IMG/VR virus record: IMGVR_UViG_3300036985_001474
Coordinates: 1-36,926 of that record
Strand: one strand, 5' to 3'
Length of the DNA stretch: 36,926 nucleotides
Source of the DNA: a virus
In this document: piece after piece, positions 1 to 36,926 of the stretch
Numbering within the stretch: the stretch's first letter is position 1
How the letters are laid out: each line of letters opens with the position of its first letter
The notes under the pieces: model-generated
Database searches by the model: none
What the model was told of the DNA's origin: nothing
What the model saw: only the letters and a program-made list of their open reading frames with translations
Translations under genes and position numbers: made by a program

Positions 1-111
1 ATACAAATACCCTTACATCTTGATGTTGAGTGATAGTAATGGTAACATCATAGACTGAATCTTCAGCAGCACATAAGAAAGAATCACTTACCATTACTGC
101 ATTATCTCCAG
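1..111. repeat. Direct terminal repeat, left copy
   Basis: Bases 1-111 are identical to 36816-36926. The repeat lies inside a coding frame that is restored exactly when the ends are joined (1668 nt = 556 codons including stop). This supports a circular or circularly permuted molecule whose contig ends overlap. A 111-bp overlap may simply reflect assembly; the sequence cannot separate that from a true short terminal repeat. Confidence 0.95.
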
Positions 112-913
112 TAATAACATCTGTAAATATTGCTTGACCACCGCTTATCTCCCAAATACCATTAGTCAAATCCCATCCACTACCAGCACCACCAACTGCT
201 ACCGAACCATTAAAGTTAGGATTATCAATGCCATAGGTAGAACATCCATTATCACAAGGGTCTGTTATTGCTAACCTATGGCATCCAATACCTATCTCTT
301 GGTCTACCATTGGAATAGCAGCAGTCACTTTATTATCTTTAATGGTAGTTAAGAATCCAACTACTGGTGCAACATACTCGAATGTAGATGGGTCTACCCA
401 CCCTAACTGCATATCAGTACCAACACCAAATGCACCTACACGTAGATTGAAACAACCTACAAAAGTGGTTGATGCAAAGTTAACTTGTAGTGATAGGTCA
501 CCATTGATGGCTGCTTGAGTTGATAGGTAGATGTTATAAGTACCAGCCGTATAAAATGTGAATGATTCACCGTTTTGAATGGTAACCACTAAGTCACCCT
601 CTGTAAGTTCAGTAACAAGTATTTCTAACCTATAAACTTCATAAGGGTAAGGTGTGGTAAATATAACAGATGCACTACCATTAGATGCTGTAGTTGAGCA
701 AACAATATTACCATCTAAAGTCCATATTACATTTGACAAACTGCTAAGTGGTAACTTACCAGTACAATCAGGTGCATCAACTTGAAAGAATAACTGGTCA
801 TTAAGGTCAACCAATTGTCTATAGCTACCATCTCCACACTCTTCACAAGGTGTTAGTAGTTCCTCTTCCGTATGAAAGATAATAGGTTGGTTTGGTATTG
901 ATGTATAACTCAT
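1..913 (-). CDS. Large tail/virion protein, N-terminal part (gene continues across the window ends)
   Basis: The start ATG at 913-911 overlaps the stop of the upstream tail gene as ATGA. The frame is open to base 1 and continues in phase at 36815, ending at 36061, giving 555 aa. The N-terminus begins MSYTSIPNQPIIFHTEEELL, followed by beta-rich, Cys-containing sequence (for example CGDGSYRQLVDLNDQLFFQ). No enzyme motif is seen. Being third after the tape measure, it fits a distal tail, baseplate or host-contact protein. The function is inferred from position only. Confidence 0.8.
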   Translation of the reverse strand, partial: MSYTSIPNQPIIFHTEEELLTPCEECGDGSYRQLVDLNDQLFFQVDAPDCTGKLPLSSLSNVIWTLDGNIVCSTTASNGSASVIFTTPYPYEVYRLEILVTELTEGDLVVTIQNGESFTFYTAGTYNIYLSTQAAINGDLSLQVNFASTTFVGCFNLRVGAFGVGTDMQLGWVDPSTFEYVAPVVGFLTTIKDNKVTAAIPMVDQEIGIGCHRLAITDPCDNGCSTYGIDNPNFNGSVAVGGAGSGWDLTNGIWEISGGQAIFTDVITGDNAVMVSDSFLCAAEDSVYDVTITITQHQDVRVFV

Positions 914-2895
914 CTCAGTATCTTATTAGACTTTAATTCAAATGATGCTTCTTGTTCTATAATTGACTTAACATCAACCTTCTTAATGTAACCTTCAATA
1001 GTTCTTAGTGGGTCATCCCATCTACCAAATGCTATAGGTCGTGAGGTATTGTCAAGTATTGCCTCAATCTCAGTCATTGTTAATGGTCGGTCAAATTTAT
1101 ATAATATCTTTTTAGATGCATTAGGGTCTACTACTTGAAACTCATTTTCAAATGGTGTACCGCTACCATAAAATATAGATGGATTAGCACTAAATATATT
1201 TTGAATAATTAGTGTTTGATTGCCACCATTTCCTGAAACGGCTTGTAAATCTGTTCTTATAATATCACCTTGATTAAATACAGCAGTTAATGTTATGGTT
1301 GCAGATAGAATTCCACCCGTACTATTTTGTGTGGAACTAACCACTTGTCCAACAAATTCATCATTAGAATTAAACCTTTGTATAATTGCTTGAATTGAAT
1401 AACTATTTGAACAAAATGTAAATATCTCTACATCAAATGTATATTGTCCAGCACGAGGAACTACATATTTGTCTACTGAAAAGTTATTACCAACATCATT
1501 TACCTCATCTAAATATTTAATGTACTGGTCTGTAGTTTCAAAATATGTTGCTGAGGTAGGAGTTATTACAAATGATAAATTAGAAGATACCCTAACATTA
1601 AAGTTTGTAGATGCTGGTGTATATGGTTCTTGATATTGAGCAATTGAATTATGTAATTCGGTTCTCCAATTAAATGATGATGCTAAATTATTAAGTGAGA
1701 TATTATAGTAGCAATTACCTTGTTCATAAGGGTCTTGTTTATTTGCTAAATATCTAATCTTTGCTGGTTGACCTCCACCAGCTGGTTGAAAGTTGTATTT
1801 TATTTCAATTATAAATGTATTTGTTAAATATGCATCACTATTAAAGATATAAGTATCTTCAATTATATTAGTATCTATAATTACTTCATTTGAAACTAAA
1901 TTTAATGCTGTGCCAGTATTACAAGTTCCTAAGAATCCAAATGTATTTTCTTCAAATCCATCAACTGGTGTTTGTACAAATTGACAATTTGAATCACCAT
2001 TATTGCATTCATTAAATTGTAGTGATTCACTTGCACCTAATCTTATTGTACCATACAATTGAGTCTTATCAACTGATAATGTTATATCAGGCTGGTCATA
2101 AAGATTTACGATTGAATTCTGTTCATAAAAGAAACTTGCTGGTTCAATTCTCATTAATGGTCTACCATTAGATTGTCTTGTAAATCCAATACCTAAATTT
2201 AACTTTGAATCAAGTGTTGAGAATAATTGCTTAAATGAAACAATAGCATCTACTGAACTTGATTTATCAGCAATTGATTTACCAGTAGTAACAAAATAAT
2301 TAACTCTACTAGCTAATCCAAATGTTTGTATTCTAAAAAAATCAGATTGAAAATCTATAAGATTGTCACTCATTGATGCAATTAAATTTTTAAATGCCTC
2401 CCAAACAGAATATCCACCAATTGTATCAATTGTATTAGTTACGCAATTTGATGGGTTAAAGAATTCTAATTGAACAATATTAGCAGCAGACTTAGGATAA
2501 AGATTTTTAGTTTTTAAACTATTAAGTGAAAATGGTATGTCTTTGTTATTATTAATTCTTGTGCTAAATGATGTATCATACATCTTAGTTCTACAAGTAC
2601 ATCTATCAAAATCAAAGATTAATTCAGATACAATCAGATACCCATTTACTAGGTTTTTCCATATCCCTTGACATTCATATAGTACATTAACATCTACTAA
2701 ATTACAAATACCATTATTAACTAATAATGTAAATAAGTAGTCATAAGCAGCACCACTAAATATCAAATCATTGTTGAATGATACAACTCTTGTTTTTATA
2801 TCAATCTCTTCTGAAATAGTAAATCCAAATTCTATTGCATTAGTTGGCTGACCTCTATCTGAACCATCTAAAATAAACTTTATTTCTGATGCCAT
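910..2895 (-). CDS. Distal-tail/baseplate-like structural protein
   Basis: This 661-aa protein directly follows the tape-measure gene, whose end it overlaps by 16 bp; its own stop overlaps the next gene as ATGA. The start MASEIKFILDGSDRGQP leads into beta-rich sequence with scattered Cys. The middle and C-terminal parts, rich in aromatic, Thr and Asn residues, resemble carbohydrate-contacting phage tail proteins. No catalytic motif is visible. In siphoviruses this slot usually holds a distal tail or tail-associated protein. The gene is notably AT-rich: bases 2221-2280 have 16 G+C of 60. The call rests on gene order and composition rather than a recognised domain. Confidence 0.65.
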   Translation of the reverse strand: MASEIKFILDGSDRGQPTNAIEFGFTISEEIDIKTRVVSFNNDLIFSGAAYDYLFTLLVNNGICNLVDVNVLYECQGIWKNLVNGYLIVSELIFDFDRCTCRTKMYDTSFSTRINNNKDIPFSLNSLKTKNLYPKSAANIVQLEFFNPSNCVTNTIDTIGGYSVWEAFKNLIASMSDNLIDFQSDFFRIQTFGLASRVNYFVTTGKSIADKSSSVDAIVSFKQLFSTLDSKLNLGIGFTRQSNGRPLMRIEPASFFYEQNSIVNLYDQPDITLSVDKTQLYGTIRLGASESLQFNECNNGDSNCQFVQTPVDGFEENTFGFLGTCNTGTALNLVSNEVIIDTNIIEDTYIFNSDAYLTNTFIIEIKYNFQPAGGGQPAKIRYLANKQDPYEQGNCYYNISLNNLASSFNWRTELHNSIAQYQEPYTPASTNFNVRVSSNLSFVITPTSATYFETTDQYIKYLDEVNDVGNNFSVDKYVVPRAGQYTFDVEIFTFCSNSYSIQAIIQRFNSNDEFVGQVVSSTQNSTGGILSATITLTAVFNQGDIIRTDLQAVSGNGGNQTLIIQNIFSANPSIFYGSGTPFENEFQVVDPNASKKILYKFDRPLTMTEIEAILDNTSRPIAFGRWDDPLRTIEGYIKKVDVKSIIEQEASFELKSNKILR

Positions 2896-5800
2896 TGGTA
2901 GCGTGTATCAATTTGGTTATTATAGAATTTATTACTTTGTCTTAAGTCCTTTCTTAATCCTTTCAATTCAGCCTCCATACTTTTAGAATTTAATGTAGCA
3001 TTTACATTTACACCCATCTCCTTAGACTTAGAACCTAACATATAATTCATCAATGCTGGTCTAACATACCTATCTTGAATTAGTTTCTTAAAGGCATCAG
3101 AGGATTGATTTAATGCATTCAATTCTCTACGATGTGCGGACGTTTGCTTTCTGTTTACGATGTACTCACCTTGCTCTGCTTCTACCATAGTACCACCTTG
3201 ACTATGTCTTTGACCTCCAATCTCACCACCACGTTCAAATTTTGGTGGTGTTTTAGCGGATGCAATTGCTATTTGTGCAGCACCTACAATACCAGCAACT
3301 ATTTGAAATGGTATAGCTGCTGGATAACCTAACTCTGCTCCAGTTTTAATAATAGATGATGCAGTATTGAGTGCAATTTGAAATATTGCTAATGCCTTAT
3401 CTTGATTTGCTTGTTTTGTTTTTTCAGCTGCAATTTTTCTATTAGTTCTTTTTTCTAGGTTCTCCCTTTGCCGTTGTTTATAAGCTTCTGATTCAACTGA
3501 TTCATTAATGGCTTTTAATTCAGCCTCACTTGATGTTGTGATGTCTGCTACCCTTTGCTCAGTTGCTTGTTGACTTAATTCATTTAAAGCAGTAAATGCT
3601 GAAATAATAGCATTACCATATTCAAATACCTTATCAACTCGTGCTTGTTGTTCAACATTCAACTTAGCAGTTGTATCTGCATTAATCTTAACCACCGCTG
3701 CATTGTATTCCTCTTCAGCTAATAGTTTCTTATCAAGTAAGTTGATTTGCTTTTGACCTTCATCTTGAATCAATTTAACTCGCTGGTCGTATGTTGATGT
3801 ACCTAATGTTACCGCTGCTTGTGCTTCAGTATTGTCAAGGTCAATACGTTTGTTGACCTCAACTACCTTAGCATCTGTAATCTGTTTGTCAGTCTTAGCT
3901 ATAATACTTAACCTATTAGCCTCTTTAACTGCAAGTGTACTATTTGATAGTTCATTAGCACTTAGTTCTGCTTCAGCCCTCGCACGTATCAATGATAGTT
4001 CATCTTCGAGGGTGGTAACACCTAACATCTTTTGTAGTTCAAATGCCTGAACTCTTAGTGTTAACTCTTCTTGTATACCCTTGTTTCTAATATCTTGAAT
4101 CTTCTTGACATTATTAGCAGTCAATACTTCAAGGTCACCAGCAGATGCTTGATTTAATTTAATCTTTGCATCAAGGTTACTCTTTTCAATGTTAAATGAT
4201 AATTCTGCTTGTTTGATTTCATCTTCTATTGTTGCCTTGCCTGATATCTTCTTAGCCTCAATCAACTTAACTTCATTAGAGATAAGTTTGTTTTGTTCAT
4301 CAAGTTTAAGTTGCTCAGTATCTTGTGCTAACTTAGCATCAATGAGTAGTAGTGTAGATGCTCTTAATGCTTTATTTGTTATACTGGCTTTTGCTGATGC
4401 TCTTTCAAGTTCAGCCTCTTTCTTTAAGATGTCTTCTTTATTCTTGAATGATTCACCATTAACGATTCCAATCAATTTAAGACCATTAAGTTCAGCAGTT
4501 ATCCTATCTTGTATTGCTTTGTCACTTATCTGTTTTGCATTATCTGCTGCTGCTTTTGCCTCATCTTTTAATCTTTGTGTTTCAGCAGCATCAATAAGTT
4601 CAATTTTACCACCAGTTGTTTTATTTGATTCTGCTCTTAAATCTTTAATACTTGCCTTAGTATCATTCAATGCTTTGTTAGTTGCAACTCTTTGAGTCTC
4701 TAAGTTTTTTAATTCAGATACATAAGTTGATAAGTTAATTGCAGCATTATCCCTTGATGACTTAGATGCTGCATCAATTTGTGCTTTCTTAAATTCAATC
4801 TTATTAGCTAATTCTTTTTCTTGTGAGATTTGTTTAGCTTGATTTAAAAATAGTGGCTTTTGTTGTGCTTCTAACTCCTTTGATGCATCCCTTCTTGTTT
4901 TTCTCCTATCAGCCTCTTCTTGACTTATTTGTTTTGAACTAACTAATATTTGGTCATTAAGGTCACTTTGTGCTGCTCTTTGTTCTTTGATAGCAGCCGT
5001 TGCATTCTTATTAGCCTCTTCAGATTCTTTCATCAAGTCATTAAACTTCTTAGATGCCTCTGAGTTTTTTTGATAGATAGAATACAATGCACCTAATGCT
5101 ATCACAAGTAAACCAATACCAGTACCAGCTATTGCAACCTTTAACAAGTCAAGACTTTTCTTAGTTGCTAATGTAGCAACCGCAGCACCCTCTTCTGCCG
5201 TTGCTAATGCAGTAACTGAACCAGTAGCAGCATTTGTTACAACTATCTTTTCTTTCATAAAGATAGACTGCAAACTTATCTTAGTAGCACCTTGACCAGT
5301 TACCAATGTTGCTATTTCTTGCAACCCAGTTAGTAATGCTAATGCACCCTGAGTCTTAGCAATGGTCTTATTAAGTTCTTCAGATTCAGTTCCAAATAAT
5401 GCAGCAGCACCTTGTGCAATTGCAAACCCAGCAGCAAGACCTTTGACCGCACCAACTGCTGCATCGAACTTAAACGTGTCGGATGCAAGTACCTTAACCC
5501 TTTCTTGTGTGTCACCTATTTGGTCTTGTAGCTTACCAGCCTCAATAGATAACTTTTCAAATGCTTGTGTACCTTCTTGACCAGCAGACTCAAGTGCTGA
5601 TAGTTCCTCTTTTAATTCTCTTAGTCTACCCTTGAGTGATTGTGTTTTCTTTTCTGTAGTGTCAGTTCCTTTACCAGTATCTGCTAATGTTAATTGATAC
5701 TTAGATAATGCCTCCTTTGCTTGTAATACTTGTGCTGCATTCTGTTTGATTTGACCACCTAATGTAGCAGCAGCCTTACCAAACTTAATTGATTCACCAG

Positions 5801-6071
5801 TTAACTTAGTTAGTGCATCACGATTCTTGTTGATGTTAGCTATGTTACTATTGATTGCCTTGCTAACTTCTTGTGAACTAAAGGCAGCACTCATAGACTT
5901 ACCCATAGCTTTATAAGCATCTGAGCCTTCCTTAGATGCTAACTCAGCACTATCTCCTATCTGCTTGTTAGCATTGATAATAGTATCTGTTACTTGTTTG
6001 AGTGATGCTGCTTGAGCTTCGTATTCAATTATAACTTTAGCCACGTTGTTGAGTCTTAATGAACTGCTCAA
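2880..6071 (-). CDS. Tape measure protein
   Basis: At 1063 aa this is the longest protein. It is dominated by Ala/Lys/Glu/Gln-rich coiled coil (roughly residues 10-200 and 340-880), with hydrophobic stretches near residues 205-225 and 310-330 and a third near 920-950. The C-terminus carries a Gly-rich element (KFERGGEIGGQRHSQGG, then EAEQGEYIVNRKQTS) that I associate with Bacteroidota phage tape-measure proteins. It would set tail length and may contact the host membrane during DNA entry. The ATG at 6071 overlaps the upstream small gene by 35 bp. A GTG at 6044 (giving MAKVIIEYEAQ) overlaps by only 8 bp and may be the true start. Confidence 0.9.
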   Translation of the reverse strand: MSSSLRLNNVAKVIIEYEAQAASLKQVTDTIINANKQIGDSAELASKEGSDAYKAMGKSMSAAFSSQEVSKAINSNIANINKNRDALTKLTGESIKFGKAAATLGGQIKQNAAQVLQAKEALSKYQLTLADTGKGTDTTEKKTQSLKGRLRELKEELSALESAGQEGTQAFEKLSIEAGKLQDQIGDTQERVKVLASDTFKFDAAVGAVKGLAAGFAIAQGAAALFGTESEELNKTIAKTQGALALLTGLQEIATLVTGQGATKISLQSIFMKEKIVVTNAATGSVTALATAEEGAAVATLATKKSLDLLKVAIAGTGIGLLVIALGALYSIYQKNSEASKKFNDLMKESEEANKNATAAIKEQRAAQSDLNDQILVSSKQISQEEADRRKTRRDASKELEAQQKPLFLNQAKQISQEKELANKIEFKKAQIDAASKSSRDNAAINLSTYVSELKNLETQRVATNKALNDTKASIKDLRAESNKTTGGKIELIDAAETQRLKDEAKAAADNAKQISDKAIQDRITAELNGLKLIGIVNGESFKNKEDILKKEAELERASAKASITNKALRASTLLLIDAKLAQDTEQLKLDEQNKLISNEVKLIEAKKISGKATIEDEIKQAELSFNIEKSNLDAKIKLNQASAGDLEVLTANNVKKIQDIRNKGIQEELTLRVQAFELQKMLGVTTLEDELSLIRARAEAELSANELSNSTLAVKEANRLSIIAKTDKQITDAKVVEVNKRIDLDNTEAQAAVTLGTSTYDQRVKLIQDEGQKQINLLDKKLLAEEEYNAAVVKINADTTAKLNVEQQARVDKVFEYGNAIISAFTALNELSQQATEQRVADITTSSEAELKAINESVESEAYKQRQRENLEKRTNRKIAAEKTKQANQDKALAIFQIALNTASSIIKTGAELGYPAAIPFQIVAGIVGAAQIAIASAKTPPKFERGGEIGGQRHSQGGTMVEAEQGEYIVNRKQTSAHRRELNALNQSSDAFKKLIQDRYVRPALMNYMLGSKSKEMGVNVNATLNSKSMEAELKGLRKDLRQSNKFYNNQIDTRYQWHQK

Positions 6072-6147
6072 ATTTAGTTAAAAATAAGTCAACATCATTA
6101 CTCATGAGTTGATTATATGCAACCACGTCACCCTCAACTATTGTCAT
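6037..6147 (-). CDS. Short protein between tail-chaperone candidate and tape measure
   Basis: This 36-aa frame starts with an ATG fused to the stop of the upstream gene (TAATG, 6149-6145) and runs into the tape-measure start. The sequence begins MTIVEGDVVAYNQLMSNDVD and reads as a plausible helical peptide. It occupies the slot where many siphoviruses make the second tail-assembly chaperone (the T part of G/GT). The frame is -1 relative to the upstream gene and stays open upstream to 6258, so a frameshift fusion is possible, but I see no canonical slippery heptamer. Reinitiation at TAATG is the simpler reading. Confidence 0.55.
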   Translation of the reverse strand: MTIVEGDVVAYNQLMSNDVDLFLTKFEQFIKTQQRG

Positions 6148-6797
6148 TACTTGAGTTTTAATTCTCTTGGTCGTTTCACTCGCTCTGTGTCGTGGTGAGA
6201 ATCTAAGTGGGTCAATGCTTTGATTAGGTTGCGTTGTGCTTCCACGTTGTATTCCCATAATTTCTGAAAGTCTTCTGCTGACATAGACATTAAGGGTATT
6301 AGCGGCTCTATACCCAAACGTGAAAAAAAATCATGCGCACCTCCATTGCACATCTTTTCAAACACTTCTAACTTTTCTTTGTGTATATCATTGTTTATGA
6401 TGGTAGGGTCTTCATCATCTCTGATTATCCAAGTAGCTGCAATGTTAAGTAGTAGGTCACGATGTATGATGGTATCTTGACGTTCACGTATGATATGAAT
6501 GTAGGTAGCAACCAATGCAGCATTCTTAGGATTTGATAGACCAGCACTCAATGCTTTCTCCATAGCTTCTAATATCAATTCCATTTCAGCACCACTAATA
6601 CCTGAACTTAATCTCTCAAGTAATGCCATAGACATTGAGAACCTTTCAAGTGGCATATTGGTTTCTTTCGGGAATCTAAGGTAGTTGTACCCATCTTGAG
6701 TGAAAACCTTGACTAAGTTGTAACTGGTCTGCTTCTTATTCCACCTATTGAATCGATGCCATAACTTGACTGGCATTAATTTTCTGAATAACTTCAT
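6147..6797 (-). CDS. Putative tail assembly chaperone
   Basis: This 216-aa, mostly helical protein lies immediately before the tape measure, where the tail-assembly chaperone is normally encoded. The N-terminus is basic (MKLFRKLMPVKLWHRFNRW). The body has no enzyme motif, and the end is charged (HDTERVKRPRELKLK). It overlaps the preceding gene by 53 bp and joins the 36-aa frame by TAATG. An internal ATG at 6776 (MPVKLW) is a possible alternative start. The chaperone role, binding the tape measure during tail assembly, is inferred from position. Confidence 0.55.
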   Translation of the reverse strand: MKLFRKLMPVKLWHRFNRWNKKQTSYNLVKVFTQDGYNYLRFPKETNMPLERFSMSMALLERLSSGISGAEMELILEAMEKALSAGLSNPKNAALVATYIHIIRERQDTIIHRDLLLNIAATWIIRDDEDPTIINNDIHKEKLEVFEKMCNGGAHDFFSRLGIEPLIPLMSMSAEDFQKLWEYNVEAQRNLIKALTHLDSHHDTERVKRPRELKLK

Positions 6798-7005
6798 CTA
6801 TTGTGTTGTTGCTAACCAATCTATCTAAGTTGGTTAAGGTTAAAATTGTAGTACCTTGATTCTCTACTACCATCATAATAGCATTGACATTAACTAATAC
6901 CTTGCAGTCACCTAAGTCAATTGCAGATAGTTCTTGTAACTCTTCATCTTCAATGTTCTTGTTGTATTCGATTAACGTAGATTGTAAGATAATAAAGTTA
7001 GACAT
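6745..7005 (-). CDS. Small protein of unknown function in the tail module
   Basis: I do not recognise this 86-aa protein (MSNFIILQSTLIEYNKNIED). It is acidic in the N-terminal half, then has alternating hydrophobic residues consistent with beta strands (VLVNVNAIMMVVENQG) and a C-terminal helix. It lies 3 bp after the zinc-ribbon gene and overlaps the chaperone candidate by 53 bp. It may be a small tail or neck component, but nothing in the sequence proves this. Confidence 0.6.
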   Translation of the reverse strand: MSNFIILQSTLIEYNKNIEDEELQELSAIDLGDCKVLVNVNAIMMVVENQGTTILTLTNLDRLVSNNTIDEVIQKINASQVMASIQ

Positions 7006-7008
7006 AGG

Positions 7009-7215
7009 TCACCAGTATTGATGTGGGCATTGTGCATCTTCAACACGTGTCTTTGCTGGTAGGAAACATCCACAAGCATTGCATAGATTCAATCTCTTAT
7101 ACCTATGTTGGCAGTTATTACAAATAGCAGTTCTTTCGCTGCTTAGTTTCTTATTCTTAGAACTTGCAGTAAGGTAGTAGTACCACCCTTTGATTATAGC
7201 GTATAGTTTGCTCAT
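7009..7215 (-). CDS. Small zinc-ribbon protein
   Basis: This 68-aa basic protein has a compact Cys pattern: AICNNC, then LNLCNACGC, then a final C with H (AQCPHQYW). That is two CxxC knuckles plus an extra Cys/His, as in zinc-ribbon folds. A hydrophobic start (LYAIIKGWYYYL) precedes it. It overlaps the upstream gene as ATGA, so it is translationally coupled. Small zinc ribbons next to terminase and tail genes are common in Bacteroidota phages; a structural or regulatory role cannot be told from sequence. Confidence 0.7.
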   Translation of the reverse strand: MSKLYAIIKGWYYYLTASSKNKKLSSERTAICNNCQHRYKRLNLCNACGCFLPAKTRVEDAQCPHQYW

Positions 7216-7556
7216 AGTGTTAGATTAACTATTGATGGTTCAGTATCACTTACCGCAATACTAAAGTCAATACAAGTATAGGTGTCAGCACCTATGGTCA
7301 AGTCTTGACGAACTCCATTAGGTGTATCAGTTGTTATCCACAACGTATAGCCTTGTAGTGGGTCAATCAATACTCCTTCAATAGTAATGTTACCAAATTC
7401 ATCACTAACTGCTACAAAGGTTTGAATGCGACCAGTAGCCTTGTATTGAATACAAACAAGGTAAGATGTATCAGGTTCAGCAACCCCGAATGTAAGACCA
7501 GTAGCACATACATCTACATAACTACCCGAATCGTAACAAGGTGAACAAATGCTCAT
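7212..7556 (-). CDS. Beta-rich small virion-type protein
   Basis: Start chosen at the ATG at 7556, which overlaps the terminase stop as ATGA; upstream in-frame residues belong to the terminase overlap. The product is 114 aa (MSICSPCYDSGSYVDVC), with three Cys near the N-terminus, then beta-strand-like sequence (GRIQTFVAVSDEFGNITIEG). It looks like a small beta-sandwich structural protein. No domain is recognised with certainty. It may be a head decoration or neck protein given its place just after the large terminase gene. Confidence 0.6.
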   Translation of the reverse strand: MSICSPCYDSGSYVDVCATGLTFGVAEPDTSYLVCIQYKATGRIQTFVAVSDEFGNITIEGVLIDPLQGYTLWITTDTPNGVRQDLTIGADTYTCIDFSIAVSDTEPSIVNLTL

Positions 7557-8833
7557 AGGTATCTTTTTAAAATTGAATTTACAAAATAACGAAAACAATC
7601 TAAGAAATCTGCTCTTTCAGATAAATTCTTTCTGTTTGATTTGATTATACCACCATCAGCATTACATTGTACTTGTTTAGCATCGTAGACCAATCCTTTA
7701 CACTTAACTGAGTTAACTCTTATCTCAAGTCGTGTTAATGCGTTATTGCAATCAATACGACTATTGTAGTGCGTAGGGTTAGCTGGTATTATTATCTGTG
7801 AGTCTGCAAGGTGTAACCTTCTTTTGATTTGGGTATATGCTGAACTATTATCTCTTTGTTGAATACTTCTACCACTACCCATTGCATCTCCAGTTATTCT
7901 AAGTAGACCACGTGGTAAATTCAACCCCTCAACATAATCACAGAAAGCATCAATGCTACCCTTATCAATGTTTATCTCACCAATGACTGAACAACCTTTA
8001 GTGGTGTGTTGCTGAATGATTAATGCTGATAATGGGTTAATATTAAAATCGACTGAGATAAATACTGGTAGGTTAGGATTAAGACTTAGTGAATCGTCTA
8101 TGTGTCTTTCATCGTCCCAAGCATAAAGGAATGGATTAGAGACATCGTCCATTACATCCCAGTCACCTTCAACAAATCTTGCATATTGAATTGGTGGTAG
8201 TTCTTTAAGTGACTCAAGGTATTCTTGACTGATGTATGGGTTATCTGTTATGCGTGAATTGATGTAAGACCACTTATCAGGTAATGTATTACTTCTCCAC
8301 CTTTCATAGATAACTGACTTGACCCAGTTGTTAGCTGGGTTGCAAGTAGCAAGTAGTACAATGGGTGGTTGACCATTAGCCTTATTCCAACTACCTATCC
8401 TTTCTTGTACCTTGTAGAAGGTTGCTTCTTGTAGTTCGTTTACCTCATCTAACCCAGCACCATTAATTTCTAACCCTCTAAACCTATTTAAGTCTTTGTC
8501 ATCGTCAAAGGATTCAGCCATGAAGATTAGTACACTACCATTAGTAAATGTAACTACATTGGTCTCACGATTCCAACTACTAATGTATTCACTCAAACCA
8601 TCATTGATAATTGAACTGAATGAAGGAAAGGTAGTCCTCTTTAAGTCAGGTAATGTCTTACGAATGATTACCCATCTTGACTTAGGATAGAGTAAACAAA
8701 GTGAAGATAGGGTTAAGAGTAACCAGTACGTCTTACCACCTCTAATTGCGCCACCAAATACTATTACTTTCTTAACTCCATTAACTGCTAAGTCGTATGC
8801 AGTTGTTTGACGTTTGGTTAACTTGAAACTCAT
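7553..8833 (-). CDS. terL: Terminase large subunit
   Basis: This is the ATPase/nuclease that packages DNA into the procapsid. The 426-aa protein has an N-terminal ATPase with Walker A GGAIRGGKT (27-35), Walker B NGAGLDE (124-130) and a TCNP motif near 163-166. The C-terminal RNase H-like nuclease shows the expected acidic residues: D262 in SVDFNINP, D316 in GDAMGSG and D409/D412 in RADFLD. The length is typical. It overlaps the small subunit gene by 4 bp (ATGA) and the next gene by 4 bp. It acts with the portal at 31.9-33.8 kb. Confidence 0.95.
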   Translation of the reverse strand: MSFKLTKRQTTAYDLAVNGVKKVIVFGGAIRGGKTYWLLLTLSSLCLLYPKSRWVIIRKTLPDLKRTTFPSFSSIINDGLSEYISSWNRETNVVTFTNGSVLIFMAESFDDDKDLNRFRGLEINGAGLDEVNELQEATFYKVQERIGSWNKANGQPPIVLLATCNPANNWVKSVIYERWRSNTLPDKWSYINSRITDNPYISQEYLESLKELPPIQYARFVEGDWDVMDDVSNPFLYAWDDERHIDDSLSLNPNLPVFISVDFNINPLSALIIQQHTTKGCSVIGEINIDKGSIDAFCDYVEGLNLPRGLLRITGDAMGSGRSIQQRDNSSAYTQIKRRLHLADSQIIIPANPTHYNSRIDCNNALTRLEIRVNSVKCKGLVYDAKQVQCNADGGIIKSNRKNLSERADFLDCFRYFVNSILKRYL

Positions 8834-9276
8834 TCATCTTTATCTCCCTCAGTCCTTATGATAATCAATGGCTCAGTAGTATACATTGTGCTTTCACCAT
8901 TGTTTGCCCATAGCTTACGTTGACGATTAGCTAACCAATGTTTAGCTGCTGGTGTATCAGGTGGTAGTTCTTTTCTTAGTTGTACTATTTGCCCATCCTT
9001 AGTCAATGCCTCTTCAATGATGGTCAAACCTAATGCACGTTTGTACATTGCCTTAGCTACTTTGCCGTCTGCATTCTCTTTCCCTTGCGTTAACGACTTA
9101 AGAAACTCAGGGTGTTTGTGTTTCCATGCATTAAATGTCACCTCTGATATTCCAATTATGTTAGACATCTGAACATCTGAAAGACCAAGTAGAGCCATTT
9201 CAAAGACTTGTTCATTGAATATCTCTTTATACTCAGTTGGTCTACCACCTTTGTTAACTTCTTCTTGTGATTCCAT
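8830..9276 (-). CDS. terS: Terminase small subunit
   Basis: This 148-aa protein has the typical small-terminase layout: GGRPTEYKEIF start, an HTH-like segment (LLGLSDVQMSNIIGISEVTF), then helices with HPEFLKSLTQGKENAD, VAKAMYKRALG and PDTPAAKHWLANRQRKLW. It recognises phage DNA and recruits the large subunit. The stop overlaps terL as ATGA, and the start follows the preceding gene by 1 bp. Confidence 0.9.
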   Translation of the reverse strand: MESQEEVNKGGRPTEYKEIFNEQVFEMALLGLSDVQMSNIIGISEVTFNAWKHKHPEFLKSLTQGKENADGKVAKAMYKRALGLTIIEEALTKDGQIVQLRKELPPDTPAAKHWLANRQRKLWANNGESTMYTTEPLIIIRTEGDKDE

Positions 9277-9277
9277 A

Positions 9278-9664
9278 CTACGAATTTACGAAAGAATTTA
9301 GTTTGTCAAGTGATATGAATTTCTGTAGTTCAAATCCTTGAGACTTAAAGTTCATCGTTGTGCAATGTTCTATAAGATAGTCTTTAGATACTAACCAGCT
9401 ATTTTGTTCGTCTACTATCTGAACTTTGTCAAATGCCTTACCATTCTCTATCAGGTAGTAGTTGATTCCATAAGAGTTATTGACTCTCATAAGATGTTTA
9501 GACCTTGACCTGATTAGTCTTAATGTTCTTGTAGCTTTATCAATTTGACCTATGGCTCTCTTTTTACCATCGGTGAGTAATAGTGATAGGTTAATGATTG
9601 CATCGTTATGTGTGGCAATTAATCTATTACCACTACCATCTTCTATTGTGTGAGTCTTGTTCAT
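9278..9664 (-). CDS. Hypothetical basic protein upstream of terminase
   Basis: I do not recognise this 128-aa protein (MNKTHTIEDGSGNRLIATHN). It is basic, with an Arg/Lys-rich middle (TRTLRLIRSRSKHLMR) that could contact nucleic acid, and beta-prone segments after it. It lies 5 bp after the preceding gene and 1 bp before the small terminase, so it is in the same transcript. The basic patch suggests DNA binding, but no HTH or known motif is visible. Confidence 0.65.
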   Translation of the reverse strand: MNKTHTIEDGSGNRLIATHNDAIINLSLLLTDGKKRAIGQIDKATRTLRLIRSRSKHLMRVNNSYGINYYLIENGKAFDKVQIVDEQNSWLVSKDYLIEHCTTMNFKSQGFELQKFISLDKLNSFVNS

Positions 9665-9669
9665 AGGTA

Positions 9670-10053
9670 TTAAAGTTGGTAGGTGTCAATTCGTTTCTTG
9701 ACCATCTCTATAAACTTTTCTATCATAGCTGAATAGTAACTATTGAAGTCATTGTATCCTTCAGGGTTGCGTTCAAACAAAACATAAAGGCACGACCTCA
9801 ACCTTTGACTGGGTGTCTTAGAACCCATCTCTTCAGCATCTATCTTGATTGACTTTAGTAACTCTTCATCATTGTAGTTGAATGATTCACCTTTGAATGC
9901 CATAACACCTACACCTGATGTCCATTGATTGAATAACTCAGCAGCCTTTGATGGTGAAAGTTCTTGTGTACCTATCACTACCTTGAGAGTTTTATCTCTT
10001 CTTGTAGATACTGATTCAATTGCACAAGGTATAAGTAGTAGGTTACTATCCAT
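9670..10053 (-). CDS. Conserved-type hypothetical phage protein
   Basis: This 127-aa protein begins MDSNLLLIPCAIESVSTRRD and contains VVIGTQELSPSKAAELFNQW, a pattern I associate with an uncharacterised protein common in Bacteroidota phages. The second half is helical and charged. It overlaps the preceding gene by 8 bp. No catalytic residues stand out. The function is unknown; the neighbourhood (RHH-like protein, terminase) suggests an accessory role at the early/late boundary. Confidence 0.65.
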   Translation of the reverse strand: MDSNLLLIPCAIESVSTRRDKTLKVVIGTQELSPSKAAELFNQWTSGVGVMAFKGESFNYNDEELLKSIKIDAEEMGSKTPSQRLRSCLYVLFERNPEGYNDFNSYYSAMIEKFIEMVKKRIDTYQL

Positions 10054-10264
10054 AAAATTCTTTATAAAATGCTAATGCACCAGCTTCTGAGAATCCACTA
10101 TCATAGGCATCTGCTTGACCAACTTCATAAGCACCCATTACCTCAACCTTATGTTGGTCTTTTAACTCTTCATAGTTATTTATCAACCACGATGTAAAGT
10201 CAACATTAGATAGTTCATTGTGATTCTCGAAGATTAATTCAACAACCGATTGTTCAGCAGCCAT
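10046..10264 (-). CDS. Small acidic protein, related in pattern to the one at 17829-18068
   Basis: Start taken at the ATG at 10264 (MAAEQSVVELIFENHNEL), which overlaps the preceding gene by 11 bp; an upstream in-frame ATG at 10318 lies well inside that gene. The 72-aa product is helical and ends with a Gly/Tyr pattern (AYEVGQADAYDSGFSEAG, then FYKEFYG). This resembles the C-terminus of the 79-aa protein at 17.8-18.1 kb. The function is unknown. Confidence 0.6.
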   Translation of the reverse strand: MAAEQSVVELIFENHNELSNVDFTSWLINNYEELKDQHKVEVMGAYEVGQADAYDSGFSEAGALAFYKEFYG

Positions 10265-10466
10265 AGTGTTCAGATTTAGTTGGTTTAGATTCTTTATAGT
10301 TAGAACTAACCTTATCAAGATATTGCTTGACCATTACCTTTATTAGTTCCTTATGCGATGTTGGTATTCTAAATGTGATATTTATGGTGCGTTCACCATA
10401 TTTGAATGGGTGACCAGCACCAAGTCTCTTACCACCTCTGTTATCTTTCTTGATTTGTTCTTTCAT
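10254..10466 (-). CDS. Small putative DNA-binding protein (AT-hook-like start, ribbon-helix-helix-like body)
   Basis: Start chosen at ATG 10466 because in-frame TTG codons upstream fall in a TATATTTG promoter box. The 70-aa basic protein has GGKRLGAGHPFKYGE, an AT-hook-like loop, then a strand and two helices (INITFRIPTSHKELIKVMVK) as in ribbon-helix-helix regulators. It is first in the run that continues into terminase. It may regulate early/late transcription, which is inference only. The start lies only 6 nt after the -7 box, so the message may have almost no leader. Confidence 0.65.
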   Translation of the reverse strand: MKEQIKKDNRGGKRLGAGHPFKYGERTINITFRIPTSHKELIKVMVKQYLDKVSSNYKESKPTKSEHYGC

Positions 10467-10472
10467 AGTCAA

Positions 10473-10480
10473 CAAATATA
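10473..10480 (-). promoter_or_regulatory. Possible promoter (-7 box only) for the 10.47 kb gene run
   Basis: The minus strand reads TATATTTG, a full match to the Bacteroidota -7 box TAnnTTTG, in the short gap before the RHH-like gene. At 18-19 nt upstream there is no TTG, so the -33 element is poor. One such 8-mer is expected by chance every 1-2 kb in this AT-rich DNA, so only the intergenic position supports it. Confidence 0.35.
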
Positions 10481-10505
10481 GTGATTATATGATTATGTTG
10501 TACTT

Positions 10506-11198
10506 TTATAGAGCAAAATTACCAATTGCATACATTGTTTGAGTATCGTCTTTAATCATATTCATATTGATACCTTGAGAAATAAACTGCTCAATCTTAG
10601 TTATTTTTCTTAGTTCTTGTGCTGATGCTAAATTTCTCATTCCAGTTAGATGTTTACCAAATACCCTTTCATTTATTGCGATGGCATATTTCTTATAGTC
10701 AGGATTAGGAATGATTTTTTTAATGGCATTGTTCATAGGTCTAAATTCGTCTCCAGCCTCTATCCTATCAAATATTAAAGTATCAGTCAACCAAGTAACA
10801 ACTGCTGCATATATCATAGGATTTAACTCCATTGCTAATAATATCCAAATGTATGGGTTAGCAAATGTCACTTTACTTTGTCTTGCTCCAGTTGTTTTAT
10901 AGACTCCAAGTCCTTTTAATACTTTTGCTATACCCTCCTTTTCTACCATTTCCATAAATCCAAGAATACTTGTTTTTATAATACCTTGATTTTGTAATAG
11001 ATAGTAAACTCGTTCTTTAAAATCATTAGTCTGCATTATATTGTCAATACGTCTTTCACTCCAACCATGCTGCCATCTTGCAACTTCGTATGCTTTCTGT
11101 AATTCACTAACAGATAAAAATCCCGTTTTTGTTTCTTGCTTGATAACAATACCAAACAATTCTCTGTCTTTACTCTTCATTATAATATTACTTTCCAT
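10506..11198 (-). CDS. KilA-N-like / antirepressor-type protein
   Basis: This 230-aa protein has an N-terminal region with SVSELQKAYEVARWQHGW, then a segment with the KilA-N-like pattern (FANPYIWILLAMELNPMIYA then VVTWLTDTLI), where an aromatic/Pro/hydrophobic helix precedes a VxxW helix. KilA-N domains bind DNA and occur in phage antirepressors. It stands alone between two gaps with its own strong promoter at 11219-11248, so it may be expressed independently. An internal ATG at 11180 (MKSKDREL) is an alternative start. There is no repressor in the window for it to counter, so a role on host transcription is as likely. Confidence 0.65.
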   Translation of the reverse strand: MESNIIMKSKDRELFGIVIKQETKTGFLSVSELQKAYEVARWQHGWSERRIDNIMQTNDFKERVYYLLQNQGIIKTSILGFMEMVEKEGIAKVLKGLGVYKTTGARQSKVTFANPYIWILLAMELNPMIYAAVVTWLTDTLIFDRIEAGDEFRPMNNAIKKIIPNPDYKKYAIAINERVFGKHLTGMRNLASAQELRKITKIEQFISQGINMNMIKDDTQTMYAIGNFAL

Positions 11199-11218
11199 AG
11201 TTTTATTTATTGTTTCTA

Positions 11219-11248
11219 CAAAGTTATTATAATATTTTTATAATACAA
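11219..11248 (-). promoter_or_regulatory. Bacteroidota-type promoter of the KilA-N-like gene
   Basis: The minus strand has TTG (11248-11246), a 19-nt AT-only spacer and TAACTTTG (11226-11219), matching the TAnnTTTG -7 box. The ATG lies 20 nt downstream at 11198. The site abuts the stop of the preceding gene at 11249. The spacing matches the duplicated early promoters at 13.3 and 20.9 kb. Confidence 0.75.
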
Positions 11249-11509
11249 CTATTTACAATTCTTATTACTACAATGTATCTTGCCGTGATATACTTTAGCG
11301 AATTCGCATTTACCACCTCTAATCTCATAGTAGTTAAAATTACATTCATCTATTTTCCACATCTTTCTAAATGGGTAAGATGTATTGTATAACACCTCAA
11401 ACTGATTATAGCTTAAATTCATTTCATCTAACATTACAAACGGCTCAGTAAGGTGTTTATTGAGGTAATTGGTGTACTCAGAATGGTACATCATAGTCAG
11501 GGTCTGCAT
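11249..11509 (-). CDS. Small Cys-containing protein after DnaB
   Basis: This 86-aa protein (MQTLTMMYHSEYTNYLNKHL) is rich in Tyr, Phe and Asn. It has a C-terminal Cys cluster spread over CNFNYYEIRGGKCEF, then KIHCSNKNC, compatible with a zinc site. It overlaps the end of the helicase gene by 32 bp; ATGs at 11494 and 11491 (MMYHSE) would shorten the overlap. I do not recognise the family. It may accompany the helicase. Confidence 0.6.
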   Translation of the reverse strand: MQTLTMMYHSEYTNYLNKHLTEPFVMLDEMNLSYNQFEVLYNTSYPFRKMWKIDECNFNYYEIRGGKCEFAKVYHGKIHCSNKNCK

Positions 11510-12854
11510 AATGTCTTAGGTCTTTTTGTGGTTGAGGTAGGTAACTGCTACCAATCTCGTGAGTGGTAACATCTGTAAAGTTGGTCATGTTAGGTGAATG
11601 CCTAAACTCAACCACACCAGTAGCACCTTGACGATGTTTCTCAAATAGATAGAAGATGTGATTGGTATATGGATTACCATCTTCATCATTCAATCCATAG
11701 TATGATGGTCTGTATACGAAAGCAACACTATCAGCATCTTGCTCTAATGAACCCGATTCTCTTAGGTCAGATAAGATAGGTTTCTTATCAGGTCGTTTTT
11801 CCACCTCACGACTAAGTTGAGCAAGTGCTATAATTGGTATACCAAGTTCTTTCTGTGCTGCTTTTAGTGTTCGACTAATCTCAGCTACCTCTGCTTCACG
11901 ATTACCTCCTTTAAAGCCTTCTATTGTCATTAGTTGTAAGTAGTCAATGATTGCCCACTTACACCTTCCTTTACGATGTTCACGTTTCATTACACGAATT
12001 GCCTCATGCACTCCACATCTTGCCTTATCATAGATTAGAAATGGTGCTTTCTCAATGCTGCCAATGGTCTGCTCAAATGAATGTAACTCAGATTGACTAA
12101 GGTTTCCATCACGTAACCTTGAAGAGTGGATTGAGTCACCAGCATCTTGAAGTATTAACCTTTGACAAAGTTGACTCTTATTCATCTCAAGGTTAAAGTA
12201 GATACCAGCCTCACCACATTTCATACCATGAAATAATGCTAATGCAGTTTTACCCATTGATGGTCTACCAGCTATGATAATAAACTCAGGATGGAAACCA
12301 CCAGTAAACTTATTGAGTGATTTAAGACCAGTCTCAAGTCCAGTAGTCTTACCTGATAGTGTCAAGGCTGCTCTACGATAGTATGCCTCACGTTCATCAT
12401 TGGTTAATTCAGAAAGGTCAATGATGTTATCTGAGTTAGTACCAGTATCAAGTAGGTTGGTAAGTGATTTGATTATTGATGTGGCAGTTGTGTAACCATC
12501 GTTATTGATAAGACCTAATGACTGCTCAGTTACAATTGATGCTATTGACCTCTTTATGTGATTATCTTTAAGTATAGCTATGTATTCATTAACTGGCTCA
12601 TTGTAGGTCAAGTTGTTTGACCATGTAATAATCTCAGATGTTTCTTTAGGTGTGAACTTATCAATGTCTTTAGCAGTCATAAAAAAGTTGACGATGTTAG
12701 GAGTAAGTCCTTTGTCAATAGTTTTCTTGATTACTGCATAACATCTATTGGTAAGCACCTCATTGAAGAGATGCTCACCAAGTTGTGGTATAAGTTCCTG
12801 ATGTGTTTCACCAGTCATTAGAATACCTATGAGTGCTTGTTGTGGGTTAGTCAT
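11478..12854 (-). CDS. dnaB: DnaB-type replicative DNA helicase
   Basis: This ring helicase unwinds the replication fork. The 458-aa protein has an N-terminal helical domain (about 1-100), a linker, then a RecA-like core with Walker A GRPSMGKT (196-203), E223 region NLEMNK, Walker B AIIDYLQL (301-308), ALAQLSREVE (344-352) and SDLRESGSLEQDAD (362-375). All are standard DnaB motifs, and the length is typical. It overlaps the small preceding gene by 8 bp. With no polymerase or primase present, it likely loads host enzymes onto phage DNA, helped by the protein at 13.4-14.0 kb. Confidence 0.95.
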   Translation of the reverse strand: MTNPQQALIGILMTGETHQELIPQLGEHLFNEVLTNRCYAVIKKTIDKGLTPNIVNFFMTAKDIDKFTPKETSEIITWSNNLTYNEPVNEYIAILKDNHIKRSIASIVTEQSLGLINNDGYTTATSIIKSLTNLLDTGTNSDNIIDLSELTNDEREAYYRRAALTLSGKTTGLETGLKSLNKFTGGFHPEFIIIAGRPSMGKTALALFHGMKCGEAGIYFNLEMNKSQLCQRLILQDAGDSIHSSRLRDGNLSQSELHSFEQTIGSIEKAPFLIYDKARCGVHEAIRVMKREHRKGRCKWAIIDYLQLMTIEGFKGGNREAEVAEISRTLKAAQKELGIPIIALAQLSREVEKRPDKKPILSDLRESGSLEQDADSVAFVYRPSYYGLNDEDGNPYTNHIFYLFEKHRQGATGVVEFRHSPNMTNFTDVTTHEIGSSYLPQPQKDLRHYADPDYDVPF

Positions 12855-13032
12855 TATACTCGAACTCTTTTATTTTATTTGGCATCTTATCAACTAATGT
12901 AATATTGAATTTTCGTGCATAGTTTTTAGCCTTTCTTAATGTATCAAATCCTTTAATTGAATATACCTCAGATGAATTAAAAAAGTCTAAGTATATCATG
13001 TTTCCGAATATTCTAATAGTTGCTTGTGTCAT
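12847..13032 (-). CDS. Small basic protein upstream of DnaB
   Basis: This 61-aa, strand-helix-strand-like protein (MTQATIRIFGNMIYLDFFNS, then TLRKAKNYARKFNITLV) is not a family I recognise. It overlaps dnaB by 8 bp. Its 26-nt leader is almost identical to that of the 50-aa gene at 20.7-20.9 kb (22 of 26 bases). It may assist replication or be a regulatory early protein. Confidence 0.6.
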   Translation of the reverse strand: MTQATIRIFGNMIYLDFFNSSEVYSIKGFDTLRKAKNYARKFNITLVDKMPNKIKEFEYND

Positions 13033-13058
13033 GGTGTTTGATTTATTGAGTAAGTGAA
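13033..13058 (-). repeat. Repeated translation leader, copy 1
   Basis: The 26 nt directly upstream of the ATG at 13032 match the 26 nt upstream of the ATG at 20882 at 22 positions; the shared core is CTCAnTAAATCAAACA. There is no Shine-Dalgarno sequence. The copies precede unrelated small genes, pointing to a modular early leader. Confidence 0.75.
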
Positions 13059-13059
13059 T

Positions 13060-13078
13060 GGGTGGTTGTTAGCCACCC
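13060..13078 (-). other. GC-rich hairpin between small early genes
   Basis: The minus-strand RNA has GGGTGG, a 7-nt loop and CCACCC, a perfect 6-bp stem, 8 nt after the stop of the 64-aa gene. It is followed by ATTCACTTAC, not a U-tract, so it is not a standard terminator. It may protect the 3' end of the upstream message or mark processing. Confidence 0.6.
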
Positions 13079-13086
13079 TTGATTAA

Positions 13087-13281
13087 TTAAAGTGATTTTG
13101 AGAATTCGATAAATTCTGATTCAGGCATTCTTTCAAAAAGAATATCAGTTATAACTTCTAAAACTAAATCAGATGCATCTGAAATATCAAACATAAGTTT
13201 TTTAGATTCAGCAATTAAATCGTTAGTAGAGATAGTGTTGAATTTTTCTGTTGCGATTGCTTTAAATTCTTGAGTTGTCAT
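13087..13281 (-). CDS. Small acidic early protein
   Basis: Start set at ATG 13281 (MTTQEFKAIATEKFNTISTN), because the frame upstream runs through the promoter TATATTTG at 13318-13325. The 64-aa product is acidic and helical and ends FIEFSKSL. I do not recognise it. It is the first gene after a strong promoter that duplicates the one at 20.9 kb, so it should be transcribed early. Confidence 0.65.
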   Translation of the reverse strand: MTTQEFKAIATEKFNTISTNDLIAESKKLMFDISDASDLVLEVITDILFERMPESEFIEFSKSL

Positions 13282-13317
13282 ATCGTTTGAGTAATTGATT
13301 AGTGAATTATTGATAGG

Positions 13318-13349
13318 CAAATATAGACATTATTTTGATTATGCAATAC
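13318..13349 (-). promoter_or_regulatory. Early promoter, copy B (Bacteroidota type)
   Basis: The minus strand reads TTG (13346-13344), an 18-nt spacer, then TATATTTG (13325-13318). About 45 nt around it, from GTATTGCA through to CCTATCAATAA, closely match the promoter at 20931-20963. It drives the 64-aa gene, the small gene before DnaB and probably dnaB. Confidence 0.85.
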
Positions 13350-13377
13350 ATTCATAAAATTATTTTTATTTATTTTT

Positions 13378-14016
13378 TTAAATCACATCGTCACCTACAT
13401 ATTTTTGACCTTGTGAACTACGATTGAAGACCGCTGGTAATTGTTTGACAAAGTTGGTAGTAGGTTGTTTTTCTCTTTGTTTCCAAGATGCTAACCTTCT
13501 ATGTGTATCCCAAGCCTTTTCATTTGTCAATCTCATCTTACCATTGGCTAATGGTTCAGACCAATAAGAGTAGAAAGCATTACAAGTATCTTTGCCAAAC
13601 TTATCTATTAGTGGTTTCATTTGGTTAATGAGGTCTTGAGGTGTAAATGATTTGAATGATGGTGCTTTAGCACTTTTAACTTTATCCTTATCTATATCTT
13701 CATCTTTATCCTTATCCTTATCCTTATCCTTATAGGCTTGGCTTTCGCTTCTAATTCGCTTCACTTTCGCTTCTAATTCGCTTATTGTTTGCTTTGATTT
13801 CGGTTTACTTCCATTGATATAGTTAGTATTACCTTTCTCTAATACTGGTCTTATCAATCTCCATATGGTCATTGATAGACCACTCAAAGTAGGCTCAACA
13901 AAGTCTAATGAGTATTCAAATATGGCATTGTATAACTCAGCCTGATTCTCTTTAGGTAGTTCTTTTATTGATTCAAACATTGACCGATAAAAGATGCAAG
14001 TATCTCTGCTATTCAT
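13378..14016 (-). CDS. Replication-initiation-type protein (DUF6291-like N-terminus)
   Basis: This 212-aa protein opens with a domain resembling DUF6291 (FYRSMFESIKELPKENQAEL, YNAIFEYSLDF, SGLSMTIWRLIRPVLEKGN), seen at the front of Bacteroidota phage replication proteins. A low-complexity linker follows, with (KD)n repeats near residues 95-112. The C-terminal domain (FTPQDLINQMKPLIDKFG, then FYSYWSEP and TNEKAWDTHRRLASW) is of the kind found in phage initiator and helicase-loader proteins. Being upstream of dnaB fits that job. The linker DNA holds iteron-like repeats, so the origin may lie in this gene, as in the lambda O gene. A structured leader touches its start codon. Confidence 0.75.
   Translation of the reverse strand: MNSRDTCIFYRSMFESIKELPKENQAELYNAIFEYSLDFVEPTLSGLSMTIWRLIRPVLEKGNTNYINGSKPKSKQTISELEAKVKRIRSESQAYKDKDKDKDKDEDIDKDKVKSAKAPSFKSFTPQDLINQMKPLIDKFGKDTCNAFYSYWSEPLANGKMRLTNEKAWDTHRRLASWKQREKQPTTNFVKQLPAVFNRSSQGQKYVGDDVI
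13682..13732. repeat. AT-rich hexamer tandem repeat (TTATCC) inside the replication gene
   Basis: The plus strand has four consecutive TTATCC units plus a partial one at 13706-13732, with degenerate copies back to 13682. The repeat encodes the Lys-Asp repeat linker. It is in frame, so protein-level selection or slippage could explain it. It adjoins the iterons at 13744-13786 and could act as the unwinding element of an origin. Confidence 0.8.
13744..13786. repeat. Four 11-bp iterons, candidate replication origin
   Basis: TTCGCTT occurs four times at exact 11-bp spacing (starts 13744, 13755, 13766, 13777). The larger 20-bp unit recurs with a 22-bp period (13742-13761 and 13764-13783). Since 22 is not a multiple of 3, the two copies are read in different frames (SELEAK versus KRIRSE), so the DNA rather than the protein is conserved. 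Helically phased iterons in a replication gene next to an AT-rich repeat resemble the lambda-type origin within gene O. Confidence 0.7.
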
Positions 14017-14021
14017 ATCAT

Positions 14022-14128
14022 AAAAAATACCCTATGAGGACTGAGGTAGTATCGACCTTGATTTTACTCTTAGTCTCTCAGTCACCATAGGGTGACAATG
14101 TTTTACAATCTATTCAGGATACTACCTC
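14022..14128 (-). promoter_or_regulatory. Structured leader / attenuator-like RNA element before the replication gene
   Basis: On the minus strand, ACCCTATGGTGACTGAG (14093-14077) pairs with CTCAGTCCTCATAGGGT (14045-14029): 17 positions with one mismatch and one G-U. The stem is followed by ATTTTTT, ending just before the ATG at 14016, which makes a terminator-like structure with a 31-nt loop. A second stem, GAGGTAGTATC (14128-14118) with GATACTACCTC (14053-14043), is perfect over 11 bp. It uses loop bases and shares three bases of the terminator arm. A small hairpin, GTCACC-CTAT-GGTGAC (14096-14081), forms from the 5' arm. The two long stems compete or form a pseudoknot. Confidence 0.7.
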
Positions 14129-14145
14129 TGAATGGTGCTAAGTTA

Positions 14146-15159
14146 CTAAAATAATTTCAAAAATTTACTTTCTTTTTTAAATCTATTATCTGCTTCTTGT
14201 AGGTTTAACTTAGCTTGTTTGAAGTAAGAATCTTTTAACTCTATACCAATTGCCTTACGACCCATTGAAACTGGACTAAACACCTCACTACCTACACCCA
14301 TAAAAGGAGTTAATACAACTTCATTAGGATTTGAGTATAATTCAACTATCCTATCAATAACGTCTAATTGAAGTGGGTGTACGTGCTTTTCATCATCCTC
14401 TTCTTTAGAGTCTCTAAATGGTAGTACATTATCAATTCTAATGTCATCCCATACACTTGATGCGTAACGCTGCCATATATAATGATTCAACTTAGTTATC
14501 TTACCATCTTCATTTATATTATTTAGATGCACCCATAGTTGCTCTTCATTTAAATCTGATTTATTAGCATTATTCCATGCTCTTAAAATATTTGGTAAGA
14601 TTGGAATTTCACCAGCATAATGATTAATTCCAAACTCATGTGTAACTGGGACTTGATTATCTCCTTTCTTAGTAAATATTAATACATAGTCAGGCATAGC
14701 AGTAAAACACTTTGTAGAATCTTCTACTATGAATTTATGCATTAATGATTGTACCATTGTACGCATTCTAACTTTTAGTGGCTCTTTCCAAATTGTAATT
14801 CTATTACGATATTCAAAACCATATTTAGTATGCAGTCTAATAATCTCATTTGGAAAATCCCAAAGTCTACAAGTATTATCAAATACATCAGTACAATGAA
14901 CTGCAGTTATTCTACCTTTCTTAGTTACCCTTGCAACTTCTTTAATAAGAAATTCATACTGCTCTAAAAATTGTTCTTTGCTTTCACAATTACTAAAGTC
15001 ATTTTCTGAACTTGAGTAGTTATATAATCCTGCAAATGGTGGACTATATACACTTAGGTCTATTGATTCATCTTCAATAGTTGGCATGACTAACATACAA
15101 TCACTATTATACATAGCGTATCTGTCTGTTACAATTTGGTCTTTTACTTTGTTGTTCAT
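14146..15159 (-). CDS. DNA methyltransferase (N6-adenine/N4-cytosine type)
   Basis: This 337-aa enzyme transfers a methyl group from SAM to a base. It has motif IV as SPPF (39-42; consensus D/S/N-PP-Y/F/W) near the N-terminus. The motif X-like HPLQLDVIDRIVE (261-273) and motif I FMGVGS (286-291) with AIGIELKDSYF (303-313) lie at the C-terminus, the order of beta-type methylases. No restriction endonuclease is adjacent. It follows a SNF2-type helicase by 5 bp, so they probably act together or protect phage DNA. The gene is AT-rich compared with its neighbours, and a structured leader lies directly downstream. Confidence 0.9.
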   Translation of the reverse strand: MNNKVKDQIVTDRYAMYNSDCMLVMPTIEDESIDLSVYSPPFAGLYNYSSSENDFSNCESKEQFLEQYEFLIKEVARVTKKGRITAVHCTDVFDNTCRLWDFPNEIIRLHTKYGFEYRNRITIWKEPLKVRMRTMVQSLMHKFIVEDSTKCFTAMPDYVLIFTKKGDNQVPVTHEFGINHYAGEIPILPNILRAWNNANKSDLNEEQLWVHLNNINEDGKITKLNHYIWQRYASSVWDDIRIDNVLPFRDSKEEDDEKHVHPLQLDVIDRIVELYSNPNEVVLTPFMGVGSEVFSPVSMGRKAIGIELKDSYFKQAKLNLQEADNRFKKESKFLKLF

Positions 15160-15164
15160 AGTTA

Positions 15165-16532
15165 TTAAAATTTAGGTTTGATTATTTGCTGGTTAAACTC
15201 TTTTGTGATGTTTGTAAATGTACTATTTACATTTTTTGTTAGATTCTCATGTAATTCAATTGCCTTTTTTGTTTTTTGTTGTAATGCTTCTATTACCCTT
15301 GTTTGACCATCTGAAATAACCATGTCAATAGTAACATCATTCTTTTGACCAAATCTCCAAAACCTTCTTATAGCTTGATAATATTGCTCATAAGACCATG
15401 TAGGAAAAAATACAGAGTGATTACAATGCTGCCAGTTAAGACCCATAGATGTCATCTTAGCTTTAGTGATTAATCTTTTAATATCACCATTTGCAAATGC
15501 TAATAGAATCTCTTCTTTACGTTCTATTGACTGACTACCTATAATTTCTACTGCTTCCTTATCTAAACTTTTTAAGATGCTGCTTTCATTATTAGTATTG
15601 CACCAGTATACACTTGTTTTACCATTAGCTAATTCAATTGCTTTCTCACATCTAATTGATTCTGTTTTCTTTTGTTCGTGTCTTACCTCAGTCATTGACT
15701 TTGCTACTGGTGTAAATAATTGAATTTGACCATAAGCATCAATCATTGATTGATTCTCTACAATATGCTTATTAACTATTAACTCAGGTAGATTATATCT
15801 TTCATTTGAAAATCCTATGTCAGACGGCATCTTAACCATAATTGACCATTGATTAACCCATGCAAAGAAATCTTTTTCAGCGTGGGGTTTTAAGTAAAAC
15901 TTTTCACCAATGTTTCTATTATTAGAATCAACTGAGTTTTGATTGTTTTTAAAAAACTTTCCTAACATATCCATATAACCCATATATCCTAATGCCTCAC
16001 TACTTGTACCTAATTCAATAAAGTCATTAGGTGATGGTGTAGCAGTAGATAAAAATCTATAAGGAATCTTTTTTACAAATGTTGTTACCTGATTTTTAAT
16101 AGCACCATCAAAGTTTTTTAAGATTGAACTTTCATCTAAGATAACACCAATAAAATCATTAGAATCAAAGTAATGTAATCTCTCATAATTGCAGATTACT
16201 ATTTTCTTAGTATGCTTACCATCCTTTGAATACTCAATGTCATCAATACCTAACTTTTCTGCTTCTAAAATAAATTGAAATGCAACTGCTAATGGTGTTA
16301 AGATTAATACTTTCTTATTTGTTTCTCTTATAATATTATTTGCAATTGATAATTGAATTAATGTCTTACCTAATCCAGTATCAGCAAATATTGCAATACG
16401 TCCTTTTTTAATTGCTTTCTCAATTATATACTTTTGAAAGTCAAATGCTATATCAGGAATGTAATTAGCATCAAATCCAAAATTACCAATTGAATGTTTT
16501 TTTTGTTCTAAAAATTTTTCGTACTCGTTCAT
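15165..16532 (-). CDS. SNF2-family DEAD/DEAH helicase
   Basis: This 455-aa superfamily 2 ATPase has motif I ADTGLGKT (50-57), motif Ia TPLAVAFQF (79-87), motif II LDESS (132-136), motif III STATPSPND (162-170), motif V around MTSMGLNW and motif VI QAIRRFWRFGQ (386-396). SNF2-like helicases next to VRR-NUC nucleases and methylases are frequent in phage replication/recombination modules. A terminator-like hairpin (16556-16616) lies just upstream, so transcription may be separately controlled. The gene is strongly AT-rich (13 G+C of 60 at 15901-15960), suggesting a different origin from the flanking genes. Confidence 0.92.
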   Translation of the reverse strand: MNEYEKFLEQKKHSIGNFGFDANYIPDIAFDFQKYIIEKAIKKGRIAIFADTGLGKTLIQLSIANNIIRETNKKVLILTPLAVAFQFILEAEKLGIDDIEYSKDGKHTKKIVICNYERLHYFDSNDFIGVILDESSILKNFDGAIKNQVTTFVKKIPYRFLSTATPSPNDFIELGTSSEALGYMGYMDMLGKFFKNNQNSVDSNNRNIGEKFYLKPHAEKDFFAWVNQWSIMVKMPSDIGFSNERYNLPELIVNKHIVENQSMIDAYGQIQLFTPVAKSMTEVRHEQKKTESIRCEKAIELANGKTSVYWCNTNNESSILKSLDKEAVEIIGSQSIERKEEILLAFANGDIKRLITKAKMTSMGLNWQHCNHSVFFPTWSYEQYYQAIRRFWRFGQKNDVTIDMVISDGQTRVIEALQQKTKKAIELHENLTKNVNSTFTNITKEFNQQIIKPKF

Positions 16533-16555
16533 AGTAGTTATTTTTATTGTGAGTT

Positions 16556-16616
16556 AAAAAAAGTGGGCAGTTCAATTACTCCCTTAAATTATTTTGTATT
16601 TGTAACAACCGCCCAC
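16556..16616 (-). terminator. Terminator-like hairpin with long loop before the helicase gene
   Basis: The minus-strand RNA has GTGGGCGGTT (16616-16607) and AACTGCCCAC (16572-16563), a 10-bp stem with one G-U, followed by U7 (16562-16556). The loop is 34 nt. It ends about 23 nt before the helicase ATG. It can stop transcription from the VRR-NUC/zinc-ribbon genes or act as an attenuator. Confidence 0.7.
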
Positions 16617-16619
16617 CCC

Positions 16620-16642
16620 ATTGACATCGTGTCAATTTTTTT
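16620..16642 (+). terminator. Intrinsic terminator on the plus strand
   Basis: ATTGACA-TCG-TGTCAAT is a perfect 7-bp hairpin followed by T7 on the plus strand. No plus-strand gene is nearby, so it may block antisense transcription, or be a bidirectional pair with the minus-strand terminator next to it. On the minus strand it is followed by GGGG, not U. Confidence 0.55.
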
Positions 16643-16647
16643 ATTGA

Positions 16648-16908
16648 TTAATCAATATCTAAATCTTCATCTTCTAAAGTAAACCAATCAATTACACTAC
16701 CACTACAATCAGGTGCATAAGGACAGACAATGTATTCTATTTTTTTCTTTGCAAAAGAATTATACTCAAGATGTACTTTATAATCTCCAACTAAAAAGTT
16801 TTGACCACAATGAACACAATGCTTTATCTCAGTTAGTTTTGGCACATCATCAAATGGATAATTCTTTTTTAAGTATTTTTCTTTGTCTTTGATTTCTTTA
16901 AATTCCAT
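16648..16908 (-). CDS. Small zinc-finger protein
   Basis: This 86-aa protein has CVHCGQNF (Cys31, Cys34) and, about 30 residues on, CPYAPDC, giving four Cys in two pairs as in zinc ribbons. The C-terminus is acidic (FTLEDEDLDID). It overlaps the preceding 58-aa gene by 11 bp. The family is unknown. It lies between VRR-NUC and the SNF2 helicase and could be an accessory to either. Confidence 0.7.
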   Translation of the reverse strand: MEFKEIKDKEKYLKKNYPFDDVPKLTEIKHCVHCGQNFLVGDYKVHLEYNSFAKKKIEYIVCPYAPDCSGSVIDWFTLEDEDLDID

Positions 16909-17074
16909 AATGCTTTTCTATATAATCAAAAAGTATTCTTGCTGTATAGTTATTGTCTTTTAATACATCAAGCTCTTTTACAAGTTTTTCCCAAAGTTTA
17001 ATACTTCTTATATCTTTTTCAATAAGAGTTATTTCAACCATTATTTTGTTTTCATTTTCTTCAATTTCCATCAT
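16898..17074 (-). CDS. Small 58-aa charged protein
   Basis: The ATG at 17074 overlaps the VRR-NUC stop as ATGA, and the stop lies 11 bp inside the zinc-finger gene. The product (MMEIEENENKIMVEITLIEK, ending FDYIEKHYGI) is rich in Lys, Glu and Ile and probably helical. It fills what would otherwise be a 160-bp gap. The coupling on both sides makes it a convincing short gene. The function is unknown. Confidence 0.75.
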   Translation of the reverse strand: MMEIEENENKIMVEITLIEKDIRSIKLWEKLVKELDVLKDNNYTARILFDYIEKHYGI

Positions 17075-17454
17075 TCTTGATTTATGTATGATTCAATAAC
17101 TTTTATTGTTTCGTCTACTCCAGTAGAAAATAGTGCAGCATAACCAACTTCATTTAATGCTTTCAATACTTCTGCTTGACGTTCAGTATGCTCATTAGCT
17201 TTCAATGTACCATCCTTTTTAAATGGGTTAGCTTTCTCAGTCTTAATCTCAATGAATAGACCAGCAAAGTTACCACGTGGTAAGGCAATGAATAAGTCAG
17301 GGTAACCTTTGATTGGATTCTGTGACCTATGCTTAGTAGCCATATATGGACTAAGGTACATACCAGCAGCAAAGTCAAATCTGAATATTATTTTTGGGTG
17401 TTTGATGCTTAGATACTTTGCTATGACTTTGTAAATCTCTACTTCGTGACTCAT
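17071..17454 (-). CDS. VRR-NUC domain nuclease
   Basis: This 127-aa protein matches the stand-alone phage VRR-NUC fold: helical start (SHEVEIYKVIAKYLSI), FRFDFAAG, then GYPDLFIALP, LFIEIKTE and a later RQAEVLKAL helix. The D of PDL, the E and K of EIK and the Q of RQAE form the PD-(D/E)XK active site. Related enzymes cut branched DNA or flaps. Its 5' end overlaps the preceding gene by 80 bp in another frame. Confidence 0.9.
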   Translation of the reverse strand: MSHEVEIYKVIAKYLSIKHPKIIFRFDFAAGMYLSPYMATKHRSQNPIKGYPDLFIALPRGNFAGLFIEIKTEKANPFKKDGTLKANEHTERQAEVLKALNEVGYAALFSTGVDETIKVIESYINQE

Positions 17455-17839
17455 TTAAGAATAGTTTATAGTTGTGGATTAGTTGACTTCTTGAATTATT
17501 TGCAAGGTAAAGATAGTAGTTGAGTTCATATACTGGTAACCACTCATAACGATATGACTTAGGATAGAGCCTTTCTAATGAAGATGGTGTATACATTACC
17601 TCAACTACTGGTGCTTCATTTTTTAACTTAACACCAGTTATCTTAGACATCTGTTTCTGAATCAGTAGAGTTAACTTATTGTGGTTGATGTCAAGGTACT
17701 TAGCTATGTCAGTTGATGGTAGGTCACCACCACAAAGAAACCATCTCTTAACACCAATCACATATCTATCTTCAATCTCTTTAAACTTGATTGACTTACC
17801 AGTTAGATATTCAATGTGTTCAATTAGTTCAGACTTCAT
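17375..17839 (-). CDS. Putative DNA-binding protein with HTH-like segment
   Basis: This 154-aa basic protein contains LPSTDIAKYLDINHNKLTLL (about residues 40-59), which fits a helix-turn-helix, and is rich in Tyr, Arg and Lys further on. Its last 26 residues overlap the VRR-NUC gene, so the C-terminal tail may carry little structure. It overlaps the small preceding gene by 11 bp. It could regulate the early operon or handle recombination DNA; neither is proven. Confidence 0.6.
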   Translation of the reverse strand: MKSELIEHIEYLTGKSIKFKEIEDRYVIGVKRWFLCGGDLPSTDIAKYLDINHNKLTLLIQKQMSKITGVKLKNEAPVVEVMYTPSSLERLYPKSYRYEWLPVYELNYYLYLANNSRSQLIHNYKLFLNESRSRDLQSHSKVSKHQTPKNNIQI

Positions 17840-18068
17840 TAGTCACCTTGTATAGTTGTTCGTAGTACCCTTTACCAGTGCTATAATTCTCAAGTATAAA
17901 GCCATTTACACCTAACAAATAACCATCATTCCAAGCAGATGTAATTTGAATCTGTTCAATAGTTAAATAACTTTCAATGACTTCAAGAACTTCAGGACAT
18001 TCTTTATTCAACTTATCATGTGAACTAAGTAATCTTAGTATTATTTGAATTGCAGTTTCGTTTTTCAT
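17829..18068 (-). CDS. Small acidic helical protein
   Basis: This 79-aa protein (MKNETAIQIILRLLSSHDKL) is helical, with the ending pattern SAWNDGYLLGVNG and YYEQLY. The E...A...G...G...Y(Y/F)E pattern matches the 72-aa protein at 10046-10264, suggesting distant paralogs. It lies 2 bp after the exonuclease gene. The function is unknown. Confidence 0.6.
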   Translation of the reverse strand: MKNETAIQIILRLLSSHDKLNKECPEVLEVIESYLTIEQIQITSAWNDGYLLGVNGFILENYSTGKGYYEQLYKVTNEV

Positions 18069-18070
18069 TG

Positions 18071-18688
18071 TTATGATTTATAAGATGAATTAAAATGTGA
18101 TTTGAGTTCATTAATGTTGATGTCAAGATACCCAGTAATTAACTTGTAACCATCTGCAATCTCATTATCACTATGTCTATATACTAAGATGCTATCCGAT
18201 GTGCTATTAGTCTTTTTAGACCTTGCAGTTACACCAATGTAAAAGAAGTTCTTAGGGTCAATTCCAGCAAGTAGTGAATACCATACCGCTTGAATGTGAT
18301 TGTAGTGCTTGACCATGTCGGATGCAAACACATCTAAGGTTTTAGCTGATGTGGTTTTGATGTCTGCTATCACATTTAACTTTTCATTGTAGATGTCAAA
18401 CATACCTTTAGCTTCTATTGTATGCCTACCTATGTTCACCTCTTTGATTAGTGGGTATTCATTTATTGCACCTTCCATTATTCTCTTAGCTACTGGGTGG
18501 TTAGATATTGCCTTGTGTACGTTAAATGCTTCAAGGTTCATATCTTCAGGTCTAAGGTCTAACAACTGATGGTGTAGGCTAACACCTAATTCTAAGGCTA
18601 CCTTTGCATAACTAATGTCACCAGTATAGTGTTTCTTAATTCTTGAACAAGATAGTGCTGGGTAGTAAACGAATTGGTCACGTGTCAT
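18071..18688 (-). CDS. PD-(D/E)XK exonuclease (RecB-like/DUF3799-type)
   Basis: This 205-aa protein fits the phage PD-(D/E)XK exonuclease family: SCSRIKKHYTGD at the start, then LGVSLHHQLLD with the conserved His, KGMFDIYN, the core VIADIKTTSA (D and K of DIK) and YNHIQAVWYSLLAG (conserved Q and Y). Such enzymes resect DNA ends for strand annealing. Its start overlaps the coiled-coil gene by 4 bp; the two form a recombination pair. No obvious single-strand annealing protein is seen. Confidence 0.85.
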   Translation of the reverse strand: MTRDQFVYYPALSCSRIKKHYTGDISYAKVALELGVSLHHQLLDLRPEDMNLEAFNVHKAISNHPVAKRIMEGAINEYPLIKEVNIGRHTIEAKGMFDIYNEKLNVIADIKTTSAKTLDVFASDMVKHYNHIQAVWYSLLAGIDPKNFFYIGVTARSKKTNSTSDSILVYRHSDNEIADGYKLITGYLDININELKSHFNSSYKS

Positions 18689-19344
18689 CTTATTACTTGT
18701 GTTTTATGGTCGTAAATCTCAATACCATCAATCTTAACTACTCCGCATTTTTCCATAGCTTTAGCAAGTGGTGTGAGTAGTTCTTGATAATCTAATACCT
18801 CAGCAGCAAATAAGACATTAAGTACCATTGACCAATTCACCTCACCATTGATTCTTGCTTTCTTAGTCACCCTTATGTTCTTAGGTTGCTCAGTATTGAT
18901 GCTAACTGCTTGGTCAACAAAGTAACCAGCAAGTGTATTAAATACATCAAAGGGTGCATCTTCTAATGCTTTCTCAGATTCAATCCTTAGTTTCTCATTT
19001 GCCTCACGTTGCACTTTCTCAAGTTCTTCATTGTAGGCTAACATCTTAATCTTAGCTGATTCAATGTACTTCTTTAGTGGCTCAACTGCTTCTTTCTCAA
19101 TCTCCATTATTTGCTTTTTGTATGCATCCAATGGTGAGGTAATAGCCTTACGACTTGATTCAATCGTTTTAAGAACTTCATTTGCTAATTTGATAGTATG
19201 CTCAGTAATGTCATAAGATAGTTTGTCTTCTACCTTAGATGGTGCATCTTTGATTAGTTGTTGAGTCTTTAATGTATTTGAATGGTTGATGACTTCATAG
19301 AGTGAATCAACCTTGAGTAATATTTCTGACTTAGTATTTTTCAT
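18685..19344 (-). CDS. Coiled-coil recombination-module protein
   Basis: This 219-aa protein has a long coiled coil (about residues 45-130, with AITSPLDAYKKQIMEIEKEA and IESAKIKMLAYNEELEKVQR) and a small C-terminal domain ending DGIEIYDHKTQVIR. This layout is common in phage proteins encoded next to exonuclease and SSB genes (DUF1351-type). It likely bridges or regulates the exonuclease. It starts 48 bp after the SSB gene, with a hairpin between. Confidence 0.7.
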   Translation of the reverse strand: MKNTKSEILLKVDSLYEVINHSNTLKTQQLIKDAPSKVEDKLSYDITEHTIKLANEVLKTIESSRKAITSPLDAYKKQIMEIEKEAVEPLKKYIESAKIKMLAYNEELEKVQREANEKLRIESEKALEDAPFDVFNTLAGYFVDQAVSINTEQPKNIRVTKKARINGEVNWSMVLNVLFAAEVLDYQELLTPLAKAMEKCGVVKIDGIEIYDHKTQVIR

Positions 19345-19363
19345 TTGAGTAAAGGTTTTTAAA

Positions 19364-19383
19364 GGAGGGCTATTACACCCTCC
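19364..19383 (-). other. GC-rich hairpin between SSB and coiled-coil genes
   Basis: The minus strand reads GGAGGG, an 8-nt loop and CCCTCC, a perfect 6-bp stem, followed by TTTAAAAACC. The U-run is only three long, so it is a weak terminator at best. It sits just after the SSB stop, like the hairpin at 13060-13078. Confidence 0.6.
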
Positions 19384-19392
19384 ATTGATTAA

Positions 19393-20103
19393 TTAAAATG
19401 GTAATTTAGTAGGGTCTTCTTGTTCACCTTGCATCCAATCGAAATCACTTGGGTTAACACCTTTCTCAATTGTGAATGTAGGTAGTGGTGTTGGTGCTGG
19501 TTTATTAGCTGGGTAGTTAGCTGACATTTCAGCATTCATGTATGCTATAAATTCATCACTCAACTTAATCTTATCTTGTACGAACTCAGGTAGTGTCCTG
19601 AACACAACCATATCAGGTTGTTGAGTTGAGAATATAAGTGGTGGGTTCACAGCTGGTGGACAAACCATTCCTTTAGGTAGTGGTGTGATAGTTTGAATGT
19701 TAGCGAAGGTCTTTTCACCACTTTGTTTGTGAATGATGTTGACCATACATTCTCTACCAATTAAAGAAAACACATTGTACTTCTTAGCTTCATCCTCAGT
19801 CAATGTCTTACCCTCAATAGAGTGAACATCTTTTCTTAGAGTGCTTTTCTCGTGCATTGACAAGGTATACATATTACGTGCGTAGAATGGTTGCTCACCC
19901 TTTTCAGGGTCAAAGACCGCAGTCTCTAATGGTAGTTCAAAAAGGATTTGAACCTTTCTTTTTTTTCCACCAAATTGACCAGTTTGCTCTGTAGTTCCTA
20001 AGTCAATGATTTGATAGATTCTTGCAAGATGCATACCTACTGGTGCTATCTTGTTGCTGTAGTTTGAGTCTCCACCGATGGGAGCGTTTAGTGTTGGTAA
20101 CAT
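19393..20103 (-). CDS. Putative single-stranded DNA-binding protein
   Basis: This 236-aa protein has a beta-rich body (HLARIYQIIDLGTTEQTG, then KKRKVQILFELP) resembling DUF669-type phage ssDNA-binding proteins. A Pro-rich linker leads to an acidic C-terminal tip (QGEQEDPTKLPF). That tip matches the D/E-rich xPF tail by which SSBs recruit partners. The position ahead of the coiled-coil and exonuclease genes supports a recombination/replication role. It would coat single strands made by the exonuclease and helicase. Confidence 0.75.
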   Translation of the reverse strand: MLPTLNAPIGGDSNYSNKIAPVGMHLARIYQIIDLGTTEQTGQFGGKKRKVQILFELPLETAVFDPEKGEQPFYARNMYTLSMHEKSTLRKDVHSIEGKTLTEDEAKKYNVFSLIGRECMVNIIHKQSGEKTFANIQTITPLPKGMVCPPAVNPPLIFSTQQPDMVVFRTLPEFVQDKIKLSDEFIAYMNAEMSANYPANKPAPTPLPTFTIEKGVNPSDFDWMQGEQEDPTKLPF

Positions 20104-20130
20104 AATTGATTTGGATTTATTTAGTAAAAA

Positions 20131-20424
20131 TTAAAGTGATTTAAACATTATTGTAGCAGTCTCTTCTAATTTAGCTAATGCCTTATCATAGGCTGTTACC
20201 CATTCATCAACTGAGATAGGCTGGTAATCTCTATACTCCATAGGTACGTTGTGATGGTCTTCTTTGAAGTATTGTCTAACCATCATAGCGCAGTTAGAAT
20301 CACACCTTGTAAAGATGCCTTTGTAACAACCATCATTCACGATGGTAATCATTGACCCGTTGATATGGTCGTAATGGAAATAGGTATTATTATCTTGAAG
20401 TTTAAATAATGTTGATGCTTTCAT
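20131..20424 (-). CDS. Small early protein of unknown function
   Basis: This 97-aa protein (MKASTLFKLQDNNTYFHYDH) has strand-rich sequence with Cys (NDGCYKGIFTRCDSNCAMMV) and a C-terminal helix. No family is recognised. It lies in the early run just before the SSB gene. The Cys could bind metal, but the spacing is not a standard zinc motif. Confidence 0.6.
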   Translation of the reverse strand: MKASTLFKLQDNNTYFHYDHINGSMITIVNDGCYKGIFTRCDSNCAMMVRQYFKEDHHNVPMEYRDYQPISVDEWVTAYDKALAKLEETATIMFKSL

Positions 20425-20465
20425 ATTACACGAATTTAGGATTGATTGATTAGAAAATTAGTGGA

Positions 20466-20663
20466 TTAAAAAAAAGGAATATACTGAACCATATAGTCAC
20501 CTTCCCAAATTACGATGGATGGATTTTCTGACTCTATGTATCCTGACTTCTTGGTGGTAAGGTAGATATCTACCCACATTTTGGCATCCTTTAAAAGTTG
20601 ATGTGAAGAGATACCTTCAGATGTTGTGTTGGTCTCAATTGAGATTTGAAATTGTTTGTTCAT
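20466..20663 (-). CDS. Small early protein of unknown function
   Basis: This 65-aa protein (MNKQFQISIETNTTSEGISS) appears to alternate beta strands with one helix and ends with aromatic sequence (WEGDYMVQYIPFF). I do not recognise it. It is the second gene after the strong promoter at 20.96 kb. Confidence 0.55.
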   Translation of the reverse strand: MNKQFQISIETNTTSEGISSHQLLKDAKMWVDIYLTTKKSGYIESENPSIVIWEGDYMVQYIPFF

Positions 20664-20729
20664 TGTGATTAAATTTAGAGATTGATTAAATGAAAATATA
20701 GTGAGGTCTGAGCCTCCCTTAGTTGGTTA

Positions 20730-20882
20730 TTAATTCCAGATTTGATTTAGGATTAATTTAACTTCTTTGTCTTGCTTGTCTGTTGCTGAATACCATTCAA
20801 CAATTGATAATGCGTAGTTTAAATCTTTACCTACTGATTTAGAAAGATTCATAATGTAATTGGCAATTTGTTGGCTTTTCAT
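20730..20882 (-). CDS. First early gene, 50-aa protein
   Basis: Start set at ATG 20882 (MKSQQIANYIMNLSKSVGKD), because the in-frame sequence above it is the promoter and leader at 20883-20963. The product is a small helical protein of unknown role. Its leader recurs before the gene at 12847-13032, and its promoter recurs at 13.3 kb. Being first after a strong promoter, it may act on the host at the start of infection. A weak hairpin (GAGG/CCTC) lies after its stop. Confidence 0.65.
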   Translation of the reverse strand: MKSQQIANYIMNLSKSVGKDLNYALSIVEWYSATDKQDKEVKLILNQIWN

Positions 20883-20908
20883 AATGTTTGATTTAGTGAG
20901 TAAGTAAA
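20883..20908 (-). repeat. Repeated translation leader, copy 2
   Basis: 22 of 26 bases match 13033-13058. It lies directly before the start codon of the 50-aa gene and lacks a Shine-Dalgarno sequence. Confidence 0.75.
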
Positions 20909-20930
20909 TATTTTGTGACTTATTGATAGG

Positions 20931-20963
20931 CAAATGTAAAACTATATTTTGATTCTGCAATAC
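20931..20963 (-). promoter_or_regulatory. Main early promoter, copy A (Bacteroidota type)
   Basis: The minus strand has TTG (20960-20958), a 19-nt spacer and TACATTTG (20938-20931). The upstream GTATTGCAGAATCAAAATA and the downstream CCTATCAATAAGTCAC are nearly the same as at 13.3 kb. It faces the replication block and follows the end of the lysis/spanin gene, so it marks the early/late boundary. Confidence 0.88.
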
Positions 20964-21036
20964 CTCTATCAAAATAAACATAATTATTTTTAGTCATATT
21001 ACTTAACTGCTTGATAATGAAATAGAAAACTTTATA

Positions 21037-21720
21037 TTATTTTATTTGACTACTCAATCCGATACCCAATAATACACCTACACCAACCTTAAATGCAGTT
21101 GATTGATACCACTTAGGCTCTCTCTTAACGTAGATATTAGATAGGTTACTGATTGACATAGTAGGATTGTCAATGTGTAATCTCACTACACTATCCTTTT
21201 TTCTCAGTAAACGATTAAAAATACCATCTCTTAAAGTATCTCCTACCGAATAGGTCAAAGTACCACTTGATACGATTGAGTCGATTACAAGGCATCCTGT
21301 GGAGTCGATTTTTCCATCTATTGACCACCAATCATTATAATCTGAGAATTGAATAGGTAGCTTAATGTATTTACTTGAATCAATTGTGATAGGTTCAGCA
21401 AGTTGAATCTTAGTTTCTACCTTAGTCTTATATTGAATCTTAACAATCTCTTTAGGATTGCGAATGGCTAACAACTTAATAGCCATATCCCTTGAATCAA
21501 TTTTACTTTGATAGTTGACCGCTTGACTGATTAACTTACTTGAATCTGCCATGTGCTGCACCTTATATGATTCTACTTGTTGCTTCATATTACGATAGTC
21601 AATAGTAAGTTGACCATTTGACCCACAAGTATGAATAAAAATTAGCAGCATAACAACACCACCAACTACCATCAATACCTTATCAAGTGAGTCAAATTTA
21701 CTTTGTTGCATAACCACCAA
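21037..21720 (-). CDS. Spanin-like membrane protein
   Basis: This 227-aa protein has an N-terminal membrane segment (VLMVVGGVVMLLIFIHTCG, about residues 15-33), a coiled-coil stretch (YRNMKQQVESYKVQHMADSS onward), a beta-rich middle and a C-terminal hydrophobic segment (STAFKVGVGVLLGIGLSS). Such two-anchor proteins in Bacteroidota phage lysis regions are candidate spanins that disrupt the outer membrane. It is last in the lysis group and overlaps the 66-aa gene by 23 bp. A second ATG at 21711 is possible. Confidence 0.65.
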   Translation of the reverse strand: MVVMQQSKFDSLDKVLMVVGGVVMLLIFIHTCGSNGQLTIDYRNMKQQVESYKVQHMADSSKLISQAVNYQSKIDSRDMAIKLLAIRNPKEIVKIQYKTKVETKIQLAEPITIDSSKYIKLPIQFSDYNDWWSIDGKIDSTGCLVIDSIVSSGTLTYSVGDTLRDGIFNRLLRKKDSVVRLHIDNPTMSISNLSNIYVKREPKWYQSTAFKVGVGVLLGIGLSSQIK

Positions 21721-21898
21721 TTAACTTAATGAATTTCTCCCATTTTAATTCAAAGCATGACTTATCTCTTAGGTTACTTCTAAGTACATTTTTTGCAACA
21801 TATATTGGCATCTCTCTCTCACATACATAATGCTTTACCACAATTAAGAGTCTTTCATCTGCCTCTTCTTCATCCATTGGTAGGGTGCATTGTTTCAT
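21698..21898 (-). CDS. Small charged protein in the lysis region
   Basis: This 66-aa protein (MKQCTLPMDEEEADERLLIV) has an acidic N-terminus and a basic, hydrophobic C-terminal half. No motif is recognised. It overlaps the PAS-HisKA gene by ATGA and the spanin-like gene by 23 bp, so it is translated in step with both. It might be a partner of the PAS-HisKA protein. Confidence 0.6.
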   Translation of the reverse strand: MKQCTLPMDEEEADERLLIVVKHYVCEREMPIYVAKNVLRSNLRDKSCFELKWEKFIKLIGGYATK

Positions 21899-22464
21899 AA
21901 CTGCCGTGTTGCTTTCTTTACCAATAGGTGAATTGATTCATCAAGTCTCTTCATTGATTCATCCACCATCTTGAGTAGTTCAATCTGTTCATCCTCACCT
22001 ACATTATTACCCTTATCAAGTAACAACTTAACCACACCAGCAACTGATGTCAATGGTTGCCTAAGTTCGTGAGATAACATAAACCTGAACTCTTCAAGTA
22101 ACACCTTTTGTTTTTCGTGTTCGTGACTGGTAATAGATGTCACATCAGTAATTTGGAATCCAACAAAATGAAGTGACCCAAGTATAGCGTAGCAGTTCCA
22201 CAAGTTCCACCTTAACCCACTATTTTTCTGCTTTGTTCTTGCATAGATACGAACTGGGTTAGGACTTAACTCAATTGCTTTCTTTACCGAAATAACATAA
22301 TCGTCAAGTTCAGTATCGTCTGAAATTATATCACTAACCTTCTTAGGTTTGATGTGAGATGAATACTCTTTGAATAAATCATTTGACCTTACTATGTTAC
22401 CTTCATAGTCAGCAACTACATACAACAAGTCAATCGAATTAGCTAAGATGTATTGAGTAGACAT
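21895..22464 (-). CDS. PAS + histidine kinase dimerisation (HisKA) protein lacking the ATPase domain
   Basis: This 189-aa cytosolic-looking protein begins with a PAS-like sensor domain (about residues 8-108; SIDLLYVVADYEGNIVRSND, ending FVGFQITDVTS). A HisKA dimerisation and phosphotransfer domain follows, with a clear H-box FMLSHELRQPLTSVAG and the phosphoacceptor His at 132. The second helix ends LDESIHLLVKKATRQL, exactly where a histidine kinase would pass into its HATPase_c domain. The N, G1 and G2 boxes are absent. It cannot make phosphate itself but could dimerise with, be phosphorylated by, or block a host kinase. It lies between a tail-anchored membrane protein and a 66-aa gene. Confidence 0.85.
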   Translation of the reverse strand: MSTQYILANSIDLLYVVADYEGNIVRSNDLFKEYSSHIKPKKVSDIISDDTELDDYVISVKKAIELSPNPVRIYARTKQKNSGLRWNLWNCYAILGSLHFVGFQITDVTSITSHEHEKQKVLLEEFRFMLSHELRQPLTSVAGVVKLLLDKGNNVGEDEQIELLKMVDESMKRLDESIHLLVKKATRQL

Positions 22465-22466
22465 AT

Positions 22467-22976
22467 CTAACTCTTAACTATCTTGTTAATTTTACGAATC
22501 ATATCTAACCAATAAAATGTAGACCGATATAGCCATATAGAAGTAGCTAACAACATCAACATCATTACAATTGAGTTAGACAAATCACTATATAAGTAGT
22601 TTTGAACCATCTTATTATTACATTTTTGTATAGAATAAGGTTTTAATTCAAACTTATTACCCTTAATTAACCACTTTGCATCACATGGCTGTATAGTATC
22701 CGATGCTCTAAATGGTTGTATGGCTATTGTTTCAACTTCTACCTTTTCATTTGGCTCAAATTTAGTCAATATTTCATCAACATATAGAGTCTCACCCCAC
22801 TGATTTTTATAAATGAACATTGATGTATCACCCATGTAGTGATTTACAAACGTAAAAGGCTCAGGTGTAAGTACCACTTCTTTTAAAATGTGGTTATGAA
22901 CCTTACAAGATGCACCAATCACACAAACATTATCAAATGTGTGAGTATAAATAGTGTCTTTTACCATCTTATACAT
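22467..22976 (-). CDS. Tail-anchored membrane protein in the lysis region
   Basis: This 169-aa protein has a soluble first 130 residues with four Cys, then a membrane segment (SIVMMLMLLATSIWLY, about 135-150) and a basic tail (DMIRKINKIVKS). ATGs at 22976 and 22967 are both possible; the latter is 1 nt after the holin-like stop. No family is recognised. It lies 2 bp before the PAS-HisKA gene and might anchor or signal to that protein, or be part of the lysis machinery. Confidence 0.6.
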   Translation of the reverse strand: MYKMVKDTIYTHTFDNVCVIGASCKVHNHILKEVVLTPEPFTFVNHYMGDTSMFIYKNQWGETLYVDEILTKFEPNEKVEVETIAIQPFRASDTIQPCDAKWLIKGNKFELKPYSIQKCNNKMVQNYLYSDLSNSIVMMLMLLATSIWLYRSTFYWLDMIRKINKIVKS

Positions 22977-23178
22977 TAGTACCCCCTTTCTCAGTAGGCT
23001 TCCACACCCACTTCAAGGTAACAACCGCACCAATGATGTATGCAAATGACTCCTTATCTATCTTCTTAGTGAAAAATAGCCAAAAGCCTAATACAGATAT
23101 GAGTGAACCTATAGTCAAATGCCAGTACACCATAAGTAAGTCAGCTATTTGTTTGAATTTCTTAGGGTCGATAGCCAT
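22969..23178 (-). CDS. Holin-like protein
   Basis: This 69-aa protein has two hydrophobic segments (HLTIGSLISVLGFWLFF and FAYIIGAVVTLKWVW) with a short charged turn (TKKIDKES) and a charged C-terminus. The size, topology and place right after the endolysin fit a class II-like holin that opens the inner membrane. Confidence 0.75.
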   Translation of the reverse strand: MAIDPKKFKQIADLLMVYWHLTIGSLISVLGFWLFFTKKIDKESFAYIIGAVVTLKWVWKPTEKGGTNV

Positions 23179-23184
23179 GAACTA

Positions 23185-23643
23185 CTATACGACCACCTTA
23201 AAATATAGTTCTGCTTCTTTTTGCCTTCTATTGACCAAACCTTTCAACACCTTACCACCGCCTCTATTCCATTTAGCGAACTCTAAGGCAATATCTTTAT
23301 CATTAGGGTTAATAAGTACCTTTTTGAGCAGTGTAGACTTGGATAAGTTACCTAATCCACAATTAAAGGCAAATGATACCAATGCATCAAACTGGTATTG
23401 AGTCAAATTGACCGACCTTGTGTACTTACTTACGTAAATATCAAAGTCAACTAAGGTATTAATCAATAATACCTCTGCTTCATCCTTATCACGTAGCACA
23501 TCACCCATCTTGACATTGGATTTGTCAGGGTAGAACGTAGAACCATAACCAATAGTAGGTACACCAGCCGAACACTTATAGGCATTGAGTCTAAGACCTT
23601 CAAAGTCCTTGACTAATTGAATACCAGTCTTACTTATATTCAT
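23185..23643 (-). CDS. Endolysin, GH24 lysozyme (muramidase)
   Basis: The 152-aa enzyme cleaves peptidoglycan between MurNAc and GlcNAc. It shows the GH24 signature: E15 in KDFEGLRLNAYKC, then SAGVPTIGYGST with T30. The usual catalytic Asp is Cys24 here, a variant seen in other phage GH24 enzymes. FDALVSFAFNCGLGNL and KWNRGGGKVLKGLVNRRQKE are the other family blocks. No signal peptide is seen, so release depends on the holin. The start shares a base with the upstream stop (TAATG). Confidence 0.92.
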   Translation of the reverse strand: MNISKTGIQLVKDFEGLRLNAYKCSAGVPTIGYGSTFYPDKSNVKMGDVLRDKDEAEVLLINTLVDFDIYVSKYTRSVNLTQYQFDALVSFAFNCGLGNLSKSTLLKKVLINPNDKDIALEFAKWNRGGGKVLKGLVNRRQKEAELYFKVVV

Positions 23644-24149
23644 TATATCACTTCATATTGGAATTGTAAGGTGCAGTAGTCCATTGATATTGCAGCAGTT
23701 AAAACTTCTATTTCAACTAAGCAAGTATTGTTGGTTGTTTCTGCTCTAATATCAAGAAGTAGAATTTCTGCCAATGTACCTGGACCAACAGAATACTGCA
23801 TCAATCCAAACAAATTTTTCTGATTTGTAAAATTAGATGCCACTGGAAGCGATAATTCAAATGAGCCAGTTGTTTGTGCAGTATCTAATACAATTGATAG
23901 CTGAATTGAAACTGTTGCAATGCTACCCACCTTGATAAATGTTGCTGAGATAGGTGTTGCAGTGATTGCGTTTACCACACCACTAACTGTCGGTGTATAG
24001 CTTCCACTGCTAAACATATTGCCTACCTCAATCTGGGAAGATGTGCCTTGAGGTGATTGGGTTGTGTTGCTTACGTCCACAATGTAGAGCAAGTCATTGC
24101 TTGCCGCTTCTGTGATTGCTACTAAGTCGGTAATTTTTACTCCTGCCAT
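23643..24149 (-). CDS. Tail fibre accessory/structural protein
   Basis: This 168-aa protein begins with KITDLVAITEAASNDLLYIV and SPQGTSSQIEVGNM, a short N-terminal element found in fibre-associated proteins of Bacteroidota phages. A beta-rich domain follows (ISATFIKVGSIATVSIQLSI). It probably forms or decorates the fibre. It follows the fibre gene and precedes the endolysin. Like the fibre C-terminal part, it appears richer in G+C than most of the genome. Confidence 0.7.
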   Translation of the reverse strand: MAGVKITDLVAITEAASNDLLYIVDVSNTTQSPQGTSSQIEVGNMFSSGSYTPTVSGVVNAITATPISATFIKVGSIATVSIQLSIVLDTAQTTGSFELSLPVASNFTNQKNLFGLMQYSVGPGTLAEILLLDIRAETTNNTCLVEIEVLTAAISMDYCTLQFQYEVI

Positions 24150-24153
24150 GATG

Positions 24154-24372
24154 TTAGTTGTTTAGTATGTAGTTAACCGCCTCAGCTGAGGTCGAAAATT
24201 TAATTGCATTAATTGTAAACTGCTCGATGTTGATAAGGAAAACACCGACATTTGTGCCTAAGTGCAAGGAGTTGTCATCAACAACTTCGCAAAGTTCCAC
24301 ATTGGATGCAACCACCCCAATTACCGATGTATAGAAGGTGACGTATCCACCTTCAAGAGTTATGTCTATCAT
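24154..24372 (-). CDS. Small fibre-cluster protein
   Basis: This 72-aa strand-rich protein (MIDITLEGGYVTFYTSVIGV) starts by ATGA overlap with the fibre gene and ends 4 bp before the next gene. It may be a fibre chaperone or accessory protein, by position only. No family is recognised. Confidence 0.6.
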   Translation of the reverse strand: MIDITLEGGYVTFYTSVIGVVASNVELCEVVDDNSLHLGTNVGVFLINIEQFTINAIKFSTSAEAVNYILNN

Positions 24373-26858
24373 AGTTTTTCTATTAAGTACATTGAGCCAT
24401 AATTAGTATCTGTTAAACTTGTTGATTGAATTGCAAAGACAAAATATTTATTTGTAGTCCAATCAATAGCACAAGTAGTTGCGCTGTTGTAAAGCCCGTA
24501 GTCGGTAGCTATAGCAACTCCAGCAGCAAGATAAACTTCTGTATTATTAGTTGATGATTTTATAGCCAAATGTCTAACCATTTGATTTACTAAGAATGAA
24601 TTAGCTCCAGCATTTTGATAACCACCAATTAATATTGGAGTTCCGACTAAATCAGCAGTAACATTAACGTAAATTCTTAATGTTTGATTTCCATTTCCTC
24701 CAGTCTTACGAGTTCGATAAGTAACTCTTAAAATGTCACCAATAGCATAAGTATTTGCTGCAATTAATTGTGTAAAAACCGCTGTATTTGTAATCCCTGT
24801 ATATCCAGCAGTATCAGTAATTGACTTTAATGCACTACCACCACCACCACTATACTGCGGAATGTTTAATGTCGCGCCCGTCAATGTTGCTGCTCCACTT
24901 GTTCCCGTTGTGGTTAATGTGATGGCATTCTGCTTCCCGTTGAATGTTGTCCAATCGGCTGTACTCAATGCACCTCTGTTGGCAGCACTTGCCGTTGGTA
25001 GGTTGAATGTATGAGTCGCAGTTGTGGATGATATCGCGAAGTCAGTACCACTTGTGCCAACTGCAAGGAGTTGAGTCTGGGCAGTCAGTCCATTAAGTGA
25101 GGTTAAGCCAGTTGAGAAAGTTGTAATTATCTGACTCAAGTGATTATCCTCTGTGTGCATCGTAATTGTGCGCCCACTATGAGTTACATAAAAGCGCACT
25201 GCAAGTCTATCTGTTGCGAGTAATGCCGTTTGTGGTACTGCTAATGCAGTCAGGTACAAATCAATCGCAGTGCCTCCTGTAATGTTTTCAGGATTAGTGG
25301 AGTTGGATGCAATCAATGTCAATGTTGCTCCATCCCACTTGTAAAGTTCAATGTAGAATTTTGGATTTCCTCCTCCACTTGATGCGCTAAAGTAAGTTTC
25401 AAAGTTCCAATTTCCCGATGGTATTGATAATTGATTTGGGTCATTGGCATCAGTAATGAACGATTGAATGTAGCCATCTGCATTGATGGTGAAATCTGTA
25501 CCAGCTCCAATGATTGGCACTTTGTTGATTTCACGCATTGCCACTCCTCCGAAAGTGCCTTGACTTACTGAGCCATTAAGATAGTAACTAACTGATGCAC
25601 CACCACCAGTTGATGTTGGAAAGTTTGCAAGTTGACCATCACCTCTGATGTATTGAGTTGAAACACCATTAGCAGTAACTCCTAAAGTTCCACTTGTAGT
25701 TATTGGATTACCACTAACAGAGAATGCAGATGGCATTGTTAAATCTACTGATGTAACTGAACCAGTTGGTATAGTTGGTTTATTAAGTATCTCAGCTACA
25801 CCACTTGATGCATTCCAATCTGAATTGACTTGTGCATTAGGTATAGTCGGAAAAGGTTGAGGTGAACCTAAGCCATCTAAATAGTCAGTGCTTAAACCAG
25901 TTGGTACATCAAACTTACCATCAAATGTATTCCAATCGGTAGAACTTAAATAACCATCTGATGATGTACTTGATTGTGATATTGATATATCAGGTGTTGA
26001 ACCACCACTTGAAGATAATGGACTTGTAGCAGTTACAGATGTAACACCACCACCACCACCGCCTGAGGCATCAATAGTAACACCTCCTACACCATCGTCA
26101 GTCAAGGTAATGTTAGTACCCTCTTTTAGATTTAGGATTGATTGTGAGCCGTTATTAACACCATCTGTTTGTAAAACGATTGAGCCACCGCCACCAATTG
26201 CCACCAATGGGTCACCAATAGTACCATTACCTATGATGGTCACACCATCTACTGCTACCTCAGTCAAGCAAGGTGTGCAAGGTTGAAAATCGGGTAGTGG
26301 AATTTCACCAGTTGCACACACATCATAACATCCATCTTCAGATGAACTAACTACATTTACATCAACATCTACTGCTACACAAGCCCACTCATAGTTAGCA
26401 GTCAAAGACTTAATTTCATTGATGTAACCATTAGGTATTACCTCATATTGGATTACACCTATAGATACTTTAAAATCGGGGTCAGTACCACTTATTAATC
26501 TATAAATACGTGATGCAATCCAATCTTGACTATCCTCACTATCACAAGGCAGATGTGACTTTCTTACAACTGCATAAGCAGTCAAAGCAAAGGTAGTTAA
26601 GTATAATGTCTTACATCCACTTACTTTCAATGATTCAGTTTTGGTTACTGATACCTTGCCTCTCTTTGCCCAAAATAGAGTTCCTTGTTTAGCATCAAAA
26701 TTGGTCACTACTTCTGCTTGACCATTACCAATATAGTGTACCCATGCTTTATCATTACCATTAGCATTGAGTTCACATAGTGGGTATATTTGGTCAAAGA
26801 TATTAGCAACCTCTACCCTTTGATTAAGTCTCTCTATTATCGTTTTAAGTAGGTTCAT
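24369..26858 (-). CDS. Mosaic tail fibre / receptor-binding protein
   Basis: This 829-aa protein has an N-terminal domain (about 1-200) without fibre repeats, which may attach to the virion. Gly/Ser/Thr-rich shaft sequence follows, with repeated LSSTDWNTFDGK and LSTADWTTFNGK motifs, GGGGG linkers and a beta-rich tip. The DW(N/T)TF(D/N)GK repeat is typical of phage fibres. In the middle/C-terminal coding region, G+C rises sharply (24841-24900: 31 of 60; 24901-24960: 29 of 60), pointing to an exchanged receptor-binding part. The fibre recognises the host surface. Confidence 0.8.
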   Translation of the reverse strand: MNLLKTIIERLNQRVEVANIFDQIYPLCELNANGNDKAWVHYIGNGQAEVVTNFDAKQGTLFWAKRGKVSVTKTESLKVSGCKTLYLTTFALTAYAVVRKSHLPCDSEDSQDWIASRIYRLISGTDPDFKVSIGVIQYEVIPNGYINEIKSLTANYEWACVAVDVDVNVVSSSEDGCYDVCATGEIPLPDFQPCTPCLTEVAVDGVTIIGNGTIGDPLVAIGGGGSIVLQTDGVNNGSQSILNLKEGTNITLTDDGVGGVTIDASGGGGGGVTSVTATSPLSSSGGSTPDISISQSSTSSDGYLSSTDWNTFDGKFDVPTGLSTDYLDGLGSPQPFPTIPNAQVNSDWNASSGVAEILNKPTIPTGSVTSVDLTMPSAFSVSGNPITTSGTLGVTANGVSTQYIRGDGQLANFPTSTGGGASVSYYLNGSVSQGTFGGVAMREINKVPIIGAGTDFTINADGYIQSFITDANDPNQLSIPSGNWNFETYFSASSGGGNPKFYIELYKWDGATLTLIASNSTNPENITGGTAIDLYLTALAVPQTALLATDRLAVRFYVTHSGRTITMHTEDNHLSQIITTFSTGLTSLNGLTAQTQLLAVGTSGTDFAISSTTATHTFNLPTASAANRGALSTADWTTFNGKQNAITLTTTGTSGAATLTGATLNIPQYSGGGGSALKSITDTAGYTGITNTAVFTQLIAANTYAIGDILRVTYRTRKTGGNGNQTLRIYVNVTADLVGTPILIGGYQNAGANSFLVNQMVRHLAIKSSTNNTEVYLAAGVAIATDYGLYNSATTCAIDWTTNKYFVFAIQSTSLTDTNYGSMYLIEKL

Positions 26859-27436
26859 TTCAATAATTCGTTTATAACATCAACAACATATTGACCATGC
26901 AGTAATAAGAACTCTTCCTCTTCCATGTCAGTAGGTTGAAAGATAACACCATACTTTTTTTCAAGTCCTTTAGATTTGCCTAATTCAGATTCAGGTAATG
27001 TTAACTCAACTGAAAGACCATCTTTGATTACTTCAGATTGTAAAAAACCACCAGCTAACTTACCAGTTAATTGAAGTGGTAATGTAGCAGATGTCTTAGT
27101 CTTTAGTTCAGCATAACCACCAGCAAAGTATAATGATTTAATTGGTTTACCTTTTTTCTTTTTACCCTTTGAATCAATTGTAGGTTTGCCAAACTTGAAT
27201 GATGCTGGTGCATTTCTCAAAGACTTTGAGTCAACATAGATAGGCTCAGTTGAATAGTCTTTAGTTGGTAGTTCTTGCATTGCAGTATTATAACCACCGC
27301 TATTACCCTTACCAAATATCCTCTTAAACATTACCCTCTTTAAGTTTGTACCAGCACGATACAATGGTTTAAAATTGGTCAACCACTCTTTATTAAGAGC
27401 ATCCATTCGTGCGTTCATTTCCTTAATAGTAGGCAT
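26855..27436 (-). CDS. Putative tail completion / virion morphogenesis protein
   Basis: This 193-aa protein has a helical N-terminus, a very basic patch (DSKGKKKKGKPIKSLYFAGG), then LPLQLTGKLAGGFLQSEVIK, like the LTG-L-S segment of phage morphogenesis and HK97 gp10-type proteins. It ends EEEEFLLLHGQYVVDVINEL. It lies two genes after the capsid, where head-tail joining proteins are encoded. It overlaps the fibre gene by ATGA. The family call is tentative. Confidence 0.6.
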   Translation of the reverse strand: MPTIKEMNARMDALNKEWLTNFKPLYRAGTNLKRVMFKRIFGKGNSGGYNTAMQELPTKDYSTEPIYVDSKSLRNAPASFKFGKPTIDSKGKKKKGKPIKSLYFAGGYAELKTKTSATLPLQLTGKLAGGFLQSEVIKDGLSVELTLPESELGKSKGLEKKYGVIFQPTDMEEEEFLLLHGQYVVDVINELLK

Positions 27437-28482
27437 CAGGGTAGAGCAGTTACGTACTTGTAATTTTTGTTACAATCAAAACAATGCCTATCATCAGGCA
27501 ATCTCATATTAGTAAGCATTGCACTCAACTCTTCATTGTATCTTGTTTGTGCAATGTCACGTGCTGCCACAATACCTTCAGTAGCATCACTTGTTGCAAA
27601 GACCTTATTACCCTTGTTTACTGAGACCGCTGTATTTACTCTCTGATTAGGTGAGATAGTCAATGCATAATTAAATATCTCAACTGCAGTAGCATATGCT
27701 AATGGCATTGCCATCAATCCACCAATTGAACACAACCAACTTTCTCTATCACAATTGACATTATAAACAAAGGACATACCTTGAGTATACTTCTTAGATA
27801 ATGAAGATAACACATTTAAACCATCAGTAGTTAATTCAATACCTATGGCATCTACGAAAGGGCAAATGTGAGCCTCTTTTAAACGTCCACCACAATCAGT
27901 ACAAGCACCTTTCTTAGTAATCATTTTGGTTGTGTCATATAATGACTCATAGACAAAAGCTAAATCTAACTTACGTCTCTTTGCCTTGAATGTTCTACCA
28001 ATGAACTCTTCTACTGCCTCACTTTGATAATCAAATGAATCAATTAACTTTAGTGTAGACATATCAAATACCAATATCTCTACTGGTACTGCCATTGTGT
28101 ATATATCAATCTGTAATGTACTTAGGTAGAAGTTTAAGAATGATGTATTGTTAGGGTCAACTTTAACTCTAATACCAGCATAACGACCAGCTCCAAGTGC
28201 AAGGTCTATGTTTGAGGCATTGGTTAAGACTTGACCAATTCTTTTATTTTCAATGATAGTATCTGCTTTCATTGTAGCTTGAAGACGTGACAAAATATCA
28301 CTACTTAACTTTCTCCAAGCAAAAGCACGTTTACCTTCAAATAATTCTACACCAGTATTATACTGGTCAGTTATTAATTGACCTAATAGAGTGGTGTTAA
28401 TGCCCAAGTCATCTATATATAAGCCTGTAGTTGGCTCTGTTATTGAGCAGCCTTTCAAACCTAATAGTTTCTCAAAGCACAT
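27436..28482 (-). CDS. Structural protein with a Cys-rich loop (head-tail connector region)
   Basis: This 348-aa protein follows the capsid gene. It has an N-terminal helical-strand region (EKLLGLKGCSITEPTTGLYI), a middle zinc-like element (ACTDCGGRLKEAHICPF) and a C-terminal pair of CxxC-type Cys (RHCFDCNKNYKYV). The CxxC pairs may bind zinc. I do not recognise the family, but the place fits a connector or neck protein. It shares one base with the next gene, and a strong terminator lies upstream. Confidence 0.6.
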   Translation of the reverse strand: MCFEKLLGLKGCSITEPTTGLYIDDLGINTTLLGQLITDQYNTGVELFEGKRAFAWRKLSSDILSRLQATMKADTIIENKRIGQVLTNASNIDLALGAGRYAGIRVKVDPNNTSFLNFYLSTLQIDIYTMAVPVEILVFDMSTLKLIDSFDYQSEAVEEFIGRTFKAKRRKLDLAFVYESLYDTTKMITKKGACTDCGGRLKEAHICPFVDAIGIELTTDGLNVLSSLSKKYTQGMSFVYNVNCDRESWLCSIGGLMAMPLAYATAVEIFNYALTISPNQRVNTAVSVNKGNKVFATSDATEGIVAARDIAQTRYNEELSAMLTNMRLPDDRHCFDCNKNYKYVTALP

Positions 28483-28504
28483 ATTTTAGTTTTTTCAAAG
28501 TTAT

Positions 28505-28534
28505 AAAAAAGGGTGGGCAAATAATCACCCACCC
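28505..28534 (-). terminator. Intrinsic terminator after the capsid gene
   Basis: The minus strand has GGGTGGG, a 10-nt loop and CCCACCC (perfect 7-bp stem), then U6. It lies just after the TAA of the -1 frame extension (28543-28541) and 22 nt before the next start. It limits read-through from the capsid gene. Confidence 0.85.
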
Positions 28535-28540
28535 CTCAAT

Positions 28541-28642
28541 TTATTGTGATAGTAAATTGTCACTATCTTGACCCATCAATTCATCTAAGTTCTCACTCAG
28601 TAGAAATTGTGGGCTATCTATGGGTTTACAATAGAAACACAA
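28541..28642 (-). CDS. -1 frame extension of the capsid protein, or 33-aa Cys-containing gene
   Basis: In the -1 frame relative to the capsid, the sequence is open from 28642 (TTG) to TAA at 28543. It reads CFYCKP then IDSPQFLLSENLDELMGQDS and ends NLLSQ. The slippery heptamer A_AAC_CCA (28627-28621) lies directly before the capsid stop TAG, so a -1 slip would append 26 residues. Alternatively a TTG start gives a small protein with a CxxC motif. It fills the gap up to the terminator. Confidence 0.5.
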   Translation of the reverse strand: MCFYCKPIDSPQFLLSENLDELMGQDSDNLLSQ

Positions 28643-29661
28643 TTCACATAGTTCACACCAGCGAATTTATCTCCAGCCTCATAGATGTCAGTTGGTAATG
28701 TTACAATCTTACCAGTAGCAGTTACAATAACAGAAAGGTTACCGCAATCATCCTTTAAAGTAAGGTCAACTGGTACACCAGCTGGAGTGAATGCAATTGT
28801 ACGTGAGTAAGCCATACCTACTGATGGTGTGAAATTAGTATTCCACTCAGCAAGGTTATAAGATAACCATTGGATAGCACCAGCAGTAGTTACTAATGCA
28901 GATGTTTGGTCACCTTGTGCAGATGCTACACGTGCATCATAAGCGAAACCAAAACCATTTTGTTGAGAGATAGCTAAGATATCAATACCACTTTGTGAGC
29001 AGCATCCAGCCTTAACTGCATTTGCATAACGTTGCATTGCTGCACCACCGAATGCAATTGGTGCTGCTGGGTAGTTAGCCATTGTTGCTGCTTGTTGAAT
29101 GTCAGCTAAAGCGAATGGATTAACATTACCACTTGAATCAATTGTAGCAACTTCAATGCAGTCACCATCCATTGTGTAGAAACCAGTTACATCAGTACCC
29201 CAAGTACCAATAGCAGCAACCGCTTGAGTAGCAGCAGCAGTAGCAACTTTTCTATCAATCACGTCCATAAGGCGCATAACTGATTCTAAGAAGTAAACGC
29301 TGTTATCTTGACAATGACGGGCAATATCTGCACCAGAGATTAACTGAGATGCTTGGTAAGTATCTGTAGTCTCTAAGGTGTAAGTTGTTGTAGTGTCACC
29401 ATATACATTAGTAGCAGTACAATTCATAATCTCTGCACCCTCTTCTACTTCTGTTTCAGGTAGACGTTGAATCCAACGTGCTTCAACTGTTCTTAATTTA
29501 CCGCCACCAGTAGATACTTGTTGACGAATTAATTTTACATTCTCAGGTGAGTTAAGATACTCAAGAAAAGGTAATGACTCACGTTGACCAACTTCAATGA
29601 AGAGTTGACCAAGTGGTGCTTGGATATTCGGGCATTCCGATAGTATACGAGAAATTGACAT
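28618..29661 (-). CDS. Major capsid protein
   Basis: This 347-aa protein follows the scaffold gene and is bracketed by two intrinsic terminators, fitting a highly expressed monocistronic capsid message. The N-terminal region (VGQRESLPFLEYLNSPENVK, then RTVEARWIQRLPETEVEEGA) and the long beta/helix body with Ala-rich helices (RKVATAAATQAVAAIG) fit an HK97-like fold, though I cannot align it. The length is typical. The C-terminus (GVNYVNCVSIVNP) may be extended by a -1 frameshift. Confidence 0.8.
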   Translation of the reverse strand: MSISRILSECPNIQAPLGQLFIEVGQRESLPFLEYLNSPENVKLIRQQVSTGGGKLRTVEARWIQRLPETEVEEGAEIMNCTATNVYGDTTTTYTLETTDTYQASQLISGADIARHCQDNSVYFLESVMRLMDVIDRKVATAAATQAVAAIGTWGTDVTGFYTMDGDCIEVATIDSSGNVNPFALADIQQAATMANYPAAPIAFGGAAMQRYANAVKAGCCSQSGIDILAISQQNGFGFAYDARVASAQGDQTSALVTTAGAIQWLSYNLAEWNTNFTPSVGMAYSRTIAFTPAGVPVDLTLKDDCGNLSVIVTATGKIVTLPTDIYEAGDKFAGVNYVNCVSIVNP

Positions 29662-29778
29662 TGTTAGTCGAATTAGAAAGTTAGTTTTTGACTCATTAAA
29701 GGTTGAGTATTTTACCTACTTTTTGGTATCGTATTAAAGTCACGATTGACTACTTTGTCTTTTTGCGTGGCTAATTTA

Positions 29779-29813
29779 CAAAAATATTTTAGATATTATT
29801 TGTTTTTATCAAA
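29779..29813 (-). promoter_or_regulatory. Possible capsid promoter
   Basis: The minus strand has TTTG (29813-29810), a 23-nt spacer and TATTTTTG (29786-29779), a full TAnnTTTG match. The spacer is 4-5 nt longer than in the other promoters here, so it may be weaker or need an activator. The start codon lies about 118 nt downstream. Confidence 0.5.
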
Positions 29814-29856
29814 TCGTTTTTAAAGCCTCATATATTCGATTTAAAGCACTCAATGT

Positions 29857-29875
29857 ATTTTTGATACTGCAATAC
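29857..29875 (-). promoter_or_regulatory. Third copy of the upstream box shared with early promoters
   Basis: The minus strand reads GTATTGCAGTATCAAAAAT, matching GTATTGCA(G/T)AATCAAAAT at 20.96 and 13.35 kb. No TAnnTTTG occurs at the expected 18-19 nt, so it could be a regulator-binding site or a decayed promoter. Confidence 0.55.
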
Positions 29876-29925
29876 CTTTTTAAAAAGATAATGCTTTCGA
29901 CTGATAATCAATCAATTACAAACAC

Positions 29926-29952
29926 AAAAAAAGGGTAACATTTCTGCTACCC
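29926..29952 (-). terminator. Intrinsic terminator after the scaffold gene
   Basis: The minus strand has GGGTAGC, loop AGAAAT and GTTACCC (7-bp stem with one G-U), followed by U7. It lies about 70 nt after the scaffold stop and separates head-assembly genes from the capsid gene. Confidence 0.85.
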
Positions 29953-30025
29953 CTCTTTAGAATTAATCTAATTTACCTCAACTTCGCATAAAAGTAAACC
30001 ACTATGAACATTCAAAGATACTAAA

Positions 30026-30841
30026 TTACATACCTAAAAAACGTGGGTTAACACTTTTTGTTTTGACATTTTGTGTAGTCTCAATAGCTGGAATGTATGC
30101 ACCTCTTTGATTGATTGGTTTACCTTGATGTACATTTTTTTGGATAATACCAGCATCAGTTGCTTCTTTTAAAAGTACATCTGAGATACCCAAAAATGAA
30201 CCAGCTTTAGCAGTTGACTTTAATCTTTCACCACTCTTCTTATCCTTTACAATTGCATTGCCATCGTCTTCTAAATCTATCACATACTTTTCTGCAATCA
30301 CAGATTTGAAACCACGTAGTGTAATGTCACTAACTGATGGGTCAATCTTGATAGCAGTTAACTCTTTCTCAAAGATTGAATTGATTGAAGATATCTTAGT
30401 CTCTTCTTTTACTTTCTCTTTGTACTTATCAAACTGAGTCATTACATCTTGACGTGCAGAATCCACATCATTGTGCTTCTTTTCAAGTGACTTGTACTTA
30501 GATTCCCATTCTTTGATTAAGGTCTCTGAGCCGTTACCTGATGCTCTTTTTTCCCATTCCTCACGTTGTGCCTCAAATGATTCTTTAGCACGTTCAGATG
30601 CACTACGTATTACCTCTTCTACTTTCTTATCTTTGAAGTCATCTTCAGTAAGTACGATGCCAAATGGTTCAAATGCTTTACGTGCTACGTTGGTAATGCT
30701 ACCAGTAACACGACCTATCTTAGAAGATAACTCTTCAGACTTTATCCATTGTGCTGTAAATTTTTCCTTCGCTTCTTCGATTGTTTCTGCGTTTTCGAGG
30801 TTTAGGAATTTCACTAATTCCAATGCTTCTGCTTCTTTCAT
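30026..30841 (-). CDS. Capsid scaffolding protein
   Basis: This 271-aa charged, helical protein is rich in Glu and Lys with long coiled coil (KESFEAQREEWEKRASGNGS, then YKSLEKKHNDVDSARQDVMT). The C-terminus is basic and flexible (VKTKSVNPRFLGM). The position just upstream of the capsid gene is the usual scaffold place. It guides capsid assembly and is then lost. Its 5' end overlaps the 76-aa frame by 107 bp. Confidence 0.8.
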   Translation of the reverse strand: MKEAEALELVKFLNLENAETIEEAKEKFTAQWIKSEELSSKIGRVTGSITNVARKAFEPFGIVLTEDDFKDKKVEEVIRSASERAKESFEAQREEWEKRASGNGSETLIKEWESKYKSLEKKHNDVDSARQDVMTQFDKYKEKVKEETKISSINSIFEKELTAIKIDPSVSDITLRGFKSVIAEKYVIDLEDDGNAIVKDKKSGERLKSTAKAGSFLGISDVLLKEATDAGIIQKNVHQGKPINQRGAYIPAIETTQNVKTKSVNPRFLGM

Positions 30842-30965
30842 TGTTGTTTATGTTTAGTTCAATTGGTTTAAGTTCTAATTTGCGACCACCATTCATTTTA
30901 AGTAGTTCACCAACCATATCTGATGCACGTTTAATAGTGCCATCACTCATTATGTAATAAGTCAT
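30735..30965 (-). CDS. Small protein overlapping the scaffold start
   Basis: This 76-aa frame begins MTYYIMSDGTIKRASDMVGE with a typical small-protein look for its first 42 residues, which lie outside any other gene. It continues 107 bp into the scaffold gene in another frame, where it becomes very basic (PKPRKRRNNRRSEGKI). The unique N-terminal part and the position between the F-like and scaffold genes favour a real gene with an overlapping basic tail. Confidence 0.5.
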   Translation of the reverse strand: MTYYIMSDGTIKRASDMVGELLKMNGGRKLELKPIELNINNNERSRSIGISEIPKPRKRRNNRRSEGKIYSTMDKV

Positions 30966-30994
30966 AGGTCAAAGATAATAATTTTTTGAATACG

Positions 30995-31909
30995 TTATAT
31001 TGGTTTGAAACCTTCTGCTTTTGCCCTTGCTTTAATTGTAGGGTCTACTAAGTCAGATTCAATTGGTACAAGGTAATGTCTACAATTCCACCCACCAACA
31101 AAAGTAAATATTGACTTAGCATCAGTACCATCAATACGACCAGCCCATGTACCATCTTCAATGTCATCTATACCAGCGGAATTAATACCTCTACCCCATT
31201 GTTCAATCTCACCCTTATGGAATACCTCACCCTCACGATGTTGACAGAATGGTCTTGTAGTTGGTATCTCACCACCTAAGTATTCAAAGTATACCGCACC
31301 AATAGTTTCATTTACCGCTGCTGAATAAGACCTATCTGCTACTGCTTGAGCAGTTAACGCAGTAGTCTTAATGTGTCTCAATAACAAACCTTCAGTAGCA
31401 TCTGTACCAACTATCACACCTTGCAATGCATTGATGGTATCTCTAAGTGGCGCACGTGCTGAAATGTTAGTAACCAATTGTTCTAAGAATGGTTGAGTTA
31501 CATTGTTCTTTAATCCACTACCTATGAAAGTATCAATTGCATTGGTCTTAGATATCTGTAGTAACTTTGTTTGTGCAGCCGTTGGTTCAAATGCTGGGTC
31601 AAACTTCTTAGCCACCTCATTAGATAATACCACACTTTCATCAATAGAGTTAAGAAAGGTCTTAATAACTGCTTGGTATTCTTTACCAGCAAGTGCTTCA
31701 TTTAACTTATCTGCAATGATACCAATACGTGCTACGTTTTTATCACTCTGAATTATGTTACCAGTCTTATCTACTTCTAAGTCATTGATAACTGGTAGCA
31801 GTTCCTTCCATATCTTTAACTGCACCTTATCAGTAGCAGTAGCCATCTTATCAGGTGTACTATCAAAGAGTTTAATCTTTTCTTTTACAATTTCACTAAG
31901 AGATGCCAC
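30995..31909 (-). CDS. Mu gpF-like head morphogenesis protein
   Basis: This 304-aa protein has a helical N-terminal part and a C-terminal Mu F-like domain with TRPFCQHREGEVFH, IEQWGRG and the ending FVGGWNCRHYLVPIE, the Cys/His pattern of that family. It is a minor head protein acting with the portal in early head assembly. It overlaps the portal gene by 14 bp, the usual portal/minor-head arrangement. Confidence 0.9.
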   Translation of the reverse strand: MASLSEIVKEKIKLFDSTPDKMATATDKVQLKIWKELLPVINDLEVDKTGNIIQSDKNVARIGIIADKLNEALAGKEYQAVIKTFLNSIDESVVLSNEVAKKFDPAFEPTAAQTKLLQISKTNAIDTFIGSGLKNNVTQPFLEQLVTNISARAPLRDTINALQGVIVGTDATEGLLLRHIKTTALTAQAVADRSYSAAVNETIGAVYFEYLGGEIPTTRPFCQHREGEVFHKGEIEQWGRGINSAGIDDIEDGTWAGRIDGTDAKSIFTFVGGWNCRHYLVPIESDLVDPTIKARAKAEGFKPI

Positions 31910-33806
31910 TCAATAGATTTTGTTGTGCAAGTTGAATAGGGTCTAATACCTCTCTTACCTTACTTACCGCTGCCTCACGTAGTTGTACTATCTGTTCTTG
32001 CATTGGTTGGTCAAGAAAGTTATCATAGTCTGCATTAGGTATGAAGTTACGTATTAACTCCATTACTAATTGAGGTGCTGACTGGTGTAACACATCTTGC
32101 CATTTCTCAATAGTACCTAATCCTAACCTTGCTACTATGTCTGCTTGACCCATCAATAGAAGTTCATCTGCTGACATTATCAGTTCATACATTGCAGCAC
32201 TTTCATCATCTGTATAGTTGATTGCCTTAATGTAATTGTAAACATTGGCATAGGTCACCGCTGGAGGTACACCAGCCGCAATACCCTCTGATATAACTGC
32301 AAGGTAATCACTTGGAGTCGAGATGTCAAATGAAGTAGGATATACCAAAGTAACACCACCAAAGTATTCACCATAGCGCATCTGTCCAATCGTGTTAAGC
32401 ATGAACTCATACATTCCGAATAATTGGTCACTAATAGGTTTAACGAATGCGTATAAGGCTCTCATTTTATTGAGTGAACCAGTAGCAGTTGATGCCTCAC
32501 CTATCGTTCCTGATGCATCACTTGAAGGTAGATGTAATACACTTCTTGACTTATCCATTTGAGTATTAATCTCATTTCTAAGAAAGGTCAATGTGTCCAT
32601 TGGTGGACTTACAAACTTCATATAGTCACCTGATAGACCTGAGTCACCCTCACTCATTGATGTCTTAGGTTTAACAAGTAGCATTCCAGTTGGACTGAAA
32701 CGACTCTTAACACCAGCACCACTACAACTTCCACAAGTACGATACCCACCTCCTATAGGGTCAAAGATTTGTCCGTTATCACATCTATTACCCTCTCTAT
32801 CTACGAACTCACAAATTTCACCTAATGCAACCATGAAAGGAAATGCACTTGTAGCTTTAGACATCTGTAAATATGATTCATCTAATACCACTTGGTCAAG
32901 TAATGGAACGGCTGTAATAAATGGAGATTGAAACACCAACTCATTATTAACTAAGAGTGGTGTACCCATCAACTTTCTACAAGGTACATAACCTAAATCG
33001 TGTTGAAAGTATACAACTGGTTCACCAAATGTCATATCACTTTTTTTACCTACTTGTTCTATTCTGTAGATATAGGTATCGTCAAACAATTCAAGAATGA
33101 TTCCTGACTCTTCAGTCTTAGTACCTACCTTAACGTGACTTCTATCTTCATCAATAACTAAGTACCATCTACCATATTCTTGACCTACAATTCTTTTACA
33201 ATTATAGTATGAAGGCATTGGTTTAATTAGGTTGTTACCTATCAATAACTCTTCATCATTACCATTATCTTCAATATCGAAATCTTCAGGCTCAATGGCT
33301 ATGATTCCATTAGGGTCAATTAACTTTAAGGTAGGTAGCATTGATTTAACAAAGACCTCAACACTACCAAATTTTTCAATCTCTTCATTGATGAACTTAC
33401 TAAATGTGTCATCACCAAATCTTTCATCTGTCTCAGGTCTTACATTGATTGACCAGTTTTGGTCTGCAAATGCACGTGAGATAGTAGCCTTAAAATCTTC
33501 AAAGACATTAAGAGTAGTAGCCTTATAGTTAGCCTTGATATACTCATATTGAGCCTCAGTTTGATTTGGACTTCTAACAGATAGTAAATGTTCAGGGTAT
33601 ACATCAGCACGTGCATGAGGTAAGATTGAATCATACATCATTGCAGAGAAATTGTACCCATCCCAGTATTCAGGATATTGATACATTCCTACCCTACGTT
33701 TTGAGATAGGGTTTGTAATTGACCTTGACTTATCATTCTCGAATGCCTTGTGTTTATAGGCAAACTTATTGACTATCTTATTAACCTCTTCAATAGAGAG
33801 TGCCAT
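31896..33806 (-). CDS. Portal protein with Cys-rich insertion
   Basis: This 636-aa protein has the position and size of a portal (ring at the head vertex, docking site for terminase and tail), before the Mu F-like gene. The start SIEEVNKIVNKFAYKHKAF and the helical C-terminal part (MRALYAFVKPISDQLFGMYE) fit portal folds. A zinc-finger-like insertion lies at residues 332-365: C332, C342, then TCGSCSGAG with C358 and C361, like a DnaJ CxxCxGxG knuckle. The start is linked to the upstream 26-aa frame by TAATG. Confidence 0.85.
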   Translation of the reverse strand: MALSIEEVNKIVNKFAYKHKAFENDKSRSITNPISKRRVGMYQYPEYWDGYNFSAMMYDSILPHARADVYPEHLLSVRSPNQTEAQYEYIKANYKATTLNVFEDFKATISRAFADQNWSINVRPETDERFGDDTFSKFINEEIEKFGSVEVFVKSMLPTLKLIDPNGIIAIEPEDFDIEDNGNDEELLIGNNLIKPMPSYYNCKRIVGQEYGRWYLVIDEDRSHVKVGTKTEESGIILELFDDTYIYRIEQVGKKSDMTFGEPVVYFQHDLGYVPCRKLMGTPLLVNNELVFQSPFITAVPLLDQVVLDESYLQMSKATSAFPFMVALGEICEFVDREGNRCDNGQIFDPIGGGYRTCGSCSGAGVKSRFSPTGMLLVKPKTSMSEGDSGLSGDYMKFVSPPMDTLTFLRNEINTQMDKSRSVLHLPSSDASGTIGEASTATGSLNKMRALYAFVKPISDQLFGMYEFMLNTIGQMRYGEYFGGVTLVYPTSFDISTPSDYLAVISEGIAAGVPPAVTYANVYNYIKAINYTDDESAAMYELIMSADELLLMGQADIVARLGLGTIEKWQDVLHQSAPQLVMELIRNFIPNADYDNFLDQPMQEQIVQLREAAVSKVREVLDPIQLAQQNLLSGIS

Positions 33807-33886
33807 TATGCTACGATTTTAGTAGATGTAGTTGAATTGATAATGTGTGAGCCACAAGATTTAGAACGACAAAATAGAACTTTCAT
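33806..33886 (-). CDS. Possible 26-aa peptide upstream of the portal
   Basis: The frame MKVLFCRSKSCGSHIINSTT, ending SSTKIVA-like residues before the stop, starts 4 bp after the methyltransferase gene and ends in TAATG with the portal start. One Cys pair with a nearby His (FCRSKSCGSH) may bind metal, in the manner of Mu Com-type small proteins. It is very short. Translational coupling is the main support. Confidence 0.4.
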   Translation of the reverse strand: MKVLFCRSKSCGSHIINSTTSTKIVA

Positions 33887-33890
33887 AGTT

Positions 33891-34490
33891 TTAGTATTTA
33901 GATATTAAAGATATACCACGACCTTCAGGTGTATTCAATGTTGTTGTGTTGTAGTTGTAATTTGCTGCATACTCAACAAGTCTTTTAGGGTCTTGAAGGT
34001 GGATGGTATCATGGTATACAATTACACCACCTCGACTAACCAACTTTTCAACCAACTTAAACTCAGGTAGGATTGATGCCCAAGAATGGTCACCATCCAC
34101 AAAGATTAAGTCAAAGTGATTAGCTGGTAGTTTACTTAATTCATTGTGAGAATTACCTAAGATAAAGTCAATTGACTTACCACCCTCTGACATATACAAC
34201 TTAGTTGCTGCTGTACGATAGTCGTTAATATCAATGCCTACGTATTGACCGCCTTTAGGTAGTGACTTAATAAGGTGTTGTGTTGTTTCACCTTCAAATA
34301 CACCAATCTCAAGAATGGTCTTATACTTTGACATTCTAACTAATGAACCTAAGAATTGACCAACTTCATCTTCAGAGTTCCAGTCATGCCTTGCAACCTC
34401 TGTAAATGTCTCAGTAGTTACAATTTCTGTAGATATTGTTTCGACCTTCTTAGGTCTCCCTTTCGGTTTTTTGGTAGATATGTCTTTCAT
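33891..34490 (-). CDS. Class I SAM-dependent methyltransferase
   Basis: This 199-aa protein has an AT-hook-like start (KKPKGRPKK), then a Rossmann methyltransferase: motif I LEIGVFEGETT (60-70), VGIDI (84-88), FDLIFVDGDHSW (126-137) and GGVIVYHDT (154-162), the Methyltransf_24 pattern. Such enzymes often methylate sugars or small molecules. It overlaps the glycosyltransferase by 4 bp, so the two may modify the same glycan or virion protein. It is not a DNA methylase by motif. Confidence 0.85.
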   Translation of the reverse strand: MKDISTKKPKGRPKKVETISTEIVTTETFTEVARHDWNSEDEVGQFLGSLVRMSKYKTILEIGVFEGETTQHLIKSLPKGGQYVGIDINDYRTAATKLYMSEGGKSIDFILGNSHNELSKLPANHFDLIFVDGDHSWASILPEFKLVEKLVSRGGVIVYHDTIHLQDPKRLVEYAANYNYNTTTLNTPEGRGISLISKY

Positions 34491-35440
34491 TTGTTTACGT
34501 ATTTTTGACCTATGATTCTATCAATATGAAATTGATGTATTTTGTTTTGAGTTCGCATCATTACCTTCATTAACCTATCTAACCACTCAGTATAGAATCT
34601 TGATGTAAAATTCCTACCACCATAGTAAGATTGAAAATAATAGTTTTCTGTTACTTCTTGGAATGACAAACCACGAACATTAGCAAAGTGAATAAACCCA
34701 GTTTCAGATTTGCCACCACCTACTATACCATCATTCTTATATGATGGGTCGTATGATGTCATAGCTAATGCAACATTCATATAGAGTTCATCAGGTTGAC
34801 CATTACCCCACTTCATTCTAAGTCTATTTGTTGGTAGTTGGTTAGTCGTATAAAGGTTTCTAAGAACCTCAAATAACATTTTCGACTCTTTGCCTATCTT
34901 AATGAATTGAAGGCTGCTATTGATAGCTGGTAGGATTGAATCGTATTCTAAGTTAAAGTGACTCCAAATATCATCTGCCCATGCCCATTGCATTGAGGGG
35001 ATATCACGTCCTAAATCAATAGTATGATACCCCACACAATGACTGATGTAATGCCTCTTTGTACTTACTAAATCGTCTATTAATGGCTGAATGTCTTTTA
35101 AACATATAGCATCAACATCAAGATATAGATTGTTTTTAAAAGGCAAATACTTGTATAGAGACACCTTCAACATAGCTGGGTCAAATTTACCATCTACGTA
35201 TAGGTCGGAATGTTCGATTTGATTTAATGAATCAACGTACTTCTTGATGTCACCCGTTGCATTTTCACACTTCTTAATATCGTCTACAAAGAGTGCAATC
35301 TTTACATTAGGTGAATGATACTTTATTGAATAGGCTAAGTTGTATGCTGCTTGATAGTAGCCTTGTTTGCCGAAAGCAAATAGTACCACACCTTCATTAG
35401 AAGATGTGGCAATATCGTTAGTGTTTAACTCTTCAGTCAT
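34487..35440 (-). CDS. Glycosyltransferase (GT-A fold)
   Basis: This 317-aa protein starts a GT-A fold (GVVLFAFGKQGYYQAAYNLA, then PNVKIALFVDD) and has the metal-binding DVD of LYLDVDAICL (D108-D110). The fold resembles GT8-like sugar transferases. It would move a nucleotide-sugar to a protein or glycan acceptor. It lies between the tail-tube candidate and the methyltransferase, within virion genes, so virion glycosylation is a reasonable hypothesis. It shares one base with the upstream gene. Confidence 0.85.
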   Translation of the reverse strand: MTEELNTNDIATSSNEGVVLFAFGKQGYYQAAYNLAYSIKYHSPNVKIALFVDDIKKCENATGDIKKYVDSLNQIEHSDLYVDGKFDPAMLKVSLYKYLPFKNNLYLDVDAICLKDIQPLIDDLVSTKRHYISHCVGYHTIDLGRDIPSMQWAWADDIWSHFNLEYDSILPAINSSLQFIKIGKESKMLFEVLRNLYTTNQLPTNRLRMKWGNGQPDELYMNVALAMTSYDPSYKNDGIVGGGKSETGFIHFANVRGLSFQEVTENYYFQSYYGGRNFTSRFYTEWLDRLMKVMMRTQNKIHQFHIDRIIGQKYVNK

Positions 35441-35979
35441 TATCCAAAAATACCAGCAGGTGCTGCAAATTGAGTTGGAATCTCTTTTTGTCTCCAGCTA
35501 AATGTTACTTCATAACGCTGAAGTTCATTATTCTGTTCAGGGATAATGAAGTTAGCAGATGTAGTAATACCTACTGGTGGGTCGATGTAGATAACCTTAC
35601 CTGAGTCACATAGATAAGCCATTATCCAACCTACTTTTTGTTGGTTTAATGAGTTATAGAATGTGTTGTTTTGGTCAGTTACGTTTGCATCGTAAAGAGT
35701 AGCAGTTCGGTCTTCATTGATACGTATCTGAGTTCCACAACCTACTGGAGAATCCACCTGAATAGGTGAACCAGCTGGTAGAGCAAAACGAATATCTTCA
35801 ACTAAGACTGCATCACCTGAACTAATAGCAGCAAGAATCTCTTCACCACTTGTAGGGTCAGCTAATACAGATGCACAAGAACCAATTACTATAGCGGATA
35901 CACCGCCTAATTTATAGTCTCCACAAACGACTAAGTCGTGTGCTTCGAGACCTGATTCGCAATATGAGGCACAGCCCAT
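35440..35979 (-). CDS. Candidate major tail-tube protein
   Basis: This 179-aa beta-rich protein with several Cys near the start (MGCASYCESGLEAHDLVVCG) ends in a strand-rich segment (LQRYEVTFSWRQKEIPTQFA), like the final strands of phage tail-tube proteins. The size fits. It is preceded by an 81-bp gap and followed by the glycosyltransferase. A minor virion protein is the main alternative. Confidence 0.5.
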   Translation of the reverse strand: MGCASYCESGLEAHDLVVCGDYKLGGVSAIVIGSCASVLADPTSGEEILAAISSGDAVLVEDIRFALPAGSPIQVDSPVGCGTQIRINEDRTATLYDANVTDQNNTFYNSLNQQKVGWIMAYLCDSGKVIYIDPPVGITTSANFIIPEQNNELQRYEVTFSWRQKEIPTQFAAPAGIFG

Positions 35980-36060
35980 TTTATATAGATTTAAAGTTAT
36001 TGATGTTACTATTTAAGGTTGTAACATTTAAACCTACTGGGTGCAAAAAGATATACAAAT

Positions 36061-36926
36061 CTACAAATTATTTTCGTAATACAAATTAACTGAATCTTGT
36101 GTAGTTATTCTATTTAGGTCTTCAGTCAATAAGAAAGGTTCATCTGAGTTATCTAAGATTGATGGTAAGCAGTCAGCATCTGAGTCACCACATTGTACCT
36201 TAACAACCTTATTGTCTTTCTCAACTAAGTCAATAGCAAAAGAACCTAAGTAGGTGTCAGCATCAGACCAGTCAATAGAAGGGAATGCATTATCTTGTGG
36301 AAACATTAACACACCATTGACATAACAATTGTCATAGTAGAAGATGGTAGATAAAAAGTCTAATACATATTCAGGTAATCTCCCAAAATGATATGTCCAT
36401 TGTTTTAATCGGTTGACATAGTTAGCAGACCACTTACCTGATGCATATCTAAAGGTGTTAGCATTGGTCACGTATTGAGCCTTAGACCTTCTACCCTCTA
36501 ACCTTATCATTGGTAAGAATGATGAACCGCCAAAGGCAAAGTTAAACTGGTCTTGAGCATTACAACCTTCAATCTTAAAGTATTTACAACTATCGTTATA
36601 GTCACCTAAGTCAAAGATGTCAGAGTATTGAACGAATGTAGAAGATTGAGCAGTAAGACTAACAACACAACTATCAATGTACACAAATGCACCATCTGCC
36701 ATTGCTTGACCTCTTATAGTTAGTTGTTCAGCAAATGCACCAGTAGTAACTTGAAACGTAAATGTACCTACACCAGCAACATAGTTAGGTGTGACTGAAC
36801 CACCTGATGGTGCTAATACAAATACCCTTACATCTTGATGTTGAGTGATAGTAATGGTAACATCATAGACTGAATCTTCAGCAGCACATAAGAAAGAATC
36901 ACTTACCATTACTGCATTATCTCCAG
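36061..36926 (-). CDS. Large tail/virion protein, C-terminal part (continues from base 1)
   Basis: This is the C-terminal 251 residues plus the repeat-overlap copy of the 555-aa protein that starts at 913. An internal Met lies at 36909, but the frame continues across the joined ends. It includes an Ig-like beta region (YDVTITITQHQDVRVFVLAP) and a C-terminal domain with many aromatic residues (KWSANYVNRLKQWTYHFGRL) and a Cys-bearing end (KVQCGDSDADCLPSIL). No enzyme motif is seen. Confidence 0.8.
   Translation of the reverse strand, partial: GDNAVMVSDSFLCAAEDSVYDVTITITQHQDVRVFVLAPSGGSVTPNYVAGVGTFTFQVTTGAFAEQLTIRGQAMADGAFVYIDSCVVSLTAQSSTFVQYSDIFDLGDYNDSCKYFKIEGCNAQDQFNFAFGGSSFLPMIRLEGRRSKAQYVTNANTFRYASGKWSANYVNRLKQWTYHFGRLPEYVLDFLSTIFYYDNCYVNGVLMFPQDNAFPSIDWSDADTYLGSFAIDLVEKDNKVVKVQCGDSDADCLPSILDNSDEPFLLTEDLNRITTQDSVNLYYENNL
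36816..36926. repeat. Direct terminal repeat, right copy
   Basis: Identical to 1-111. See the left copy for the circularity argument. Confidence 0.95.

Follow-up and report, generated by a model that had tools for sequence, protein, structure and literature searches.

The window analysed here, one strand of 36,926 nucleotides that spans IMG/VR virus record IMGVR_UViG_3300036985_001474 from position 1 to position 36,926, has a 111-bp terminal direct repeat, a GC content of 35%, and Shine-Dalgarno-like motifs before just 5 of its 32 genes, a combination that fits a complete phage genome from a Bacteroidota host. We infer this host rather than identify it because the capsid protein has no match among cultured phages; the terminase matches Bacteroidota phages weakly, alongside many others. 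Phages of this group probably infect Bacteroidota. In the structural region (33891-35440), two adjacent genes resemble, by eye, a SAM-dependent methyltransferase and a glycosyltransferase, a pair possibly involved in virion modification. The gene considered below encodes a 189-aa protein, denoted PAS-HisKA, and lies on the minus strand among the genes listed in Table 1.

Table 1. Genes and protein features around PAS-HisKA, by position in the window
Feature	Position	Strand	Basis
Spanin-like protein p227: hydrophobic N-terminus ending in Cys (lipobox-like)	21037..21720	-	
p66, 66-aa helical protein, with a 4-nt overlap (ATGA) at the PAS-HisKA stop	21698..21898	-	
PAS-HisKA protein, 189 aa, without ATPase domain	21895..22464	-	Pfam, AlphaFold, Foldseek; at least 144 distinct family members
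Coiled-coil linker and HisKA/DHp helices, residues 113-189	21898..22128	-	Pfam HisKA E=5.6e-9; AlphaFold
H-box LLEEFRFMLSHELRQPLTS, residues 122-140	22045..22101	-	highest conservation within the family
Predicted PAS domain, about residues 1-107, DVT motif at its end	22144..22464	-	AlphaFold and Foldseek
Membrane protein, single C-terminal TM helix, poorly conserved	22467..22976	-	
Holin-like small membrane protein, 69 aa	22969..23178	-	one predicted TM helix and endolysin neighbour
Endolysin (Phage_lysozyme)	23185..23643	-	PF00959 E=1.6e-39; PHROG endolysin E=5.5e-52

The initial annotation placed the gene in a lysis region, and the neighbours bear this out: an endolysin, a holin-like protein with one helix and a spanin-like protein surround it, and the loci listed share one gene order: endolysin, holin-like protein, membrane protein, PAS-HisKA, p66, spanin-like protein. 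The holin-like protein has no family match in Pfam or PHROG. The spanin-like p227, likewise, has no PHROG match; the Cys is present in 86 of 87 homologues, a C-terminal hydrophobic stretch is seen in many members, and both N- and C-terminal helices are called in 36 of the 87. This layout is, presumably, akin to that of unimolecular spanins, and p227, judging from its sequence, may be a unimolecular spanin of Bacteroidota phages. When the two main clades are compared, PAS-HisKA is the best conserved gene of the cassette (59% identity), followed by the endolysin (53%), p66 (39%), p227 (38%), the holin-like protein (30%) and the membrane protein (24%). Between the window and the related record IMGVR_UViG_3300037493_001386, the genes past the cassette (16648-20981 of the window) are 100% identical, whereas PAS-HisKA, p227 and the membrane protein share 93%, 73% and 62% identity, respectively; this disparity between the flank and the diverged cassette genes points to a recent recombination that exchanged the lysis cassette.

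The PAS-HisKA protein was originally described from the sequence as a PAS domain joined to a HisKA domain, and both assignments hold, the second by profile and the first by predicted fold. The Pfam HisKA model (PF00512) scores 36.4 bits over residues 129-178 (cutoff 26.9, E=5.6e-9), and it also matches all 25 family representatives examined (25/25); the phosphoacceptor is His132, within the H-box SHELRQPL, with its codon at 22069-22071. NCBIfam yields only matches to sensor kinase fragments, below their cutoffs, and none of the Pfam PAS models matches the 189-aa protein. The PAS assignment derives, instead, from structure prediction and from the PAS-type DVT motif at residues 107-109, before the coiled coil. 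The AlphaFold model, built with 25 members of the family (mean pLDDT 80, pTM 0.77), comprises a PAS-like domain at about residues 1-107 that is followed by a linker helix and a pair of long helices, with helices called at 113-127, 135-151 and 157-188. Foldseek against the PDB places LOV/PAS histidine kinases on top (8a6x_B, E=8e-7) and free PAS domains next, and the family profile matches the PAS sensor kinase 3a0r over the DVT motif, linker and DHp helices (E=4.4e-5). The predicted fold is, accordingly, that of a PAS-DHp protein and not an unrelated one.

What the protein does not contain is a kinase catalytic domain. HATPase_c (PF02518) was found neither in the protein nor anywhere in this genome and 26 relatives (27 phage records altogether), no HATPase_c_2 was found in the 16 of these records that were searched for it, and no Response_reg (receiver) domain, the mark of a cognate regulator, was detected in the 27. 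Since the catalytic domain was searched for and is absent, PAS-HisKA falls, functionally, outside the histidine kinase family, and, in the absence of both HATPase_c and receiver domains from the 27 records, any donor of phosphate must be the host's. A separate HATPase or receiver gene within the phage, adjacent or distant, is ruled out on the same grounds. The stop right after the dimerisation domain, which the initial annotation had pointed out, recurs throughout the family and appears deliberate: at least 238 closed motif-bearing reading frames all end 57-58 residues from the histidine (counted inclusively), and across at least 144 distinct homologues in IMG/VR the end falls 54-58 residues from it; no HATPase_c lies downstream, where the next gene begins inside the PAS-HisKA stop codon (ATGA). 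The most divergent member (L250, down to 45% identity) ends about three residues earlier, with its architecture unchanged.

The truncation could, in principle, be the remnant of a host histidine kinase acquired by chance and now decaying, or the product of a frameshift or sequencing error that conceals the ATPase domain, and one copy in the family, L146, is indeed frameshifted. It is the only such copy, and at least 144 distinct intact proteins share the same end, at a dN/dS of 0.08, with no HATPase in the 27 records and with the gene present at every cassette locus that covers its place. A concealing error is thereby ruled out, decay is refuted by the conservation itself, and an origin of either kind is hardly credible. 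The missing ATPase domain is a real, conserved trait of the family.

The extent of this family was gauged in IMG/VR, where tblastn confirmed relatives in at least 291 to 361 stretches; these collection counts are lower bounds, and distinct proteins are quoted here since several loci share contigs. The at least 144 distinct homologous proteins fall into eight clusters at 70% identity, with 45% identity in the lowest pair, and in all of them S131, H132, E133, R135, Q136, P137, L138 and T139 are invariant, in keeping with the original observation of an intact H-box with His132. Strong purifying selection acts on the gene, with a dN/dS of about 0.08 (0.075) overall and of 0.030 in the H-box, where pS is about 0.6 per site. 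Because the earlier searches could have favoured the H-box, searches free of it were run with either the PAS residues alone or the downstream spanin-like gene p227 alone. In the first, every closed member except the frameshifted L146 has H-E-[LI]-R-Q-P-L-T-[SN]. The second yielded at least 39 new p227 loci, 33 of which carry PAS-HisKA while the remaining six are truncated by the end of their contig; all 33 proteins, which are counted among the 144, carry H-E-[LI]-R-Q-P and stop at the same point. Every full-length member found by these searches has S-H-E-x-R-Q-P-L-T, so that an artefact of H-box searching is ruled out as the source of the invariant histidine. Among the matches listed, PAS-HisKA is present at each cassette locus that covers its place, including 33 of 33 new p227 loci.

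Outside these uncultivated phages, the family was not encountered: at the sensitivity used, neither the GTDB species genomes (bacterial or prophage relatives) nor the cultured phage collection yielded a member. Candidate cultured relatives came down to weak HisKA matches in unannotated 'Listeria phage LM' records (OR848128, OR846731 and others), which are possibly contigs of bacterial origin submitted under a phage name. No PHROG matches the 189-aa family, apart from weak matches to phrog_10912 and phrog_857 over the HisKA region.

Which residues are conserved is informative when set against kinases of known chemistry. In HisKA kinases, the Glu or Asp at position +1 from the histidine is needed for the kinase reaction only, and the Thr or Asn at +4 for the phosphatase reaction only, as illustrated by CrdS N375Q, which keeps about 60% of the kinase activity with the phosphatase abolished (PMC3510030). 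Alanine scanning of EnvZ showed that H243, D244, R246, P248 and L249 are required for phosphorylation (PMC2991266). The equivalents of all five, His132, Glu133, Arg135, Pro137 and Leu138, are invariant in the phage family. Of the H-E/D-x-x-T/N motif, the H-E part is present, and position +4 is always Gln (Gln136), never Thr or Asn. The invariant Gln at the phosphatase position was missed by the initial annotation, as was the obligate p66 partner; the architecture it described stands. The retained residues together with Gln at +4 fit selection for receiving phosphate and, perhaps, not for stripping it from regulators. Gln at this position occurs in natural kinases too, for instance those of the FixL type, so that the loss of phosphatase activity is uncertain; and conservation of the motif could also reflect the keeping of DHp packing.

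These residues bear directly on two other possible roles. A pure decoy would form a heterodimer with a host histidine kinase by way of PAS and DHp and block the autophosphorylation of that kinase, the decoy's own histidine being dispensable. There are precedents, as RetS heterodimerises with GacS, inhibits it and siphons phosphate, and Sda and KipI block kinases through protein binding (PMC12189002), and an ATPase-less PAS-DHp protein might conceivably pair with a subunit of a host kinase. Steric blocking, however, needs neither an invariant histidine nor the kinase-specific Glu, and the GTDB genomes yielded no host kinase that shares the extended motif, which makes this role unlikely. For the former reason, the conserved residues favour genuine phosphoacceptance over a blocking decoy. 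A histidine phosphotransferase in the manner of Spo0B, ChpT or CheA3, exchanging phosphate with host response regulators without being fed by a kinase, would agree with the invariance of H132, and DHp-type phosphotransferases and split kinases are known (CheA3/CheA4, PMC3591291). Yet the +1 Glu, a residue that only the kinase reaction requires, never varies either, and the parts of the DHp domain that face response regulators vary, so that such a role appears quite improbable. Conservation within PAS-HisKA is lowest, in fact, in helix 2 and in the regulator-facing second half of helix 1, and, for this reason, no single regulator partner is indicated.

The gene that follows, p66, belongs to no known family, and its predicted structure of three helices has no fold match in the PDB; its homologues share an invariant D-x-R-L...Y..E..M-P pattern. 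The 4-nt ATGA overlap with PAS-HisKA occurs in 216 of the 238 loci listed (of which there are at least that many), and in a scan with the p66 motif all listed loci carried PAS-HisKA as well, bar one chance match and contig ends. By these sequence features, p66 appears to be an obligate partner gene, translationally coupled to PAS-HisKA. This coupling and the position in the lysis cassette would also suit a PAS dimer that acts independently of phosphorylation, as a sensor or scaffold that gates lysis jointly with, for instance, the membrane protein or p66, the DHp helices being a mere coiled-coil dimeriser. PAS domains are able to sense without kinase activity, and a protein with a transmembrane segment, a coiled coil and a PAS-like fold match is found near the lysozyme of Cellulophaga phage phi19:1; the conservation of S-H-E-x-R-Q-P-L-T above the rest of the helices, which a mere dimeriser has no need of, nevertheless renders this proposal decidedly improbable. 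The phi19:1 protein, gp108 (L283:6203-6925), is annotated as hypothetical; it is a membrane-anchored coiled coil encoded about 1.5 kb before the lysozyme, with a C-terminus that is PAS-like by fold match only (E=3e-3), and proteins of this type occur, besides this cultured Bacteroidota phage, in the phi10:1 and Nekkels phages.

Taken together, these data lead us to favour, with somewhat better than even confidence, a scenario in which PAS-HisKA is a phage-encoded half-kinase, a phosphoacceptor powered in trans by host kinases, that serves as a sink or a switch. A cytoplasmic PAS domain would sit on the two-helix DHp domain, with His132 as the acceptor and no ATP-binding domain; dimerisation, most likely, would proceed via the DHp helices, giving either a homodimer or a pair with a host histidine kinase of the PAS type, and His132 would, most likely, be phosphorylated in trans by the catalytic domain of the host enzyme. 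Given that Gln replaces the phosphatase Thr or Asn, the phosphate would tend to stay on the protein or to be transferred further, instead of being stripped off host regulators, and PAS-HisKA would operate as a phosphate sink or a switch run by host kinases. The likeliest direct partner or reader would be the coupled p66, and the likeliest output, control over the lysis gene products. Phosphorylation, its donor, the contact with p66 and the role in lysis are what we infer here. Between a sink that damps host signalling and a lysis switch read by p66, the latter gains appeal from the gene order and from the obligate pairing. Control of lysis timing, one of the roles initially envisaged, is suggested by gene position only, and no support was found for the other, the envelope-stress response. 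The remaining ideas first put forward, phosphorylation by or heterodimerisation with a host kinase and a part as decoy or phosphate sink, would be compatible with these results. That PAS-HisKA and p66 read host kinase activity via phospho-His132, and so time lysis to host physiology, is a tentative and rather doubtful extension.

Were His132 phosphorylated by host kinases, phages would directly tap or drain the two-component signalling of the host, and lysis timing could be tied to it. With its invariant motif, its fixed point of truncation and its obligate partner p66, PAS-HisKA lends itself to tests of this hypothesis with a few purified proteins. A search of the open-access literature brought up nothing relevant on phage PAS, HisKA or lysis, and no published phage in which a conserved core gene encodes the phosphoacceptor part of a histidine kinase.

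Among known systems, the PAS HisKA kinases (PDB 3a0r; the LOV-HK chimera 4gcz/8a6x) have the PAS domain, DVT motif, coiled linker, H-box and two DHp helices in common with PAS-HisKA, which differs in being phage-encoded, in lacking the catalytic ATP-binding domain and a cognate regulator, and in having Gln at His+4. Full-length histidine kinases of phages (phrog_10912, phrog_857) match weakly, over the HisKA region, with profiles of 468-970 positions as against the 189 residues of this family. Spo0B and ChpT are similar to PAS-HisKA in that a four-helix DHp dimer carries phosphate without kinase activity, but they retain a CA-like domain in degenerate form and are not known to contain a PAS domain; Sda and KipI are not known to carry a phosphoacceptor histidine. 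RetS, Sda and KipI act on another kinase of the cell in trans, as the phage protein would, and RetS does so through a DHp heterodimer and the siphoning of phosphate from GacS (PMC12189002); unlike PAS-HisKA, none of the three is phage-encoded, and RetS is a full bacterial hybrid kinase. CheA3 of Rhodobacter sphaeroides, with its partner CheA4, is likewise a phosphoacceptor without a catalytic domain that relies on the kinase domain of another protein (PMC3591291), although its P1 domain is of the Hpt type and its partner bacterial, where the phage protein is of the HisKA type and has a host kinase as the proposed donor. By analogy, then, PAS-HisKA would work most like the phosphoacceptor of a split kinase, such as CheA3, or like RetS.
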